From positions 620,001 to 684,000 of the forward strand of contig JABUFB010000008.1 of NCBI GenBank assembly GCA_013314775.1: 64,000 nt of DNA, read 5' to 3'. The DNA comes from Armatimonadota bacterium. GTDB lineage: Bacteria; Armatimonadota; Zipacnadia; Zipacnadales; JABUFB01. Made by a program: the position numbers and the translations under genes. Every line of letters starts with the position of its first letter. Within the stretch, counting starts at the first letter, position 1. Under the pieces are notes generated by a model. That model worked only from the letters and a program-made list of their open reading frames with translations, had not been told where the DNA came from and made no database searches. Positions 1-64,000 of this stretch are shown piece after piece.

Positions 1-1789
1 ACCAGTCCAGCACCGCCCTGTACGTCACTCCCTCATCAGCACGCCAGAAATTGGCGGCGTTGTCGTGATGCTCCCAGGCGAAGGACCGGAAGCTGAACTG
101 GTCGCCCAGGCACTGGGCCAGGGTGGCCGGTGAACTCGCGCCGAGTACGCCGCCCTCATTGGGAAAGCGGTCCACGAAGTTGCGGTAGGCCCAGAAGTCG
201 GTGCCATACTGGCCGAGGGTCACATCCCACGGATGTTGGTCTCCGGTAGTGGGCTCGTTGGGGAACCGGTGGCCTTCAGAGTACGGCGAACTGGGCCAGT
301 ATGGGCGCGAGGTGTCCTCTTCCTGCAGAATAACGGGGATCACGTGGTGGAATAGGCTGTAGTCGGGCAGCGACTTGCCGGACCGGTCATAGCCCCACGC
401 CCAGACGCCCCACTCCAGTTCGTTGTTCCCGCACCAGATCGCGAGCGATGGGTGATTCGCCATATGGCGCACATTCCACCGGATCTCGCGGCGCACTTCT
501 GCGAGGAACGCAGGATCATCCGCCGGGTACTTGGAGCAGGCGAAAGCGAGATCATGCCACACCAGCACTCCCTTTTCGTCGCAGCAGTCCAGCAGGCGGT
601 CGCCCACGTAGTACCCACCGCCCCAGATGCGCAGGAGATTGCAGTTCGATTCCACCGCAAGGTCCACCAGCGCACGGCACCGTGCATCCATGTCCTCCGC
701 GAGGCCACCGGCTTCGGAATCTCCCTGAGGCGCGAGCATATCCGGCGGGACCCAGTTGCCGCCCTTGCAGAAGATGGGGCGACCGTTGACCTTGATGATG
801 AAGTAGTCGCCCACCTGAGGATGCGGGCTGCGGTCGATTTCCACCGTGCGGATTCCGGTGCGCGTCTTGCGCTCGTAAATGGTTTCGCTGCCCGCCTTGA
901 GGCACGCCGAGACCGCATACAAGCTCTGCGCGCCATGCCCCACAGGCCACCACAGGTCCGGGGAGTCGATGGGCAACTGCACCTCGGCGACGCTCTCCCC
1001 CACCCCGGCGGCAAAATCAGCTGATTCGCTGGCCACTGTGTTGCCGCCGGGATCATCGGCGGACGCCAACAGACGCAGTTGCACGGGCTCACCGGTGGGG
1101 TTGGTCACATGAGCCCGCACACGGAGCGTCGCCGAACGATGATCCGGCGCGAGTTCCGGCAGAACCACGAGGTCTTCGATCCACGGCGCGGTGGACCACT
1201 CCAACCTGACGCTGCCCACGATGCCCACATTGATAAGCCGCGGGTTCCAATCCCACCCAGCCTGGTACTGAGCCTTGCGCATCCAGTGACGCTTGTTCAG
1301 GAGCGTTTCGGGAGCCTGGTTGTATGCAGCGCCCTCGCGGTCCGCCACGTCATACAGCCCGCTCTCCAGGACGACCACGAGCGTGTTCTCGCCGGGCTTC
1401 AGCTTGCCGGTCACGTCGACATGGCAGGGCCGGTGGACGTTTCCGTGCCTGCCGATCTCTTCGCCATTCAGGAAGATCACTGCATTGAGGTCCAGACCTT
1501 CGAAGCAGAGCCGGCACGGGGAACTCGCCGCCTTCGGGGGCGCATTGAAAACCCGGCGATAGACCCACACCTGCTCCTCAACCCAGCGAGCCTTGAGACT
1601 GTTCAGGCCGATGTTCGGATCATCAAGGATCCCCGCTCGCTGCAGTTCCCGGTGTATTTCTCCGGGCACGGCGATGGGGATGTAACGCTGCCCGTCGAGC
1701 TCCGGCGCGACACCGTGCTCCCACCGGCCGTGAAGACCTTCGGTCCAGGTGACTTGCCAGGTGCCATTGAGACAGAGTGTGTTGACCAT
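1..1789 (-). CDS. Glycoside hydrolase family 2, beta-mannosidase-like (3' end cut by window)
   Basis: The visible 596 residues read as a GH2 enzyme that would remove beta-linked mannose or a similar sugar from glycan ends. An N-terminal sugar-binding jelly roll (WQVTW, then VYRRVFNAP) leads to RKAQYQAGWDWNPRL, which closely resembles the beta-mannosidase RKAQ.xFGWDWGPR motif. An Ig-like domain follows, then the TIM barrel with NHPSLAIWCGNNELE, where the Glu of GNNE (about residue 455) is the expected acid/base. Near the window edge, NEGGVLG marks the later barrel; the nucleophile Glu should lie beyond base 1. The ATG at 1789 is chosen because GAGG lies 8 bases upstream and the protein starts directly in the sugar-binding domain. 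No signal peptide is seen, so it may act in the cytoplasm. The family call is strong; substrate specificity is inferred. Confidence 0.85.
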   Translation of the reverse strand, partial: MVNTLCLNGTWQVTWTEGLHGRWEHGVAPELDGQRYIPIAVPGEIHRELQRAGILDDPNIGLNSLKARWVEEQVWVYRRVFNAPPKAASSPCRLCFEGLDLNAVIFLNGEEIGRHGNVHRPCHVDVTGKLKPGENTLVVVLESGLYDVADREGAAYNQAPETLLNKRHWMRKAQYQAGWDWNPRLINVGIVGSVRLEWSTAPWIEDLVVLPELAPDHRSATLRVRAHVTNPTGEPVQLRLLASADDPGGNTVASESADFAAGVGESVAEVQLPIDSPDLWWPVGHGAQSLYAVSACLKAGSETIYERKTRTGIRTVEIDRSPHPQVGDYFIIKVNGRPIFCKGGNWVPPDMLAPQGDSEAGGLAEDMDARCRALVDLAVESNCNLLRIWGGGYYVGDRLLDCCDEKGVLVWHDLAFACSKYPADDPAFLAEVRREIRWNVRHMANHPSLAIWCGNNELEWGVWAWGYDRSGKSLPDYSLFHHVIPVILQEEDTSRPYWPSSPYSEGHRFPNEPTTGDQHPWDVTLGQYGTDFWAYRNFVDRFPNEGGVLGASSPATLAQCLGDQFSFRSFAWEHHDNAANFWRADEGVTYRAVLDW

Positions 1790-1957
1790 CGCGGTAACCT
1801 CGAGGGACAGTTGGGGTGGCGGCGCGCGAGGCGCCAGGACAGGAGACGGTTCGTGGAGAGGCGCCGGGAATCCTGCCGGTGCGTGGAAGTCAGGACTCCG
1901 TTGGCTTGCGTCGACTCCATTGCCGGCCAGGGGCGAGTGACCACGCGAACGCGAACC

Positions 1958-1991
1958 CGGCAGGAGCGTCCCCGCCCCCACGCTCCTGCCG
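1958..1991 (-). terminator. 12-bp perfect hairpin between kinase gene and GH2 gene
   Basis: The 12-base arms at 1958-1969 and 1980-1991 are exact inverted repeats around a 10-base C-rich loop. It lies downstream of the sensor kinase stop (2109) and upstream of the GH2 start (1789). It could end the two-component operon, but no T-run follows on either strand. The rest of the 319-base gap shows no gene. Confidence 0.4.
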
Positions 1992-2108
1992 TATCCACGT
2001 TCCGGCCGCAGTCGGCCAGTCCCCCGGCTCACCTTTTGGCATCTGTGCCCAGTCTTATATGCACGACGGGCGCAAAGTGTTACAGGTCTGACCGAAAAAA
2101 GATGGGGT

Positions 2109-3608
2109 CTAGGGCGGATCGCTCAGCGGGAGCGTGAGGACGAAAGTGGTCGTGTCCGGTCCCCCTCGTGCAAGCGTGAGGTCTCCACCGTGGGCGCGCG
2201 CGATCTCCCGGGCAAGGCTCAGGCCCAGGCCGACGCCATCCACTGATCGATCTCGCGCCTTGCTGGCCCGGTAGAAGCGCTGGAAGACCTTCCCCACATC
2301 CTCCGGAGGAATACCCGGCCCGGTGTTTGCCACGGTCAGGCGCGCCAGCGTCCCGCGGCGCTGCAGTTGGTAGCGGATCGTTCCGCCGGGGCGATTGTAC
2401 TTGATGGCGTTCGCAGCAAGATTGTGAAGCACCTGACCCAGCAGTTCGGCATCCGCCGCCACCCAAATGTCAGGTTCAGACTGGATAGAGACACCGAGAT
2501 CCGGCGCCAGGGCCTCCGTGTCTTCGCGCACGGTCTCCAGTGCCGCGCTGAGGTTGAGCGGTTCGAGGCTCAACTCAAGCCGACCAGCGTCAGCCAGCGA
2601 CAGGAGCAGCAGCTTGCGGATGATGCTCTTTAGCCTCTGCACTTCCTCCAGCAGATTGCCGTAGACCTGCTGCTCCCGTGAGCCGTCCTTCGCATCCTGA
2701 AGCGCTTGTTCCAACTCTGCCTGCAGGACCATGAGCGGCGTCTTCAATTCGTGCGCCGCGTCCGCGCTGAACCGAGTGGCCTGCTGGAAACTGCTTTCCA
2801 GGCGTTCCAACATCGCATTGAAGACGCTGATCAGGCGCGCGAATTCCGCGTCGGCATCGCCGGCCGAGATGCGCCGGTCCAGGCCCTGAACCGTGATGGT
2901 CTCTGCTGCTTCGGTGAGTTCCCTCACCGGCCGTAGAGCGCGCCCCGACAGCAGCCATCCCCCTCCTGCCGCAAGCAAAGCCGCAAGGGGAAGGGCCAGG
3001 AGCAGGGCCATTGTGGTCATAAGCATGGCACTGCGGTGCCCGGCGAGACTCACGCCGATGATGACGGTCACGTACTCGTTGCCCGTGATTGCCACGCGCC
3101 AGGGCCTGATCCCTTCATTCCAGCTGAAGGCTTCGGGTTGCCTGATGCGGGTGGGTGGCAGCAGGGCCTCGCGGCGAGACCGGCCACCCTCCCGCCGGAA
3201 TTCGCCCCGGCTGCGCAAGGGTGGCGGCGGCTCTTGGATGCTCAGACTGCTGGCCCTGTCACCCGGCGCCGGGAAACTGCCCGGATCAAGGCTCTCCGGC
3301 CAGGTTTTTGACCGATAGACGGTGCGTCCGGCACGATTCTTCACCAGCAAGAACACGGCCGTCTCATCACTGGGACCGTAAGCGTAGCGCAACTGGTCCT
3401 CGAGTTCGCCCCAATGGCGATTATCAGGATGCCAGGCCAGATGAGGCAGGACGCGCAGGCGCACTTCATTATCAATGCGCTGCAGGTCCAGGCGGCCGAT
3501 GAGAATCCAGGCAGGGATTGCGAAGGCGAGGAGCGCCACGCCTGAGACCAGCAGCGAAAGCAGGGCGATGCGATAGCGGAAAGTGCGCACGCGCGGGAGA
3601 TTGCGCAC
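2109..3608 (-). CDS. Sensor histidine kinase (two-component, HAMP type)
   Basis: This 499-residue inner-membrane kinase would sense an extracytoplasmic signal and phosphorylate the regulator encoded just upstream. A first membrane segment lies at about residues 15-38 and a second at about 192-218, enclosing a periplasmic domain. A HAMP linker follows (LRPVRELTEAAETI), then the HisKA box FSADAAHELKTPL with the phospho-acceptor His at about 286, then HATPase N, G1 and G2 boxes (NLAANAIKYN, GPGIPPEDVGKVFQRFYR, GVGLGLSLAREIA). The GTG start directly follows the regulator's TGA, and GGAGG sits 6 bases upstream, so the two genes are translationally coupled. The layout resembles the CusS/CopS/BasS group, but the signal is unknown. 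The periplasmic domain is rich in Arg, Pro and Glu. Confidence 0.93.
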   Translation of the reverse strand: MRNLPRVRTFRYRIALLSLLVSGVALLAFAIPAWILIGRLDLQRIDNEVRLRVLPHLAWHPDNRHWGELEDQLRYAYGPSDETAVFLLVKNRAGRTVYRSKTWPESLDPGSFPAPGDRASSLSIQEPPPPLRSRGEFRREGGRSRREALLPPTRIRQPEAFSWNEGIRPWRVAITGNEYVTVIIGVSLAGHRSAMLMTTMALLLALPLAALLAAGGGWLLSGRALRPVRELTEAAETITVQGLDRRISAGDADAEFARLISVFNAMLERLESSFQQATRFSADAAHELKTPLMVLQAELEQALQDAKDGSREQQVYGNLLEEVQRLKSIIRKLLLLSLADAGRLELSLEPLNLSAALETVREDTEALAPDLGVSIQSEPDIWVAADAELLGQVLHNLAANAIKYNRPGGTIRYQLQRRGTLARLTVANTGPGIPPEDVGKVFQRFYRASKARDRSVDGVGLGLSLAREIARAHGGDLTLARGGPDTTTFVLTLPLSDPP

Positions 3609-4280
3609 TCAGGACCTCCGGAAGCGGTAGCCGACGCCGCGGATGGTCTCGATGAACTGCTGGTCACCCTCGGGGCTGAGCTTCTTGCGCAGGCGCTGGA
3701 TATACACGTCAACCAGGTTCGTATTCGGGTCGAAGTCATATCCCCAGACGTGGTCAAGAATCTGTGTTCGCGCATATACCCGGCCCGGTGAGCGCATGAG
3801 GTATTCCAGAAGGTTGAACTCGCGGGTGGTCAGCTCAACCGTCCGCTCCCCCACCTTCACCTCGCGTGTAATGAGGTTGACGACGAGGTCCCCGGACCGG
3901 ATGATACTGAGCTTTTCCCCACTTGCCCGTCGCATGAGCGCCTGCACTCGAGCCACGAGCTCTTCCATGAAAAACGGCTTGGTCACGTAGTCATCCGCGC
4001 CCAGGTTCAGCCCCTCAACCCGTTCGCCCAGTTCGGAGCGGGCTGTGAGAAGAAGCACCGGGACGGTATTGTGACGGTCGCGCAATGCGCGCAAGATGCT
4101 GAGGCCGTCGCGGCCCGGGAGCATTATGTCCAGCACGATCACATCGAAGCTCTCGCTGGTCGCGAGATCGAAGGCCTGATCGCCGTCGGGCGCGAGGGTC
4201 ACGCTGAAGCCCTGTTCCTCCAGGGCCTTCCGTATGAACCCGGCGGTCTTCTTCTCATCTTCAGCAACGAGAATGCGCAT
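3609..4280 (-). CDS. OmpR/PhoB-family response regulator
   Basis: This 223-residue DNA-binding regulator pairs with the kinase at 2109-3608. The receiver domain starts MRILVAEDEKK, has the phospho-acceptor Asp at about 51 in VIVLDIMLPG, the switch Thr in LLLTARSE and the conserved Lys in DDYVTKPF. The C-terminal winged helix shows ELTTREFNLLEYLMRSPGRVYAR and ends with IETIRGVGYRFRRS, the usual transcription-regulatory hallmark. Length is normal for the family. No Shine-Dalgarno sequence precedes the ATG. A promoter-like pair puts the likely transcript start at or within a few bases of the ATG, so the message may be leaderless. A perfect palindrome lies upstream of that promoter, which would fit autoregulation. 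Confidence 0.95.
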   Translation of the reverse strand: MRILVAEDEKKTAGFIRKALEEQGFSVTLAPDGDQAFDLATSESFDVIVLDIMLPGRDGLSILRALRDRHNTVPVLLLTARSELGERVEGLNLGADDYVTKPFFMEELVARVQALMRRASGEKLSIIRSGDLVVNLITREVKVGERTVELTTREFNLLEYLMRSPGRVYARTQILDHVWGYDFDPNTNLVDVYIQRLRKKLSPEGDQQFIETIRGVGYRFRRS

Positions 4281-4286
4281 ATCGGA

Positions 4287-4315
4287 ATGGTATCAGATGC
4301 CCTTCCGCGGGACAA
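4287..4315 (-). promoter_or_regulatory. Sigma70-like promoter of the two-component operon
   Basis: Read on the minus strand, TTGTCC (4315-4310) and TACCAT (4292-4287) are separated by exactly 17 bases. The expected start of transcription, about seven bases beyond, falls on or next to the ATG at 4280, implying a leaderless message. The match is moderate, and no experimental evidence is available. Confidence 0.45.
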
Positions 4316-4325
4316 GCCGCGCAGG

Positions 4326-4341
4326 ATTACAGTTCTGTAAT
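4326..4341. promoter_or_regulatory. Perfect palindrome, candidate response-regulator operator
   Basis: ATTACAG-TT-CTGTAAT is an exact inverted repeat with 7-base arms. It lies between the divergently transcribed response regulator and the secreted Gly/Pro-rich protein, centred about 54 bases upstream of the predicted regulator transcript start. Its TTACA/TGTAA form resembles operators described for CopR/CusR-type regulators. The assignment to this regulator is inferred from position. Confidence 0.5.
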
Positions 4342-4369
4342 GCATCCCCACCTGCCACGTTCATCTTAG

Positions 4370-4386
4370 CGGGTAAAGCTTACCCG
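4370..4386. promoter_or_regulatory. Second inverted repeat upstream of 4443 gene
   Basis: CGGGTAA and TTACCCG flank a 3-base AGC spacer, 57 bases upstream of the ATG at 4443. It may be a second protein-binding site or a 5'-leader hairpin of the plus-strand gene. Confidence 0.3.
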
Positions 4387-4442
4387 ACGCAGGAAGCAGC
4401 CAGGCCGCGCAGGACGCGGTCAGAAAGAAGGAGGAAACGAAG

Positions 4443-4937
4443 ATGAACAAGACAGTGTTGCTGACGGTGGGTCTCGCAGTGATCGCAGCGATGGTGTTGG
4501 CAGTGCCGGGGATGGCGCAGCCGGGCCCGGCTGAAGAGGGTCCGCAGGTGTGGGCGAGGATGGGCGGCCCGGGGCCAGGCCCCCACGGACAGGGCGGACC
4601 GGGTATCGGGCAGAGGCACGGGCCTGGTGGGCCCATGGCAGGCCCAGGACCGCAGGGGCCTCCTCCCGGCGGACCCGCAGTGACGGTGACAGTTGCGAAG
4701 GATGTTGTCTACGTCGCCTGCGCCGGCAAGCTCACCGCGTACGACGCCAAGACCCTGAAGAAGCTGGCCGAAGCGACGTACTGGGAAGCACCGGACCGCG
4801 GACCTGACGGACGAGGACGCGGGGGCAGGGGCCCCGAAGCCCGGGGACCTGAAGGCAGAGGCCCGCAGGGCAGGGGGCCGGAGGGACGAGGGCCGTGGCA
4901 CCAGACCCCCAACGCCCCTGAAGAGCCGGCAAAGTAG
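4443..4937 (+). CDS. Secreted Gly/Pro/Arg-rich protein with one propeller-like blade
   Basis: This is a 164-residue exported protein of unknown function. A signal peptide (residues 1 to about 25, ending PGMAQ) is followed by a low-complexity Gly/Pro/Gln stretch. A short ordered segment, VTVAKDVVYVACAGKLTAYDAKTLKKLAE, looks like one PQQ-type beta-propeller blade. The tail is made of repeated GPEGRGP/GPQGRGP units. The start has AGGAGG 8-9 bases upstream. It sits divergently from the two-component operon with a palindrome between them, so it is a candidate target of that regulator. A single blade cannot form a propeller, so it may act as a binding patch or oligomerise. It is a real gene by signal peptide and ribosome site; the function is open. 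Confidence 0.75.
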   Translation: MNKTVLLTVGLAVIAAMVLAVPGMAQPGPAEEGPQVWARMGGPGPGPHGQGGPGIGQRHGPGGPMAGPGPQGPPPGGPAVTVTVAKDVVYVACAGKLTAYDAKTLKKLAEATYWEAPDRGPDGRGRGGRGPEARGPEGRGPQGRGPEGRGPWHQTPNAPEEPAK

Positions 4938-4960
4938 TAACGCATTCGCGGTACGACCCA

Positions 4961-4990
4961 CGGCCTGCGCGCCAACCGGCGCGCAGGCCG
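4961..4990 (+). terminator. 13-bp perfect hairpin after 4443 gene
   Basis: Arms 4961-4973 and 4978-4990 are exact complements around an AACC loop, 23 bases after the stop. The stem is almost entirely G/C. No U-tract follows, so this is a strong hairpin but not a classical Rho-independent terminator. Confidence 0.55.
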
Positions 4991-5073
4991 CATCTCATCA
5001 CCCGGCGCACCGTCGCACTGCCATATTGCCTTGGAGGTCCCGCCGAGATATCGTTCACACAGGAAGGGAGTCG

Positions 5074-6294
5074 ATGACGGTGCAACCGCGCACACCCTCT
5101 GTCGCCATCGCCGTCCTGCTGCTATCAGCCAGTGTGCTTGCGCCAGGCGGCTGCGGCGCCGCCCAGCCCGCTGGAGCAGGGACCGCTGCTGCCCGGTGGA
5201 CCGTGGTGGATACGGGTCAGGATCGCTGCTATGACCTCTATGGCAGCGCTATCTCCCCGGCACCAGGGCAAGACTACTATGGCCAGGATGCCCAGTATGC
5301 CGGAGCACAACCGTCGTACCGCGACAATGGCGACGGCACGATCTCGGACCTGAACACCGGGCTCATGTGGCAGAAGGACCCGGGCGCGAAAGTGACCTTC
5401 GCCGCCGCGCTTGTGGGGGCCACGCGCTGCAGGCTCGCAGGCTATTCCGACTGGCGCTTGCCATCCATCAAAGAGCTGTACTCCCTCATCGACTTCCGTG
5501 GCCGGATAGGAACGTCGGCGGCCGACTCGATCCCCTTCATCGATACGCACTACTTTGTCTTCACCTACGGGGACGTGACTGGCGAACGCTTCATTGACTC
5601 TCAGTTCTGCTCAAGCACCCGGTATGTCTCTACCACGATGTTCGGCAACCCCACGGTGTTCGGCGTGAACTTCGCCGATGGCCGCATCAAGGGCTACCCG
5701 ATGAACATGCCTGGCGGTCGGCAGAAACTATTCTACTGCCTGTATGTGCGGGAAGGTATTGGATATGGAATCAATGACTTTGTGGACAACGGCGACGGCA
5801 CCGTGACCGACCGCGCGACCGGGCTGATGTGGCAGAAAGCGGATGATGGCAGGAAACGCAACTGGCGCGAGGCACTGGACTACGCCGAAAGCCTCACCCT
5901 TGCAGGTTACGATGATTGGCGGCTGCCGAACGCGAAGGAGCTTCAGTCCATCGTGGACTACAAACGCTCCCCTGCCACCACCGGAACCGCCGCCATCGAT
6001 CCGATCTTCACTTGCACACCCATCAGCAATGAGGTCCGGCAGTGGGATTTCGGCTATTACTGGAGCAGCACGACTCATTTCGACGGCCCACAAGGCGGCG
6101 CGGCGGCCTGCTATGTGGCCTTCGGAAGGGCGATGGGGTGCATCAACGGCCGCTGGATCGACGTCCACGGGGCTGGAGCCCAGCGCAGTGATCCGAAAGC
6201 CGGAGACCCGCGCGCATTCCCCTACGGGCGCGGCCCCCAGGGCGACGCGATCCGGATCTTCAACCTGGTGCGGGCGGTGAGGGATGCGCGCTAA
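5074..6294 (+). CDS. Secreted protein with two DUF1566 (Lcl_C-like) domains
   Basis: This 406-residue exported protein carries two copies of the same domain. Each copy has a GTxxDxxTGLMWQK segment followed later by AGYxDWRLPxxKEL: DLNTGLMWQKDP with AGYSDWRLPSIKEL, and DRATGLMWQKAD with AGYDDWRLPNAKEL. This is the DUF1566/Lcl C-terminal fold, which often occurs in surface proteins and resembles C-type-lectin-like or formylglycine-enzyme-like modules. The function is unknown. The signal sequence runs to a Cys (VLAPGGC), suggesting a lipoprotein, although Pro-Gly-Gly before Cys is a poor lipobox. I chose the ATG at 5074 because GGAAGGGAG precedes it; a TTG at 5026 would add 16 residues without a signal-peptide logic. 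Confidence 0.85.
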   Translation: MTVQPRTPSVAIAVLLLSASVLAPGGCGAAQPAGAGTAAARWTVVDTGQDRCYDLYGSAISPAPGQDYYGQDAQYAGAQPSYRDNGDGTISDLNTGLMWQKDPGAKVTFAAALVGATRCRLAGYSDWRLPSIKELYSLIDFRGRIGTSAADSIPFIDTHYFVFTYGDVTGERFIDSQFCSSTRYVSTTMFGNPTVFGVNFADGRIKGYPMNMPGGRQKLFYCLYVREGIGYGINDFVDNGDGTVTDRATGLMWQKADDGRKRNWREALDYAESLTLAGYDDWRLPNAKELQSIVDYKRSPATTGTAAIDPIFTCTPISNEVRQWDFGYYWSSTTHFDGPQGGAAACYVAFGRAMGCINGRWIDVHGAGAQRSDPKAGDPRAFPYGRGPQGDAIRIFNLVRAVRDAR

Positions 6295-6315
6295 GGCGCG
6301 CGGTGCCGGAAGCGC

Positions 6316-7827
6316 TCACCGGTACTCGATCAGAACCACCTCGACGATGTGGTTGGCCCGGCTCTTGCCCGCGTTTTCGTTGACGTAAGGCTGGGGTGCA
6401 TAGCCGATAGTCGCCTGTTCGCCGGGCCTCGCGAGGTCCGTGACGTCGATCTCCCAGGGAATGACCAGCGCGCCGGGACCCCATCCCGCCCGATCATATT
6501 TCCAGGTGCCGCCCTGGGGCCGGCAAGGGTTCAGGTAGTTGTTAGTGGTCCACAGGAGATTCTCGAATGCCTTCCCGTTGACGGTAACCGTGCGCTTCGC
6601 AGGCATGAACTCCGCCGCATTGTCCGTGTTCGGGTGCATTCCGTGCCCGGTCACCACCAGGCGGAGCTTCGCGGATGTCGTCCCCGGATCAAGGGTGAGC
6701 GTGCGGGTAGTAAACTTCGCATCCATCGGGTCCTGCGGGTTGCCGTATTCGAAGTCTCCCTGCCACAAATTGGTGACCCGGAAGGCCTCCCGCTCCGGCG
6801 TTCCCCAGTAATACTCCAGGGCCACGCCCACGCGCCATCCCTTCACCCATGTGCTGATACTCACAGCCATCCTGCGCTTGCCGCGGAGAAGGGACTGGAA
6901 GTCGGTCACATCCGCCTTCCACTGGCACCCTCGTCCGAAGGGCGTGATGAACCGCAGAATCTCGTATCGCTGCCCGTCGTCGCCGAAGACGTAAACATGC
7001 CCCGCGCGATCCCACGGGTCGATGCCTCCCTCGGGCGCGCCGAGGGCCAACGTCAGCATGACGCGCTCGACCTGTCTGGTGGCGCCGGGCAGGTCCACGG
7101 TGGTCTCACGGGTCTGCTGTCCGGCGTTCAGGACCGCGTCGTCGAAGACGGTGAACCGCTCCGGCGTTGGCATCGGACCGGCGGGATCGGATAGCGTCAG
7201 CCCGTCAAAGTCGATAGTGCATGAGGCTTCGCCGGCGCCAGGATTGAAACCAAAGGCCGCCCGGCACTCGTATGGTTGCATGTCCGGCACGAAGAGCTCC
7301 GCGTAGACGGGCTGTCCGTCGATAGTTACGGTCACATCCGCCCCGGCGGTGACGTAGGCCAGTTGCACGAGAACTTCATACGGTCTTCCATCCTCATAGG
7401 CCACCGGCGACAGTGCGTTCGCCACTTCTCTCCCATCCCAGTGCAGAGAGACCTCATGCTCCGGGCGACCGTAGATGTTGCCGTCGGCGTTGAACCGGTC
7501 TTTCGTGGGCGGATTGCTGGTGTCGAAGCCCACGCCGAAAGCGCCCGGGATGTTGGGCTCTTCCCAACGCGGGATTGCCGGTGCCGTCGCGCCGTGGGCA
7601 TGGGTGTCGGTGTTGACCAGCACGAACCCCGTGCCCTCTGCCTTGCCGCTGAACTGGATGGTGAAGCGAGCTTGCACCTTCAGGTACGCCCCCGATGCAC
7701 TGCGCGCGAAACCGGTGGTGACCTGTCCTCCAGAACCGTCACCAGCCAGGACCACCGGCTCGGCAGCAACCGGCACAGCGCAGCTGGCAAGAAGCAGGGG
7801 CAGGACGACGGAGAAAGAACGGTTCAC
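6316..7827 (-). CDS. PNGase F-like peptide-N-glycosidase with L-type lectin-like domain
   Basis: This 503-residue secreted protein probably cleaves the amide bond between Asn and an N-linked glycan. A signal peptide (1 to about 22) is followed by a concanavalin-like lectin domain at about 25-212 (GAFGVGFDTSNPP, EVSLHWDGREV). The two PNGase F jelly-roll domains follow. Recognisable are DPWDRAGHVYV, whose Asp corresponds to the PNGase F catalytic Asp of the WDR motif, NAAEFMPA with the second key acidic residue, and NPCRPQGGTWKYDRAGWGPG. The last motif is usually RAGWCPG; Gly replaces the disulfide Cys here. The gene stops just before the GH42-like gene's end and shares its strand, spacing 51 bases, so they are probably co-transcribed. 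Family membership is strong; activity is inferred. Confidence 0.82.
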   Translation of the reverse strand: MNRSFSVVLPLLLASCAVPVAAEPVVLAGDGSGGQVTTGFARSASGAYLKVQARFTIQFSGKAEGTGFVLVNTDTHAHGATAPAIPRWEEPNIPGAFGVGFDTSNPPTKDRFNADGNIYGRPEHEVSLHWDGREVANALSPVAYEDGRPYEVLVQLAYVTAGADVTVTIDGQPVYAELFVPDMQPYECRAAFGFNPGAGEASCTIDFDGLTLSDPAGPMPTPERFTVFDDAVLNAGQQTRETTVDLPGATRQVERVMLTLALGAPEGGIDPWDRAGHVYVFGDDGQRYEILRFITPFGRGCQWKADVTDFQSLLRGKRRMAVSISTWVKGWRVGVALEYYWGTPEREAFRVTNLWQGDFEYGNPQDPMDAKFTTRTLTLDPGTTSAKLRLVVTGHGMHPNTDNAAEFMPAKRTVTVNGKAFENLLWTTNNYLNPCRPQGGTWKYDRAGWGPGALVIPWEIDVTDLARPGEQATIGYAPQPYVNENAGKSRANHIVEVVLIEYR

Positions 7828-7878
7828 GGTTTGCCTCCGATGCCGGCGGTCTGCAGGTTGTCCCGCAGGCGGCCGCGG

Positions 7879-10800
7879 TTACGGGATCAACTCCAGCAGT
7901 GTGGTGGAGTTCGGCGGCAGGTCCAGATGGATGGATGCGCCACGGCCAACAACGCCTTCAGTGATCGCATTCCGTACGGTAGCGGGCTCAATGAGCTTCA
8001 GTTCACGAGGGCCACCGTCCTTCGTGTGGATGCTGATGAAACGCGAATCAGCCCGCAGCACGTCTGCCGGCGCGTCGATGTACTGGTGCACCCCGGCCCT
8101 GCGGACCATCTCCGCCAGCAGGTCGCGGGGCATGGAAGGCACGGCCGAGAAGAGGCTGCTCGAAAGGCCATGGCCGGTCATCACTACCGCGGGCTCGCCG
8201 GTGCCTGTCAGGCGGCCGAGAACGATGCCCTGACCATCGCGGGGAATCAGCGCCGGGGTGAAGACGCCCTCACCATAGGAGCGCCGCTCAGACTTCGCCA
8301 CGGGCCCCGAGACCGCTGCGAGGTCACGCAAGGACAAGGTGCACTTGCCGGCAGTGTTCGTGCCATCCAAGACGAACTTCATGCCACGGATAGGCAAAGC
8401 TATTTTCCCAGGCTGGAGCTTCGACCACGGGGCATTCGCGAAGGCCTCCAAGGGGTACTTCAGCCGCCGCCACTCGCCGGGGACGATCACTTCCGGCGCT
8501 GTCTGGAACTCCGCCCAGTTCGCATCCTTGATCACCGTCCGCAGCATGAGCCGCGAGCAGTCGGCCTCGAGCTTCACATCGAACGCGACCCCATCGCCGG
8601 GCGGGATCTCGGCAGTGAAATGGATGTCCGTCCAGGGGTAACGAGTGTCGAAGCTCCAGGCAACACCGCCCTCGATCGGCGCGAACTCGTACACGGTGTA
8701 GCTGTCTTTCATCTGCTGAGGCGTGCGCGGATTGAGCCAGTTCTGCGCGTCGTCGAATCCCGGCACGGAAGTGCTGCGGTCAGGGGCAATCGAGTAGACC
8801 GTGTGCGACGTGACGGATGGCGCAATCGGGGTCCCTTCCGGCGTGAGCTCCACCACCGCAGGGCGCCAGTCTTGCGCCAGCGACAGGTCGAGACCAGTGA
8901 CTCGTGATGCCTGCTGCACCAAGACGCGATCCGGTTCGCATAGCCCGGGCGCCCAGATGAACACCGTGGCATGGCGGCCCGACAGGCGCAATTCTTCGAC
9001 CGCACTCGCTTGGGCAGGTGTCATACGGATAGTGTTCAGGAACACCAGGAGCTTGTATCTTGACAGATCCAGGCTATCAAGTTGCCCGAGGAACACGAAA
9101 TCCACGGGCGCTCCCAGGTGGTACAGCGCCGTGCCCAGCTTCTCGGTGAGGGCGTACATCTGGGCCATACCCTCGGTGTCGCTGAGCAAGTACCCGCTCT
9201 CCAGGTCGCAGACAACCGCAATCTCCGCCACGGATTCCCGGGGCTTCGAGACAGCCGCGGTAGCGACTTCCTGCAGCGCTTTGGCCTCCGCCATGATCTC
9301 CGGGTGGTCGAACCACCCGCCGCGGCCATCCGGGCCGAAATCCACGAACCAGAAGCCGGTGTGCTCAATAAGCGAGGTGGCGAACTCGCGCCGAATGGCC
9401 GCAAGGCTCTCCTCTCGTGTGTCCGTGCGACCGTACTCATTGCGCGAGTGCAGGTAGGTCCTAATGTCCGCTTCAATGATGTGGACCTTCCCCGCCGCGT
9501 TGATGGCTGCCGCGAGGCTGCGCAGACGACCATCCTGTCCCATGAGGCGATCTGCGTAGCTGTACGGGGCCACGAAATAGTCGATGCTGGGCGACTTCAG
9601 CAGGCGTTCAAAGGCAAGATGTCCCCCCTGGGTCTGGGGTCGGACACCGAAGAAGTAGCCGTAGTACACCCCGTAGATCGCGTCCCCACCGGTCTCCTCT
9701 TTCGCAATTCGTCCGAAGTGCTCGATGGCGTTTGCGATGACATCCTGCTGGCAGTGGTAATAGTCGATCACGGGGCGCTCGAGGACCGGATCGCGCACGG
9801 TCTGGAGTGTCGCGGTCCTGCGCGCCTGCATGGTCGGCACAGCGGCGTTATCGAAGGTGATGGCATCGTCTCGCCATGCCCGGCGCAGGTCATCCACCGT
9901 GGGATACTTGTCGCGCAGCCACATACGGAAAGCGCGGGTCATGGCCGGGCTGGTGTCAGGATACTGATCGCTCCAGCTTCCGAAGTAGTGCCACTCCGTG
10001 TAAATGCCGTACCCGGCGTGATAGCCGATGACTCGCTTGCCCCAGGGCTGCGCTTCGATATGCCGGATCGCGGCGCGCCAGGCGTCGGAAGCATCTCGCA
10101 GCCAGACTTCGGACGCGGGCGACGCGCGTTTGACCCGGTACGACTCGTCGCTGCTGTCAATTGCGTCTGATGTGGCATAGCGCACCCACTCGTCGGGATT
10201 GGCCTGCATCCACCACTCCGGCATGATGAGCCGGATATGCAGCAGCAGGTAGGCGTCCGGATCGACTGACAGGAAGCTGCGGATCAGCGTGTCGATGCCT
10301 GAAAAGTCATACTCGCCAGGCGCTTTCCAGCACCCGAGAAGAGTGGTGTACAGGCACTGCAGGTGGATGCCGGCGTCGCGGAAGTTCGCGATCTGCCGGC
10401 GGCCGTGTACGGAGGCAGGGTCCACGGTGCCGCGATACATGACGGCCGGGCGCGGCACACCATTGATGAAGACAGCCGGGGCGCCATTGTGGTGCTTCAG
10501 TGCGGCGCGAACCGGCGGGTCATCGGCGAACTGCTCCACAGGAGCCACGATGGATGCCTCGAACCTGCGGTACTCGGCAAGCTCCTCCTCACTCACCATC
10601 TCTGCAGTGTGGTAGCCTGGAAACTCGGACCAGGGAAGCGAAAATGCCGGGCCGATGACGTGCGCGGCCACCCAGGTGGAGTCGTCGAAATCCGCGCTGG
10701 TCCACCCGTCCTGCTCGTCTCGGGATGTACGCCAGGTTCCATCGGAACCGATCACCGTCGTCGTCCCGCCCGGTCCATTGACCGTAAGGCGAGCAATGAC

Positions 10801-11148
10801 CCCACCGGGACCGGTGACATTGTGGGCCTCAATGGCGATTACATTACGCCCGGGCCTGAGGATGCGGGTCAAGTCATAGCGCGCGGGGCCGGAGTCTCGC
10901 TCAATCGGTCTCAGGGGGCCCTCGCCGTTGGCGTAGACGGTCTGCCGGTCGTCCACTACCACGTCCAGGAGCGCCGTCACGAAGCCTTCGTGAAGATCGA
11001 AGGTCTTGCGCAGGTAGCGGCTCTCATCGATGCATTCGCCCGAGGCAACCTCCGGATACCAGATCCAGTTGGCGGCGGTCTGCTGGGCGAGAACCGGGCT
11101 TGCAGCGAGCCAGATGAGCAGCATTGTCGTGCGGTGCATGTGGACCAT
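7879..11148 (-). CDS. Secreted GH42-like (clan A) glycosidase, paralogue of 53473-56517
   Basis: This is an exported enzyme of about 1089 residues that probably cleaves a beta-galactoside-like bond. A signal peptide ends near LAQQ. A jelly-roll domain like the N-domain of bacterial alpha-L-rhamnosidases follows (WTSADFDDSTW). The TIM barrel carries the likely acid/base Glu in GYHAGYGIYTEWHYF and the likely nucleophile in KVHIIEADIRTYL. A GATase-like trimerisation domain follows (ALYHLGAPVDFVFLGQL) and then a C-terminal beta-sandwich with CBM-like features. It shares all these motifs with the protein at 53473. Two ATGs lie at 11148 and 11139; the second has AGG about 9 bases upstream and the first almost none. 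It lies 31 bases after the 11180 gene on the same strand. The exact family number is uncertain. Confidence 0.8.
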   Translation of the reverse strand: MVHMHRTTMLLIWLAASPVLAQQTAANWIWYPEVASGECIDESRYLRKTFDLHEGFVTALLDVVVDDRQTVYANGEGPLRPIERDSGPARYDLTRILRPGRNVIAIEAHNVTGPGGVIARLTVNGPGGTTTVIGSDGTWRTSRDEQDGWTSADFDDSTWVAAHVIGPAFSLPWSEFPGYHTAEMVSEEELAEYRRFEASIVAPVEQFADDPPVRAALKHHNGAPAVFINGVPRPAVMYRGTVDPASVHGRRQIANFRDAGIHLQCLYTTLLGCWKAPGEYDFSGIDTLIRSFLSVDPDAYLLLHIRLIMPEWWMQANPDEWVRYATSDAIDSSDESYRVKRASPASEVWLRDASDAWRAAIRHIEAQPWGKRVIGYHAGYGIYTEWHYFGSWSDQYPDTSPAMTRAFRMWLRDKYPTVDDLRRAWRDDAITFDNAAVPTMQARRTATLQTVRDPVLERPVIDYYHCQQDVIANAIEHFGRIAKEETGGDAIYGVYYGYFFGVRPQTQGGHLAFERLLKSPSIDYFVAPYSYADRLMGQDGRLRSLAAAINAAGKVHIIEADIRTYLHSRNEYGRTDTREESLAAIRREFATSLIEHTGFWFVDFGPDGRGGWFDHPEIMAEAKALQEVATAAVSKPRESVAEIAVVCDLESGYLLSDTEGMAQMYALTEKLGTALYHLGAPVDFVFLGQLDSLDLSRYKLLVFLNTIRMTPAQASAVEELRLSGRHATVFIWAPGLCEPDRVLVQQASRVTGLDLSLAQDWRPAVVELTPEGTPIAPSVTSHTVYSIAPDRSTSVPGFDDAQNWLNPRTPQQMKDSYTVYEFAPIEGGVAWSFDTRYPWTDIHFTAEIPPGDGVAFDVKLEADCSRLMLRTVIKDANWAEFQTAPEVIVPGEWRRLKYPLEAFANAPWSKLQPGKIALPIRGMKFVLDGTNTAGKCTLSLRDLAAVSGPVAKSERRSYGEGVFTPALIPRDGQGIVLGRLTGTGEPAVVMTGHGLSSSLFSAVPSMPRDLLAEMVRRAGVHQYIDAPADVLRADSRFISIHTKDGGPRELKLIEPATVRNAITEGVVGRGASIHLDLPPNSTTLLELIP

Positions 11149-11179
11149 CCTATCTGATCCTTCCGTCGGACGATTGAGT

Positions 11180-12814
11180 TCAGTCCCGGGGCCCGTCCGG
11201 TGTGAATGTCACTGAGCCCTGTCCAGTGTGGATCGTGATCTCCCCGCTGCCATACTCGGATCGGAGGGCCTCGCAGTCGTGGAGCATCGCCGGCGGGTGG
11301 GGCCGCGGCACGCCGTTGATCGCTATGCTCATGTCGGACAGGTCGACGCAAACGCTGTCGGCGTTCAGCAAGGTTGCCCGAACTTGCCCGCCTGTCATCA
11401 CCGGCGGCCTCAGCGCCTGCAGGAAAGCCTCTTCGCTCGGGTGCTGGTCAAGATCGGACGCCTGTAGCACGTGGTACGAGTCAGGCAGCGCGAAATGGGC
11501 GCAAAGGCCGGCGCCCACCGCATACAGGTTCCAGCCGCCCACACTCCGCGCAGTGATGCCGCCGTCCTCGAAAAGAGTGCCTTGCCCGAGAAGCCAGTTG
11601 CGGTGCTGCACCACGCGCCCGCGCGCTTCATATCGGCGCTTGTGAGGGGGTACGCCGGGCAGGATCATCTCCACTCGCAGGCCCTGCGATGGGTCTGCAG
11701 CGAAAAAGACTTTGCTGTACCGACTTTGGCAGATCCAGCCGTCCGAGTGAATCGAGCCCATTGAGACGTGGGGCGTGTTGTAGTAGTTGATGGCCCCGGG
11801 CATCCACTTCTGGCTCTCCCAGTGGGTCTCGCCATGTTCGGCCCCGGGCCAGCCCAGGTATCTCCGGCCCCGGTACACCAGTTCGGATCGCGTCAATGAT
11901 TCTGCGGCCAAAGCGGCCACCAGCGGGTGCGGGACGAAATCGCTGCAGGCGAAGAACATTCCCTCATCCTGTTTCAGGCGAGGCTCGTTCCCGCTGGCAT
12001 ACTCCACGGTCGCGGGCTCGAGTCCTTCCACGCGCGACGTCGTGAAGTCGAAGCGCGGTTCGCCGAGACCGAAAGCCAGCCATACCGTGGGCAGGAAGGC
12101 ATCATAGCGCGGGTCTTCGAGATAAGCGACCTTCCGGGCGTTCGGTGAATCTTTGGCGTCGGCGGTTCGGCAGCGGAAGGACGGACCACCCAGAAAGCCC
12201 CGCACGCCAAGTGCCGCACGTTCGGCTAGCAGCACGTTGAGCAGCGCGTCTGCGCAGCGCCGCAATGGCTCATCCGGCGCATAGTCGGCCAAAATGATCA
12301 GCGGGTTGGAGTAGTGGAACTGGTAGCAGGCCGAGTTCCACTCGATGAACCCGCGCTCGAATCGCCAGCGCAGCGCCTGCATGATCTGGGCGACCTGACC
12401 GGAGGTGTCTTCGCCAACCTCGTGCCGCGAGAACAGGCCGATGGTCAGGTGCATCAGGTCGTGGTTCTCGGTGTGGGCTGGCGGCCACTTCGCCACGGAA
12501 CTCAGGTCATTGCGCGGCCAATCTCTGAGGACGGACAGGATGCGGCCCTCTCCTGCAGCTGACAGGCGCCCCAAGCCCCTTGTGTCCAGGAGCGTCCGCA
12601 AAAAGCGGATGAAGAAGATGTCGCTGTCGCGGGTTACCTCGAAGGACTCGAAGTACCGGTTCGCATCGTCCAGGTCATGGCCGCGCAGGAGACGCGCGTG
12701 GTTCAGCGCCCAGCGCCGCCCATCCGCGGGATGCATGTGTGGCTCAAGCGCGCTGAAATGTTCGACTATCCAGTCGACGTACTCAGCGCGGCGTTGTGCG
12801 ATTTCTGCCGACAT
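11180..12814 (-). CDS. Unrecognised soluble protein, possibly an alpha-toroid glycan-active enzyme
   Basis: This 544-residue protein has no signal peptide or membrane segment, so it is expected in the cytoplasm. The first 300 residues look mainly helical, with WPPAHTENHDLMHLT and SACYQFHYSNPLIILADYAPDEPLRRCADALLNVLLAERA. This resembles (alpha/alpha)n toroid glycosidases and lyases. The second half is richer in strands. His and Tyr in the NHDLMH and CYQFHYSN motifs could be catalytic, but I cannot name the family. ATGs occur at 12823 and 12814; the second is preferred because GAGGTGG is 9 bases upstream, versus only 3 for the first. It is first in a probable operon with the GH42-like and PNGase F-like genes and is divergent from the GH28-like gene. 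Confidence 0.7.
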   Translation of the reverse strand: MSAEIAQRRAEYVDWIVEHFSALEPHMHPADGRRWALNHARLLRGHDLDDANRYFESFEVTRDSDIFFIRFLRTLLDTRGLGRLSAAGEGRILSVLRDWPRNDLSSVAKWPPAHTENHDLMHLTIGLFSRHEVGEDTSGQVAQIMQALRWRFERGFIEWNSACYQFHYSNPLIILADYAPDEPLRRCADALLNVLLAERAALGVRGFLGGPSFRCRTADAKDSPNARKVAYLEDPRYDAFLPTVWLAFGLGEPRFDFTTSRVEGLEPATVEYASGNEPRLKQDEGMFFACSDFVPHPLVAALAAESLTRSELVYRGRRYLGWPGAEHGETHWESQKWMPGAINYYNTPHVSMGSIHSDGWICQSRYSKVFFAADPSQGLRVEMILPGVPPHKRRYEARGRVVQHRNWLLGQGTLFEDGGITARSVGGWNLYAVGAGLCAHFALPDSYHVLQASDLDQHPSEEAFLQALRPPVMTGGQVRATLLNADSVCVDLSDMSIAINGVPRPHPPAMLHDCEALRSEYGSGEITIHTGQGSVTFTPDGPRD

Positions 12815-12984
12815 ACCTGACATCCACCTCGCGCCGGAGTGCAGGGCTTATATCCACAGGCACCCTGGCAGTTCGTCTTCTGGCAGCAGTCACCTCTCAG
12901 GGAAGGGCCGAAGGCCGGGTGCATGGAACTTTCGTGGGACACGCGCGCACCGACTTGCGGGATAACTCGAGAGGAACCAGATTC

Positions 12985-14172
12985 ATGGGCAGCCGGTTCA
13001 TTGTCACCCCCAACGAGTTCCAGGGGTCGGATTCTGAACGCATCAACCAGGCCATCCGCGCCGCTGCAGACTCCGGCAGGCGCGCGGTGATCCCGCGGCG
13101 GAATGAGGCAAAGGATGGGCCACGGAATACCTGGCTCCTGGATTCGGCGATCCTGGTGGAGAGCGGGACGGTGCTGGAGCTGGACAACTGCCATCTCAAA
13201 CTCTCGGACCGCTGCCGGGACAACATGATCCGCAGCGCCAACTGCGGCCTGGGGATCCGCGAGATTGCACCCGTGCGGGACATCCGCATTCGAGGACTGG
13301 GCAATGTGGTGCTCGAAGGCGCGGACCATCCCAGGGCCACAGGCGACAGCGGCAAGAGGCTGGGAGAGCGCACCTACGGCACGGATGCCGGGGTCGCAGG
13401 CGAGAGTCAGACCGGGGACTGGCGCAACATCGGCATCCTCATGGCCTGCGTCGAAAACTTCAGCATCCAAGGCCTGCACATGCGTGACACCCATTGTTGG
13501 GCCATCTCCCTGGAACGCTGCTCTCACGGCACGCTGCGAGACCTGGACTTCGCATCCACCGAACACACCTTGATCGACGGGGAACAGGCGACCATCCTCA
13601 ACCAGGACGGGATCGACCTGCGCATGGGTTGCCACGACATTTTGATCGAGAATGTGACCGGACACAGCGGGGATGATCTGGTGGCTCTCACCGCGATTCC
13701 CGGGCAGTCCGAAGCGGGCAGCACCGGGAGCACCATGGTGAGCTCCACCCGCGACCGCGGCGACGGGCTGGACGACATCCGGCACGTGATCATACGAAAC
13801 GTGCGCGGGTACTGCCAGGGAGGGCACCATATCGTCCGTCTACTCAACACATCGGGCGTGCGCATGCACGATATTTTGATCGACGGGCTCATGGATACTT
13901 CGCCACCGGGCCTGCGCTGCAAGGCGGCTCTGAAAATCGGAGACAGCGGCTATGGCGGCGGGGTCGCGCCTCTCGGGGACACCTACCGGGTCATGGTGAC
14001 GAGAGTACTGAGCAGGGCGCAGTATGCGGTGCTCATTGGCGGGTCGCTGTGCGACTCGGTCATCACCGATGTACTGCACCAGGGCGCTGCAGACAGCGCG
14101 GTATTCGTCGCTCCCGGGCCGGAGTTCCTGCGGGACGTGACAATTCAGAATGTGCGAGTTGTGCCGCACTGA
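12985..14172 (+). CDS. GH28-like right-handed beta-helix protein (polygalacturonase family)
   Basis: This 395-residue protein would hydrolyse a uronic-acid-containing polysaccharide or oligosaccharide. It shows the pectate-lyase-superfamily start (DSERINQAIRAAADSG) and beta-helix coils. NQDGIDL matches the GH28 NxDG motif and HSGDDLVAL matches the motif with paired catalytic Asp residues. GGHHIVRLLN and KAALKIG fill the positions of the usual His and RxK motifs, imperfectly. No signal peptide is visible, so the substrate would be an imported oligosaccharide unless export is non-classical. The ATG at 12985 is preceded by GAGG 10 bases upstream; an earlier in-frame start would overlap the divergent gene and add unlikely sequence. 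The next gene follows after 26 bases. Confidence 0.8.
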   Translation: MGSRFIVTPNEFQGSDSERINQAIRAAADSGRRAVIPRRNEAKDGPRNTWLLDSAILVESGTVLELDNCHLKLSDRCRDNMIRSANCGLGIREIAPVRDIRIRGLGNVVLEGADHPRATGDSGKRLGERTYGTDAGVAGESQTGDWRNIGILMACVENFSIQGLHMRDTHCWAISLERCSHGTLRDLDFASTEHTLIDGEQATILNQDGIDLRMGCHDILIENVTGHSGDDLVALTAIPGQSEAGSTGSTMVSSTRDRGDGLDDIRHVIIRNVRGYCQGGHHIVRLLNTSGVRMHDILIDGLMDTSPPGLRCKAALKIGDSGYGGGVAPLGDTYRVMVTRVLSRAQYAVLIGGSLCDSVITDVLHQGAADSAVFVAPGPEFLRDVTIQNVRVVPH

Positions 14173-14198
14173 TGCGAAGATGGTGGATCGGAGGAAAG

Positions 14199-15566
14199 AT
14201 GATGACTGCAAGGGTCGAGATTCTGCTGGTGATTGGCGCATTGCTGGGAGGCTCGACGGCGATGGCGGATTTTGAAGCGACGAAGAGCGTGATTCCACTG
14301 GACGTCCGGGCGCCCGAGAACAGCGCGGGCGGCCTCATCGCTGCAGACGTCAACGACGACGGCGCGATGGACCTGCTGGTGAGCGCGCCCGGATATGTGG
14401 GCGCGTATGCGACTGATGGCCGGAGACTGTGGTCCAAGCAGATTGACGTCTGCGTAGGTGGCCAGTCAGAGTCGGAGGGGCTTCCCGGACACCACGGACC
14501 CGGCCTGCAGGCCGGCGACATCGACGGCGATGGGCAGACCGAGGTGGTCTTCTTCGACCGCCAGAGCACCCTGCACGTTCTCAATGGCGCAACCGGCGAC
14601 GAGAAATGGTCGGCGAAGCTTGTTCCGCCGGAGGGTGCCGAGAAGTGGGAACTTGCGGTAATCGGCAACTTCCGGGGGGAGGGCGACCACGACCTGCTCG
14701 TTCAGGCCACCAACCAGAAAGGCTACCGGATGGGGCGGTACGTGGCAGTCCATGCGGTTGAGTCCCTGCGGGATGGGAAGGACGAGCCGCTGTGGAAGCG
14801 CGACGATTTCGTCTCCTGCGCTCACAACGGCGCGCGCATCGCAGACATTGACGGAGACGGGCGCGACGAGATCCTGGGAGCGACGATACTGGGGCCCGAT
14901 GGGACGCTTCTGGCGAAGGTCCCCGTAGACGGGCATATCGACTCGGTCTTTGTCGCGGACGTGCGCCCCGACCTGCCGGGTCTCGAAGTCGTGATGCTGG
15001 AAGAGGGGCGGCAGAACCGGGTGTTCCTGGTGGGCAGGTCCGGGTTGATCTGGGAGACGCACCACCGGCATCAGGAGCCCCAGAACGCGGCCATCGGGCG
15101 GTTCGTGGCGGGACGCGACGACATCCAGGTCTGGTGCCGCAGCCGTTACAACGAGCACCAGACGCCTTTCGTGTTCGACGCCGAAGGCAAGCTGCACTCG
15201 GAGTACAAGATGGATGACGTGGCACCGCAGGACTGGACGCTGCGCGGCGTGGAGGTGATCCACGGCATCCACTGGACCGGCGAGGATCGCAAGTACGCTT
15301 GCGCCAAGGAGCGCCACGAGTCCGGGGACGTGTGTATCTTCGATCCCGTGGGCGGCAGGTTCCTGCTGCGCCTGCCCGAGAAGGCTGACCGGCTCTACGT
15401 GGCGGACATCACGGGCGACTGGCGCGAGGAGATCATCGTCTGGAGTGGCGATGAACTCCACATCTATGCCAATCCGCAGCCGAATCCGAACCCGGATGCC
15501 CCGCGCCTGTGGACACTGCCTCACTATCGCCGCAGCAAGATGACCTGGAACTATTACAGCCCGTAG
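14199..15566 (+). CDS. Secreted FG-GAP/VCBS-type beta-propeller protein
   Basis: This 455-residue exported protein is built of repeated calcium-binding propeller blades: LIAADVNDDGAMDLLVSAPG, QAGDIDGDGQTEVVFFD, RIADIDGDGRDEILGATI and YVADITGDWREEIIVW. Such propellers occur in integrin-like adhesins and in family 11 rhamnogalacturonan lyases. I cannot assign lyase activity, since no complete catalytic motif was identified. The first of two adjacent ATGs is chosen; GGAGGAAAG lies just before it and the signal peptide (ending STAMAD) follows directly. It is probably co-transcribed with the GH28-like gene 26 bases upstream, which suggests joint action on pectin-like material. Confidence 0.8.
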   Translation: MMTARVEILLVIGALLGGSTAMADFEATKSVIPLDVRAPENSAGGLIAADVNDDGAMDLLVSAPGYVGAYATDGRRLWSKQIDVCVGGQSESEGLPGHHGPGLQAGDIDGDGQTEVVFFDRQSTLHVLNGATGDEKWSAKLVPPEGAEKWELAVIGNFRGEGDHDLLVQATNQKGYRMGRYVAVHAVESLRDGKDEPLWKRDDFVSCAHNGARIADIDGDGRDEILGATILGPDGTLLAKVPVDGHIDSVFVADVRPDLPGLEVVMLEEGRQNRVFLVGRSGLIWETHHRHQEPQNAAIGRFVAGRDDIQVWCRSRYNEHQTPFVFDAEGKLHSEYKMDDVAPQDWTLRGVEVIHGIHWTGEDRKYACAKERHESGDVCIFDPVGGRFLLRLPEKADRLYVADITGDWREEIIVWSGDELHIYANPQPNPNPDAPRLWTLPHYRRSKMTWNYYSP

Positions 15567-15588
15567 GCCTGCGCCGCAGACCGGTCGG

Positions 15589-16015
15589 TCAGGCCGAACA
15601 GAGCACCGCGCAACTCAGCGGCGGCAGTGTTACGCTGTCACCGATGACGCGCCGTTCCTCGTTCGTGCGGATGCAGACACTCAGCACCGGAGCGCTGCCC
15701 AGTCTCGCGTCCCGTACTGTCACCTCGCGCGGTTCCGGGGTCCAGTCGGCGAGGGTGACTGCATGCCGCCCGTCCGGGGCCTGCCACGCGCAATGGGCCA
15801 CAGCGGGGACGGAGTGCTGTTTCCCGGCGAATTCCCACTCGCGCACGGGCAGAATACTTCCGCCGGGCGCCACATGCGGCCGTAGACCAGGAAATCCCGT
15901 CCCGCGCACCGGCGCGGAAGGCTCGCCCGAAAGGTCTACGCCCTCAAGTAACGGAATTGGTGTGCGGATCGCGTAATCGCGCAGGTCACCGTCTACAGAA
16001 AGATTGTGGTTTCGA
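15589..16015 (-). pseudogene. 3' remnant of a larger secreted-enzyme gene
   Basis: On the minus strand an open frame ends at 15589 and reads smoothly from about 16010: RHRNHNLSVDGDLRDYAIR, PIPLLEGVDLSGEP, WEFAGKQHSVPAVAHCAWQ, and APDGRHAVTLADWTPEPREV. The ending looks like the C-terminal beta-sandwich of large uncharacterised glycosidases. It runs into the start of the opposite GH39-like gene, where a normal gene would need several hundred more codons. No ribosome-binding site or credible start exists. I infer a truncated leftover, perhaps from the insertion or rearrangement that brought in the gene at 16015. A short intact protein starting at a GTG near 15909 is the alternative. Confidence 0.5.
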
Positions 16016-18033
16016 TGCCGACCCCTTTTGCCATCTTGGTCCTTTTCACGTGCGCCGTGTCCAGCGCTGCCCCGCTGACCACCGAGGTCGTCTCTCCCCG
16101 CGCCGGGCTGACCTTCACCGACTCAGAGCCGGTGGACGTGCGTGTGCGACTGACTGGCCTTGATGCTCCGGTACCTGTCCGATACACGGTGCGCGAAGCC
16201 CAGGGCCCCTGGCAGGTGCAGGGCGAGGTGAGCGTCGAGCCGATTCGTGACGGAGCGGGCGAAGCACGGTTGCCCCTCGAGTTGCCCGGGCGCGGCCTGT
16301 ACACGGTGACGGTCGAGGCCCGGCGCGGGGATGAGCAGGCCCGGGATGAGAAGAGCCTGGGGGTTGTGTTCCCCCCTCACCCGGTGTCTGAGACCTCCCA
16401 CTGGGGAATCTTCTATATCCCGCGCACGTGGGAAGGCAAGTCGCGCAGCGAGAGCTATCAGGACATCGCCCGGAACATCCGGATGCTGGGCGCATCCTGG
16501 GTGCGGTTCAACTTCTGGGCTCACATCTTCGGCAAGATCACCATCACCCAGGGCGAAAACCCGCAGGCGAGCGCGGACTGGTCTGATGCGAAGCTGATGG
16601 TCAAGGCATTGCGGGATGAGGGTCTGCTGATACTCGGGGAAGTCGCCCAATGCCCGCGCGAGCTGTCGTCGCGGCCCGACGACACCACTCCGTCGGGCGA
16701 TGCCGGCCCCGTCTACAACCGCGTGAAACCCGCGGACTATGCCCTGTGGGAGCAGTTGATGGAGAAGCTGGCGCGTGACTTCGCCGAAGAGATTCCGGTC
16801 TGGGAGATCTGGAACGAGGCGAACCTGCCTAACGCCTACTGGACCGGGACGGTCGAGGAATTCGCAGAGCATGTGAAGCGCACCGCCGCTGGACTGCGTC
16901 GGGGAAATCCGGGGGCAAAGATTGCCGCCGCCGGCTTCGTGGGAGGGCATGACTTCGCCGACAAGTGCTTCAACCTGGGCATGGGCCAAGCGATTGACAT
17001 CCTGACGGTACACTACACGGACGAGAACCCGGGCTGGATCGACGGCTGGAAGGCGCTGCTTGCGAAACACAAACTCAACCTGCCCATCTGGAACTCCGAG
17101 GAACGGTCGGAGGTACCCGTGCGCAACATGGCCGGCGGCATCGAGCATTCCATCAAGTTCTGCCACATCAACATCGGCTACGAAGCCTTCCGATTGCTCG
17201 TGAACCTCGACCTGACCCCGCGCGAGCCGGCGATATGGTTCTCTGTGGGCACGCATTGCATCGGCGACAGCACCTGGGCCGGCCGCGACGGCAGCGTCCC
17301 CGGCTACGACGTCCACTTCTTCCAGCGCGGCGAGGAGCGTATCGCGGCCTTTACCCGTCACGACGTTGCAGGCAAGCTGTTCACGATTGCCAATGAGGTC
17401 ACACTAAGTGTCACGCCGCTGCGGCCCGAGGAACCGGTGCTCGTGACCGACATACTCGGGCGATCAAAGCCCCTGGAAATTCAGGGTGGTCGGGGGACGC
17501 TTGCCCTCTCCGGGCCGCTTTTCATCAACGGCGCGCGGGCCATCGAGATTACTCGCTCGAGCCTGGGCATAGCGGAAGATGTCATGGTGTTCGAGGCTGA
17601 GAGCGCAAAGAAAAGCGCGGGATTTGGGGTCAACAACCACACCGGTTTCTCCGAAGGCCGGACCCTGGACATCTGGAGTGATGTCGATCCAGGACCGGAA
17701 GGGTACTATGTTGAGCTGGACCTGACGGTTCCTGCAGCAGGACGGTATGAGGTACTCTTCGCCGGCAACGGTCTGGGGCGACTGGCCGCGCCGCGGTCAT
17801 TGTCACCCTTCGTCTGGCAGATCGACGGAGGCGAACAGCACCTCGCCGACAAGGCTCTGCCGGTGACCCATGGCATCCCCGGCGCCCCAGAGGGTCTCAG
17901 CACGCTGGGCACCGTGGATCTTGCTCCCGGCGCGCACACTTTCCGCCTGAAGCTTACGGCCCGGCGAGATACCCCGGACAGACACTGGGCCCTTTGGTTC
18001 GACGCCATCGCCCTGCGCAGACTGCCCGACTGA
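16015..18033 (+). CDS. Secreted GH39-like (clan A) glycosidase with C-terminal CBM-like domain
   Basis: This 672-residue exported protein is a retaining clan-A glycosidase. After a signal peptide (ending SSAAP) comes an Ig-like beta domain at about 20-120. The TIM barrel follows (GIFYIPRTW, GASWVRFNFWAH), with the acid/base Glu in VWEIWNEANLPNAYW and the likely nucleophile in LPIWNSEERS. A beta-sandwich accessory domain is next. A galactose-binding-like jelly roll occupies about the last 150 residues (VFEAESAKKSAGFG, GYYVELDLTVPAAGRYEVLF). I use the ATG at 16015; a GTG at 16006 is equally open and neither has a clear ribosome site. The family is called GH39-like from motif spacing; GH5-like subgroups are an alternative. 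A 12-base palindrome sits between this gene and the ATPase. Confidence 0.82.
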   Translation: MPTPFAILVLFTCAVSSAAPLTTEVVSPRAGLTFTDSEPVDVRVRLTGLDAPVPVRYTVREAQGPWQVQGEVSVEPIRDGAGEARLPLELPGRGLYTVTVEARRGDEQARDEKSLGVVFPPHPVSETSHWGIFYIPRTWEGKSRSESYQDIARNIRMLGASWVRFNFWAHIFGKITITQGENPQASADWSDAKLMVKALRDEGLLILGEVAQCPRELSSRPDDTTPSGDAGPVYNRVKPADYALWEQLMEKLARDFAEEIPVWEIWNEANLPNAYWTGTVEEFAEHVKRTAAGLRRGNPGAKIAAAGFVGGHDFADKCFNLGMGQAIDILTVHYTDENPGWIDGWKALLAKHKLNLPIWNSEERSEVPVRNMAGGIEHSIKFCHINIGYEAFRLLVNLDLTPREPAIWFSVGTHCIGDSTWAGRDGSVPGYDVHFFQRGEERIAAFTRHDVAGKLFTIANEVTLSVTPLRPEEPVLVTDILGRSKPLEIQGGRGTLALSGPLFINGARAIEITRSSLGIAEDVMVFEAESAKKSAGFGVNNHTGFSEGRTLDIWSDVDPGPEGYYVELDLTVPAAGRYEVLFAGNGLGRLAAPRSLSPFVWQIDGGEQHLADKALPVTHGIPGAPEGLSTLGTVDLAPGAHTFRLKLTARRDTPDRHWALWFDAIALRRLPD

Positions 18034-18055
18034 GTTCGCGAGCGCGTAGGGCCGA

Positions 18056-18075
18056 GAACGCTATCGATAGCATTC
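18056..18075. promoter_or_regulatory. Palindrome upstream of the Ca2+-ATPase, candidate operator
   Basis: GCTATCGATAGC (18060-18071) is a perfect 12-base palindrome. Adding flanks GAAc and aTTC extends the symmetry to 20 bases with one mismatched pair. It lies 32 bases before the GTG start at 18108, in an otherwise plain 74-base gap, so it could bind a dimeric regulator. Confidence 0.4.
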
Positions 18076-18107
18076 AGCATCTGTTCTGCAATCTGGAGTT
18101 GGTCAGA

Positions 18108-20840
18108 GTGGTTTCCACGAAGGAGCCAAACCCGGCACCGGAGCGGCAGCCGGCCACGCCCTGGCATACACTCACGCCCGACGAGCTTGCCGAAAAGCTG
18201 GCTGTCTCCCTCAATGAGGGTCTCAGTGCCGCGGAAGCTGAGAAGCGGCTGCAGGAGTATGGTCCGAACGAGCTGGTGGAGAGGGGTCGACGAAGCCCAC
18301 TGCTGATTCTGGCTGAGCAGTTCACCAGCCCCCTGGTGGTGGTGCTTATTGTCGCCGCCGCACTGTCGGCCGTCATTCACGGCATTGGCGACGCCATAGT
18401 CATCGGAATCATCCTGGTTCTCAATGGTGTGATCGGGTTCGTCCAGGAGTATCGGGCCGACCAGTCGATGCAAGCCCTGCGAAAGCTGTCGGTGCCGCAA
18501 GTCCGGGTGCGGCGTGGCGGTCAGGAGGAGACCGTCGCAGCGACAAAAGTGGTGCCCGGGGATGTGATCCTGCTCCAGGCAGGCGATTTCGCGCCCGCGG
18601 ACGCGCGGATCCTCGAGGCCTCGAACTTGCGAGTCGACGAAGCAGCGCTGACCGGCGAATCAGAGCCTGTGGACAAGACCGACAAAGTATTGACTGAAGA
18701 GGACGTGCCTTTGGCCGAGCGCAGGAACATGGTCTACCGCGGGACCGCCGTGGTGTACGGGCGCGGTGAGGCGCTGATCGTGGCGACGGGCATGAACACG
18801 GAACTGGGCGCCATCGCGAACATGCTGCAGACCACCGAGGAAACCGCGACTCCGCTTCAGCGACGCCTTGCTGAATTGGGCAAAACCCTTGCGCTGTGGG
18901 CGCTCGTGCTGTGCGCAGTGATCCTCGGAATCGGTCTTCTGCGGGGGGAGCCGCTCTCTGAGATGCTGGTGACCGCGGTTGCACTGGCCGTTGCCGCGAT
19001 CCCCGAAGGGCTGCCGGCGGTTGTCACCATCGCCCTTGCCATCGGCGCTCGCCGCATGGCCGCCCGCAATGCCCTGGTGCGCTCACTGCCGGCAGTGGAG
19101 GGCCTGGGTGCAGTAACGGTCATCTGCAGTGACAAGACGGGCACTCTCACACGCAATGAGATGACCGTGACCAACATCATTACCGATAGCGGTGCGTGGA
19201 AAGTGACCGGCGTCGGCTGTGTCCCGGAAAGTGAGATCAAGACGGCGGACGGCGATTCAGGGGAGATGTCAGAGGCTCTTCGCCGCCTGCTGCTTGCGGG
19301 TGTGCTGTGCAACGACGCCGCTGTACAGGAAAATGGGGAAAGCCCGGATAGCTGTCCGATCGTCGGAGACCCGACAGAAGGCGCCCTGCTGACGGTGGCC
19401 ATGAAAGCAGGGCTATCCCCGGAAGCCCTGCGATCCCAGTACCCGCGGCTGGACGAAGTGCCATTCGAGTCCGAAACCAAACGCATGGCGACGCTTCACG
19501 AGATTGATGGCGAGCCGGTGGTTATGGTGAAGGGATCGCCGGAAGTGCTCGTTGAACTGTGCACCCATCGGCTTTCCAACGGCGAGAGCGCACCGCTGGA
19601 TGAGGAAAGGCGCCAGGAGATTCTCGAGCGCGTGGCTCAACTCGCGTCCAACGGGCGACGGGTGCTGGCTTTCGCTGAGCGCCGGGGAGACCGGTCCGAG
19701 CCGCTGGATCGTAATCTCACTTACCTCGGCCTGGTAGGCATGATTGATCCGCCTCGTCAGGAAGCGCGGGAGGCGGTGGCTCAGTGCCGGAGTGCCGGCA
19801 TCAGGCCGGTGATGATCACAGGCGATCACCGGTTGACGGCAGAGGCAATCGCCAAGGAACTCGGCATTATGGAGCATGGAGACCGGTCTATGGACGGCCG
19901 GGAGCTCGACGCCCTGGAGCCCGGTGAGCTTGAGGAGGTAGTCGAAGAAGTCGCGGTCTATGCCCGAGTCACTCCAGAACACAAATTGCGGCTTGTGGAT
20001 GCTTTCCAGTCACACGGCCACATCGTCGCGATGACCGGCGACGGCGTGAATGATGCGCCGGCTCTGCGCGAAGCGGACATCGGTGTCGCCATGGGCGTCG
20101 TGGGGACGGATGTCTCGCGCGAAGCATCCAGACTTGTACTGGCCGATGACAACTTCGCCACCATCGTTGCCGCAGTGCGCGAGGGCCGGATCATCTTCGA
20201 CAACATGCGCAAGTTTCTGCGCTTCCTGCTCAATACGAACCTCGCGGAAATCCTCACGATGCTGACGGCACTCCTGCTGGGGTGGCCCGTGCCGCTTCTC
20301 GCCCTGCAAATACTGTGGATCAACCTGGTGACCGACGGCCTGCCCGCGCTTGCGCTGGGGTTCGAACCCGGGGCGCAGGACATTATGCAGCGCAAGCCTC
20401 GAGACCCGCGCCAGGGGCTGATCACACGAGACATGCTGCGGGACATCCTGTTCAACGGGATCTTCATGGCGGCGGGGGTACTCGCCGTGATGCGGATGGG
20501 AACAGACCTGGCGCATCAGCGGACCATCGCATTCACCACCCTCGCTCTGGCGCAAATCGCCAACTGCGTGGCCTGCCGTTCCGAACGGCAGCTCATCATG
20601 CGTATCGGCTTCTTTTCGAACCCGCACATGATCGCTGCGGGGGCTATCAGCGTGATCGCTCAACTGGTGATTGTTTACGTGCCCTTCCTGGGGGCTATGT
20701 TCCAGACGGTCCCTCTGTCGTCTAGCGAACTCGGTTTGTGCTTCGGCGTGGCCCTGCTGGTGTTTGTGTTCGCTGAACTGCAGAAACTGCTCCACGGTGC
20801 GCTGGGGCGAGGGGCTGAACAGGAAGCGCAGCCCGGCTAG
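18108..20840 (+). CDS. P2A-type cation (Ca2+) transporting ATPase
   Basis: This 910-residue membrane pump would export Ca2+ at the cost of ATP. A cation-ATPase N-terminal domain (LSAAEAEKRLQEYGPNEL) leads to membrane helices at about 70-110. The actuator motif LTGES is near 181-185. IPEGLP in helix 4 is at about 298-303. The phosphorylation site is SDKTGTLT with Asp near 342. The nucleotide-binding domain has VKGSPE, followed by the hinge motif TGDGVNDAPAL and the C-terminal helices. Length matches bacterial SERCA-like pumps. The GTG start at 18108 is chosen because CTGGAG lies 9 bases upstream and it gives a family-typical N-terminus. A longer frame would start inside the previous gene. Confidence 0.93.
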   Translation: MVSTKEPNPAPERQPATPWHTLTPDELAEKLAVSLNEGLSAAEAEKRLQEYGPNELVERGRRSPLLILAEQFTSPLVVVLIVAAALSAVIHGIGDAIVIGIILVLNGVIGFVQEYRADQSMQALRKLSVPQVRVRRGGQEETVAATKVVPGDVILLQAGDFAPADARILEASNLRVDEAALTGESEPVDKTDKVLTEEDVPLAERRNMVYRGTAVVYGRGEALIVATGMNTELGAIANMLQTTEETATPLQRRLAELGKTLALWALVLCAVILGIGLLRGEPLSEMLVTAVALAVAAIPEGLPAVVTIALAIGARRMAARNALVRSLPAVEGLGAVTVICSDKTGTLTRNEMTVTNIITDSGAWKVTGVGCVPESEIKTADGDSGEMSEALRRLLLAGVLCNDAAVQENGESPDSCPIVGDPTEGALLTVAMKAGLSPEALRSQYPRLDEVPFESETKRMATLHEIDGEPVVMVKGSPEVLVELCTHRLSNGESAPLDEERRQEILERVAQLASNGRRVLAFAERRGDRSEPLDRNLTYLGLVGMIDPPRQEAREAVAQCRSAGIRPVMITGDHRLTAEAIAKELGIMEHGDRSMDGRELDALEPGELEEVVEEVAVYARVTPEHKLRLVDAFQSHGHIVAMTGDGVNDAPALREADIGVAMGVVGTDVSREASRLVLADDNFATIVAAVREGRIIFDNMRKFLRFLLNTNLAEILTMLTALLLGWPVPLLALQILWINLVTDGLPALALGFEPGAQDIMQRKPRDPRQGLITRDMLRDILFNGIFMAAGVLAVMRMGTDLAHQRTIAFTTLALAQIANCVACRSERQLIMRIGFFSNPHMIAAGAISVIAQLVIVYVPFLGAMFQTVPLSSSELGLCFGVALLVFVFAELQKLLHGALGRGAEQEAQPG

Positions 20841-20851
20841 TCGTGAACGCA

Positions 20852-20894
20852 GGGCGAGCCGCAGTAGGAGCCCCTCTGCCCACGCGGCTTGCCC
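20852..20894. terminator. Hairpin between convergent genes (ATPase / GDSL esterase)
   Basis: GGGCGAGCCGC (20852-20862) pairs with GCGGCTTGCCC (20884-20894), with one G-T wobble, around a 21-base loop. It lies in the 79-base gap between two convergent genes, so it may serve either strand. Confidence 0.4.
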
Positions 20895-20919
20895 TTCGTG
20901 GCAAGTCAGGAACGGTTCT

Positions 20920-22128
20920 CTACTGGACCTCCTGCACCCTCGCCACCAGGAAATCGGCGATGACCCGCGCCATGAGCGCGTGGCCCTCCGGGTTTGGATG
21001 GGCCATGTCGCCCATGTAGGCCAGGTAGCCATCGCGCCCGGTAGCCTTGAGCGCCGCGGCGAGGTCCAGACACTCGATCCCCCGCGCGGCTGCCACATCG
21101 CGCACAGCCTGGGCGAAGTCATCCATCATTGTGAAGCGCGGCCCTGCGCCGGGAATGGTGGTCAGCGGCAGAATCGCCGTTGCCCCCCGGGTGAGGGCGC
21201 AGATCCGCCGGTAGTAATCCTCCAGTGAATCCGCGAACTGCTCCGCCGAGAATTGCCCGGACTTGTCGTTGTACCCGTATAGCGTGGTCACGAGGTCCGG
21301 CGCGGGCCCCTGGAAATCGCGGTTCACCCACGAGCGGGCATCGGTGAGCCTCGCTCCACCCACCGCACGGCTGATCACCACGATCGCGTCATATCCCAGC
21401 CGCTCCCGGAGCATTGCCTGGAGCAGCGTGGCATAGCGCTGATTGTCTCTGTCCGGGAGCCCCGTCCCCGCAGTGATGGAGTCGCCCATGCACAGGATGA
21501 ACACAGGCTGCTTCGCGCGCAATTTGGCGATCACGCTCGTAAGGGGAGCGGAAGCAGGCGGCGGCTCATGCTCCGGCAGTGATTCCTCGATCCGCAGTTC
21601 GTCCACCCAGTAGGTATGCGATGGGATCGGTGCGTTGTTGTGGCCAATGGTCCAGCGCGTGCCCAGTCGGACCCAGTTGATCCCGCTTGGCGGCAACGAC
21701 CCCGGGGCACCGATAGGTTCGAAGGCTCCCTCCGGAATCCACTGGTCCCAGGTCACCTCATACTTGCGCCATTCGGTCTGGGCCAACGGAAAGAAGTAGC
21801 AGTAGCGGTAGGACGCGTTGGAGCCGTCCCCGTACAACGCGATGCAGCCCCACTGATCGGAACCGTCGCCTTTCGCCCAGAAGCTCACCCCGTCGCACTT
21901 GTCGAATTCCGCGGGTGGATAGCCGGAGATGATCTTCCCCGAGACCTGGCCCGGCATGGTCACCTTGATCGACGCCGCACCCTCGTGGGCATCGTCGGAT
22001 TTTTCGAATACTGCGCCACCTGCCGCTTTCCAGTCGGTAACGTCTTCGAAGCTGGTGAGAAGCGTCTGGGCAGTGCAGGACGCCAGCAGGCCTGCTAACA
22101 GGGCCAGAACGAACACAGTCGGACGCAT
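20920..22128 (-). CDS. SGNH/GDSL esterase-like lipoprotein with N-terminal carbohydrate-binding domain
   Basis: This 402-residue exported protein probably removes acetyl or other ester groups from glycans. The signal sequence ends in LLASC, a good lipobox, so it is likely lipid-anchored. Residues about 25-185 form a CBM-like beta-sandwich (GVSFWAKGDGSDQWGCIALYG, YWVDELRIEE). The SGNH domain follows with block I ILCMGDSITAGTGLP (nucleophile Ser), block III-like LYGYND and block V MGDMAHPNPEGH (catalytic Asp and His). I start at the ATG at 22128, which has GGAGG 6 bases upstream; a frame beginning at 22158 adds ten residues before the signal peptide. It lies 72 bases after the GH123-like gene on the same strand, consistent with an operon. 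Confidence 0.85.
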   Translation of the reverse strand: MRPTVFVLALLAGLLASCTAQTLLTSFEDVTDWKAAGGAVFEKSDDAHEGAASIKVTMPGQVSGKIISGYPPAEFDKCDGVSFWAKGDGSDQWGCIALYGDGSNASYRYCYFFPLAQTEWRKYEVTWDQWIPEGAFEPIGAPGSLPPSGINWVRLGTRWTIGHNNAPIPSHTYWVDELRIEESLPEHEPPPASAPLTSVIAKLRAKQPVFILCMGDSITAGTGLPDRDNQRYATLLQAMLRERLGYDAIVVISRAVGGARLTDARSWVNRDFQGPAPDLVTTLYGYNDKSGQFSAEQFADSLEDYYRRICALTRGATAILPLTTIPGAGPRFTMMDDFAQAVRDVAAARGIECLDLAAALKATGRDGYLAYMGDMAHPNPEGHALMARVIADFLVARVQEVQ

Positions 22129-22200
22129 GGGGGACCTCCCGCCATCTTTGTGTGTCATACTCTTTTCGCCAGGAAGTTTCGATGGCCTTCTGGCGGTTCC

Positions 22201-25023
22201 CTATCCCCCGGCAAGGGCTTCCAGGGCTTCGATTACCCGGCGCTTCACTGCATCCGCATCGTATCCGTCGGGTGCGCGACGCTGGTTCAACTTGACGCCT
22301 GCCTCCAGGGACTTCAGCAGTTCGGAGGCGCGGGCCACCGCGACGGTCTGCTTCCCGTCGCCTGTGGCCTGGTCCACTGCTCGCTGGAGCGCATTGTACA
22401 GGTAGAAGTCCTCGGCACCCTCGCGGCAGCGGGCGAAGTGAATCGTCGGGTAGATCTGCTCGCGGCCGTAGCAGATCATGGCGGTATCCGGCTCGCGACC
22501 GTCCAGGTCGAAGAACTGGTAGCCGTGCAGCACGTTGAGATGCCACTGCCAGCGGGCCTTCACGCCCTTGCGGAACTCGCTCCACTGATACAGGCCGAAG
22601 GAGTAGCGGTCCCGTCCCTGGTTGTAGATGTGGATGTCTTTCCCGAGCTTCTCAGCCTCTGCCATCACCGAGGCATCATGGTTGTTCAGATTGCTCACGT
22701 CGAGGTGCTCGAAGAACCGCTGATGCCAGTAGAGCATGTCCTCCGGGTTCTCGGGCCGGGTGTTGAAGTGAACGCTGTACGCACCGCTGGTCCGCAGAGT
22801 CTCCGGAAAAGCAGCACTCACTTTCTCGAGCATCTTCATGAACTCCAGCTCATCCTCCGCCTGCTCGCGAACCCGGGTCTCATCACACATGGAGTAGAAG
22901 ATGGTGGGCCAGTCATTGTCTCGCGCGTGCTGATCCACCACCTCCCACGCACGCATGAGCGCCTCCTCGTACGGCAACCCACTGTCCTGCTCCACCTTCT
23001 CACCCATGGCGCCCTTCACGTATCTCTCGTGCAAGTTCCGGAAGCGCAGGCCGCCGTAGCCGTTGATGCCTTTCGTGAATCCGTGGTCGGCGAGCTGCGC
23101 GAAAAAGTCATCCGCGGCGTTCAGGTCGACGGTGGGTTTCCCGTTCTGCCAGCCGGTGAGGATGATGTCCGGGCCGCCGGAGACGGCGTTCATGCCATAC
23201 TCCGCAAGGAGCGTCAGCGTCTCATCCAGCACTGCCCGGCGCTTCTTCGCGGGGATGAGATCGGGCGGTTCGAGACCAAAGAACCCCATCAGATAGGGGG
23301 TGTCGCGGGACAACGCAACCGGGCTTACACGCAGGGACAGCGGCACCCGGAGCAGCAGTTTGCCTCCGGGGTCCGAGAAGCTCAGCGCAGCCGAATAGTT
23401 GCCCGATTGCGCATCTTCGGCCACTCGTACGGTCACGATGAACTCTCGCGTGATGCCCTTCGGCAACTTCGCAACTGATGTCTGTCGCAGCGTGTGCGGC
23501 TCTACGTGGTAGGCGATGTCTCCGAAACCTCGGCTGGTATTGTACCAGGCCATCCGCACATCCGCGTCCAACTGAGAGGGGCCCGAGAAGGGTTCGAGGG
23601 CCACGCTGCACGCGCCGAGGTCCTGCAGCGGCCTGACCGCGAGGCAGAATGGCTCGTACTCACCGCGCACGGCAAGTCGGCTGATGCTCAACTCTCCGGG
23701 GGATGCGACATCATCCGGCGGGACGCTGCCCGGCTTGATCTGGGCCTCAATGCCCACCGGCCAGGCCACCAGACCAATCTCTGCCCACTCCGCCGGCGCG
23801 GTGTAGTCAGGCGCGGGCGGGTCAAGGAGAGCAGCCTTCCGGCGGAATTCGGCTGCGACAGTCTCGAGTTGTGCGTCGATCCAGCCCAGCGCCTTCTCAT
23901 CGTCCACCTGGGCCAGGGCAATCGCGGCGATCTTGCTCCCGAAGGTAATGTCGGATTCGAAGCGCAGATTCAAGCCGCTCCCTGCCACGTCTGCCTCGAA
24001 CACGCCTTGCTGCGCAAGTTCTCCCGCCATGTACGTGTCCCAGATGTCCACGCCGACGGGCTCCACGAGCTCAAAACGATAAAGGGGATGGGCGGGTCCG
24101 TCCGGGCGATTTTGGGTCCACGCCAGGCGATTATTGGCGTACACTGCACGGTTAGTGTGCTTCGCCTGCTCTCCGCCCCAGTAGCCGGAGTTCTCATAGA
24201 GAATAGTCACCCGATACCTGCCCGGCGGCACATCCACCTGGAACCGGTATCCGCCGGCCTCGCAGAAGTCCTGGATCAGGCTGGTGCCGAAGGTAGTGTC
24301 TCGCGCCGCTCCGGCCCACGGGTTGCCGCCCTGGGGACCCCAGCCGAACCCGCGTTCCTTCGAGTACACGGTGTCATGGGCCACCGGCGTCCAGCCCAAC
24401 ATCACCGGCTGATTCGGCGGCCCGAAGTCGAAGGCCCAGACGTTTCTGGGACGGTCCTGCTGCACGAAGCGCAGGTTATCGATGAGCACCCGGCCCGCTG
24501 CACCCTTCGCCCCGAAACCGAAGTCCAGGCGCACGATGGAATCCGTGTCTATATTGCGCGCGATGTCATTGTTCCTGCTGCCCGCTTCACCCCGGAACAG
24601 CCCGTTTACCGGGATCACCCACTCCGACTTGCCCGGGGGGAAGGTGGTATTGGAATTGTGCCGGTTCCAGTAGCTGCGGTTCTTGTCTTCCCAGGCCTTG
24701 TCCGCAACCAGGAGATAGCCGGGCATCGGGACATCACCCGGGTTGGTCACGTCCAGGATCAGCGCGTCATATGGCGACCAGTCGGCAGGCACTCGGTTCC
24801 AGTAGAGATAGCCAGGGCTGTACTCCGCCGCGGGGTCGAAAGTGACTTCCATCGCCCGTTGACCGTGGGTTGCCCCCTCGGTGACGAGAGCGGCTTTGCC
24901 CGCAACAATCTGCCAGTTGGAAAGAGAGGTTTCGGTCTCGAAGTCCTCGACGATCGTGACTTCGTCAGCCATGGGCCCACACACGAGCAAGAGCATCGAA
25001 AGGACGGTCAGGCAGCGGATCAT
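22201..25023 (-). CDS. Secreted GH123-like (DUF4091) protein with CBM and malectin-like domains
   Basis: This 940-residue exported protein resembles GH123 beta-N-acetylgalactosaminidases, which use an adjacent Asp-Glu pair. After a signal peptide come a CBM-like sandwich at about 22-190 (YDALILDVTNPGD), a malectin-like domain at about 195-375 (WAFDFGPPNQPVMLGW, YRFQVDVPPGRYRVTILYE) and a linking beta domain. The TIM barrel contains IFYSMCDETRV, whose DE pair near residue 715 fits the GH123 catalytic residues. The tail CREGAEDFYLYNALQRAV is typical of DUF4091. AAGGAGG lies 8 bases before the ATG. It starts divergently from the DUF6785-type membrane protein and probably heads the transcript that includes the GDSL gene. 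Confidence 0.82.
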   Translation of the reverse strand: MIRCLTVLSMLLLVCGPMADEVTIVEDFETETSLSNWQIVAGKAALVTEGATHGQRAMEVTFDPAAEYSPGYLYWNRVPADWSPYDALILDVTNPGDVPMPGYLLVADKAWEDKNRSYWNRHNSNTTFPPGKSEWVIPVNGLFRGEAGSRNNDIARNIDTDSIVRLDFGFGAKGAAGRVLIDNLRFVQQDRPRNVWAFDFGPPNQPVMLGWTPVAHDTVYSKERGFGWGPQGGNPWAGAARDTTFGTSLIQDFCEAGGYRFQVDVPPGRYRVTILYENSGYWGGEQAKHTNRAVYANNRLAWTQNRPDGPAHPLYRFELVEPVGVDIWDTYMAGELAQQGVFEADVAGSGLNLRFESDITFGSKIAAIALAQVDDEKALGWIDAQLETVAAEFRRKAALLDPPAPDYTAPAEWAEIGLVAWPVGIEAQIKPGSVPPDDVASPGELSISRLAVRGEYEPFCLAVRPLQDLGACSVALEPFSGPSQLDADVRMAWYNTSRGFGDIAYHVEPHTLRQTSVAKLPKGITREFIVTVRVAEDAQSGNYSAALSFSDPGGKLLLRVPLSLRVSPVALSRDTPYLMGFFGLEPPDLIPAKKRRAVLDETLTLLAEYGMNAVSGGPDIILTGWQNGKPTVDLNAADDFFAQLADHGFTKGINGYGGLRFRNLHERYVKGAMGEKVEQDSGLPYEEALMRAWEVVDQHARDNDWPTIFYSMCDETRVREQAEDELEFMKMLEKVSAAFPETLRTSGAYSVHFNTRPENPEDMLYWHQRFFEHLDVSNLNNHDASVMAEAEKLGKDIHIYNQGRDRYSFGLYQWSEFRKGVKARWQWHLNVLHGYQFFDLDGREPDTAMICYGREQIYPTIHFARCREGAEDFYLYNALQRAVDQATGDGKQTVAVARASELLKSLEAGVKLNQRRAPDGYDADAVKRRVIEALEALAGG

Positions 25024-25201
25024 GCGGGACGCCTCCTTACCGGTTATTCGCGGGCTCCTTTGGAAGGGAATTCGCCGCCGGAGCTTAGCTCCCTTCGCGT
25101 CACACAGAGGGCGCCTCGTTTCTTATGGCGAATCTGTGCGAGAGATACCTGCCGGCCCAGTCCCGCTCTCCCACTCCAGTGCGAGGAATGCCTGAGCTGC
25201 C

Positions 25202-27136
25202 ATGCGCGTCCGTGGCCATGCCCTGATTCTGGGCGCCATCCTGGTGCCGCTCAATTGCATCTGGATTGCCCAGATGGAAATGGCGACCCAGTACAACCCG
25301 GGCATCGGCGGCGGACCGTTCCCCACCACGTTCTCTCTGTTCTCCAACGTCGTCCTGCTGCTCGTTGTGCTCAGCCTGCTCAACGCCTCCCTGGGACGCA
25401 TCGCGCCGCGCTGGAAGCTGAACCCCGCCGAACTGCTGGTCATCTACACCATGCTCTGCATCGCTTCGGCGGTGGACGCCATCGACATGATCGATGTGCT
25501 GGTCCCCATGGTCACCCACGTGTACCGGTACGATGACCTTTCGGCCGGCCGGCCTTATGCCGACGAGATCATGCCCTACATCCCCACCTGGTTCAGCGTC
25601 ACCGACACCGACGCCCTGAAGTACTGGCACGAGGGCGCACCCCACAATTTCTGGCGGCGCGAGACGCTCCTTGCGTGGCTGCCTGCGCTCTCTGTGTGGG
25701 GGATCGTCTTGCTGGTGATGCTGTGGGTGATGCTTTGCATGGCTGCTCTCCTGCGCACGCGCTGGATCAATCAGGAGCGCCTCAGTTACCCGATCACCTT
25801 TATCCCCGTCCAGATCGCCCACGGCGGCCACGGCATCTTCTCCGGCTCATTATTCTGGCTGGGGGTGTCGATTTCCGTGTTCATCAGCCTGATCAACGGG
25901 CTGCACATGATCTGGCCGGCGATCCCCACGATCTGGGTGAAACTCCGGGATCTCGCCCCTTACTTCAGCGGCCGCCCGTGGAACGCGGTGGGCTGGACCC
26001 CTATCTCCTTCTATCCCTTCGCCATTGGCCTGGGGTATCTCTTGCCGCCCGACCTGCTGTTCTCCACCTGGTTCTTCTTCTGGCTCTTCAAAGCGGAGCG
26101 GATCATGGCTTCGGCCACTGGCTGGCTGGGGTATGACTCGCTTGCACCGTACATCAATGAACAATGTTTCGGCGCTTACATGTACGTGGCGATATTCGGG
26201 CTGTGGCTGGCGAGACGGTACATCGCCGAATCCGTCGCCCGAGTGTTCGCGCCGGCTTCGGAGGGCAACACTCCCAGCGAAGTCTTCCACCGGCGCCTGG
26301 CCATCTCGGGCGCGATCCTTGGATTTGTCGCTCTCGTGGGATTCTTCGTGCACACAGGGATGTCCATCTGGCTTGCGGCGGTTGCCTGGATAATCTACTG
26401 GCTGATCTCGCTATCGGTCACCAGAATGCGCGCCGAACTCGGCCCACCTGCCCACGATCTGCACGCAGGGGGGCCGGATCACATGCTGCCGATCATGATC
26501 GGGACCCGGTCCCTGGGCACGCAGAACCTCAACCTGATCACCTGGTTCTACTGGTTCAACCGGGCCTACCGCAGCCACCCGATGCCCCACATGCTCGAGG
26601 GCTTCTGCATGGCCCGCCGTCAGGGGTTCAGCGAGCGGCCGATGGTCTCCGGGGTGGTGATAGGTGGGGTACTCGGGGTAATCAGCACCTTCGTCGCCCT
26701 GGTCTACTTCGGGTACCACAAGGGCGCGGAGGCGAAGATGGCGGGGCATGTCACCTGGTTCGGGTTCGAGGCCTTCAACCGCCTCCGGGGCTGGCTCAAT
26801 AACCCCGCCGGGCCCAACTTTGGCTCAGTTGGCGGCGCAGGCGCGGGGCTGCTTTTCGCCGCAGTGTTGCACCGCATGACGATCCAGTACATCTGGTGGC
26901 CTCTGCATCCGCTGGGCTTTGCGATTGCGGGGAGCTACTCCATGTCGGTCTCCTGGTGCCCCATGTTGCTGGCGTGGGTCGCCAAGACCGCGCTGCTGCA
27001 TTACGGCGGACAGCGCGGCTACATGCGTTTCGTCCCCTTCTTCGTGGGGCTGTTGCTGGGCGACTATTGCAGCGGCACCATCTGGCCTGTCATTGGTTGG
27101 CTCACAGGGAGGAGTCTGTATAGCTTCCAGCAGTGA
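25202..27136 (+). CDS. DUF6785/DUF6784-type polytopic membrane protein
   Basis: This 644-residue protein has roughly a dozen hydrophobic segments spread over its length, for example residues 7-24, 40-60, 155-185, 212-235, 270-300 and 480-505. It matches my recollection of the DUF6785/DUF6784 proteins common in Armatimonadota and Planctomycetota (LVPLNCIWIAQMEM, SLFSNVVLLLV, LNPAELLVIYTML). Their function is not known. The size and number of helices suggest a transporter or membrane-embedded enzyme. It is divergent from the GH123-like/GDSL pair with a 178-base gap, so a link to uptake of released sugars is possible but inferred. No clear ribosome site precedes the ATG. Confidence 0.8.
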   Translation: MRVRGHALILGAILVPLNCIWIAQMEMATQYNPGIGGGPFPTTFSLFSNVVLLLVVLSLLNASLGRIAPRWKLNPAELLVIYTMLCIASAVDAIDMIDVLVPMVTHVYRYDDLSAGRPYADEIMPYIPTWFSVTDTDALKYWHEGAPHNFWRRETLLAWLPALSVWGIVLLVMLWVMLCMAALLRTRWINQERLSYPITFIPVQIAHGGHGIFSGSLFWLGVSISVFISLINGLHMIWPAIPTIWVKLRDLAPYFSGRPWNAVGWTPISFYPFAIGLGYLLPPDLLFSTWFFFWLFKAERIMASATGWLGYDSLAPYINEQCFGAYMYVAIFGLWLARRYIAESVARVFAPASEGNTPSEVFHRRLAISGAILGFVALVGFFVHTGMSIWLAAVAWIIYWLISLSVTRMRAELGPPAHDLHAGGPDHMLPIMIGTRSLGTQNLNLITWFYWFNRAYRSHPMPHMLEGFCMARRQGFSERPMVSGVVIGGVLGVISTFVALVYFGYHKGAEAKMAGHVTWFGFEAFNRLRGWLNNPAGPNFGSVGGAGAGLLFAAVLHRMTIQYIWWPLHPLGFAIAGSYSMSVSWCPMLLAWVAKTALLHYGGQRGYMRFVPFFVGLLLGDYCSGTIWPVIGWLTGRSLYSFQQ

Positions 27137-27402
27137 GAGGAGGACAGATACGGCATGCACCATCGCGTAGGCCGACCGTCCCGGCCGGTTGTCGAGCGGG
27201 ACGCTCGACTTACGCGCCCTTCAGACCTAAGCGTCCGGCAGGACGCATGGACAGGAGTTCCCATATTCCCTGGTCCAACCAGGGTCACGAGCGCACAGAG
27301 ACGGCGGCGGGCGAGACGTCCACCTCACGCGGTCCAAGGACACAGACGGCAGGACATCAGCAGCCGTCCTTCCCCGCGCGGCGATGATTCTCTCTCGTCC
27401 GC
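27137..27402. other. Gap between convergent genes, small hairpin only
   Basis: I see no gene in these 266 bases. CCCTGG (27268-27273) and CCAGGG (27279-27284) form a short hairpin with a 5-base loop that may help end transcription. A frame of 84 codons here has a low-complexity Arg/Pro/Ser composition and is probably not coding. Confidence 0.5.
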
Positions 27403-28563
27403 TCACGGCTTCGGGGTGATCTCGATGGTCACCGCTCCCAACCCGATCTCCGAATGGAAGATCTCCGGCGCGACCGGCGTCTTGCAGGTCGTGGCCACGT
27501 AGAGCGCGCGCCACTTATTGTTTCCCAGGTACTCCAGTTCACCGGTACCCCTGATGGTCTCGATCCCGAGGAAGTAACAATTGGGGTAGTCCGGATCGTC
27601 GCTGCCGGCCAGTTTCGCCGGTCCGGGCTCACCCCACATCCACTTCACCCCGTCTCGTGAAAACTGAAAAGTGGGAACGGTGCGCCCGTCGTCCGTTCCG
27701 GTGAAGGTGATGCGTAGAAACAGCGGGCCGCCGGGAGCCTGCTTGAGATACCCAGTCTGGTTTCCAAGCTGTGCGAACCACACGCCCGACTCGCGCTGCT
27801 GCCAATCGAAGGTGGTCGGGTCGGCTGATCGGATGCGGCAGTAACCCTGCCACTGCCCCGCAACGTTCGCCGCCACGTACATCCACCACGGTCTGCCGTC
27901 CGCGTCCCACGGAACGTAAATGACTTCCTGGTGGTGAAGATTGGTCCGTGTCGGGTCGTCCAGTCCCACGATGACCCCGCGCTCCTGCGACCACCGCTGC
28001 CAGTTCAGGGCATCCGTGCTTGTGTGAAGCTGGATGCGGTCGCACTGGGTCTCGGCGCGCCGGCCGGGGATGTCAATGGGCTGCCCGGGATCAATTTCGA
28101 CCTGGGTGAACATGTAATACGTATCGCCGACCCTGATGACCTCAGGCTCCAGGTAGTTGTTGGCGAACCACGTGTCACCCTTGCCCTCCTCGCCGCCCTG
28201 CCAGAACTCAGGCCGGTCGTGGGGCATCTTCCAGGTTCCCGGCGCGCCGGTGGTCGAAATGTGCTGCAGCGTGTGGTCCCCGTCGCCGCCCTGGGGTCCG
28301 CGCCTCAGCCAACGACCGCCCGAAAACAAGCGCAACACCTCGCCGTCCCGGATGAGATGGGCGCTGTAGTCATAGGCGGGCTGGTCATCAGTGAGAGGCC
28401 GGTCCACCGCGGCTTTCGCTCCGAAGAAAGTGCTCTCCACCTGCAAACTCGCGATGCCCTCGAAGTCCGGGAAGGACACCCTTCCCGTGTCGCAATCGGC
28501 AGCTGTACAGACGGCGAAGAGCACCACGACGGACACCAGCAGGGCGGCTGGGTTCACGAACAT
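27403..28563 (-). CDS. Secreted five-bladed beta-propeller protein, GH43/GH32-like
   Basis: This exported protein of about 386 residues resembles the five-bladed propeller glycosidases of the GH43/GH32/GH62 type. Typical blade phrases are LEPEVIRVGDTYYMFTQVE, HHQEVIYVPWDADGRPWWMY and FQFSRDGVKWMWGEPG. I did not find an unambiguous set of catalytic acidic residues, so the activity is uncertain. The ATG at 28563 gives a normal signal peptide (FVNPAALLVSVVVLFAV). A GTG at 28635, right after the previous stop and next to AGGAG, stays in frame and would add 24 residues. A hairpin in between argues for the inner start. It follows the 28636-30915 gene on the same strand. Confidence 0.72.
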   Translation of the reverse strand: MFVNPAALLVSVVVLFAVCTAADCDTGRVSFPDFEGIASLQVESTFFGAKAAVDRPLTDDQPAYDYSAHLIRDGEVLRLFSGGRWLRRGPQGGDGDHTLQHISTTGAPGTWKMPHDRPEFWQGGEEGKGDTWFANNYLEPEVIRVGDTYYMFTQVEIDPGQPIDIPGRRAETQCDRIQLHTSTDALNWQRWSQERGVIVGLDDPTRTNLHHQEVIYVPWDADGRPWWMYVAANVAGQWQGYCRIRSADPTTFDWQQRESGVWFAQLGNQTGYLKQAPGGPLFLRITFTGTDDGRTVPTFQFSRDGVKWMWGEPGPAKLAGSDDPDYPNCYFLGIETIRGTGELEYLGNNKWRALYVATTCKTPVAPEIFHSEIGLGAVTIEITPKP

Positions 28564-28593
28564 TCTCGGTCTCGCTTTCCACGGCAGAGTGTT

Positions 28594-28610
28594 CCCCCAC
28601 ACAGTGGGGG
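28594..28610 (-). terminator. Short G/C hairpin between 28636-30915 gene and propeller gene
   Basis: CCCCCAC (28594-28600) and GTGGGGG (28604-28610) pair around a 3-base loop, 26 bases after the stop of the upstream minus-strand gene. There is no T-run. It may end or attenuate the transcript. Confidence 0.4.
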
Positions 28611-28635
28611 CGTGCACATTCCAGCGGATACTCAC

Positions 28636-30915
28636 TCACTCCTGTCCCGCCGACCACGCAGGGGTGTTTGGACCAAGCACAGCCGGCGCCCAGATCTGCC
28701 CAAGATTCGCCGTGCCGCCGCACTTCTGGCACTCGCAGGGGCCGTCTTCGTCCTGGCACCAGCACTGCCCCAGCAGATTGAGATACCCTCCAGGGGCGTA
28801 CGAACAGGCATTGCCGTCACGTGTCCCCGTGACCGCGCGCCAGCCCGGCGTACCAAACTTCGAGTAGTGAGTGATGAGGTCCAGTTTCCACGGCTCGTCC
28901 GCCCAGTAGTATGCAGACCAGTACCAGCCTACGCTGGACTTGTACAGGGCGTCAATGTGGACTTCCTTGTCGCCTGTCGGCATGATGAGATAGCGGAAAT
29001 AACCCTCCGGGAAAGCCTTCGAGCATTTCGACTTGCCCAGGAACACGTAGCCATACAAACCGGGACTGGCGGCGACTGCGTCCGCTTCGGCCCAGGTAGA
29101 TGGCTCTGCAAGCTCACTGTATGATGCCGCCCCGTAGACCGCATACTCCCCCGTCCGGTGTGGAGTGTAGACGATGAAGCCGGGACCCGGCTCTTCGCAG
29201 GCCTCCACGATCTCCACAGGGAACTCGGCCTTCGCAGGTTGGTCATTGATGGTGAGCGTGAGAGTACCCTCATCGTCGATAGGGTCTTCGGGGCACTCGA
29301 TCAGGCATTGGGACTTGCTCGTGGCTCGGGGGTCCATAATCAAGAGGTTGCTTGGCCAGAGGTCCCAGTTCCCTGACTTGACGGTATCGCTGCGTTCCTG
29401 GCGTCCCCAATGGTCCGGCAGGATCGACATCCGAAGCGGATTTGCTCCGATCATCAGCATGAGTCGCTGTTTCCCCATCTCGATCACGAAGGGCCCATCC
29501 CACACCACCCCCGCCAGCCAGATCGGCACTCCGGGGATACTCAGACCGATATAGCATATCTGATTCCAGCGTGTACCCCATTTGAGCAACGGGTCAAAGC
29601 CGGTGGAATAGAGAAGACGCAGGATGAGCGCCTCCACTTTGGGCCATTGCTTGAGGATGAGAGAATAGATCCGCGAAATCAGATAGATCGACCCGAGCTT
29701 GTACTCATGCTCCGGTATGATGGCCTCAATGAGCGGATATACCTTCTTCAGCCAGACGTAGCGCGCAAGCAGGATGTCAATCACCTTGGTAAACGAGCCA
29801 CGTAGAAGCCACCACGTGATAATGCTGATGACGGTCCCCCAGATTTTCAGATAGAACCACTGCGCCGAATACTCCGGAGGGTTTCTCCAGACCGCAAAGT
29901 CCGCCTCGCATCCGGGGTCGCATCCAGTGCAGAAGCTCTTCTGGGTCTGGACGCTAGCCGCCCCCACTGATGCGGCCATCGCCTCGGCCACCTGTACAAG
30001 ATTGTCTGTCCCGGAGTCCGTCGCGGGTACAGTCCAGACGGTAGCAACGAACGGCCCCGCACTTGGCCCGGAACTGACCTCTATCGTCCACTCCCCGGAC
30101 TGCGGCCCATTGATGACCAGACCGACCTCCGGGGTCAGTGTCCCCCCGTGGGTAAGCACGGTATTGCTCAGCCCATCCAACTGATCCATGGCGCTCTGGG
30201 CACTCGCCCAGAAAGCGTCCGACAGTTGGGGCAACTCAGGGTCCCCGTGAACCAATGCGTTCATGAGTTGCTCCCAGTCACTGTCCGTCGGCTCCGGGGG
30301 CAGCCCACGGGTGATGTCCACAAAGTAGTTGTACAGAGCCGCGTCGGTGGCAGGCGCGGCGGGGCTCCGTTCGGCGAATCCCGAGTAGGTCGCCGCGCCA
30401 TTGCTCAGGGTGACTGTGCGGGCGCCGCCCGGCGAAGTCAGTTTGATCTGCGCACCCTGCAGGTCCGAATTGGGCAAGTCGGGCGAAGCGCCTATCACCA
30501 GTTCGCGTGCTCCCGGCGGCACAACGAGCTTGCCCGTTTCGCTCCAGGGAACACCGTTTCCCCGGCTCAGAACTGCGGCACACCCCTGTCCACCCGCCCC
30601 AACGGCGGTGATCAGGTCATTGCGGTCGGGTACCCACGTGCTACTTAGGTACGATTCAATCAGCAGGCGTGCATCATTGGCGCCCGGCGTGCCATCGCCA
30701 TCCAGGTCATGCCGCTCCTCCCACGGGGCGCCTGCCAATGCCGCGCGCCAGCCACGTATGAAATCCGCAATGCTCAGGGGGCCTACGTAGGCGCTGGGCC
30801 CCACAATCCCACCCCCTTGGGCAAATGCCGGCGCTGCAACCAGCAACAACATTGCTGTAACCACTGTCATGCAGACCGCACTGCGCAGATTCCGTCGACG
30901 ATAGACCCAGGCCAC
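28636..30915 (-). CDS. Large exported protein with dockerin-like repeat and Cys clusters, unknown function
   Basis: This protein of about 759 residues matches no family that I recognise. A signal peptide (ending PAFAQ) is followed at about residues 70-87 by DLDGDGTPGANDARLLIE, a single dockerin-type calcium loop. A beta-rich region then follows (VPPGARELVIGASPDL, LVINGPQSGEWTIEV). Near the middle is a CTGCDPGC cluster. After it come strongly hydrophobic, aromatic stretches (FYLKIWGTVISIITWWLL, ARYVWLKKVYPLIEAIIP, YLISRIYSLILKQW) that could be membrane or amphipathic helices. The C-terminus holds a second Cys group (CWCQDEDGPCECQKCGG). The GTG at 30915 has GGGAGG 9 bases upstream; a GTG at 30924 abuts it with no spacing. 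No cohesin or scaffold gene is visible here. Confidence 0.72.
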   Translation of the reverse strand: MAWVYRRRNLRSAVCMTVVTAMLLLVAAPAFAQGGGIVGPSAYVGPLSIADFIRGWRAALAGAPWEERHDLDGDGTPGANDARLLIESYLSSTWVPDRNDLITAVGAGGQGCAAVLSRGNGVPWSETGKLVVPPGARELVIGASPDLPNSDLQGAQIKLTSPGGARTVTLSNGAATYSGFAERSPAAPATDAALYNYFVDITRGLPPEPTDSDWEQLMNALVHGDPELPQLSDAFWASAQSAMDQLDGLSNTVLTHGGTLTPEVGLVINGPQSGEWTIEVSSGPSAGPFVATVWTVPATDSGTDNLVQVAEAMAASVGAASVQTQKSFCTGCDPGCEADFAVWRNPPEYSAQWFYLKIWGTVISIITWWLLRGSFTKVIDILLARYVWLKKVYPLIEAIIPEHEYKLGSIYLISRIYSLILKQWPKVEALILRLLYSTGFDPLLKWGTRWNQICYIGLSIPGVPIWLAGVVWDGPFVIEMGKQRLMLMIGANPLRMSILPDHWGRQERSDTVKSGNWDLWPSNLLIMDPRATSKSQCLIECPEDPIDDEGTLTLTINDQPAKAEFPVEIVEACEEPGPGFIVYTPHRTGEYAVYGAASYSELAEPSTWAEADAVAASPGLYGYVFLGKSKCSKAFPEGYFRYLIMPTGDKEVHIDALYKSSVGWYWSAYYWADEPWKLDLITHYSKFGTPGWRAVTGTRDGNACSYAPGGYLNLLGQCWCQDEDGPCECQKCGGTANLGQIWAPAVLGPNTPAWSAGQE

Positions 30916-31528
30916 GCCACGCACCTCCCACCTGACTGCGTGATTACATAGGTCAACGCCTCGTCACTGCCATATATTTACGACAATGGCCACGGGCACT
31001 CCTGCGGCCATCGGCTCATTCGGCAGGCACTAACCGCTGACAGGGAATGCGAAGAAAAAGCCGCTGCAAGGTTTCCAGGCAGTGGACAGGTCTTGCTGTA
31101 TCCGTTGCAGCTCATTACAGTGGGGGCCGTGCAGGCGTCGGAAGGATTCGGGAGGTCTGTCCCGGCTCGGGTTCGGTCCGGAACTCAGGCGCAACGTGGG
31201 AGAAAAACACGTCTTTGGCCGCAGGTCGGTGTCTGCCATCTCTCATGGCCACAGGGATAGCGACGCCCCGTTTTCGTGCTGCAGAGACCGCTTCCAGGCC
31301 GATGAGAATGGTCCCGCGCTGTGCAAAGCGTATCGCGCTGGAGGGATGGCGACGGCGCAGAGACGCAGCGACACGGGGCATGTTTGAGTTCTGCAGGCAT
31401 CTGCGCGTCGTCTATCGTTCTCCGGAGCGTGTCTGGACTTGCCGCGATCGTGCTCTCTTTGTTTGGCATGAGTTCCGCCGGCCCGATGGTCCTGTAATCT
31501 CGCCAGCGGGCTTCTTGCCTCACAGCCC
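30916..31528. other. Intergenic stretch without recognisable gene
   Basis: I see no convincing gene in these 613 bases. Frames on both strands have low-complexity Arg/Ser compositions, no ribosome site and no family motif. The first 100 bases should hold the promoter of the 28636-30915 gene, but no clear pair of hexamers was found. The stretch could contain decayed sequence. Confidence 0.45.
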
Positions 31529-31725
31529 GCGAAGCGGGCGGCACCCTACAGCCACGGGTGGAGTGGAGCGAAGCGGAACGGAACCCGTGGACTCGGCCCA
31601 GTCCGGACCGCTTGAGCCCCCGAGGGGCGACAGAAATGATGATAAGCCGGGCAGTTGTGCTGCCCCTGCAGGGGCTTTTGGGTGGTTTTCGGGTGACGTT
31701 GTCCTGGGGCTGCGGCCCGCTTCGC
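31529..31725. repeat. REP-like palindromic element with inverted 11-bp ends
   Basis: The stretch is bounded by GCGAAGCGGGC (31529-31539) and its exact inverse GCCCGCTTCGC (31715-31725). Inside are several inverted repeats: CCACGGGT (31552-31559) with ACCCGTGG (31583-31590), GCCCC/GGGGC (31616-31628), and a perfect 14-base palindrome GCCCCTGCAGGGGC (31662-31675) followed by TTTT. No coding capacity is evident. The pattern resembles the non-coding palindromic elements spread through planctomycete and verrucomicrobial genomes. A related end occurs again at 33614. Confidence 0.6.
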
Positions 31726-31995
31726 AGGATATAAGGTAACGGTGTCGTATCTTTTTGCCGCGAACACCCGAGGACAGAGATGAGGCCCCGGCGCGACCGA
31801 ATCCAGTCCTTTTCCAGGAACGCACCCATTGACAGACTCGGACCCGCTCTGGGCCAGGCAACGCTGGAATTGGATTTCACAAAGAGTTGCCTCAAGGGGT
31901 TCACGCTACGTCTCCGACAGCGCCCAAATCATGACCGCCAAAGCGCCCATCTGCCGGGTGGGTCTGCTGACTACTCCTGCGCTGGAGGTGCCACG

Positions 31996-32886
31996 GTGTC
32001 ACGAATTCGCATCGGCACGTGCAGCTGGAAATTCCCCTCCTGGGAAGGCCTGGTCTACTCTGCATCGAAGGGCATCAACTACCTGCATGAGTACGCGCGG
32101 AAATACGACACGGTGGAAGTGGATCAGTGGTTCTGGTCGCTCTTTGAGGGAAGCGCGCCCAGATTGCCCACCGCCTCGGACGTGGCCGAGTACAGAGCAT
32201 CGGTTCCCGACGACTTCCGATTCACGGTGAAGGTCCCCAATAGTGTCACGCTAACCCACTACTACAACAAGTCCAAGTCAGATCCGTTAGTGGAGAACCC
32301 CTATTTCCTCTCGCCGGAGCTCTTCGGCCGGTTCCTCGACTTGCTTGGCCCGATGCGCGACACACTCGGTCCCCTGATGTTCCAGTTCGAGTACCTCAAC
32401 AAGAAGAAGATGAGCGGTCAGGCTGAGTTCCTGAAGCGCTTCGGCGCGTTCGTGGACGCATTGCCGCAGGGCCCCGAGTACGCCCTGGAGACGCGCAACT
32501 CCAACTGGGTCAATGCGCCCCTTTTCGAGTTCATGGCGGAACGAAAGCTGGTGCCGGTGCTCCTGGAGGGCTACTGGATGCCCCCTGTGGCTCAGGTGTT
32601 CCGCGACTGGCGTGAACCGCTCCTGAACTCTCGGGCAGTGGTGATCCGGCTCCATGGTCCGGACCGCGAAGGCATGGAGAAGGAGACCGGCAAATACTGG
32701 GGCACCCTCGTGTCGCCCCGGGAGGCGGAGTTGGTGAGCATCGCCGACATGACTCGGGAGCTGATGGATGCCGGGGTCGAGGTCACGATCAACGTCAACA
32801 ACCACTTCGAGGGCTCGGCGCCGCTCACCATCCGGCGCCTGCGAGAGTTGCTGGCGGACCGACTGGAGGACCTGCCGGCGGATTGA
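31996..32886 (+). CDS. DUF72 family protein (YecE-like)
   Basis: This 296-residue cytoplasmic protein belongs to DUF72, a TIM-barrel family of unknown function. The start IRIGTCSWKFPSWEGLVY, the segment YDTVEVDQWFW and DDFRFTVKVP are the family's hallmarks, and EYALETRNSNWV and VIRLHGPD occur where expected. Length is typical. The GTG at 31996 is chosen because GGAGGTG ends 5 bases upstream and the family's conserved N-terminus begins right there; an upstream frame adds 72 residues without similarity and runs through the repeat flank. No functional partner is evident. It converges with the Rrf2 gene. Confidence 0.9.
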   Translation: MSRIRIGTCSWKFPSWEGLVYSASKGINYLHEYARKYDTVEVDQWFWSLFEGSAPRLPTASDVAEYRASVPDDFRFTVKVPNSVTLTHYYNKSKSDPLVENPYFLSPELFGRFLDLLGPMRDTLGPLMFQFEYLNKKKMSGQAEFLKRFGAFVDALPQGPEYALETRNSNWVNAPLFEFMAERKLVPVLLEGYWMPPVAQVFRDWREPLLNSRAVVIRLHGPDREGMEKETGKYWGTLVSPREAELVSIADMTRELMDAGVEVTINVNNHFEGSAPLTIRRLRELLADRLEDLPAD

Positions 32887-32926
32887 CCGGGATGCGCCCC
32901 TCGCAGCCAGCCACACGGCGGGATCC

Positions 32927-33400
32927 TTATATCTGGTAGTCGCCAGCCAGTTTCCCGTTCAGTTCCCTTTGCCTTCGCACCAGGTCTGCAATACTTACCG
33001 TGTCAAGGATCCGATTCATGGCGTTCTGAAGATCAATCCATACTTCCCGCAATGAGCACGCGCCGGGCCCCCAGCATCCGGGGCAGTCCACATCTGACTC
33101 CGCGTGCGGGTCTTCGAGGCAGTGGCCAGGCCGCAACTCTCCGTCGAGGGCTCGGATGACATCCCCCACGCTGATCTCCTCTGCGGGGCGGGCCAGCCGG
33201 CAGCCCCCACGAGGGCCCGAACGACTGTCGACGAGTCTGGCCTGCTTCAGATCACGCAGCACCTGCTCCAGATACTTCCGCGGCAGGTTTTCGTTCTCGG
33301 CCAGCCAGGCGATGGTCGCATTCGAGCCCTCTTCCGCGCGTTCCGCCAGCCGGTACATGGTCCGCAGACCGTAACTCGCGCGTCTTGAGATAAAAGCCAT
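32927..33400 (-). CDS. Rrf2-family transcriptional regulator with putative Fe-S cysteines
   Basis: This 157-residue regulator has the Rrf2 winged helix (ISRRASYGLRTMYRLAE, LPRKYLEQVLRDLKQARLVDS, GPRGGCRLARP). A Cys-bearing loop follows: Cys 94, 106, 109 and 115 in CLEDPHAESDVDCPGCWGPG and ACSL. In IscR and NsrR three cysteines in this loop hold a [2Fe-2S] or [4Fe-4S] cluster. Here there are four candidates with a longer first spacing, so sensing of iron-sulfur status, nitric oxide or redox state is likely but the ligand set is unclear. GGAGG is 6 bases before the ATG, and a near-consensus promoter lies upstream. Its targets are unknown; no iron-sulfur assembly genes are next to it. Confidence 0.92.
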   Translation of the reverse strand: MAFISRRASYGLRTMYRLAERAEEGSNATIAWLAENENLPRKYLEQVLRDLKQARLVDSRSGPRGGCRLARPAEEISVGDVIRALDGELRPGHCLEDPHAESDVDCPGCWGPGACSLREVWIDLQNAMNRILDTVSIADLVRRQRELNGKLAGDYQI

Positions 33401-33468
33401 TTTCGTCCTCCGGCGACAAGAGCCTCTCGCGGCCCCCGTCCGCGTTTATTGCCGGTATGCACAGCGGG

Positions 33469-33497
33469 ATTATAGGCGGTGCATCCTGGCAGAGCAA
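33469..33497 (-). promoter_or_regulatory. Sigma70-type promoter of the Rrf2 gene
   Basis: On the minus strand TTGCTC (33497-33492) is followed after exactly 17 bases by TATAAT (33474-33469). The predicted transcript would start about 62 bases before the ATG. Confidence 0.7.
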
Positions 33498-33542
33498 GCG
33501 CGTACCCTCCACGGGTGCGTTCACTGAAAGCAAAGCCATCCC

Positions 33543-33578
33543 GTCGAGCCGGGGCCTGCTCTCCTTCCTCGGCTCGAC
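33543..33578. repeat. 12-bp inverted repeat upstream of Rrf2 gene
   Basis: GTCGAGCCGGGG (33543-33554) pairs with CCTCGGCTCGAC (33567-33578), with one G-T wobble, around a 12-base loop. It lies between the divergent Rrf2 and MATE genes, close to the repeat fragment at 33614. It may be part of the same palindromic repeat family. Confidence 0.35.
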
Positions 33579-33613
33579 CCGGCAACAAGAGAGGACGCTG
33601 CAATTACGTCACA

Positions 33614-33642
33614 ATCCGCGAAGCGGGCTGCAGCCCCTGGTA
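33614..33642. repeat. Solo end of the REP-like element at 31529
   Basis: The 29 bases containing GCGAAGCGGGC then TGCAGCCCCTGG match the inverted right end of the 31529-31725 element at about 24 of 29 positions by eye. The remaining parts of that element are not obvious here, so this looks like an isolated or decayed end. Confidence 0.5.
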
Positions 33643-33787
33643 CCAGCGGCCTGAGGCCCTCCACGAGCCCCACCCGCGAGTCTCCAAAGCGCTCGGGTCG
33701 AGGATCAGACGAAGCGCAGAAGTTTATGAGACCGAGACGCACCCCTCTCCCGACGGCCGCAAGCATAGTGGTGAGGGCTTTGTCTCC

Positions 33788-33815
33788 TTGGCGAATTCGC
33801 CCCACAGTCTATAAT
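33788..33815 (+). promoter_or_regulatory. Sigma70-type promoter of the MATE gene
   Basis: TTGGCG (33788-33793) and a perfect TATAAT (33810-33815) are separated by 16 bases. Transcription from here would begin near 33822, supporting the ATG at 33861 as the true start. Confidence 0.65.
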
Positions 33816-33860
33816 GGCTTTCGTCGAACCCGTTCCAGCTGCGCGAAGGCCCTACAGGAA

Positions 33861-35333
33861 ATGACCCAGCACATACTGCAGCAAGTCCCGGCGATCTTGC
33901 GGGAACGATGGAACCGCCCCAGCGGCTATGGCGAAGTGCTTTCGCTCGCCGGGCCACTGGTTCTGAGCACCGGCACGATGACGGTGCAGCAGTTTGTCAA
34001 CCGCATGTTCCTGTCATGGTACTCCCAGGATGCACTGGCCGCGTCCCTGCCGGCAGGTGCGCTATCCTTCACCCTCCTGTGCTTCTTCATTGGCACTGCG
34101 TCGTATGCCAACACATTCGTCGCCCAGTACCACGGCTCGAAGCAGCCCAAGCGCATTGCCGCGTCGGTCTGGCAGGCGATCTACCTGTCGGTCGGCGCGG
34201 GGGGGCTGGTAATCCCCTTCGCATTCCTGTCCGAGCCGCTGTTCAACCTGGCGGGGCACGCCTCCGAGCTGCGCGAACTGGAGAGCGTGTACTTCCGGAT
34301 ACTCATGTTTGGAGGCGGCTTCGGCATCCTGTCTTCGGCGGTGTCTTCGTTTTTCACAGGACGCGGGCTGACGCGCACGGTAATGCTGGTCAACGTGGCT
34401 GCGACGCTTGTGAACTGCGTGCTGGATTACGGCATGATTTTCGGCCGACTGGGCATGCCCGAGATGGGTATAGCCGGCGCCGCGTGGGCTTCGGTGATCG
34501 CTTCCGCGATCGGCGCGGCAATGTTCCTGTGGCTCTTTCTGTTCGGTAACCACGCCGCGGAGTTCGGGGTTTGGCAGGCGCACGGGCTGGACCGCGACCT
34601 CATGGCGCGCCTGCTGCGGTTCGGGACGCCCAGCGGCCTGCATTTCATGCTGGACATTCTGGGGTGGTCGCTGTTCATCCTGCTGGTGGGCCGGCTCGGG
34701 GTGACGGAGCTCGGAGCGACGAACCTGGCATTCCAGGTGAACGGCATCGTTTTCATGCCCATGATTGGGTTCGCCGTGGCTACATCAACGCTTGTGGGCC
34801 AACGGCTAGGGGAAAACCGGCCGCTGCTGGCAGCACGAGCCACATGGTCGGCATTCCAGTTGACATTTGTTTACATGGCGTTCTTCGCCGCCCTGTATGT
34901 GCTGATCCCGCGGGTCTTTCTGCTGCCCTTCGGGGCGAAAGCTGACCCGCAGGATTTCGCGCCCTTGTGCGAAATGGCGGTGACCATGCTGCGCTTCGTG
35001 GCCCTGTACTCACTGCTGGATGGGATCAACCTGATCTTCTCCGCCGCGTTGAAGGGTGCGGGAGACACTCTCTTCGTCATGGTCGTTTCGACAACCCTGA
35101 GCATGGGCCTGATGGTCGTTCCCACGTGGCTCATTTGCAGGGATGGCGACGGCAGCGTCTGGGCAGCCTGGACGGCTCTCACCACCTTCATCATGGTACT
35201 GGCGCTCTTCTTCCTATGGCGGTTCCTTCAGGGCAAATGGAAGACGATGCGCGTCACCGAGGCTCCCCATGTGCCCCTGAACCCCACCTATCCCCATGCG
35301 GAGACGCCGGTGGTGGACGCAGAGGTGTTGTAG
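33861..35333 (+). CDS. MATE-family efflux transporter
   Basis: This 490-residue inner-membrane protein has about twelve hydrophobic helices in two similar halves, as in MATE (NorM/DinF) multidrug exporters driven by Na+ or H+. Characteristic segments are VLSLAGPLVLSTGTMTVQQFVNRMFL at the start, FVAQYHGSKQPKR after helix 2, MGIAGAAWASVIA, and ATSTLVGQRLGENRP in the second half. The C-terminal 30 residues are hydrophilic. The ATG at 33861 lies 46 bases after a clear TATAAT promoter; a longer frame from 33726 starts upstream of that promoter and adds 45 Arg-rich residues. The substrate cannot be told from sequence. Confidence 0.93.
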   Translation: MTQHILQQVPAILRERWNRPSGYGEVLSLAGPLVLSTGTMTVQQFVNRMFLSWYSQDALAASLPAGALSFTLLCFFIGTASYANTFVAQYHGSKQPKRIAASVWQAIYLSVGAGGLVIPFAFLSEPLFNLAGHASELRELESVYFRILMFGGGFGILSSAVSSFFTGRGLTRTVMLVNVAATLVNCVLDYGMIFGRLGMPEMGIAGAAWASVIASAIGAAMFLWLFLFGNHAAEFGVWQAHGLDRDLMARLLRFGTPSGLHFMLDILGWSLFILLVGRLGVTELGATNLAFQVNGIVFMPMIGFAVATSTLVGQRLGENRPLLAARATWSAFQLTFVYMAFFAALYVLIPRVFLLPFGAKADPQDFAPLCEMAVTMLRFVALYSLLDGINLIFSAALKGAGDTLFVMVVSTTLSMGLMVVPTWLICRDGDGSVWAAWTALTTFIMVLALFFLWRFLQGKWKTMRVTEAPHVPLNPTYPHAETPVVDAEVL

Positions 35334-35370
35334 CGTTCCCCTGGGTGCCATAACGCGCCCAGTCACACCG

Positions 35371-35387
35371 CCGACCGAGACGGTCGG
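35371..35387. terminator. Hairpin after MATE gene
   Basis: CCGACCG and CGGTCGG flank a 3-base AGA loop, 37 bases after the MATE stop. It lacks a T-run. It lies between two convergent genes. Confidence 0.4.
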
Positions 35388-35448
35388 CCCAGGCGAATGG
35401 GGTGCCAGACGCCACAACACGCTCCGAGTGGTGTGCTTTGGTGCGCGC

Positions 35449-35474
35449 ACTGCTTTGGCTTCGCCAGAAGCAGT
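35449..35474. terminator. Second hairpin between MATE and PcRGLX-like genes
   Basis: ACTGCTTTGGC (35449-35459) pairs with GCCAGAAGCAGT (35463-35474), leaving one bulged base and a TTC loop. It ends 8 bases before the stop of the minus-strand gene at 35482, a good position for a shared terminator. Confidence 0.45.
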
Positions 35475-35481
35475 TGCTCCT

Positions 35482-38400
35482 CTACAGATCGCGCGCCGTC
35501 CAGCGAACGCATCGCCCGATGAAACGGCCGTACTCCCGCCACTGACGGAACGCTGCGCCAGAACCGTGGTTCCAGATCGCGCCCATAGACAGCACCCGCC
35601 CTTTGCCCGCGGTCCGCAAAGCAACAAAGGGGGTCCCGTCCTCGAACTGAGCAATGACTTGCGCATCCGGTCTCGCCCGGAGAATCTGGTGCGCGCCGAA
35701 GGGCGGGAAGACCGGATCATAGCCCTCGAAGAATACCAGCTCGGGCTTGAGCACCACGACCTTCACCTCACCCATCCTGTACGACCCGTCCGCCATCTCC
35801 ACCGGCAGAATCTCCGCGAGCGGCGTCTCGTTGTATCCGCCTGGCGCGTAACACTTCGCGCCGCCGATAGTCATGAGCCCACCGCCCGCAAGAACGAAAT
35901 CAGTGATCGCCTGCAGTTGCGCGGGGCTGAACGCCGCCGCACCGGTACCAGTGTCACCGATGATGATCGTCTCCCAGCGCTCCGCGATGTCTTCAGCGGT
36001 CTGGGGGAAACTGGCAGGAAGGCTCTCGGGCGCCATGAACTCCACTGCGATCCCCGGGTACGGCCGCAGGGCATTGAAGGGATGTCGCCATTCGTCGCCC
36101 GACGCGCTCTCGATCATGAGCGCCCGGAACCGGCCGACGGTGGCCTCCAACGCGAGACTGGCCTTGCGGGGGCCGGAACGAACCTCGACCTTCACGCTGC
36201 CCTGTCCCGCTGGAGCCTTTGCATCCGCAGTCGCAGTGAGACGGATCCGAGTGGTTCCCGCGGCAGTGGGGGTGATCTCCGGGTCTGACAGCGCGAGCCC
36301 GGCGAGGTCGCTCCCAACCCGGACCTCGAAAGCCGGCTGCGGGTCAAAGCCATCAGTTGCTTCCAGCGCAATCTGCGCCTGCGCACCGGGCTTCAGGGCG
36401 AGGGCAACCCCGCCCGAGATGTCCAGCGGGGGAGCGATCTCTAGCCGCACCGAGTTCCAGGAGACGCAGTCTGTCCCGCTTTGGCGGTATTTCGCGAGCA
36501 AGTGCAGGTTCGCCATGTCATTCTGCAGTTCGTACTGCATGATTGGAGGCGGCGCCTGGCACTCCAACTCAATCACGCCTCGGCCACCGGGCTCAAGGCG
36601 CTCGGGGCACGAGGCAACCCGTGCGGACCAGTCGCCCCGGATCATGCAGGAGGCGGAGATGCCCTCGATCGCCTGCTCCGAGTCATTGCCCAGCGTGAAG
36701 GCAACTGTGGAGGCGCGCTCTATGGGAACTCGAACGATGCTGGAGGAGGGCAAGAGCGTCACATTCGGCGGCGCGGAGAGACCCGTCTGTTCCCACTCGT
36801 ACATGAGCCTTGGCGCCTGGGTCAGGACCCCGTTCCCCCACTGCGCACGGCAGGCAGAACCTATGAGCGCCGGCGCTTGCGCGGGGCTTGTGTTGAATAC
36901 ATAGGCGTCGTGGCCAATGGCCGCGAACATCGGGTCACCGGACAGGCGCGTGGCGTAACCAGCCATCTCGCCGAGTGTGAAGGGCACGCGGGAACCCTTC
37001 TCGTGGATTGGGCACTGCTCATACAGATACTTGTGGCCTGGTCGCCAGAGTTCGCAGAGAATCCACCGCGCAGCGTTCACATAATCGTCCTTGGCGCGCT
37101 CTTCGCCGGTGATATCCGCGAAGAGTCGCAGGCCGCGCAAGAGTGTATATGCGAAGACACAGCCGCCGCGGTACGGCACCTCGTGGCCAACCTGGGCATC
37201 CCATGCGCCGCGTTCGGGAACCTGTGCGCGCCGGGCGTAATCCACGATTCTACGGGCCGTCTGCAGGTACTCGGGCTTCCAGGTCTCGCGATACAGCAGG
37301 CAGAGAGTTGTGAGCGGCCAGCCTGCCGGGCGCTGGATGTGCAGGTTGTAAGGCGGCCCGCTTGCCGGCAGAGAGTCTCGTTGCGGGGCGTGCCGGGCGA
37401 TCCAGTCAGCGATGCCGATGGACGCCTCCAGTCCGCGCCGGTCGCCGGTGAGGTGATAGATATTGAGCATGCCCTCACACCAGCCCGCGTGGGCGAAATT
37501 CGGCGGCTCAAGCTGGTGTCCGATCAGCGATGTGTGCGCATGCATCCACGCGCCGCCTACCCACGAGGCGTCTTTGTGATGGTGGATGCAGTCCACGTCC
37601 GCATAGTGCCGCGCGGCTTCGTGAGCATAGTCCAGGAACCGGCGGTCGCCGGTACGAACGAAAGGAATGGCCCAGTTATTCACCAGATCCCATTCCTGGT
37701 TAGACCAGGTCTTCGCACCGGCTACGTAGCCTTCCTGCCACACATCGCCCCAGTCTTCCATGCCGTAGCCCGCACGCTCAGACAGCATTCTTTCGAAGGC
37801 TTCGTCTACGATGGCCTCGTACTCCGGGTACTGTCCTTCGCGCCGGGGGACCATGCCCTCGAAGGCGCCCGACGCGCAGTACCAGTCGGGCTCGCAGGCG
37901 GCGAACAAGGGTTGCAGCCAGCGGTCTGGGGATGCCTCCGGGAGCAGCGAAACGCCGATACGGTGGCTTTTGGCAGACCCCGCGTGGGCCATGAAAGGCG
38001 GCACTCCAGACGCGTCCGGCCAGAGGTCGATGTCTACCCCGGACACGTCACACCCCAGCGCCTTCGGGAACTGCTCCCAGAAATGGGGCACGCAGACCAG
38101 CGTGTTGCCTGCGCGCAGCACTCCGCAGGCCTTCTCGCCCGACGCAAGCGCCGCGCCGTCTGCTTTGCTGACCGCGAAGGGGAAGCTGCCCCGGTTCCCG
38201 TAGGCGCTCTCGCCTGTCTGCAGCAGGCGGGGCGAATCGCCCGCCTGTGCAGCGACTGACTCCTCTCCCGAGGGGCTGAACCGGACTTCGCCTGGCGTCG
38301 CTCCATTGAGCCGGACGCGGACAAGTCTCAACGGGATGGTGTCTTCCTCAGCGGTTGGGACGAAACCGTACTCGAACAATGCTTCGGGCCGGCCCGCGAA

Positions 38401-40521
38401 GATGTGGATGCGGTGGTCGAACTCGATGGGCCCTGGCCCATCATTGCCCGCGAACCTTCCCCGCATTCTCACAACCACGCGCGAAACCGACCTCTCCTCA
38501 ACCTCGACACGCGTGTCGCGCGCCGACCTCATGTCCCACTGCCGCCCATCGGCGGCCACAATGATGCCATCCAGGGAGACCGGCCCAGAATCGGCCCTGC
38601 GGGTGAAGGCCACGAGCGGTTTCCCCGCATCCGGGGCGAACTCGAACCTCGCCGCCCCGCTGTCAACAATCGTCCTCTGACCGTCGCGCTCGACCTTCAT
38701 TTCAGGGGGGCTGTCCGCCGCAACCACCGCGTTCCCGTACTCCAGCGTGTAACGGGCTGTCTCCCGCGGCGAGACGGTCGCCTGGAAGTCCAGCAGCAAC
38801 CATTTCACACTGCCATCCGGCCAGACTCCGGTGCTCGTGATGGTGCAGACGACTTCCGTGCCCGACGCGTCCAGCAGTCGCGCATTCCGGGGGCTTGCCA
38901 GCTCACCCTTCGGGATGGGCACACCGGAGATCACCGGCTCGCGAGTGCGTGGGCTGTCCGAGGGGTTCGCGACGCTCAGGGTCACCTGCCGGCGCTCCAC
39001 GGAACCGCGCTCGAGAGGCGGGGGGGCGGGGGTGGGAGCCATTGTGTATGCCGGATCTTCGACAGGCATGAAGCGGATGTAGTCGGCGTAGGTCGGCCCC
39101 GGATTACCCGGTTCCAGATACCGGTCATCGAGCCAGAACTCAAACCACGGCTCGGAGATGGTCATGAGCCCCAGAGCAGGCGCCACATGCCCGGGCAACC
39201 GCGTCCAGTTCTCCCCGTCGCGGGAGAAGGCCAACGCTCGGCCCGGCAGATTGAGGTACACCTGATAGGGCCCCGGTTCCAGTGGCCCGACCCTCACGTG
39301 CAGGGGCGCGCAACCTTCCTGCGGCCCGGCGCGCTCCGCACGGATGCTGTCGGACTTCAGGCACGTGCCCCGCGAGAACCGCGGTTCGTTCTCTTCCTGC
39401 GAGAGCCTGCAGAAGCTCCAGCACCCGTCCCCATCCGCATCCGCGCCGACGCTGATGGCGTCCTGGTTGACCACGCAGGCCTCGATCTCAAACAGGCGGC
39501 CCTCGCGGTTGTTGTCGAGGCGCGGAATGAACCTGCCGGTGTCATACGATGACAGGGGCGGGTCCGGGCGGAAGACCTCGATGCGGCTGATGTACGTGTC
39601 ACCCCCCGCACTGCCGTCGATGCGCACCAGCGCCGGGCTGGTCATCCCCGCGGGCACAAGCCAGGTGTACTCGTAGTCAGTGTAGCGGGTATACACCTGG
39701 GGTTGGAAGGTCCCGACTCCTGCGACGGTGGCTGACAGTGACTCGCACAGGGTACGCTTACGCAGCCGCATGCGGAGTGTGATCTGTTCGCCGGGCCGAA
39801 CGCGCAGGGGATTGTGGGCCACCAGGCTGTAGGGTCTTCCGGGGCCGTTGTGAATGTGGATCGCGCCGTCATCCTCGCCCGGCAGCATCTCCACAAATGA
39901 GTCCTCACCCGGCGGTGGGTTGATGGTCCAATTGGCCGCGAGTTCATCCAGCGAGCGGGCAGAGAAATCTTCAGAGATGCGCTCTGCCGCCTGGCCCGAG
40001 ATAATCTGTTCCGGTGTGCGGCCATACGGTGTGGCATCGGGGTTCGTGAGCAGAGCGACCGCGTCAAAGTAGGCCAGCCCCGTATTGCCATCCGCAGCGC
40101 GCAGGCGAATGGTGTGGTCTCCTCCGCCGAGATCAACCGTCCCGATGCGGTGCCAGACAAGGGCGATGGTTTCAGCGTCTCCCGGAGTGGTCCCGAGTTC
40201 GGTGCCATCCACAGCGAGGGTGACCCGCCGGCCGCTCATTGGAAACGCGCGGAGCCAAACCGTGCGCGGCCCCGCCTTGTCAACGCGGAATGGCCTGAGA
40301 TTCACCATCCCATCTGGTCCCATGCGCAAGAAACTGCTGCCGGAGGCTTCGGCGCGGGCCATGGGGCCATAGTCGCTGGTGTTGGTGTCTATGAGCGACA
40401 CATTGCCGGAAGCTTCGGCGAAGTCTTCGACTTCGAGCCATACAACAGACTGCGCGTTGGCTTGGGTGCACAGCAGTGCCGGAGAGATGAGCAGCATCAG
40501 GGACGCACAGTAACGGAGCAC
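35482..40521 (-). CDS. Giant secreted PcRGLX/YetA-like protein with CBM and GATase-like domains
   Basis: At 1679 residues this is the largest gene here. It probably attacks acidic polysaccharides, since PcRGLX is a rhamnogalacturonan exolyase (PL26). After a signal peptide (ending TQANAQS) comes a CBM-like sandwich at about 25-165 (WLEVEDFAEASGNVSLID). Further beta domains follow, then the RIFT-barrel-like segment PVISGVPIPKGELASPRN with WPDGSVKWLLLDF. The helical toroid contains HAHTSLIGHQLEPPNFAHAG and WCEGMLNIYHLTGD. Tandem beta domains follow. The last 215 residues or so look like a class-I glutamine-amidotransferase-like fold (WETIIIGDTGTGA, FVLAGGGLMTIGG). The GTG at 40521 begins a normal signal peptide with AAAGG about 12 bases upstream. 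A longer frame reaches into the divergent gene and is unlikely. Confidence 0.8.
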   Translation of the reverse strand: MLRYCASLMLLISPALLCTQANAQSVVWLEVEDFAEASGNVSLIDTNTSDYGPMARAEASGSSFLRMGPDGMVNLRPFRVDKAGPRTVWLRAFPMSGRRVTLAVDGTELGTTPGDAETIALVWHRIGTVDLGGGDHTIRLRAADGNTGLAYFDAVALLTNPDATPYGRTPEQIISGQAAERISEDFSARSLDELAANWTINPPPGEDSFVEMLPGEDDGAIHIHNGPGRPYSLVAHNPLRVRPGEQITLRMRLRKRTLCESLSATVAGVGTFQPQVYTRYTDYEYTWLVPAGMTSPALVRIDGSAGGDTYISRIEVFRPDPPLSSYDTGRFIPRLDNNREGRLFEIEACVVNQDAISVGADADGDGCWSFCRLSQEENEPRFSRGTCLKSDSIRAERAGPQEGCAPLHVRVGPLEPGPYQVYLNLPGRALAFSRDGENWTRLPGHVAPALGLMTISEPWFEFWLDDRYLEPGNPGPTYADYIRFMPVEDPAYTMAPTPAPPPLERGSVERRQVTLSVANPSDSPRTREPVISGVPIPKGELASPRNARLLDASGTEVVCTITSTGVWPDGSVKWLLLDFQATVSPRETARYTLEYGNAVVAADSPPEMKVERDGQRTIVDSGAARFEFAPDAGKPLVAFTRRADSGPVSLDGIIVAADGRQWDMRSARDTRVEVEERSVSRVVVRMRGRFAGNDGPGPIEFDHRIHIFAGRPEALFEYGFVPTAEEDTIPLRLVRVRLNGATPGEVRFSPSGEESVAAQAGDSPRLLQTGESAYGNRGSFPFAVSKADGAALASGEKACGVLRAGNTLVCVPHFWEQFPKALGCDVSGVDIDLWPDASGVPPFMAHAGSAKSHRIGVSLLPEASPDRWLQPLFAACEPDWYCASGAFEGMVPRREGQYPEYEAIVDEAFERMLSERAGYGMEDWGDVWQEGYVAGAKTWSNQEWDLVNNWAIPFVRTGDRRFLDYAHEAARHYADVDCIHHHKDASWVGGAWMHAHTSLIGHQLEPPNFAHAGWCEGMLNIYHLTGDRRGLEASIGIADWIARHAPQRDSLPASGPPYNLHIQRPAGWPLTTLCLLYRETWKPEYLQTARRIVDYARRAQVPERGAWDAQVGHEVPYRGGCVFAYTLLRGLRLFADITGEERAKDDYVNAARWILCELWRPGHKYLYEQCPIHEKGSRVPFTLGEMAGYATRLSGDPMFAAIGHDAYVFNTSPAQAPALIGSACRAQWGNGVLTQAPRLMYEWEQTGLSAPPNVTLLPSSSIVRVPIERASTVAFTLGNDSEQAIEGISASCMIRGDWSARVASCPERLEPGGRGVIELECQAPPPIMQYELQNDMANLHLLAKYRQSGTDCVSWNSVRLEIAPPLDISGGVALALKPGAQAQIALEATDGFDPQPAFEVRVGSDLAGLALSDPEITPTAAGTTRIRLTATADAKAPAGQGSVKVEVRSGPRKASLALEATVGRFRALMIESASGDEWRHPFNALRPYPGIAVEFMAPESLPASFPQTAEDIAERWETIIIGDTGTGAAAFSPAQLQAITDFVLAGGGLMTIGGAKCYAPGGYNETPLAEILPVEMADGSYRMGEVKVVVLKPELVFFEGYDPVFPPFGAHQILRARPDAQVIAQFEDGTPFVALRTAGKGRVLSMGAIWNHGSGAAFRQWREYGRFIGRCVRWTARDL

Positions 40522-40764
40522 GAGAAAACAGCACCTTTCGGAACGGCCATTGCGCGCTATCAGCGGAGGTGTGGTGCGCGTGAATACGCGCGGCAGTGAC
40601 TGCCGTGAGAAGGGGGTTCGCCGAAACTGCCGATTGACCCTTGGTGGCTCGACGGCCATCCTGCGCGCACACCTGGGAGGCAGGTGACGCCTCGTCAAGC
40701 ATTGAATGTATGCAGGGGAACGCTTCACGCGGCCAGGACGCGCCGCGTCTACTGGTGTGTGCAG
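40522..40764. other. Divergent promoter region, no clear elements
   Basis: The 243 bases between the PcRGLX-like gene and the zinc-finger gene must contain both promoters. I found no convincing pair of promoter hexamers, no palindrome and no small gene. Confidence 0.4.
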
Positions 40765-41826
40765 ATGAACCAGCATCAACACGACAGCACCGGCTCGCTT
40801 GCCGACAAGACACGCAGTCCCTGGCCGGCGCGGATTACGGGGATCCTGACGGCGATCGCAATTCTCGCGATCCTTCTCGTAATCTTCATGCCGAAAGAGA
40901 GGCCGGAACTAGACCCGCAGCCACGGGGGCCAGCCACGCAGGCTGGAACCGGGGAAGAGTTCGCAGCCAGTTCATCGGTGCAGCAGATAGCGCCGCAGAT
41001 GCAGACCGCCACACGGGACCGTGCGCCCGCGTCCAGCACTCCCGGGCCCACACCGGCGCAGGCTCCCGCGCAGATGCAGACACCGCTTCCCCAACCGCAG
41101 CCCACGCCGGAGCCGAACACGCAGCCTGCTCCGCAGACGGTCCCCCAACCTGTGACCCAGCAAACGCCGCAGCCGCCTCCCACGCCTGTCTCCACACCTG
41201 CGCCGCAGGCGGCACCCGCTCCACAGCCCACCCCCGCTCCGCAACCGACGGCAGCTCAGGCGCCGGCGCCAACGCCTCAGCCGAAGCCTGTTCTCGCTGC
41301 GCAGCCGTCTCCCGCTCCAGAGAGCTCGGTCTCAACCCGGGCGCGCTCCGACAACGGTGCGTCTCAAAAACAGGCAACGGCACGCGGTACGACGGGCCAT
41401 GCGCAGACCCCTTCAGCACCTGGAAGGCCTGCGGTATCTGCACCGACAACAGCACAGGCTCCGCGCCCGGAGAGCACTTCCTTGCGCGGAGAGGCGACGA
41501 TACCCAGACCTCAGCCGCAACGCACACCTGCTCCCATTCCGCAGACCGGGCAACGAGCATCCGCGCAGGCAGGACAGACAGGCCCCATATACGCCATATG
41601 CCCGACCTGCCGTGGGTACGGCGTCACCGCATGTCCGTACCCTGCCGCGATGCACACCCGGGACGGCAGGCTCATGCACCCCGAGGCGGTCGGATTGCCC
41701 CAGAATGACGAGTTCGCCCGGGAGTTGCGGGAGGACTTGACCGGGGGCATCTGCCCCCACTGCCGGGGCACACTGAGAACCCGCTGCAGGACCTGCGGCG
41801 GCACGGGGAAGATCCGGGTGCGGTAG
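40765..41826 (+). CDS. Membrane-anchored Pro-rich protein with DnaJ-type zinc-finger tail
   Basis: This 353-residue protein has an unusual layout. A short charged N-terminus is followed by one membrane helix at about residues 24-42 (ITGILTAIAILAILLVIF). Next is a 200-residue linker very rich in Pro, Gln, Ala and Thr. The C-terminal 80 residues carry CPTCRGYGVTACP, then CPHCRG and CRTCGGTGKI, which are CxxCxGxG-type elements like the zinc-binding middle of DnaJ. There is no J domain. The topology suggests the zinc finger is held far from the membrane. Its role could be holding unfolded protein, binding metal, or assembling a complex; none is shown. The ATG at 40765 is chosen because it starts a sensible N-terminus, although no good ribosome site is visible. 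A secreted protein follows 49 bases later. Confidence 0.75.
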   Translation: MNQHQHDSTGSLADKTRSPWPARITGILTAIAILAILLVIFMPKERPELDPQPRGPATQAGTGEEFAASSSVQQIAPQMQTATRDRAPASSTPGPTPAQAPAQMQTPLPQPQPTPEPNTQPAPQTVPQPVTQQTPQPPPTPVSTPAPQAAPAPQPTPAPQPTAAQAPAPTPQPKPVLAAQPSPAPESSVSTRARSDNGASQKQATARGTTGHAQTPSAPGRPAVSAPTTAQAPRPESTSLRGEATIPRPQPQRTPAPIPQTGQRASAQAGQTGPIYAICPTCRGYGVTACPYPAAMHTRDGRLMHPEAVGLPQNDEFARELREDLTGGICPHCRGTLRTRCRTCGGTGKIRVR

Positions 41827-41875
41827 TCGCTGCGGAACTATCCGGACGTCGACCTGTACCGGAGGCCGAAAACTG

Positions 41876-43240
41876 ATGCAACCTGTTCCCCTCGCGCTCA
41901 TGCTCGTTCCGCTCTCCGTCCCCAGCATCGTGCTCGCTGATCCACAGCCGCCTTCCTACAGCGGCTTGAGCGTCATCGAGAACGGGGTCATCCGGCTGGG
42001 GGTCAACCTGGACATTGGTGGCGCGATCACGTGGATGTCCCTGGCGGGTAGCGAGGACAATGTGATCAATAGCGCCGACTGGGGGCGGCAGGTGCAAATG
42101 TCTTTCTACTCCGGCCCGAACCCTTTCACGCCGCAGGGCGTGGAGTACAGCGAGCACTGGAAGGGGCTGGGCTGGAACCCGATCCAGTCGGGGGACTGCT
42201 ACGGGTTTCGCTCCCGGGTCCTTGAACACACCAACGACGGGCGCGCCATCTACACGAAATGCATCCCCATGCACTGGCCGCTGAAGAACTACCCCGGCGA
42301 GTGCACTTTCGAGGAGTGGATCACCCTCGATGGCCCAGCGGCCGTCGTGCGCTGCCGGCTCAACAACCAGCGCCCGGACAAGACCCAGTACCCGGGCCGA
42401 GACCAGGAATGCCCCGCGGTCTATACCAACGGACCACTGTACCGATTGGTCACCTACTCAGGGGACAAGCCCTTCACCGGAGATGCGCTTCGCGAGATCA
42501 TCCCCAAAGGCGCCACCAGCGGGTTATTCCCGTGGACCGGCTGGACCGCAACGGAAAACTGGGCGGCGCTTCTGCGGGATGACGACTTCGGGCTGGGCGT
42601 TTGGAACGAGGGCGCATACCGGACTATTGGTGGCTTTGCTGGTAAGCCCGGCAAAGGCGGCCCCGGGGACGGACCCACCGGGTACATCAGCCCCCTGCAT
42701 GTGGATATTCTGGACTGGAACATCGTGTATGAGTACAACTACGTCCTGATTCTCGGCGACATTCAGCAGATCCGGGAGTACGTCTATCAACACGCGAAGC
42801 GCCCTGAGCCACCCAACTACGTTTTCGAGAAGGACCGACAGCACTGGACATACGTGAACGCGACAGACACGGGCTGGCCGATCAAGGGGGAGCTTCACGT
42901 GCTGCCGGGCGATAGCGATCCGCAGCTGCTGGGGCCGCTGGGGTTCTGGAATGCCGAAGAAGCGCCGGTCCTGTACATCCGCGCGGCATATGCGCCGGGC
43001 TCGGGACCTGCCGAGGTGTTCTTCTCCACCTCGGAAGCAGGCTTCGGGCCGGAGCGGAGCGCGCGTTTTGACACGCTCCCTGACGGCAGATATCACACCT
43101 ACGCTGTGGATCTGTCCACCTGCCCCGGCTACCGCGGCAAGATCACTCGCCTGCGGTTTGACCCGGTGGATTCCGGGGGCGAGGGCCTGTGGGTGAAAGT
43201 GAAATCCATCGGATTTCGGGAGCCGGAGGGCACCGACTAA
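41876..43240 (+). CDS. Secreted beta-sandwich protein of unknown function
   Basis: This 454-residue protein has a signal peptide ending in SIVLAD. It then reads as a beta-rich enzyme or binding domain: GLSVIENGVIRLGVNLDIGGAITWMSL and ENWAALLRDDDFGLGVWNEG resemble galactose-mutarotase-like supersandwich domains found in lyases and glycosidases. The last 130 residues look like a second sandwich of CBM type (VLYIRAAYAPGSGPAEVFF, YHTYAVDLSTCPGYRG). I could not assign a catalytic motif. GGAGG lies 10 bases before the ATG. It follows the zinc-finger protein by 49 bases and may share its transcript. It converges with the LamG gene across a palindrome-rich gap. Confidence 0.72.
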   Translation: MQPVPLALMLVPLSVPSIVLADPQPPSYSGLSVIENGVIRLGVNLDIGGAITWMSLAGSEDNVINSADWGRQVQMSFYSGPNPFTPQGVEYSEHWKGLGWNPIQSGDCYGFRSRVLEHTNDGRAIYTKCIPMHWPLKNYPGECTFEEWITLDGPAAVVRCRLNNQRPDKTQYPGRDQECPAVYTNGPLYRLVTYSGDKPFTGDALREIIPKGATSGLFPWTGWTATENWAALLRDDDFGLGVWNEGAYRTIGGFAGKPGKGGPGDGPTGYISPLHVDILDWNIVYEYNYVLILGDIQQIREYVYQHAKRPEPPNYVFEKDRQHWTYVNATDTGWPIKGELHVLPGDSDPQLLGPLGFWNAEEAPVLYIRAAYAPGSGPAEVFFSTSEAGFGPERSARFDTLPDGRYHTYAVDLSTCPGYRGKITRLRFDPVDSGGEGLWVKVKSIGFREPEGTD

Positions 43241-43258
43241 CGATCACGGACGCAGACT

Positions 43259-43310
43259 GACAGCGCTGTCGCCGGCACCGGGGAGCGGCGCGCGATGCGT
43301 GCCGCCCCCC
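43259..43310. terminator. Palindromes between convergent genes
   Basis: GACAGCGCTGTC (43259-43270) is a perfect 12-base palindrome. Next to it GGGGAGCGGC (43280-43289) can pair with GCCGCCCCCC (43301-43310) with one mismatch. Both lie in the 107-base gap between two convergent genes and could end transcription from either side. Confidence 0.35.
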
Positions 43311-43347
43311 GGGCACCCCGGAAAGCGGAGGCATTCCTGCCGTCCCG

Positions 43348-46300
43348 TTACTTGCTCGGCCGCCAGTCAGGCATGGGCACCGGCGTTGTCTTCACGGGCC
43401 ACGAAGCCCGGTACGTGTCCTCATAAAGGCCGATCTCATCGAAGGGGATCGGCCGGAAGCCAACGGTCGCGAATGCCGGCGCGTCGGGTTTCAGGCGATA
43501 GTCTTCCGTGGCGGCGTCCACAAAGCCCGGATCGGTTTCGCCGAACTCCCCGTTCTCGACCAATTCCAGGTTGGCACGGTTACCAGTGACCATTGGACCG
43601 CACCGGTAAAACATATTCCGCCAGACGAAGTTGATGCCCGGCTCATCCATCATCGTCGCGATTTTCGGGTAGCGTTTCAGGTACAGATCATTGGTGTAGT
43701 AGTCAGGCGCGGGGTTGCCGTTGCGGATCCGGTTCCACACCGAATTGCCGGGGTAGTACCCCCCGCTGATCCCCTGCTTGCAGTCGATGAACAAGTTGTT
43801 GTCAATCACATTGTCGCGACCGCTGTTCATCTGAATCGCACCGAAATTGCCGTTGGCGCCCCGAATGAACACGTTCCCGTAGACCAACATCCCGCTGATG
43901 GCGTCGTCGAAGCGAATCGATGCTTGCCCGTGCACGGCCGCGCCAGGCTTGTCCTTTCCGCAATTGGTGAAACGGTTGTAGCGAAACACTACACCACGAT
44001 AGGTGGGGTTGGCAAACAGCTCCATCGCGCCCTGGTCGTCAGACTCTCTCACGGCGCTGTGCACTTCGTTGTACTCGATGATGTGGTCATTCCCCTCGAT
44101 GCGCATGACGCTGCTGGGACAGTTGTACATGAGATTGTGGGCGACGCGATTGCCCACGCCCTCAAGCTGGATTGCCGGCGTGTATGTGCGGTCAATGCGC
44201 CCAAAGTTGTGGATACGGCAGTTCACCACGAAATGCCTGCCCGGCGTGAGCGTAGCGCGGTCGCCGCCGATGACCTCGGTGGCGCGCCGGCCGATGGTGT
44301 GCACGTCGCACCCCAGCAGCCCGTTGCCCTCGCCGCCGGTGATGGTGATCCCGTTCCCGGCCAGGCGGCTCACCGTACACCCGGCGATCAGGCAGCGGCT
44401 GCAGTCCCTGAGGATCAACCCGTGGTAGCGCCCCAGATCGAAAGTCAGGCCCTCGAAACGCACGTCGGTCACATTGTCCATGGTGACCATGGGCGTCGAT
44501 AGCATGCCGATCTCCACCTTCGCGGTGGCCAGGTCAGTCGGAGGGTAGAGATACAGGATGCCGGTGTCGCGGTCCAGATACCACTCGCCCGGCTGGTCGA
44601 TTTCTTCCAGGAGGTTGAAGGCGTAGTACACGATGCCCTGACCCGTATGCATTCCGGGTGGGCCGTACTGGTAGGCTTCATTGCAGATCACGGTGCGTGT
44701 CTCCGGGTCGATCTTCGAAACGCGGATGGTCGCGTCTGCCCACAGGTACCGGAAGTAACCGAAAAGCCAGGGATCCTCGGCCCGGGTCCAGCGCTCGTGG
44801 CGGTCGTCGATGTACTCGAAGATCGAGGGCTTGCCTTCGGCGCGATTGCCGGGCTCCACCAGCTTCGCTATGCCCACGAAGCCTTCATTGGGCCATCGCG
44901 CGAGGGTCATGGGTTCGCCGTCCACGAACAGCTCCAGGGTCGGCGGGGACGGCGGCTGGCTGAACCCGCGCACCGCGAGCTTGCCGAAGTCTTCAATGCC
45001 CTGGGCCGGAAGATCGCAGGCGACCACTTTCCCCCGGGCCTCCTCGGGTATGCGTTCCAGAATTGCCGGGTCGGTCACTGTCTCGAAACCAGAAATGCGC
45101 GTACCGCCGTAAAAGGTGACTTTGCCTGGCACTGTCGCGCGGTACACGACGGGGGCGTCCGGCTTGCCGGAATCCTCTCGGGTAAGTGCCAGCGGCTCGG
45201 TGACCCGGTACTCTCCTGGGCGGATGCTCACGGCAATCGGCCCTTCGGTGCCACTGGCCCTGAGCTCTCGCACCCGGTCCCGCGCCCGGGCCAAAGTTGC
45301 GAAGGGTCTCAGGCCTGTGCCGTCGCCGGTGTCGCTGCCATTGGGCGCGACGTACACATGCGCCGCGAACTCATCTATGGGCGCGATCCGAGTGCGACTG
45401 GCCTCCGGGTCCCTCGCCGGGAGACCTCGCGCAACCCGGTCAAGTTCCGCCACCATTTCCCTCGCTTCGGCGCGGTGGACGTCGGCACATTCGGCGCTGT
45501 CTGCGATCCCCTGATACTCCGCGCGGGCAAGATCCGGTTTCCCCTCGGCGACATAGCTCTGGGCAATGCGCAGACGAGCGTAGCTGCGCAGGCCTTCGGA
45601 CACATCAGGCGACTGTACAACGGCGGCGCAGGCGGCGCGGACCGCGGCGAAATCGCCGGCGGCCCAATCAGCGTGGGTTTGGGCGAAGGCTTGCATGAGC
45701 AGCTCCCGTCTCTCGGCGGCAGCCGCTTCGGGCGACTCGACCGCGCCGAAAGTGTCCTTCAGGCGGGCAAACTCCGCCTTGATCTCAGCACGCGGGACCG
45801 CGCGGCGGTAGACCCGCACCTCATCCATGAGACCCCAGTAGTTGTGCCAGCCGCTGCCCAGGGTCAACTCACCGCCCAGCGAGAAGTCTCCGACGAACGC
45901 AGGCGACAATGCTGTCGTGCCCTGGCTATAGCCGTTGACATAGACCTCCACCGTACGCTTGTCACGGTCGCAGACCAGGGCCATGTGGGCCCACTCGTCC
46001 AGCTTGAGTCCGGTGGCCGCCGTGCCACCTGCCGAGACAATATTGCCCGCTTCATTCTTGTAACAAAAATAGTAGCCAGGCTGACCTGTGTTGAAGATGT
46101 CGATGACCAGGTAGGCATCGGGATACACGCCGAAGGCGAAGATACGCCGCTGATTCTGGCGGTCCTCGATGGCAAACTGCTTCGGCTTCAGCCATGCGCT
46201 GAAAGTCCAGGACCCTTTCCCGAAGCGCAGGTTCTGGGGAATCTGGACGCGCGCGACACCCGCGGCTTGACCGTCGAAAGACAGGGCCGTGCCGACGGGT

Positions 46301-46476
46301 GAGTCGGTCCAGGCAGCAGTTACGGTTGCGTTCAGGCCGTTGTCTGACGAGTCGGCAGCGACATTGCCGGCGCCCTCGTCGAAGGAGTAGTGCAGCAGGA
46401 GCCCGTCCTGGGCCCCGGCGCATCCGCAGAGACCAACAACGGCGAGCAACAGCACGGGCGTATACCTGTTCAGCAT
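43348..46476 (-). CDS. LamG-domain lipoprotein with GH141-like right-handed beta-helix
   Basis: This 1042-residue exported protein probably acts on a complex polysaccharide; GH141 includes a fucosidase and xylanases. The signal sequence ends in a lipobox-like VGLCGC, so it is likely lipid-anchored. Residues about 25-225 form a LamG/concanavalin-like domain (LHYSFDEGAGN, WTFSAWLKPKQF, MDEVRVYRRAV). A helical spacer at about 235-355 follows. Then comes HVYVAPNGSDTGDGTGLRPF with ATLARARDRVRELR, RPGEYRVTEPLALTREDSG, GGTRISGF and LELFVDGEPMTLARWPN, the GH141-like signature, and a long beta-helix (GNGITITGGEGN, IRNGNPAPDYYTND). Gene orientation is divergent from the sulfatase unit. The GH141 assignment is by motif memory only. 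Confidence 0.8.
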   Translation of the reverse strand: MLNRYTPVLLLAVVGLCGCAGAQDGLLLHYSFDEGAGNVAADSSDNGLNATVTAAWTDSPVGTALSFDGQAAGVARVQIPQNLRFGKGSWTFSAWLKPKQFAIEDRQNQRRIFAFGVYPDAYLVIDIFNTGQPGYYFCYKNEAGNIVSAGGTAATGLKLDEWAHMALVCDRDKRTVEVYVNGYSQGTTALSPAFVGDFSLGGELTLGSGWHNYWGLMDEVRVYRRAVPRAEIKAEFARLKDTFGAVESPEAAAAERRELLMQAFAQTHADWAAGDFAAVRAACAAVVQSPDVSEGLRSYARLRIAQSYVAEGKPDLARAEYQGIADSAECADVHRAEAREMVAELDRVARGLPARDPEASRTRIAPIDEFAAHVYVAPNGSDTGDGTGLRPFATLARARDRVRELRASGTEGPIAVSIRPGEYRVTEPLALTREDSGKPDAPVVYRATVPGKVTFYGGTRISGFETVTDPAILERIPEEARGKVVACDLPAQGIEDFGKLAVRGFSQPPSPPTLELFVDGEPMTLARWPNEGFVGIAKLVEPGNRAEGKPSIFEYIDDRHERWTRAEDPWLFGYFRYLWADATIRVSKIDPETRTVICNEAYQYGPPGMHTGQGIVYYAFNLLEEIDQPGEWYLDRDTGILYLYPPTDLATAKVEIGMLSTPMVTMDNVTDVRFEGLTFDLGRYHGLILRDCSRCLIAGCTVSRLAGNGITITGGEGNGLLGCDVHTIGRRATEVIGGDRATLTPGRHFVVNCRIHNFGRIDRTYTPAIQLEGVGNRVAHNLMYNCPSSVMRIEGNDHIIEYNEVHSAVRESDDQGAMELFANPTYRGVVFRYNRFTNCGKDKPGAAVHGQASIRFDDAISGMLVYGNVFIRGANGNFGAIQMNSGRDNVIDNNLFIDCKQGISGGYYPGNSVWNRIRNGNPAPDYYTNDLYLKRYPKIATMMDEPGINFVWRNMFYRCGPMVTGNRANLELVENGEFGETDPGFVDAATEDYRLKPDAPAFATVGFRPIPFDEIGLYEDTYRASWPVKTTPVPMPDWRPSK

Positions 46477-46640
46477 GGGCGTCTCCCTTCGAGCGTCACG
46501 AGTTATACGTTCCTATTCCCCGCACAGGCCGACCAGACCTGCGTGTCCGGGAAGGCCAGGGATGCGCGGACGGTGAACTTGCATTTGTCCGGCAAGAATG
46601 CGTTCGATGACCTCGAAACTATGCAAGCCCGGAGTAACTC

Positions 46641-48035
46641 ATGGACCGCCCGAACGTATTGCTCATCACCACCGACCAGCAGCGGTATGACAGCCTCTCC
46701 TGCAATGACGCCCCAGTGGGGCGAACACCTCATCTGGACACCATGGCCGCGCGGGGAGTCATCTTCGACCGCTGCTATCTCCAGAACCCGGTGTGCGTCC
46801 CGTCGCGCGCATCCCTGCAGACCGGCAAGTATCCCCACCAGCACGGGGTCCGGCATATGGAGGACAGGGTCGATGCTACGCCCGGACTGGCCGAATCTGA
46901 GTTGACCGTCCACGAACGCCTGCGTGAGGCCGGCTACCACACGGCAGCGTTCGGCAAGATCCACATGATGCCCGATCGGGGCTTCGACACTATGCAGGTC
47001 ACCGGCGGCAAGGGCGCCCGGTGGACCCAGAGCACCGGGCTGCCCATCGGACCCGGTCCGCTCGGGCCACAGTACGCGGCGTGGCTGGAGAGCCGCAATC
47101 CCGGCAGCTACGAGCGTATCTACCAGGAGCGCCGCCGCCCCGAATACCGGCAGTTCGGCACCGCGCTGCCCTTCCCGTTGCCCGCAAGCGAACACGTGGA
47201 CAGTTGGATCGGCGGTAATGTAGTTGAATTCCTGTCAAACCCTCCGGCAGAACCGTGGTTCGTGTGGTGCGGGTTCACCGGCCCTCATGGGCCGCTGGAT
47301 GTGCCGCCGGAGTATCTGGATCGTTACTCCCCCGATGACATGCCCGAGCCCCTGGACTGGACCATCGACCTGCGCGATCGCTGGCCGTATCGCAAGCGTT
47401 CGCCCAGGGCCGGAACGGAAGCCGAGATGGCGAATGCGCGGCGATGGACAGCGTATTACCACGCGCTGCTGGACCTTATCGACGACCAGGTCGGCCAAAT
47501 CATCCAGTGCATGGACCGGCGCGGACTATGGGACAACACGCTTGTGTTATTCACCTCTGACCACGGCGAAATGCGCGGGGATTTCGGCCTCTACGGGAAG
47601 GGCAGCTTCCTCGAACCGATCTCGCGCCTGCCCGCATTCATCGTCCCGCCGGGGAGCCGGGAGGGGCGACGCTTCGCGGGATTGGTGGAGATGTTCGACT
47701 TCGCGCCCACGATACTGGACTACACCGGCGTGGCGATCCCGGAGGGTATGTCCGCGCGCAGCTTGCGCGGCGAGATTGAGACCGGCGCCGGAGGGCGTGA
47801 CTGCGTTTTCGGGGAGCACGTGGACAACAGCCGGCAGTGGGGCGGCGTCTACTGCCGCACCGACACGCACAAGCTTGTGCTCTGGTCCAGTGATGATGAT
47901 GGCGGCGGGGAACTGTACTGCCTCCAAGAGGACCCGCTGGAACGGGTGAACCGCTACGCGGACCCGGCATTGCGTGCGGTGCGGGACGAACTGCAGGCGC
48001 GGATCATCGCGCGCGGCGTTACGGCGCGCGGATAG
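46641..48035 (+). CDS. Sulfatase (type I, formylglycine-dependent)
   Basis: This 464-residue enzyme would hydrolyse sulfate esters of sugars. The N-terminus RPNVLLITTDQQRYDSLS holds a metal-binding Asp. NPVCVPSRASLQTGKYPHQHG contains the C-x-P-S-R signature in which Cys 52 becomes formylglycine. FTSDHGEMRGDFGLYGKGSF is the second metal-site motif, and the C-terminal subdomain is present, so length is normal. No signal peptide is visible; family members often act in the periplasm, so location is unsure. A maturase is needed and is not in this window. CGGAG lies 6 bases before the ATG. The GH29-like gene follows after 23 bases, which suggests one operon for sulfated fucose-type glycans. Confidence 0.93.
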   Translation: MDRPNVLLITTDQQRYDSLSCNDAPVGRTPHLDTMAARGVIFDRCYLQNPVCVPSRASLQTGKYPHQHGVRHMEDRVDATPGLAESELTVHERLREAGYHTAAFGKIHMMPDRGFDTMQVTGGKGARWTQSTGLPIGPGPLGPQYAAWLESRNPGSYERIYQERRRPEYRQFGTALPFPLPASEHVDSWIGGNVVEFLSNPPAEPWFVWCGFTGPHGPLDVPPEYLDRYSPDDMPEPLDWTIDLRDRWPYRKRSPRAGTEAEMANARRWTAYYHALLDLIDDQVGQIIQCMDRRGLWDNTLVLFTSDHGEMRGDFGLYGKGSFLEPISRLPAFIVPPGSREGRRFAGLVEMFDFAPTILDYTGVAIPEGMSARSLRGEIETGAGGRDCVFGEHVDNSRQWGGVYCRTDTHKLVLWSSDDDGGGELYCLQEDPLERVNRYADPALRAVRDELQARIIARGVTARG

Positions 48036-48058
48036 CGAGAACAGGAGAGTGGCCACTC

Positions 48059-49063
48059 ATGGCCGAAACTGATGCGGGGGCCGGAGACCAGCGCCTTTCC
48101 GTCGCAGCGCTGCAGGCGTGGGAACAGCTGGGCTTCGGGATGTTCATCCACTTCGGCCTGAGCACTTTCGTGGCGAAGGAGCTTCCATCGGGGAACGATC
48201 CATCAACCACGTACGCTCCGGACCGCCTCGACGTGGACCAGTGGATCCAGGTGGCGCGGGATACAGGGATGAAGTACGCGGTCCTCACCACGAAGCATGT
48301 GTCCGGTCATTGCTTGTGGCCCAGCGCCCAAACCGACTATCACGTGGGCACAAGCGGAAACACCACCGACGTCGTGGATGCCTTCGTCACCGCCTGCCGG
48401 CGCCACGGCCTCATGCCGGGGTTCTACTACTGCTCCTGGGACAACCACCACCGGTTCGGTTCGCGCACCTGGAGCGACCTGCTGCCCGGCGGTCTCGTGG
48501 AATCGCCCCGGGTGGACTTCCCCGACGTCCTGCGCACAGCCGCTGATGCGGGCATCAATGAGGGCAACATGTTCTTCTGGACCTTTGGTGCTGGACACGG
48601 GATCATCGAGTACTTTGACCTCACCGGCAACGAGCAAGTCCGACAGGCGTTAGTCGCCACTGCTGACGATGCCCTGGCTGACGGGCGCATCGGACTGCGC
48701 CTGAAGGCGGTGGCATTCGCTGCGCGGCATGCAGACGACCCGGCACCTTATCGTGAGGCGATCCGCGAGTGGGCTGAGGGCGAGGGACGCAGGTCTTTGT
48801 TGCAGATCGTGCCGCACAATGCGGAGTACTACTCCGGCCCGCGCGCCATGCTGCGCGGATCAACTCCGGGCGCGCTGTTCACCATGAACGACCTGCCGTA
48901 CGTGATCGGCCTGATCGACGCCGACCCGCCGATGGATGACGAACTGCGGCGCATTGATGAGAGCGGCGGGCCATTTCAACCCGAGCCTACGCTGAGCTGG
49001 CAGTCGGAGTATGACCTGCCCGAGTTCGAAGAGTATCTGCGAATCAGGCATCCCCAACCGTGA
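48059..49063 (+). CDS. Chimeric protein: GH29-like N-terminus joined to unrelated helical C-terminus
   Basis: This 334-residue protein begins as a GH29 alpha-L-fucosidase: WEQLGFGMFIHFGLSTF, MKYAVLTTKHVSGHCLWPS, HVGTSGNTTDVVDAFV and GLMPGFYYCSWDNHHRFGS. After about residue 135 similarity to GH29 stops. The rest (VDFPDVLRTAADAG, GNEQVRQALVATADDALADG, REAIREWAEGEG) reads like the helical end of a toroid-type enzyme. GH29 proteins normally have 400 or more residues, and the barrel part with the nucleophile Asp is missing. The usual KHHDGF is also KHVSGH. It may be a deletion fusion of two neighbouring genes, an assembly error, or a genuine new combination. It is probably inactive as a fucosidase. 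The start codon follows the sulfatase by 23 bases with AGGAGAG upstream. Confidence 0.65.
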   Translation: MAETDAGAGDQRLSVAALQAWEQLGFGMFIHFGLSTFVAKELPSGNDPSTTYAPDRLDVDQWIQVARDTGMKYAVLTTKHVSGHCLWPSAQTDYHVGTSGNTTDVVDAFVTACRRHGLMPGFYYCSWDNHHRFGSRTWSDLLPGGLVESPRVDFPDVLRTAADAGINEGNMFFWTFGAGHGIIEYFDLTGNEQVRQALVATADDALADGRIGLRLKAVAFAARHADDPAPYREAIREWAEGEGRRSLLQIVPHNAEYYSGPRAMLRGSTPGALFTMNDLPYVIGLIDADPPMDDELRRIDESGGPFQPEPTLSWQSEYDLPEFEEYLRIRHPQP

Positions 49064-49077
49064 ACGCGGAGGCGAGG

Positions 49078-49853
49078 ATGATGAACGCGGCAATCAGCTT
49101 CGCCCTGGCGACCGGCCTGGTTCTCTGCTGTCTTCCCGCCGGGGCGCAGGAACAGTGGGCACACCCGGAATGCAGATACCGCACCGAGATCACGGGGCCT
49201 GAGCCTGCGCGGGACGCCGCGCAGAAACTTGCGGAAGTGGCGGCCGACTTCAGCGCAATACTTCGCGAGGCAGGCATTGAGGGCGCCTTCGACCCAGCGT
49301 CGCTCAGGCTTGTGGAACGCGGCTGGGACCTGCCCTTTGCCTTCCGCACTGAGTACGACCCGCGCCGCGAGGTATCGTATCTCGCGTGACAATGCAACAG
49401 CCGTCCCGGTGAGACACCCGCCTGCACCATGTACTTCGATACCACAGATCGCAATCTGCGTCCCGCGCCGACTGGGGAGACAGCATTGCCTCCGGAAAAC
49501 CTCCTGCGTAATCCGGGGTTTGAGGATGCCCGGAACAATCGCCCCGCGGAGTGGGACGTCAACTCGCCGGCTCTGGTCAGCCTGGGTTCGTGGACTCGCG
49601 GTCAGGGCGAGCGGTCGCTCCGTATCGCCGTGGATGAAAACACTCCTGCCGACGCCGAACGCGTAGTCATTGTGTCCCAGAGCGTGGATCTGTCGCGCGA
49701 CGCGGGGCAGGGGAGCACTCTCTTTCTCTGAGAGCGCAGAAGGGCGCATTCTTCGACTGCCTCACTGTTTTACCGGCCACCGATGCAGTGGACGGCGCGG
49801 CCATGAACCTCTTCCAGAACTGGAACTTCGCACCGTGGCAACTGCCTCTGTAG
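49078..49853 (+). pseudogene. Broken secreted-protein gene (at least two frame disruptions)
   Basis: A good start (GGAGG before two ATGs) and signal peptide (ending PAGAQE) lead into YRTEITGPEPARDAAQKLAE and then hit a TGA at 49387. About 40 bases on, the same frame resumes with TMYFDTTDRNLRPAP, ENLLRNPGFEDARNNRPAEW and RSLRIAVDENTPADAERVV, then stops at 49731. The sequence continues in another frame as LSLRAQKGAFFDCLTVLPA and MNLFQNWNFAPWQLPL, ending at 49853. At least one lesion near 49385-49430 and one near 49715 are needed. The intact form would be an exported CBM-containing protein. Sequencing error is the alternative. It lies 14 bases after the GH29-like chimera. Confidence 0.6.
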
Positions 49854-49908
49854 ACAGGACTTCACAGGCCCTAATCAACCTGACTCTCTTCATCCGGAGG
49901 ACCACATC

Positions 49909-51336
49909 ATGCGGATGCCCGCCTTCTCGACCATTGTCACCCTCGCGATTGCCGCAACCGCCTGCGCTGCGCCGACCTTCACTGACCGGTCTGCCGACCT
50001 CGGGCTGACGATCCCCAACGCCGCCGCGTGCTGGGCCGACTTCGACAACGACGGATGGGCCGATCTGTGCGCCGGCGGGATCGTGTGGAAGAATAACGGC
50101 GGCACATCTTTCAGCAAGCTAGCGCAAGGCTTCGGCAGTTGTGTGGCTGCCGACTTCGACAACGACGGCTTTGTAGACCTCTTCTCGTGGTCAGCGCTTC
50201 AGGTCTACCGCAACGATCGTGGCAAAGGCTTCGTGTCCATCGACATGCCCGACCATCCTGCGTGCGTCTCTCGTGGCGCTTGCTGGGCGGACCTCAACGC
50301 AGACGCCTTCGTTGATCTGTACGTGGGAGGATATGAAGATTGGAACGCCGGCATCACCTACCCCGACCTGGTGCTCATGAACGAGAGCGGCAAGTCCTTC
50401 CGGCTGGCACGCACCGATGAGCGCTACCGCGCACGGGGTGTCACCGCCGCCGACTTCGACCAGGACAGCGACCTGGACGTCTACGTCTCCAACTACCGCC
50501 TCCAGCCGAACGTGCTGTGGATCAACGATGGCACGGGCAATCTTCAAGACAAGGCCGCTGAGTTCAATGCCCTCGCCACCTCGCCGGGATTCAGCGGCGG
50601 ACACTCTATCGGCTCTGCGTGGGGCGATTTCGACAACGACGGCGCCATCGACCTGTTCGCCGGGAACTTCGCCCACGTGGACAACCGCGGTGACCAGCCC
50701 AAGTCCCGGTTCCTGCGCAATCGCGGCCCGGAAGCAGGCTACGTGTTCGAAGACCTTGGGACCTGCGGCGTTTTCTACCAGGAGTCCTACGCAAGCCCGG
50801 CAGCCGGAGACTATGACAACGACGGCGACCTGGACCTTTTCTTCACAACGGTCTACGCCACCGCATCCTTCGGGCGCAAGAACAACCCTGTTCTCTTCCG
50901 CAACGATGGCGGGTTCGAGTTCGGCAATGCCACCACGGAGGCGGGCCTGCCGGACCTGGGCTCCACCTACCAGGCCGCCTGGGCCGATTTCGACAATGAC
51001 GGGGACCTGGACCTGACCACGTCCGGCCGCCTGTTCGTGAACGAGGGCGCGGAGGGTCACTGGCTCCGGGTTCGGGTCATTGGCGACGGGGAGAAGGTGG
51101 ACCGTTCCTCAATCGGGGTGCAGGTACGGGTGGTCACCGCCGATGGAGTCCGCACCCGGCAGGTTGAGGCAGGCACAGGCGAAGGCAACCAGAACGACCT
51201 CACGCTCCATTTCGGTTTGGGGGCGAACGCTGGTCCAGTGCGCGTTGAGGTGCTCTGGCCGGGCGGCCTGAGTCGCACGCTGGACCAAGTGCAGGTGGAC
51301 CGGCTGTTGATCGTGCGCGCCGAGGATTCACTCTGA
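49909..51336 (+). CDS. Secreted FG-GAP repeat protein with ASPIC/UnbV C-terminus (CRTAC1-like)
   Basis: This 475-residue exported protein has a signal peptide (ending ACAAP). A run of calcium-binding propeller blades follows: WADFDNDGWADLCAGG, AADFDNDGFVDLF, AADFDQDSDLDVYVSN, WGDFDNDGAIDLFAGN, AGDYDNDGDLDLFFT and WADFDNDGDLDLTTSG. The last 90 residues are an ASPIC/UnbV domain (WLRVRVIGDGEKVDRSSIGVQ, VRVEVLWPGGLSRTLDQV). Such proteins are common at the surface of environmental bacteria and probably bind proteins or glycans. It follows the broken gene by 55 bases and could belong to the sulfatase transcript. No ribosome site is obvious directly before the ATG. Confidence 0.88.
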   Translation: MRMPAFSTIVTLAIAATACAAPTFTDRSADLGLTIPNAAACWADFDNDGWADLCAGGIVWKNNGGTSFSKLAQGFGSCVAADFDNDGFVDLFSWSALQVYRNDRGKGFVSIDMPDHPACVSRGACWADLNADAFVDLYVGGYEDWNAGITYPDLVLMNESGKSFRLARTDERYRARGVTAADFDQDSDLDVYVSNYRLQPNVLWINDGTGNLQDKAAEFNALATSPGFSGGHSIGSAWGDFDNDGAIDLFAGNFAHVDNRGDQPKSRFLRNRGPEAGYVFEDLGTCGVFYQESYASPAAGDYDNDGDLDLFFTTVYATASFGRKNNPVLFRNDGGFEFGNATTEAGLPDLGSTYQAAWADFDNDGDLDLTTSGRLFVNEGAEGHWLRVRVIGDGEKVDRSSIGVQVRVVTADGVRTRQVEAGTGEGNQNDLTLHFGLGANAGPVRVEVLWPGGLSRTLDQVQVDRLLIVRAEDSL

Positions 51337-51523
51337 AGGGCCGTGGTGTGCAATAGGGCCACCAGAACCAGTGGGGGTGTGAGCTGCACGAGCCCCATTG
51401 GTGCCTGACGAGTGTCCCTCTCGCTGCCGTGTGCGTCTGAGCAGAGCCACGAGCCTGCCCTGCGATGAGAGGCGGCGCGACGGGCAACTTCGAGCCACTG
51501 CGCTCTCCTGGCTGGTAGGGAAG

Positions 51524-52483
51524 TCACACCTCAAGCTGCCCGCTCTCCAGCAGGTACTCCAGGCACTCCTGATAGATCTGCTCTGTGGTGTAGCGAGGGC
51601 TGTACCCCAGGAGCCGCTGCCCCTTCTCGATGCTGCAGCACGGCGAGTGCTCGATATGGTCCAGAGTGCAGGCCCAGGCGTCGGCGCCCATGATCTCGGC
51701 CATCTGGTCGCGACGCGCAAACTCAATGTTCGGCTCGCGCCCGAACAGTCCGGCAACTGCGCGACAGCAGCCGACGAGCGACAAAGCCTGTGGGGACACG
51801 CCGCTGAAGGCCTCTCCCAGGGCCGCCCGCCGGTTGATCATCGCCGACTCGAACAGTTGCCCGAGGTCATCCGCGTGCACGTGGTGGAGCGTCTCGCGGC
51901 CGAACTCGGGCAGATACACCACTTCGCCGCGAGCCAGCTTGCGATAGACTTCCACCCCGTTGCGCGAGCCCTGAGGGTCGATGGGTAGCCACTTGCGCCC
52001 CGAGATGTGTCCGGGGTGGATAATGGTCACCGGAAACCCGGTCTCGCGATACCGGGTGATGAGATCAGCCTCAATCTGCGCCTTCTTTTTCCCATATTCG
52101 GAAATCGGGTGGCGCTGGTCGCACTCGCGGTACGGCACCTGCCCAGGGTGACCGTATGCCCAGATAGTTCCGCAGTGGATGAAGTGGGAGACTCGGCTTT
52201 CGAAAGCCTCCACCATCGCCCGGTTCTGTTCAGGCGTATAGCAGATCAGGTCGATGACCACATCGGCCTCCAGGCTCTCCATGCGGGGCTGCCAGGTTCC
52301 GGCCCTTTCCTCAGCCCTACGGTCGGCGATGATCCACTGAACCGCTCCCCAGCCCAGACGCGCATCGGTGTACTGCGGGACCGGGTTGCGGGCAACCACG
52401 CTGACTTTATGCCCCCCCATGACCAGACGCGGGATGAGATAGCTGCCGATGTGGCCTGTGCCGCCGATGACGAGGACCTTCAT
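51524..52483 (-). CDS. NAD-dependent epimerase/dehydratase (extended SDR)
   Basis: This 319-residue cytoplasmic enzyme has an N-terminal Rossmann fold with VIGGTGHIGSYLIPRL (GxxGxxG). The catalytic Tyr and Lys occur in ISEYGKKKAQIE, with the Thr/Ser position supplied by FIHCGTIWAYG. These features define extended short-chain dehydrogenases acting on nucleotide sugars or related sugars. The precise substrate is unknown. The start has GAGGGGTG 6 bases upstream. It stands alone between convergent and divergent neighbours. The 187-base gap to the FG-GAP gene on its 3' side shows no gene or strong hairpin. Confidence 0.9.
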   Translation of the reverse strand: MKVLVIGGTGHIGSYLIPRLVMGGHKVSVVARNPVPQYTDARLGWGAVQWIIADRRAEERAGTWQPRMESLEADVVIDLICYTPEQNRAMVEAFESRVSHFIHCGTIWAYGHPGQVPYRECDQRHPISEYGKKKAQIEADLITRYRETGFPVTIIHPGHISGRKWLPIDPQGSRNGVEVYRKLARGEVVYLPEFGRETLHHVHADDLGQLFESAMINRRAALGEAFSGVSPQALSLVGCCRAVAGLFGREPNIEFARRDQMAEIMGADAWACTLDHIEHSPCCSIEKGQRLLGYSPRYTTEQIYQECLEYLLESGQLEV

Positions 52484-52663
52484 GATGCACCCCTCTTGCC
52501 CGTCGCTTCGTGATGAAGATCTGTTCGCGCCGGCAGGCGTCAGGACCTCCAGCGGGCACTGCCATCAAGAATCCCTTGAGACACCCTGAAGGATCGGAAG
52601 GAGAACAGGCGCAGGGCGGAGAATTACATAAGCGCCTTACTATTCCACAAGGAGGTGCACCCG

Positions 52664-53299
52664 ATGACACGACGTGGTTTCACCCTGATCGAGCTGCTGG
52701 TTGTCATAGCGATTATCGCGATTCTCGCGGCGATCCTGTTCCCTGTTTTCGCCCGCGCCCGCGAGAAAGCCCGACAGACCGCATGTCTGAGCAACCTCAA
52801 GCAAATCGGACTTGGCGCAATGATGTACTCACAGGACTATGACGAGATGATCATGCCGGGGTATATGTGCTCCCGCGCCAACGGTTCGGGCGGTTGGTGG
52901 TACGAGGCCAATGGCCGGATCCAGCCCTACGTGAAAAACATCCAGCTGATCAAGTGCCCCAGCGACCCCACCGCTAACTTCGGTTACGGGATCAACTACA
53001 ACCTTTACAACGGTGGCCCCAACCCCGGCGACGGCTGCTACAGCGCGGGGGGCAGGGCGATGAGCAAGATCAACAAGCCTGCCGAGGTCGGGTACTTCGC
53101 CGATTCGTATCTCAACTGCGCCTATCCGGGGAACCGCCGGGGCCACTGGGGCACCGACCCCGCAGGCGCTAATCTCTGTGGACGCGTGGAATGCCGGCAC
53201 AACGGCGGTGCGAATGTCGCCTACTGCGACGGTCATGCCAAGTGGGCGCAGATGAACGAGTTCGCGCCTGGAACCACGCTCTGGGTGTGGGATAAGTAG
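52664..53299 (+). CDS. Type II secretion-like pseudopilin with H-x9-DG motif (DUF1559-like)
   Basis: This 211-residue protein starts [20 protein letters not shown], a prepilin leader cleaved after Gly with methylation of Phe. It continues [19 protein letters not shown] and [19 protein letters not shown]. The end holds [18 protein letters not shown], the H-x9-DG motif of this family. The middle has several Cys that may pair. Such proteins occur in large numbers in Armatimonadota and Planctomycetota and are thought to be minor pilins or surface proteins; their exact role is unknown. AAGGAGGTG lies 7 bases before the ATG at 52664, which is preferred over a GTG at 52655 inside that site. A strong terminator follows. 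Confidence 0.93.
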
Positions 53300-53325
53300 T
53301 GCAGCAGGCGTGAAGCAAAGGGAAG

Positions 53326-53356
53326 CGGCCGGGCGGTCTCTACAGCTGCCCGGCCG
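53326..53356 (+). terminator. Terminator hairpin after pseudopilin gene
   Basis: CGGCCGGGC (53326-53334) and GCCCGGCCG (53348-53356) form a perfect 9-bp stem with a 13-base loop. TCTCTGTTT follows, a weak U-rich tail, 26 bases after the stop codon. Confidence 0.65.
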
Positions 53357-53472
53357 TCTCTGTTTCCGCCAAAGGGTGCGAAAACCGTGGGATACGCGGC
53401 GGGCACCCCGGACTGTGGGCCAAACAGACCAGGCTCTGCGGGAGGAATATCGCGTAGCGGGCCGGGGAGCGA

Positions 53473-56400
53473 CTACCCCCCGAAGGCCGGCTCCAGCCGA
53501 TAGATTGCCGTTGACCAGCGCGGCAGGTTTTCGCTGAACTCGATGCCTTCTTCGAGGATGACCTTGCCGGTGACCGCGTCCGTAACCCGCGCGGGCCACG
53601 GCAGGCTGAAAGTTCGCTCTCCGGCGGATGCCGTGTGGATGCCGAAGAACCCGCCGCCCGCGTAGAAGGCGGAGCCGTCGGTCCAGGGATGGGTCCACAG
53701 GTGGCAGCCCGCCTTGCGCGCCGCCCAGGAGATGAGCTGCGCCGGGATGGCCCCGGTGCCGCAGTACACGCTGGTCCAGCCGGCCTGCTCGCCGAAGGCG
53801 GCCGCGGGTTCCCCAGTGTCCTGCCAGACCGCCAGGAGATGCTCCTGGTCGCATTCGGGCGAGAACCGCGGCGCCATGCTCTTCTCCGGGCCCCAGGAGC
53901 CGCCGGGCTGTATCCCCGGAATCTGCCTCGCATACCCTTGCCAGCGGGCTGCCATGGAGCCCCCGCCTGCACTCATCTGGAATTGCAGCCCGGTGAGGTC
54001 ACGCATATGATCGACGCTTAGCCCTCGGTTGCTGCTGAACCCGGGGGCGTATGCGAATACTGCAACCTTGCCGGGGCGGTGCAGGATGTGCGCCAGTTCC
54101 TCGCGTCGCGACTCGGTCATGCACCAGGTGTTCAGGAGCACGTAACACTTGTAGTCCCGCACTCCAGGCCGGAAAAGGTCGTCCAGCAGGAGCACATCGA
54201 AGGGTGCGCCGATGCGGTGCAATTCCCGAAACTGCTCATTGCACAGGGGCAGGTGGAGGGCGTCTGTACCGGTCTTCCAGTCGGCCATTCCGTAGTAGTT
54301 GGTCGGGTCCAGCACTACCGCGATCTCCGCATAGCCCTGCCGCTCGTCTTCGAGCGCGCGTTCCGCGAGGTCGCGCATTTCGCGAGCAGTGTCCAGGAGC
54401 GCTGGATCGTTGAACCACCCGGCATACATATCGAACCACCACATACCGACCCGCGCTGTGAGCACGTTCAGGGCCTCCCGGCGCATGATCGCAACGGTCT
54501 GCTCCGGGCCGTCAACATGGTTGAACCCGTCATCCCCGGCGAGATACGTGCGGTCGTCGCCCTCGTCGATGAACAGCTTACCACGCAGCTTGATACTCTC
54601 GGGATACGCCCGGAATGCCCCGTCTTCGCCCAGAGCCCGGTGCGAATAGCTGTGAGGAGTGGCAAAGAAATCCACGACTGGGCTGTCGAAGGCCAGACTT
54701 GCGGCGAGGTGTCCGCCTTCTTGGGGCCAGCCGATGTCGGTCAGGTAGCCGTAGAAGACTCCCGTGAGCCCGCGGTTGTCCGTGGTCTGTTTCGCGATGG
54801 TGCAGAAATGATTGATGGCGCTGACGGTGGTTTCATGCAATGCGCGCCAGTAGTCGGAGACGAACCGGGAGACCGACAGGTCCTTGAACACGCCCAGGTC
54901 CGCGGAGAAACGCTCCTCCTGGGTCGGACACTGGATCTCCTCGAAAGACGCAAGCTGCGTGCGCCAGGCGATGTTCAGTTCCTGCAGATCTCCCGCGTAG
55001 TGCTCCCTCGCCCATTCGATGAAAGCCCGGCGCATGGGGGGGCTGTTATCGGGCAGGTGCCCGGGGCTCCAAAGGTGCCATTCCCCGTAGATACCTGTCG
55101 CGATGTGGTAGCCGATGACGCGGTCACCGTAGGGGGATTGCTGGATGTGGCGTATAAGACGACGCAGGGCCTCCCCCGCTTCGTTGCGCCACTTCTCAGA
55201 GGCGAAAGACTGGTGCTTCGTGCCGCCCCAGCCGTCGTCCACCCAGCCGGTCCAGTCGGCGCAGGTGATCAGCTCCCCGGTGAACCGGTCGCACCACCAC
55301 GAAGGGGCGCTGATGTCCACCCTCGGCACCACGTACCCCTCTGGCGCGCCGCGCAGGACGCCGATGATCTGGCGATCCACCGCATCGTAGTCGTAGGCAT
55401 CCGGCCCAATCCAGCCCATGCCGATGCTTACGCTGAACAGCCGGTAGCCGGCATCGGCCATCTGCCTGTATTCTGCGGAAATAGGCGTTCTTCCCTGCAG
55501 GTAGAACATCGTCGGCACGGGCTGATCGTCGAGGAACAGCCCCGGAGCCCCACGGTAATCGGCAACTCTCGCGGCCGGGGCCGGTGGAACCGTATCCCGC
55601 TGCGCGACTTCGATCTCACGCGCGATAGTGTCCGAGCCGTCCTCGAACCTGCAGCGGCTCAATACCAGGCGCACTTCAGCTTTACCCCCCGGCGCGTAGC
55701 GCGTCACCGGAAGGCTGAGCGGGCCGATGGTAACGACCTGTCCGGCTTTCCAGACGCCCACAGGCACCTCAAACTGCGGCAGTTCGCCCAGCGTGAGGCC
55801 TTCTTGATCGACGATGGCTGAAATATTGACCGGGTCGCGCGGCTCCTCCAGCATTTGAACCCGGGCGCTGACGGCCAGCATCTCGCCGGCGCGAATTGCC
55901 CCGGGGATACTCGCCTCCAGCAGCTTGAGCCGGGTGCGCGGGCCGGTGTAATCCAGGGGCAGCGGCCCCCAGACGCCCGCAGGCGGCTTCGCGATGGTAG
56001 AGCAGTTCTCCCAGGAGCTATCGTCGAAGTCGACACTGGTCCAGCCCGGGATCTCTCGGTGATGGAACCGCGTCCGCTCGTCGCTGACCACCTGCTGCCG
56101 GGTTCCATCCGCGTACAGGATGTCCAGTTGTGCAAGCCAACCGCCCGGATATGCCGCGTTGTTGCACACAGCCGCGAGCACATTGCGTCCCTGGTGCAGG
56201 CGTTCCGTGAGATCTGTCCGGTCGGTGCGGTTGAAACCGAAGCCCCCGCGCCGCAGCTCTTCCCCATTGAGGTAGAGGGTGTAGCCGTCGTCGCCGCTGC
56301 CCTGGAGAATGGCGGAGTCCACTTCGCCGCGCACATCGAAGGCCAGACGGAAGAACCCCGTGCCCCCGTGCATGTTCTCGCTGCCCCAGACCCAGTAGGC

Positions 56401-56517
56401 GTTCCAGGCAGTGCCCGGATCGCCGTGAGATTGCTGGGCCCATGCGGGACCGGCCGCGAATGCGAGGGCGAGGAGTGCGTTGCGCACGGATACGTAGACG
56501 CCTTGTCTGGCGGTCAT
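53473..56517 (-). CDS. Secreted GH42-like (clan A) glycosidase, paralogue of 7879-11148
   Basis: This 1014-residue exported enzyme has the same domain order as the protein at 7879. A signal peptide ends at PAWAQQ. The rhamnosidase-N-like jelly roll contains PGWTSVDFDDSSWENC. The TIM barrel has GYHIATGIYGEWHLW, with the probable acid/base Glu, and GKLFIDEGDDRTYL, with the probable nucleophile. The GATase-like domain reads ELHRIGAPFDVLLLDDL. Compared with its paralogue it has an additional beta domain before the barrel (LEASIPGAIRAGEM) and a shorter C-terminus. The ATG at 56517 is chosen because GGAG lies 9 bases upstream and the signal peptide starts there. It follows the 56580 gene after 62 bases on the same strand, so one operon is likely. 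The substrate is unknown. Confidence 0.82.
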   Translation of the reverse strand: MTARQGVYVSVRNALLALAFAAGPAWAQQSHGDPGTAWNAYWVWGSENMHGGTGFFRLAFDVRGEVDSAILQGSGDDGYTLYLNGEELRRGGFGFNRTDRTDLTERLHQGRNVLAAVCNNAAYPGGWLAQLDILYADGTRQQVVSDERTRFHHREIPGWTSVDFDDSSWENCSTIAKPPAGVWGPLPLDYTGPRTRLKLLEASIPGAIRAGEMLAVSARVQMLEEPRDPVNISAIVDQEGLTLGELPQFEVPVGVWKAGQVVTIGPLSLPVTRYAPGGKAEVRLVLSRCRFEDGSDTIAREIEVAQRDTVPPAPAARVADYRGAPGLFLDDQPVPTMFYLQGRTPISAEYRQMADAGYRLFSVSIGMGWIGPDAYDYDAVDRQIIGVLRGAPEGYVVPRVDISAPSWWCDRFTGELITCADWTGWVDDGWGGTKHQSFASEKWRNEAGEALRRLIRHIQQSPYGDRVIGYHIATGIYGEWHLWSPGHLPDNSPPMRRAFIEWAREHYAGDLQELNIAWRTQLASFEEIQCPTQEERFSADLGVFKDLSVSRFVSDYWRALHETTVSAINHFCTIAKQTTDNRGLTGVFYGYLTDIGWPQEGGHLAASLAFDSPVVDFFATPHSYSHRALGEDGAFRAYPESIKLRGKLFIDEGDDRTYLAGDDGFNHVDGPEQTVAIMRREALNVLTARVGMWWFDMYAGWFNDPALLDTAREMRDLAERALEDERQGYAEIAVVLDPTNYYGMADWKTGTDALHLPLCNEQFRELHRIGAPFDVLLLDDLFRPGVRDYKCYVLLNTWCMTESRREELAHILHRPGKVAVFAYAPGFSSNRGLSVDHMRDLTGLQFQMSAGGGSMAARWQGYARQIPGIQPGGSWGPEKSMAPRFSPECDQEHLLAVWQDTGEPAAAFGEQAGWTSVYCGTGAIPAQLISWAARKAGCHLWTHPWTDGSAFYAGGGFFGIHTASAGERTFSLPWPARVTDAVTGKVILEEGIEFSENLPRWSTAIYRLEPAFGG

Positions 56518-56579
56518 GTCAGTGGCTCCAGTGATCCTTTTCTGACTGAACCTGTGCAGTCTGTGGTGCTCCGTCCGAG

Positions 56580-59201
56580 TTACCCCGGCGCGAAACGCTC
56601 GAAAGTCACGTTGTCCAGGTAGAATGTGCCGGCCGTCTGGCCGGAGCCCACGAAGTATACGCTGTCGCAGACGTAGAACCAGTCCGTCGCGTTGCGTAGA
56701 TCGGCGAAAGTCCGTGCCTCCTGCCCCTGCGGGGCGATAGTCAGCGAATACGCGGGGCCCCGCGTGCCCAGTTCGAAGTCCACCGTGTACCGGGCCCACT
56801 GCCCGGGCTCCAGGCGCGTGAGTTCCTTCCCGCCCACCGTCACCCGCCCGTCCCCGTATACGAACACCTGCGGCCCCGGTCCTTTACCCTCGTAACGCAC
56901 CTCCATCAGGCAGGTCGCCCCCGCATCCACCCGCAGGTCATACGTCAGCCGCGCGCGGCCTTTGCGGAAAGGCGCCACGGATCGGTGCAGGAAGGGCCAG
57001 AAGCTGGAGTCCTCGGTGTCCACGAAACGCAGACAGCGGGTCCCTCCGGCGGAAGTCTCGGCGGTGACATCCAGCTTCGTATCGCCGCGCACTTCCGGCA
57101 CCCAGGGCCGGGGCGGAGAAGCGCCGGGCTGCAGTGCCTCGAAGTCGTCGCTGAAGATCACGCCCCCGCGCTCATTCTCGGGGTGGAACGGGCTGGCGCT
57201 TGTAACGGGCCCCGGCGGCAACAGGTCGACCCGGCTGTCCGGGGGCAGGTCGAGAACGGCCGCAGCATGGGTCTGCAGAGCGCCCAGCGTGACAGTCAGG
57301 ATGCCGTTCTCGTGAGATGCCTTCGCCCCTGTAAGTGCCGGAACGCCCCGCACCGAGCCAGGAGCATCCGCGACCTTCACCCGCACCCGCACATTGCGCA
57401 GGGAGGGGTTCCAGTCGGTGTACTCCCGGGTATCGATGTCTCTGAGCATCCCGCGCACCCGTGCGCTCAGATCACACACATGCAGGACCTGCCGGTCGCC
57501 CTTGCGCCGCAAAGTGCACAGGACCGCGGCGTTCCCGGCGCCCTGGACCTCGTACGAGGGTCCCACCCCCAGGAGACCCAGCGCGGACGCCAGCAGGCCG
57601 TCATCCGGGTACCCCAGGTCGCCCACTGCGAGGTATGCCACCTTGCCCGCGCCCACGTCTCGAGACACCAGGCAGGGCCGCCCGTCCTCAAAGGCAGCAA
57701 GAGTCGCGGCGCCACCAAGCTCAACCGCAGCGCTCGAAGCGCCGTAGAATACCCGATCGCCGATTTCCACTGCGCACGGATTGCGCTCGAGTTCCCCACG
57801 CGACTGAAGTCCCAGGAACCGCAGCCCCTGTGCCTCATGTGCCGCAAGCCCATCGCCCGCAACCAGGACGATTCCGCCGGATTCGGCGAAGGCATTCAGA
57901 TGCGCCAGCGTCTCAGTCGCGAGTGCCCTGCCGCAGGGGATCACGACTACCCGGTAGGGCACCCCGTTCGTGCGCAGCGTCACCTCATTCACAAGGTCCA
58001 CGAACCACCGGTGTTCCTGAAGGCTCCGGGCGACATTCACCGGGGTCTCGGTCCGGGACAGGTTCCCCGCCCACGTGGTCTCGCTGTCCAGCACCGCGAT
58101 ATGAGCTAGCGAATGCGATGGCCCGGCGACATCCGTGCGTTCTCGGGCGAAATCCGCCATCTGCCGTGTCACCGCGACGGCGTGGGCGGTGATCGGGCCG
58201 CCGCCGAAGGTCCAGGCGAACCAGTTGCCCCCGTGGGCGAGAGTCAGCGCGCCCTCCTGGAAAGTGCTCTGAAGCGAGTACTCCCCCGAGAACGCGCGGG
58301 CGTCCGGGTTCTGGTAGCTCATGATGTCCCAGGGCGTCCGGGACTGCCCGCCCCAGCGCAGGCAGGTGCGGGCCACCTGCCCGACGTTCCAGGCATCCCC
58401 GCTGAGGGTGTCGGCGAACTCGGGCACCGGATCGGGCTCCCAGGCCCACGACCAGTTGCTGGTGTACATCGCCTTCGGGCTGGCCTCGTGGATCGCCTCG
58501 GCCACCAGCCGCCGGTACTCCTGATAGCGCCGGTAATGCCAGGCAGTCCACTTCTGCCAGTCCGGGGACGACTGCTCGCGAGGGACTTCCAGCCCTGTCT
58601 CGCGCTTCCATTCCCGGATGCATCGTTCGCACCAGCACGGGCGTGTGAGAATGTAGTCGCCGTCGAACCAGAAGCCGTCGGGGTCGTACTTGCGGATGAT
58701 CTCCTGGATCTGGGGGATGAACCGCTCGTACAGGTAGCCGTCCTTCTCGACGGTCGGGCGCTGGCACACGATGGGTTCGGCGTTGAGCGAAGGCTTGCCG
58801 TCCGCGCCGATCTGCGACCACTCCGGGTGCTGCGCGATGTCCAGCGGGCGGCGGTCCACGGACATGTAAATGCACAGCTTCAGACCAAGGCGGTCAGCCA
58901 CGGTCCTGAAGGTCCCCAGCACGTCGTAACCGTTTGCCGCCGGGTTGTTCAGGCCCACTTCGGTGGGATACGTGGCCTCGCGGTTGCTCTGGGCCGAGAC
59001 CTGGATCATAGTCACCGGGACGGTCCGCAGCATCTTGGTGATCTCGTCCACATCCTGGCCCTGAGCAAGAAGCGCGGAGTGGTTGTCGAAGTGGATGTTC
59101 ACCAGGGAATTGCGATACCAATCATTGCGGTCGGCGGAAGCCGTAGCGGCGAACAATAGCAGTATCAGGGCGCAGGCAAGCAGAGATGGCAGGGTGGGCA
59201 C
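56580..59201 (-). CDS. Secreted GHL6/GH29-like glycosidase with C-terminal CBM-like domain
   Basis: This 873-residue exported protein has a signal peptide ending in ATASAD. Its TIM barrel resembles the hypothetical glycosyl hydrolase 6/GH29-like group: NIHFDNHSALLAQGQDVDEI, KYDPDGFWFDGDYILTRPCWCERC and AMYTSNWSWAWEPDP. The Asp in WFDGD fits the nucleophile position of that group. A GATase-like trimerisation domain follows (VVIPCGRALATETLAHLNAF, ESGGIVLVAGDG). A jelly roll of about 190 residues closes the protein (VIFSDDFEALQPGASPPRPW). The GTG at 59201 has GGGAGGTCA 8 bases before it. It leads a probable two-gene transcript with the GH42-like gene. Family naming is tentative. Confidence 0.8.
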   Translation of the reverse strand: MPTLPSLLACALILLLFAATASADRNDWYRNSLVNIHFDNHSALLAQGQDVDEITKMLRTVPVTMIQVSAQSNREATYPTEVGLNNPAANGYDVLGTFRTVADRLGLKLCIYMSVDRRPLDIAQHPEWSQIGADGKPSLNAEPIVCQRPTVEKDGYLYERFIPQIQEIIRKYDPDGFWFDGDYILTRPCWCERCIREWKRETGLEVPREQSSPDWQKWTAWHYRRYQEYRRLVAEAIHEASPKAMYTSNWSWAWEPDPVPEFADTLSGDAWNVGQVARTCLRWGGQSRTPWDIMSYQNPDARAFSGEYSLQSTFQEGALTLAHGGNWFAWTFGGGPITAHAVAVTRQMADFARERTDVAGPSHSLAHIAVLDSETTWAGNLSRTETPVNVARSLQEHRWFVDLVNEVTLRTNGVPYRVVVIPCGRALATETLAHLNAFAESGGIVLVAGDGLAAHEAQGLRFLGLQSRGELERNPCAVEIGDRVFYGASSAAVELGGAATLAAFEDGRPCLVSRDVGAGKVAYLAVGDLGYPDDGLLASALGLLGVGPSYEVQGAGNAAVLCTLRRKGDRQVLHVCDLSARVRGMLRDIDTREYTDWNPSLRNVRVRVKVADAPGSVRGVPALTGAKASHENGILTVTLGALQTHAAAVLDLPPDSRVDLLPPGPVTSASPFHPENERGGVIFSDDFEALQPGASPPRPWVPEVRGDTKLDVTAETSAGGTRCLRFVDTEDSSFWPFLHRSVAPFRKGRARLTYDLRVDAGATCLMEVRYEGKGPGPQVFVYGDGRVTVGGKELTRLEPGQWARYTVDFELGTRGPAYSLTIAPQGQEARTFADLRNATDWFYVCDSVYFVGSGQTAGTFYLDNVTFERFAPG

Positions 59202-59335
59202 GGAAGTGACCTCCCGAAATAGACTGGAGCCGGTTCGAACGAACCTATTCCCCCGCACCTTGCAGGTCTCCTGCGAGCGCTGCTCGAAACCTTGTGACAT
59301 CCCAGGCATCGCGTCTTGCCACACGGAGGCTCCCC

Positions 59336-60172
59336 ATGATCATCGGCCACTACCAGTGCATCTGCCGCCCCGGAGACTTCGACGCAAATCTTGCAACCGT
59401 GCTCAAGGGTCTGGAGATGGCTGAAGAGCGGGGCATCGAGATCATCTCCTTCCCCGAGACCTTCCTGGGCGGGTACTTCACCCGCGAGGAGGACTGCCGT
59501 CGCAACGCATGGTCTCTGGACGCGCCGCAGATGCGTGAACTCCTGAAGCAGACGGCAAGCTTCCCCTCCACCTACATGGTGGGCTTCAATGAGACCCGCG
59601 GAGACGATCTCTACAACACCGTGGTGGTTGTGGAACGCGGGCAACTGCTGGGGACCTATTCCAAGGCTTTCCCGGTCATGTCTTACTTCGTGCCCGGTCG
59701 GGCAACACCCGTCTTTGAGCGCAGGGGCCTGAAGTTCGGGGTTATCATCTGTGCTGACGGCGGTTATCCTGAACCCACCCGGGTGCTGGTGATGAAGGGG
59801 GCGCGGGTCATCTTCGCCCCCCACTACAATTACATCGGCAAGGAGCGGCTGATCGATCATTACATCCACGTCCGCCACGACCACATCGCCCGGGCGGTGG
59901 AAAACGGTGTATTTTTCGTGCGCGGCAACAATGTAGAGGACGGGCACCAGGAGAGTCTGGGATACGAGGGCGTCGGCTACGGTGACAGCTACATCCTCGA
60001 CCCCAACGGGCAGATCATGGCCGCCGCGAACCTGCATGCGGAGGCCATGATCTGGGCAGAGATTGACCTGGAACGCCAGTATTACAGCGCCCCGAACAAG
60101 TCCGCGCGATCCGCCGCGGCCTTCTGGGGCCAGGTGCGGGAACTGGTGGAGGGAGAGGGCGAGGGGACCTAA
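59336..60172 (+). CDS. Carbon-nitrogen hydrolase (nitrilase superfamily)
   Basis: This 278-residue cytoplasmic enzyme hydrolyses an amide, carbamoyl or nitrile bond. The Glu-Lys-Cys triad is complete: FPETFLGGY with Glu 41, GTYSKAFP with Lys 110 and FGVIICADGGYPEP with Cys 139. Length is normal for amidase, N-carbamoylase or omega-amidase branches. The substrate is not evident. The ATG at 59336 follows CGGAGG by 6 bases, and the conserved N-terminus MIIGHYQC starts there. Its stop codon overlaps the stop of the convergent GH39-like gene by three bases. It may release or recycle nitrogen from deglycosylated or amidated products, but this is a guess from context. Confidence 0.9.
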   Translation: MIIGHYQCICRPGDFDANLATVLKGLEMAEERGIEIISFPETFLGGYFTREEDCRRNAWSLDAPQMRELLKQTASFPSTYMVGFNETRGDDLYNTVVVVERGQLLGTYSKAFPVMSYFVPGRATPVFERRGLKFGVIICADGGYPEPTRVLVMKGARVIFAPHYNYIGKERLIDHYIHVRHDHIARAVENGVFFVRGNNVEDGHQESLGYEGVGYGDSYILDPNGQIMAAANLHAEAMIWAEIDLERQYYSAPNKSARSAAAFWGQVRELVEGEGEGT

Positions 60173-62727
60173 CCCGCCTCTACCGCGCTCCGGACCTTTT
60201 CGAGCACATTCGCCGCATCCTGACCGGGAACGACCAGGTACAGCGGGTGCGTCCAGACCTCCAGCGTGAGCGCGTCTCCCTCCCGCGTCAGCGCGACATC
60301 CGCGCCCATCATATCGAAAGCCCTCACATCCCCCGGCAGCGACAGTCTCAGTTCCGCCGGCGTCAGCAATGCCCCGCGGGCCCAGAGCGCCAGTACCGCA
60401 TCCTGTCCACGCTGGAAGGCGTGGACGCGCCAGCGATCAAGCTCCACCGAACCCGCCGGCGCGGCCCCCGAAAGCATGTGCGCCGCCGCCGCGTATGATG
60501 CGTAGATCGGTTTGGGCGAGCCATCATACTCAAGCTGCACCCAGTGGTTGTGCAGCAGCCAGTGGAACATGCGGGGGCTGCCGATCTCCTGCCAGGCGTG
60601 GTAGTAATAGAACGCCTCGGCGCCCAGGCTCTTTGTCTCGATGATATGCTTGGCAACGGTCTCCGTGGCCGCCCGTGCCTGATCGCGCCGGTCCATCCAG
60701 GCATAGTATGAAGGGCAATGCGTGCCGCCTTCTGTCATCCAGATCGGCAGGTGCGCGCCGCCCGCGGCATTCATCTTGTCGCGAATATGCCGGTACCAGC
60801 TTTTCACCTGTCCCATTGAAATGGCGTCGGGCTCCACGTAGTGGTGGTAAGACACCGCGTCCATGTAGTTCACGGCGCCCGTGGCCAGGACGCGGTCAGT
60901 GAACTCAGGCTTCGGCGGCCAGAAGCAGCCACCGATAATGACGCAGTCCGGGTCCGCGCGTTTGGCCTGGGTATAGACCACCTGCAGCAGCTTGCCGTAT
61001 TCCTCGGGCGTCCCGGCCCAAAAACCCCGCCCCCAGGGCTCGTTCCAGGCTTCCCAGTGCCTGATGCGGTCTTTGTAGTGATCTACCACGCGGAAGACGT
61101 ACTCCCCAAACTCGTCCCAGTCCCGGGGCGGCCAGGCGGTCCTGTCCACAGGTTCGCCACCCGGGTCTCTCCCTGCCCAGGGAGCGGTGCGACTGAAGAC
61201 CCCCAGTATCCGCAGACCCCTGTCCCGCAGGGCGTTCACCTCCTCGTCGAACCACTGGAACCTGCCCTTCTCGGGCTCGGCCAGGAACCACTGGGCATAG
61301 CTGCCCATATCGTGCAGCCGCCACGCACCCGCGCCTCCTTTCGCGAGGACCGAGGGCGCGTGGTGCTCCCCCATCGCGCCGACGGACCCGTGGGAGCCGA
61401 AGAAAGGGTCTGGCGCCCCATTTGGGCGCTGGAGCACGCACAGTTGGGCCTCGTCCAACAGGCGCCCGGCACCGTCGCGGATCGCGAGGCTCACGAATCC
61501 AGGCTGCTCGAAGGCCAGGGTGACCGGCAAGCGCTTTCCTGTGACAGGCAGGCTGAGCTCTTGAAGCGGCTTGCCGGCGATGTCCGACGCCGTCAGTTCC
61601 AGCGGCGCGATAGTCCCGGCCTCGTCAGCCGCAACCTGCACAGCGAACTCCATCTTCTCGCCAACATACGGAAAGCGGAGCCCCCTTGGCAGGTCGAATC
61701 CGGCCTCCGCCGGCGCTGCTGGAGACCAGTCAGTGAGTTCGCCCTCCTCCAGCTGCACCCGATCTGCGTGAAAATCGCCCCCGGTTGTGCGCGCAAGGCT
61801 CAGGTAGTACCGGGCGTTCTGCTTCGGAGTGGCGGTAAAACTGAACTGATGACGGGTCCAGTCCGGCGTCAGGGAGAACTCTTTCCCGTGAGCGTCCGGG
61901 CCACCCACTTCGCGCACGCTCAGAGACACACGGGTACCTTCCTGGGGCGCCTTGAGGTACGCCGAGAACGTGTACTGCTGATTGGGTTTCAGCGCCACTG
62001 GCCGGCCTTCCAGCATGTATGGGCTCTTGTTCAGCCAGTGCGCGCAGTGTCCGCCGTCCACACCACCGGGCTCGATCGCTACCATTTCCGGCATGGTCCA
62101 GCCCTGCATGCCCGTCTCGAAGCTGCTGTTTTGGACCAGGTTGCCCTTCACCACAGGCGGCCGCACGGCACCGGCAGCGAGGGTGTGCCGGCCCGTCATC
62201 AGCGAGATATCATCGATCCAGAGTGTGCCGGCGCTCTGAAAGTTGACGAAGATGCCGACCGAAACCCCGTCAGCGTCGGATTCAGCGGTTACCCACACCG
62301 GCGTCCAGTCAGATGTCACCAGTGCTGTGGTGCCGAGGTACGAATGGTAAGGGGGGGCAATGTCGCGGATCATCAAACGGACAGGCCCCGCGAGCCCCTC
62401 CTGTCGCATCCAGGCGCGGAGGGTGTAAGTTTGTCCTTTGCGCACCGAAGCAATTGGCAGGAAGGCCTGAGCAGCCCCGCCGCGAAAGGCCGGGCAGGCA
62501 AGCCTGAGGGACGCCTGACCCGAGCGCGCCAGGCGGTTGTCCCAATTCAGCGAGGCGGCCAGTTCACCGTACGAATTCATCTGCCAGCCGTCGGGGGGCC
62601 TTCCCGCGGCGCCCAGCTCCATTCCCGGGTTCGCGGCAAGTTCCGGCATCTCGTTCCCCTGCGCAGCGAGGATGGAAGGAAGGCAAAGAACAACCGGGAG
62701 CCACAGCCAGTTGGTCTGTAAGCGCAT
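60169..62727 (-). CDS. Secreted GH39-like glycosidase with two CBM4/9-like domains
   Basis: This 852-residue exported enzyme has a signal peptide ending in ILAAQG. Two sugar-binding sandwiches follow: about 25-185 (MELGAAGRPPDGWQMNSYGE, GTLWIDDISLMTG) and about 195-345 (NLVQNSSFETGMQGWTMP, DFHADRVQLEEGE). After a linker, the TIM barrel carries the acid/base Glu in IRHWEAWNEPWGRGFW and the likely nucleophile in LPIWMTEGGTHCP. A short beta-sandwich ends the protein (VHAFQRGQDAVLALWARG). GGAGG lies 5 bases before the ATG at 62727; longer frames from 62739 or 62862 would only add a hydrophilic lead. The family is GH39-like or another clan-A branch. It is transcribed in the same direction as the upstream peptidase-like gene but separated from it by a terminator. 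Confidence 0.84.
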   Translation of the reverse strand: MRLQTNWLWLPVVLCLPSILAAQGNEMPELAANPGMELGAAGRPPDGWQMNSYGELAASLNWDNRLARSGQASLRLACPAFRGGAAQAFLPIASVRKGQTYTLRAWMRQEGLAGPVRLMIRDIAPPYHSYLGTTALVTSDWTPVWVTAESDADGVSVGIFVNFQSAGTLWIDDISLMTGRHTLAAGAVRPPVVKGNLVQNSSFETGMQGWTMPEMVAIEPGGVDGGHCAHWLNKSPYMLEGRPVALKPNQQYTFSAYLKAPQEGTRVSLSVREVGGPDAHGKEFSLTPDWTRHQFSFTATPKQNARYYLSLARTTGGDFHADRVQLEEGELTDWSPAAPAEAGFDLPRGLRFPYVGEKMEFAVQVAADEAGTIAPLELTASDIAGKPLQELSLPVTGKRLPVTLAFEQPGFVSLAIRDGAGRLLDEAQLCVLQRPNGAPDPFFGSHGSVGAMGEHHAPSVLAKGGAGAWRLHDMGSYAQWFLAEPEKGRFQWFDEEVNALRDRGLRILGVFSRTAPWAGRDPGGEPVDRTAWPPRDWDEFGEYVFRVVDHYKDRIRHWEAWNEPWGRGFWAGTPEEYGKLLQVVYTQAKRADPDCVIIGGCFWPPKPEFTDRVLATGAVNYMDAVSYHHYVEPDAISMGQVKSWYRHIRDKMNAAGGAHLPIWMTEGGTHCPSYYAWMDRRDQARAATETVAKHIIETKSLGAEAFYYYHAWQEIGSPRMFHWLLHNHWVQLEYDGSPKPIYASYAAAAHMLSGAAPAGSVELDRWRVHAFQRGQDAVLALWARGALLTPAELRLSLPGDVRAFDMMGADVALTREGDALTLEVWTHPLYLVVPGQDAANVLEKVRSAVEAG

Positions 62728-62825
62728 GGAAGCCTCCATGGAGTCGGGAAAGATGGTGCTTCTTTCCACTCTGGCTCCCAACGCACCTGCCGGCGTGCCC
62801 TCCGGATCGGTCGGCGCAGACGAAA

Positions 62826-62852
62826 CCTCCCGCCCTTTGCAGAGGCGGGAGG
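62826..62852 (-). terminator. Rho-independent-type terminator of the C39-like gene
   Basis: On the minus strand a perfect 9-bp stem, CCTCCCGCC with GGCGGGAGG and a 9-base loop, is followed directly by TTT. It lies 35 bases after the stop of the gene at 62887-63918, in the 159-base gap before the GH39-like gene. Confidence 0.65.
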
Positions 62853-62886
62853 GACTGATCACGGATCAGGACCGTCGGACGAAGCC

Positions 62887-63918
62887 TCAGCCCAGTGTCT
62901 GCCGCCGGCGGCGCAGGACCATGGCCAGTGCGGTAAGGCCGCCGCCAAACAGCGCCATGGTTCCGGGTTCGGGAACATCGGCTTGGCTCTCAGGAGCGGG
63001 ATCGAGCTCCAATACGGTCACTGCGCGGTGCTGGAGCCCGGCGTAGGTCCCTCCCCAGGTCATGGCGTGGCTGTCGTAGTTCCAGGTGTCATACAGGATC
63101 ACCTGATTCGTATCCCGATTGTAACCGTACCCGAGCATGGTGTGATTTGTGACATGTATGAGAACGGGACGCCCCGCATCGATCTCGGCCATGTATTGCG
63201 CGAAAGTGAAGCCCGTGCCCGGGTACAGCGTGTCAATGCGCTGGTTGTACACCTGGTACTTGCCGTCGCGATATGCCACGCTGTAGCCGCGCGATTCGGC
63301 AAAAAGCCTGAGGCCGTGCCCGGCTTCAGTCTGGGGAAGGCCGAATGAAGCTGGGGGGATATAGTCATACAGGGGCTGCCCGGTGTCCAGCGACCAGTAG
63401 ACCGTGGACCCGTCGCGATTGAAGTCAATCCCGCCCCCGTTGTAGTCCCACTTCCACTGGTTGGTGCCCAGAAAATCGGCGGTGCACCCTGACCAGCTGT
63501 GCTCAACTCCGCCTGAAACCCAGGGATCGGGTCCCACACTGTCATACGCCTTCCAGTAGTCGGTGACATGATCCTGTGTGGCGATGAGCGACAGCTCCGC
63601 AGCCGTGTCGATCCGGCCAGTGATCTCCCCCGAAAGCATGTTTGAATAGCCGGTATTGTCGTAGTAGCCGAAGAGCATCCCTGCCGATGTTGCTGTGCAG
63701 CCGTAGTACCACATCGCGGCAGGCACACCCGTGAGGGTCTTCGCGCTCATGAGCACTTCGGGACTTGCAGCCGACACGGAATCCAGCCCGGGCATGAGTT
63801 CGGGTGGGGGACTGGCGATCACTGTCAGAACTGGGTCCAGCGATGTGGCGTCGGCAACGTGAGGGAGAATCAGGACAGCCGCGATGAAGAGTGTGAACCT
63901 CAGCCCGGTTGTGTGCAT
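62887..63918 (-). CDS. C39-like peptidase-fold protein with PEP-CTERM anchor
   Basis: This 343-residue exported protein resembles C39/papain-like cysteine peptidases. MWYYGCTATSAGMLFGYYD holds the likely catalytic Cys 74, and HVTNHTMLGYGYN holds the likely His; an Asp such as that in LYDTWNYDSH could complete the set. The N-terminal signal peptide ends near VADAT. The C-terminus DVPEPGTMALFGGGLTALAM and RRRR is a textbook PEP-CTERM sorting signal, processed by an exosortase that is not in this window. The role is unknown; it may process or trim surface proteins. GGGAG lies 9 bases upstream of the ATG, and a good promoter is present. The final 82 bases of the window contain only that promoter. 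Confidence 0.86.
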   Translation of the reverse strand: MHTTGLRFTLFIAAVLILPHVADATSLDPVLTVIASPPPELMPGLDSVSAASPEVLMSAKTLTGVPAAMWYYGCTATSAGMLFGYYDNTGYSNMLSGEITGRIDTAAELSLIATQDHVTDYWKAYDSVGPDPWVSGGVEHSWSGCTADFLGTNQWKWDYNGGGIDFNRDGSTVYWSLDTGQPLYDYIPPASFGLPQTEAGHGLRLFAESRGYSVAYRDGKYQVYNQRIDTLYPGTGFTFAQYMAEIDAGRPVLIHVTNHTMLGYGYNRDTNQVILYDTWNYDSHAMTWGGTYAGLQHRAVTVLELDPAPESQADVPEPGTMALFGGGLTALAMVLRRRRQTLG

Positions 63919-63956
63919 TCTGGGGAGCTCCCGAGATTGTCGCCCTACTGCACAGA

Positions 63957-63985
63957 AGGATAGCTATCTGATATCTTGAAGTCAA
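63957..63985 (-). promoter_or_regulatory. Sigma70-type promoter of the PEP-CTERM gene
   Basis: On the minus strand TTGACT (63985-63980) and TATCCT (63962-63957) are spaced by exactly 17 bases in an A/T-rich stretch. The predicted leader is about 32 bases long and contains GGGAG before the ATG. Confidence 0.7.
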
Positions 63986-64000
63986 TCTGATGTTTCCTAT

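Follow-up and report, generated by a model that had tools for sequence, protein, structure and literature searches.

PNGases are the standard tool for removal of N-glycans, and few of them accept core α1,3-fucose. The latter point is made in passages of PMC9522356. The type I enzyme PNGase F of Elizabethkingia (Flavobacterium) meningoseptica (1pnf) is a double jelly-roll with catalytic residues D60 and E206 and glycan-facing residues W59, R61, and R248. Glu118 is the type I/II specificity position; according to part of a review that numbers other residues inconsistently (PMC9102325), E118Q PNGase F has <0.10% activity left. In the type II enzymes PNGF-II (4r4x) and B. massiliensis B035DRAFT_03341 (7zgn), position 118 is Gly, a replacement Glu is found at E418/E419, and the N-terminal accessory domain is a bowl-like NBL domain, as described in passages of PMC9522356. 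The same passages give Asp at 118 for the group 1 PNGase of B. fragilis (3ks7), which has no lectin domain. In zebrafish Ngly2 (9lwg) and the PNGase from a Deinococcus radiodurans plasmid (L114), a PA domain precedes the PNGase domain.

Here, we describe a PNGase F homologue encoded in a 64,000-nucleotide stretch of an Armatimonadota genome (the window). The gene and its parts are as follows:

6316..7827, minus strand: lectin-PNGase F gene, 503 aa, GTG start with GGAGG upstream (Pfam, phmmer)
Residues 1-22 of the 503-aa protein: Sec-type signal peptide, read by eye from the sequence
7180..7761, minus strand: N-terminal L-type-lectin-fold domain, about residues 23-216 (~195 residues; model fold match)
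6319..7179, minus strand: PNGase F double jelly-roll catalytic domain, about residues 217-503 (~285 residues; PF09112/PF09113, VIA)

Family placement and catalytic residues

Both Pfam and fold place the 503-aa protein in the PNGase F family. The motifs pointed out in the earlier note are present (PWDR at 271-274, NAAEF at 403-407, and GTWKYDRAGWGPG at 440-452), and both Pfam domains exceed their curated cut-offs: PF09113 with E 1.4e-16 (61 vs 25 bits) and PF09112 with E 1.7e-8 (34.9 vs 22.4 bits), the latter match spanning only positions 107-177 of 177. The protein matched 1pnf in phmmer with E 8.9e-23, and a profile of the family matched PNGase F (5.2e-38), zebrafish Ngly2 (5.5e-27), and a plant-glycan PNGase (1.5e-9) in the PDB. 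A chance match of motifs was thus ruled out. The AlphaFold model (m7ef570732a67; pLDDT 93.6, pTM 0.91) superposed on 1pnf in VIA with Z 32.5 and rmsd 2.3 over 281 residues, at 28% identity, and contains the two stacked jelly-rolls. Z scores for the catalytic fold were 29.7 with Ngly2, 27.0 with 3ks7, and about 27 with the type II enzymes (26.9 for 7zgn).

A phmmer search yielded 55 matches, from which 10 duplicates were removed to leave 45 rows, including the window protein. Conservation counts refer to a MAFFT alignment of these 45 rows, which come from two phyla, with gaps set aside. Alignment A1 holds 40 of the 45 rows, without L007, L013, L024, L030, and L053 (fragments or near-copies). 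The following residues of the window protein were located:

7009..7011, minus strand: D273, equivalent to catalytic Asp60 of PNGase F, in WDR (44/44 rows with letters)
6853..6855, minus strand: S325, at the position of PNGase F Glu118 (alignment)
6748..6750, minus strand: E360, candidate replacement acid, 35 residues after S325 (alignment counts)
6643..6645, minus strand: H395, at the position of PNGase F Trp191, in TGHG (45/45 rows)
6610..6612, minus strand: E406, equivalent to catalytic Glu206 of PNGase F, in NAAEF (45/45 rows)
6490..6492, minus strand: R446, equivalent to Arg248 of PNGase F, in DRAGW (42/42 rows with letters)

The earlier note had proposed to check whether equivalents of D60 and E206 align, and by sequence alignment within the superposed fold they do, in every row with letters. 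W272 and R274 (PNGase F W59 and R61) are invariant alongside D273, E406, and R446. At the R61 position, Ngly2 has His and the Deinococcus enzyme has Tyr, unlike the invariant Arg of the lectin-PNGase family. The W191H change, seen as the TGHG motif, is common to this family, Ngly2, and the B. fragilis PNGase in profile alignments, and is also found in the Deinococcus enzyme; activity is reported for both Ngly2 (PMC12753239) and the B. fragilis PNGase (PMC9522356).

The earlier note had also remarked that a Cys usual in PNGase F is replaced by Gly. The observation holds, as C252 corresponds to Gly450, and its meaning is that a disulfide is lost, the partner C231 being Asn. All three PNGase F disulfides are missing from lectin-PNGase F, and position 252 is Ala or Gly in 39 rows and Cys in 2. 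The missing Cys was ruled out as a sign of inactivity, since C231 and C252 are both replaced and 252 is mostly Ala or Gly. Judged from the alignment, the Cys loss is that of a disulfide rather than a catalytic change, and the predicted functional change is that of E118 to Ser.

Position 118 and a candidate replacement carboxylate

The type I hallmark, an acid at 118, is absent from the window protein, which has Ser325 there; the type II enzymes likewise have a small residue at this position, Gly. A Glu at 360 was found in 19 of the 27 rows without an acid at 118, compared with 6 of the 18 rows with one (Fisher p 0.03 over 45 rows, uncorrected for relatedness; 8 rows have neither acid). When a Planctomycetota clade of five rows (L047, L048, L051, L053, and L056) was set aside, the remaining 40 rows comprised 19 with E360 only, 12 with acid at 118 only, 6 with both, and 3 with neither; since the "neither" class falls to 3 without it, this clade makes up most of that class. 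Sites with an acid at 118 can be called type-I-like, and those with a small residue at 118 plus Glu at 360 type-II-like.

The E360 column aligns with PNGase F Ile156. The spacing of S325 and E360 is near that of the type II pair G380/E419 given in passages of PMC9522356, and E360 is by its spacing a putative counterpart of the type II replacement Glu. Sub-profiles A2 and A7 around E360 gave no alignment with PNGF-II, which was low-ranked in one and missing from the other. Across the family, Glu at 360 tends to stand in for E118 in the aligned sequences, in a way reminiscent of type II PNGases. The combination of Ser at 118 with the nearby E360 suggests a more open, type-II-like pocket for the core GlcNAc, and the pocket of the window protein may be tolerant of core α1,3-fucose, as found in plant, algal, and invertebrate glycoproteins.

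The lectin-fold domain and its distribution

The lectin-like domain that the earlier note placed ahead of the PNGase F domain was recovered in the AlphaFold model, in the same chain, and in this model it has an L-type-lectin β-sandwich fold. Its VIA matches were 7elv (Z 16.2), ERGIC-53 (15.5), VIP36 (15.1), and legume lectins (about 15). Its sequence match to the Pfam family Lectin_L-type_dom is weak (E 0.12), and the domain alone had no match at E 10 among PDB sequences. The type II enzymes 4r4x and 7zgn aligned with the model over the catalytic domain only, with which NBL kinship is compatible.

Among 291 genomes of the phylum, PF09113 was matched in 30 (over the cut-off in 28), and a profile of the lectin domain was matched in 29 of these 30 and in none of the other 261. 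The fusion is also present in Planctomycetota. The combination of lectin and PNGase F domains is thus a fixed architecture in which the lectin domain is obligate. The view of the earlier note that such a function is rarely assigned to this kind of bacterium does not fit this distribution. Titles and opening abstracts on PNGases in Armatimonadetes and planctomycetes, and passages of PMC8812541, contained no such enzyme, and 36 pattern matches in viral contigs included no relative. The same two-part protein being found in two phyla, it looks like a distinct branch of a known family.

The domain could be a true Ca2+-dependent L-type lectin with which the enzyme attaches to mannose-rich glycans, in line with the suggestion of the earlier note that the lectin fusion could target the glycan. 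This is a possible reading, if one short of probable, and its closest folds include the mannose-binding ERGIC-53 and VIP36 and the legume lectins. An FD..N..D pattern, which we take to resemble the Ca2+ site of legume lectins, is largely kept (D102 in 39/43 rows; N105 in 33/43, with Asp in 9 more; D110 in 29/43). However, D74, presumably the loop-A Asp of the classical L-type sugar site, is not conserved and is Ser in the sibling species, and within the phylum the domain occurs on its own only as one 135-aa fragment and one weak match. Conservation is strongest elsewhere, at P106, F112, N117, R121, P122, and the VSLHW stretch, residues that may form an interdomain surface. A Ca2+-lectin role would be compatible with the overall function that we favor below.

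Genomic context and proposed function

The lectin-PNGase F gene is the last in a run of three, the other two being:

7879..11148, minus strand: GH42-like glycoside hydrolase, 1089 aa, with an N-terminal rhamnosidase/lectin-like β domain (fold search)
11180..12823, minus strand: 547-aa protein, first gene of the run (no Pfam match)

The gaps (51 bp between the GH42-like and PNGase genes, 31 bp between the 547-aa and GH42-like genes) are operon-compatible. The top Foldseek rows of the GH42-like protein are GH42 enzymes (4uzs, E 5.8e-21); PF02449 (GH42) falls just under its cut-off in the window protein (20.9 vs 21 bits) and reaches 23.5 bits in an upstream-extended frame from the sibling genome, and E385 and E559, candidate catalytic acids, are invariant in 24 rows (E368/E542 in the numbering of that alignment). 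As to the operon of the earlier note, the GH28-GH42-PNGase order is kept only in the sibling (same-genus) genome, where a 5′ remnant is all that is left of the 547-aa gene, and GH42-like orthologues also occur in genomes without the PNGase. The mannosidase-like GH2 gene that the note had mentioned is confirmed by its Glyco_hydro_2_N2, Mannosidase_ig, and Ig_mannosidase domains. Its 5′ end, at about 2032, and the 3′ end of the PNGase gene are 4.3 kb apart, separated by a two-component system and an Lcl_C gene, and the genome contains 20 GH2_N2 matches in all, this gene among them.

Clustering of ORFs from 47 stretches revealed no neighbour family besides PNGase in more than 4 loci, and among 69 adjacent ORFs of 43 loci no Pfam family occurred in more than 3 ORFs and no conserved N-glycan gene lay beside PNGase. 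Neighbourhood genes were called by a simple longest-ORF/GC3 script, with errors expected: apparent antisense ORFs over PNGase were retained at L031, L041, L066, and L070, and in one neighbourhood analysis BLAST coordinates were used for loci without a retained PNGase ORF. Neither the operon nor the mannosidase argument carries much weight: the gene order is confined to one genus, GH42-like genes occur elsewhere in the absence of PNGase, and none of the neighbours is conserved. Both were rejected as functional support.

The 503-aa protein is probably best explained as a secreted N-glycan amidase feeding a scavenger, a reading based on sequence and model. D273 would activate water, and E406 would complete hydrolysis of the GlcNAc-Asn amide, freeing the N-glycan and leaving Asp. 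The lectin-fold domain would most likely lie beside the active site, helping to hold glycan or peptide, and the freed glycan would be trimmed as food by the genome's GH38, GH20, and GH2 enzymes (8 GH38 and 6 GH20 matches, besides those to GH2_N2).

It is unlikely, in our view, that the domain, with its fold and core residues still those of a PNGase, has a different N-glycosylamide or related linkage as its target instead of eukaryotic-type N-glycans. This would suit the free-living MAG lineages, the pectin-type enzymes in the immediate surroundings (GH28, RGL11-like, GH39-like), the variable position 118, the mostly orphan state of the PNGase gene, and the absence from this genome of GH92, a main N-glycan mannosidase family (co-occurrence of GH92 and PNGase in 291 genomes, 7/30 vs 33/261, was not significant, Fisher p 0.16). 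Candidate substrates would be a bacterial or archaeal glycoprotein, or an S-layer or exopolysaccharide glycan. Yet the glycan-facing W59, R61, and R248 do not vary, suggesting that the enzyme still recognizes chitobiose; the genome has GH38, GH20, and GH2 enzymes, and orphan PNGase genes are also known among Bacteroides group 2 enzymes, according to passages of PMC9522356. That the double domain is a catalytically impaired or binding-only glycoprotein-binding relative, as the E118 to Ser change and the loss of all three disulfides might suggest, is very improbable, since invariance of D60, E206, W59, R61, and R248 over 45 rows, including those without E118, is unexpected without selection for catalysis, and Ngly2 is active, yet apparently without an acid at 118 in the alignment.

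For the secreted N-glycan amidase, a broader proposal is possible though rather doubtful: that it represents an undescribed PNGase F subfamily of Armatimonadota and Planctomycetota, with an obligate lectin fold and a site that switches between type-I-like and type-II-like forms at 118/360. If so, type II specificity would have arisen more than once by moving one carboxylate, the lectin fold would close on the substrate in the way modelled for the PA domain of Ngly2, and free-living bacteria would hold lectin-assisted PNGases for core-fucosylated glycoproteins of plants, algae, and invertebrates. The 45 non-redundant relatives carry a new accessory domain and differ among themselves at position 118; they form a ready panel for the study of type I versus type II specificity, and are suited to asking what an added carbohydrate-binding fold does. 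The findings suggest that environmental Armatimonadota and Planctomycetota are among the scavengers of N-glycoproteins.

The gene and its place in the PNGase F family

The lectin-PNGase F gene follows two other genes on the minus strand:

6316-7827, minus: lectin-PNGase F gene, 503 residues, GTG start, GGAGG upstream
7879-11148, minus: GH42-like gene, 1089 aa, 51 bp upstream of the PNGase gene
11180-12823, minus: 547-aa gene, no Pfam match, 31 bp upstream of the GH42-like gene

The PNGase protein, whose sequence reads as having a candidate N-terminal Sec signal peptide, is a PNGase F homologue. Both Pfam N-glycanase_N and N-glycanase_C scored above cut-off. A single-sequence search with the protein matched PNGase F at E 8.9e-23, and a 40-row profile of the family matched it at 5.2e-38, followed by zebrafish Ngly2 (5.5e-27) and then by two Bacteroides PNGases, the plant-glycan PNGase 7zgn, and PNGF-II. 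An AlphaFold model of residues 23-503 (pLDDT 93.6, pTM 0.91) was compared with 1pnf by VIA, giving a Z of 32.5 and an rmsd of 2.3 over 281 residues at 28% identity. Its relatives place the organism in Armatimonadota: the closest named one (85% identity over 439 residues) lies on L031, recorded as 'Armatimonadetes bacterium isolate Gw_SlDig_bin_68'; its PNGase is identical in sequence to that of the same-genus genome G001 (the sibling).

The N-terminal domain

The N-terminal domain is nearly invisible to sequence search alone: no match to PDB sequences was found at E 10, and of the 40 members searched, two matched Pfam Lectin_L-type_dom, the better at E 6e-4. Its model is that of an L-type lectin by fold, judging by Z scores against an archaeal legume-lectin domain (16.2), ERGIC-53 (15.5), VIP36 (15.1), and legume lectins (about 15). 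An FD..N..D pattern, which resembles the Ca2+ site of legume lectins, is mostly kept, but the loop-A Asp of classical L-type lectins is neither conserved among the N-terminal domains nor kept in the sibling.

A lectin-domain profile, which was built from these fused proteins and does not count other L-type lectins, matched 29 of the 30 genomes of the phylum with a PF09113 match and 0 of the 261 others. The one exception is G246, a genome whose PF09113 match scores under the cut-off. Thus, within this phylum a PNGase domain is almost never found without the lectin-fold domain, a near-constant pairing more in keeping with a structural partner than with a binding module that shuffles freely. The lectin fold may also direct the enzyme to glycans, as the earlier note proposed. 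PNGase relatives outside Armatimonadota and Planctomycetota have other additions. A Deinococcus radiodurans plasmid protein (L114 1915-3879) carries a PA domain ahead of its PNGase F domain, an arrangement shared with animal Ngly2; a Hymenobacter relative (L113), flanked by GH27 and alpha-L-fucosidase genes, has a different C-terminal part.

Active-site residues and position 118

Conservation was counted in a 45-row alignment with PNGase F, using only rows with letters at a given position. The earlier note, which called the protein PNGase F-like, looked to the acidic pair D60/E206; at the level of sequence alignment, the pair is present as D273 (44/44 rows) and E406 (45/45). Equivalents of W59 and R61 (44/44) and of R248 (R446, 42/42) are also kept. 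According to PMC12753239, Ngly2 mutated at the D60 and E206 equivalents loses all activity. All three disulfide pairs of PNGase F are missing, so the Gly that the earlier note had correctly seen in place of the usual Cys is part of a general disulfide loss.

His occupies the W191 position in all 45 rows, and the profile-search alignments show the same substitution in Ngly2 and in the PNGase of B. fragilis. The HMMER alignment places Ngly2 WDH on W59-D60-R61 and the TGHG His on W191, unlike section 8 of PMC12753239, where W420 is paired with Trp191 and H422/H546 with Trp59/Arg61.

What truly sets the protein apart is position 118. PNGase F E118Q has activity under 0.10% (review, PMC9102325). 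In the type I/type II scheme, as given in PMC9522356, E118 blocks core alpha1,3-fucose, and type II enzymes have Gly at 118 and a Glu at another site (E418 in the text, E419 in the legend). Across our 45 rows, the residue at position 118 is most often Gly (18 rows) or Glu (16); Ser and Asp occur twice each, Ser in the window protein and in its sibling, and the other 7 rows have different residues. Glu in the E360 column accompanied a non-acid at 118 in 19/27 rows and an acid in 6/18 (Fisher p 0.03); since the rows are related to each other, this association is a lead only. By sequence alignment, the E360 column corresponds to PNGase F residue 156, with spacing close to that of the type II pair. 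Specificity for core-fucosylated glycans is a guess.

In the catalytic-domain tree, rows from the two phyla are interleaved and differing 118/360 states are intermixed in several parts; many deep forks are weakly supported, so the tree gives no count of switches. A Planctomycetota subclade (L047, L048, L051, L053, L056) sits on a long branch; its 118 region carries a G-NVG motif, and the loop before Glu206 is shortened; L047, L051, and L053 have several neighbouring genes in common.

Gene neighbourhood and N-glycan use

The proposed operon with the GH42-like gene stands as an adjacency retained, together with GH28, in the sibling, but neighbourhood comparison found the PNGase neighbours kept at no other locus, and same-class genomes that lack the PNGase also carry GH42-like orthologues (42-75% identity). 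The model of the GH42-like protein resembles GH42 enzymes (Foldseek 4uzs, E 5.8e-21), and its family has two invariant Glu. The family is expanded, with 18 matches to this one protein in the window's own genome. The 547-aa gene is intact in the window, but in the sibling only short stretches matching its 5' end lie between GH28 and the GH42-like gene (L031 about 653-791), which suggests that the sibling has lost it; orthologues (51-70% identity) occur in four other genomes of the class, and a fifth contains a shorter match. At 12796-12823, the 5' ends of the 547-aa ORF (minus) and a divergent GH28 ORF (plus) overlap, and one of them probably starts further in.

Window positions 1-25000 and L076, to the left, are dense in CAZymes (GH106, heparinase II/III-like, GH2, ceramidase-like, GH28, RGL11-like, GH39-like, GDSL esterase). 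The GH2 neighbour, noted earlier as beta-mannosidase-like, does have mannosidase-type Ig domains, but is one among 20 GH2_N2 matches in the genome, which also has 8 GH38 and 6 GH20 matches. GH92 is absent from this genome, and PNGase and GH92 showed no significant co-occurrence over the phylum genomes. On these findings, N-glycan use by the bacterium is plausible, though not proven by the gene neighbourhood.

We found no published account of a lectin-fused PNGase F subfamily in the portion of the literature covered by our search. The lectin-PNGases form a genuine subfamily within PNGase F, in which the L-type-lectin-fold domain is obligate and the function is likely that of an N-glycan amidase.

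Follow-up and report, generated by a model that had tools for sequence, protein, structure and literature searches.

The open reading frame (ORF) at positions 48059–49063 (+) of the window, the 64 000-nucleotide stretch of DNA analysed here, is, as judged by sequence comparison, a chimera of a GH29-like 5′ part and the 3′ end of a LamG/PcRGLX-like (PL26-type) gene. The best explanation, which we consider probable, is that the chimera was made by a deletion and that its product is most likely an inactive remnant in a locus that is losing genes. The frame is uninterrupted and encodes 334 aa, as had been claimed in an earlier note on this DNA, which described it as a GH29 start followed by unrelated sequence. 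The switch is real, but it lies at residues 143/144 (nt 48485–48491) and not at residue 135. Of the origins proposed in the note, the fusion of two glycan-enzyme genes by a deletion is favored, as the two parents are separate and longer in a sister genome and the DNA between them is missing here. The sister is the Armatimonadetes MAG JAGPGE, the only genome of the same genus that was compared, and in it the two halves of the chimera are found on two separate contigs.

The N-terminal part of the chimera (48059–48491, +) covers ∼143 residues from the start of a GH29-like gene, as delimited by Pfam and by the alignment with the sister. The sole family match of the whole ORF is to the Pfam family Alpha_L_fucos (residues 50–132, profile positions 87–169 of 345, E 1.8e-21), and the ORF does not qualify as a GH29 member by profile, since that best stretch is the extent to which the catalytic domain is covered. 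Residues 1–144 are 93% identical to a GH29 gene of the sister (locus L022, 8001–8432), and the region from 40580 to 48491 of the window is collinear with L022 542–8433 at 86% DNA identity. In L022, the GH29 gene runs on beyond the break point, with a GH20 gene and two others downstream of it. Similar to GH29 alpha-L-fucosidases (PF01120), residues ∼10–143 of the ORF retain the conserved N-terminal stretch of the domain (GMFIHFG, TTKHV.GHCLWP, GFYYCSWDNH), whereas the rest, including the E-x-W-x-D nucleophile motif and the C-terminal strands, is missing. This motif (EVWIDIP and variants) is present in the sister and in 19 relatives, and its region is absent from the ORF, which bears out the claimed loss of the nucleophile part. 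The nearest solved relatives of this GH29 subfamily are PDB 3eyp and 4zrx. The sister gene itself is short and ends at 259 aa, compared with ∼310–340 aa in relatives from the subfamily. The window's genome contains 11 further GH29-like places, each matching just the first ∼138 residues.

The C-terminal part (48485–49063, +) corresponds to the terminal ∼190 residues encoded by a ∼1430-aa gene that combines LamG and PcRGLX-like domains, as indicated by the sister alignment and the Pfam domains of the parent. Residues 142–334 share 93% identity with the C-terminal end of a 1433-aa protein encoded at sister locus L021, and window positions 48485–49070 align with L021 5247–5832 at 88% DNA identity. 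The 1433-aa parent contains a LamG domain and a PcRGLX-like RIFT barrel, central beta sandwich and toroid (all three PcRGLX profiles match) and is related to PDB 5xq3. The chimera thus resembles PcRGLX-like rhamnogalacturonan exolyases (PL26 type; PF19501/PF21345/PF21346) in its last ∼190 residues, which are the end of such a gene, and differs from them by the lack of the RIFT barrel, the central beta sandwich and the matched part of the toroid; the N-terminal LamG domain of the parent is also gone. Searching species genomes with the complete protein yielded the two sister loci, L022 and L021. Residues 136–334 alone (199 aa) gave no match in Pfam or among PDB sequences. None of the RIFT barrel, central beta sandwich and toroid profiles matches this 199-aa segment, which therefore does not class as PcRGLX/PL26.

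Homology changes over from one parent to the other within 7 bp (48485–48491, +). The sequence of this junction, CCCGGCG, is identical to the GH29 parent and has one mismatch relative to the second parent. Counted per 10 bp, identity to one parent drops from 10/10 to 1/10, and identity to the other rises from 5/10 to 8–10/10. Repeats able to cause a deletion were sought at the junction, and none longer than ∼7 bp was found. The same fusion was looked for among 41 genomes of the order with a 67-aa query spanning the junction, which had a full-length match in the window's genome alone. It is scarcely credible that the ORF belongs to a conserved family that has this architecture over its full length and was missed by the libraries. 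Such a family would fit with the C-terminal half being covered by no Pfam or NCBIfam model, but this half sits inside longer genes in other members of the order, mostly in frames of 1440–1501 aa (besides these there are a frame of 1129 aa, a weak match and a 178-aa frame located at the edge of a contig), relatives of the N-terminal half from the same subfamily continue to a normal GH29 end, and no match spans the join. A new conserved architecture was rejected, as no homologue across the join was present in the genomes searched.

The genes on both sides of the chimera differ in their state. Directly upstream is an intact sulfatase of 464 aa (46641–48035, +; Pfam Sulfatase E 2.6e-45, full domain) with a CxPSR-type motif (CVPSR), which has 93% aa identity with the sister copy and a dN/dS of 0.076. 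The gene divergent from it (43348–46476, −), also conserved in the sister, encodes a 1042-aa LamG and beta-helix protein with a weak match to a GH141 insertion domain. Downstream of the chimera, the neighboring gene is broken, as the note had stated: from 49078/49081 on it is a pseudogene, disrupted by both an internal stop and an internal deletion. A tblastn search with the 1363-aa LamG protein that is intact in two genomes (G002 and G003) detected two remnants. The 5′ remnant (49078–49710, +) matches aa 13–212 of the G002 protein at 53% identity and contains an internal TGA at 49387, and the 3′ remnant (49707–49850, +) matches aa 1316–1363 (69% over 48 aa) in another frame (frame 2, versus frame 3 for the 5′ remnant). 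In all, aa ∼1–212 and 1316–1363 are retained, and ∼1100 codons are missing in between. This ∼3.3-kb middle part of the gene was found nowhere in the window's genome. In the sister, the same LamG gene is reduced to a 167-bp interval. Because the LamG gene is broken or shrunken in both lineages and the sister GH29 gene is short, gene loss at this locus is ongoing in both, which supports the decaying locus proposed in the note. The next gene downstream (49909–51336, +) is an intact FG-GAP/ASPIC-UnbV gene, identified with Pfam and present as in the sister (91% aa identity, dN/dS 0.099). Promoter and terminator scans and an Rfam search found nothing, and a literature search found nothing specific to this locus.

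The analysis, including the comparison with the sister, also drew attention to other parts of the window. At 40550–40580 there is a further break: the match to sister contig C366 stops at 40550, that to C652 starts at 40580, and at least ∼5.4 kb of additional DNA is present in the sister. At 51378–51491, the sister has 5.4 kb more (L021 7446–12891), with a 265-aa gene, a BNR/sialidase-like gene and a GH123-like gene, and apart from short matches this DNA is absent from the window's genome. At 56440–59260, sister contig C86 has ∼160 bp in place of 2.8 kb of the window. An interspersed repeat at 31515–31740, with a ∼48-bp core at about 31515–31562 and inverted arms, occurs at dozens of sister sites on both strands and has no Rfam match. 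The prepilin-like gene at 52655–53299 matches about 40 places in the sister genome with its first ∼175 bp and represents a large paralogous family.

The DNA that separates the break points from the remaining parts of the parents in the sister (6.2 kb downstream of the GH29 break and 5.2 kb upstream of the C-terminal part) was used to query the whole assembly of the window's genome, and DNA searches returned just pieces that are already within the window. Sister contigs C366, C652, C747 and C86 match the window in that order. A simple deletion would explain the chimera, because the intervening DNA is absent from the genome and the sister contigs align in the same order. The deletion, of at least ∼11.5 kb, would fit between C652 and C747, whose adjacency we infer from contig order; an overlap between the ends of the two sister contigs was sought and none was found. 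A reciprocal rearrangement or a swap with another contig was rejected, as the missing parts were not found in the window's genome. It is unlikely, though of some weight, that the join is instead an assembly misjoin, in which separate sites of the genome, or sequences of two strains, were falsely linked at 48485–48491 and the DNA between them was dropped from the bin. The genome (6.12 Mb) is in 37 contigs and 98.5% complete, and the window shows several further kilobase-sized differences from the sister, both of which would fit a misjoin. However, the window contains no N anywhere, the short repeat at the junction offers ∼7 bp at most, the missing pieces are on no other contig of the assembly, and the order along the sister contigs is preserved on both sides of the junction. 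In addition, no misjoin explains the premature stop in the neighboring gene.

In the deletion model, ends sharing at most 7 bp of imperfect microhomology would have been joined, placing codon ∼143 of the GH29-like gene in frame with the last ∼190 codons of the PcRGLX/PL26-like gene. Besides the 3′ part of the GH29 gene with its nucleophile region, the event would have removed the GH20 gene along with two others and, from the PcRGLX-like gene, ∼1240 codons. One simple deletion was presumably the sole event. The resulting product would most likely be an inactive, poorly folding remnant, in a glycan-utilization locus that is losing genes. Bacterial chimeric pseudogenes can arise through illegitimate-recombination deletions. 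The ORF resembles them in that two truncated genes are joined in frame at a very short similarity, the intervening DNA is lost and the adjoining gene has decayed as well, and no departure from the ordinary case was seen.

Structure prediction and substitution patterns bear on whether the product could have a function. The AlphaFold model of the chimera has a mean pLDDT of 43.8; in its GH29 part most values do not reach 50, and a helical stretch at about 180–245 is predicted with moderate confidence. An intact relative reached a pLDDT of 78.4 and a pTM of 0.82. Both models were built from 12-row alignments, but the rows for the chimera are split between its halves and are shallower for each, so the contrast in predicted confidence is supportive, not decisive, evidence against a folding product. 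Relative to the sister, dN/dS is 0.11 and 0.06 for the two halves and 0.075–0.10 for the adjoining intact genes, and the C-terminal part has four amino-acid changes on the window branch versus six on the sister branch, i.e. no excess on the window branch. These values would fit a recent deletion and are also compatible with selection on the fusion, so they do not discriminate between a dead and a functional product. That the fusion is a new protein with a function, such as glycan binding in a sulfatase operon, is very unlikely. The frame is open across the join (a one-in-three chance for a random join), both halves have kept the low dN/dS, and the gene lies close behind the sulfatase with an AGGAG-like stretch before its ATG, all of which would suit such a protein; however, neither half is a complete domain, the fusion is seen in one genome only, the GH29 part is modeled with very low confidence while the intact control is predicted to fold, and the surrounding locus is decaying. 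It is highly improbable that the ORF encodes a newborn protein that is expressed and under selection, with the helical PcRGLX-like end and the start of the GH29 barrel together making up a novel unit that binds glycans or acts as a scaffold for the sulfatase locus. The new binding protein offered as an option in the note is without support, and we infer that the product of the deletion-made chimera has no function.

The chimera appears to be a case of recent, ordinary gene decay, with no sign of new function and no wider consequence. It illustrates how a deletion can leave behind, as a by-product, a frame that is open and well behaved, and automatic annotation would likely label this ORF an alpha-L-fucosidase despite the lost catalytic part. 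The comparison with the sister documents the stepwise loss of a glycan-utilization locus in one genus, for which the nearest named relative is an Armatimonadetes MAG.
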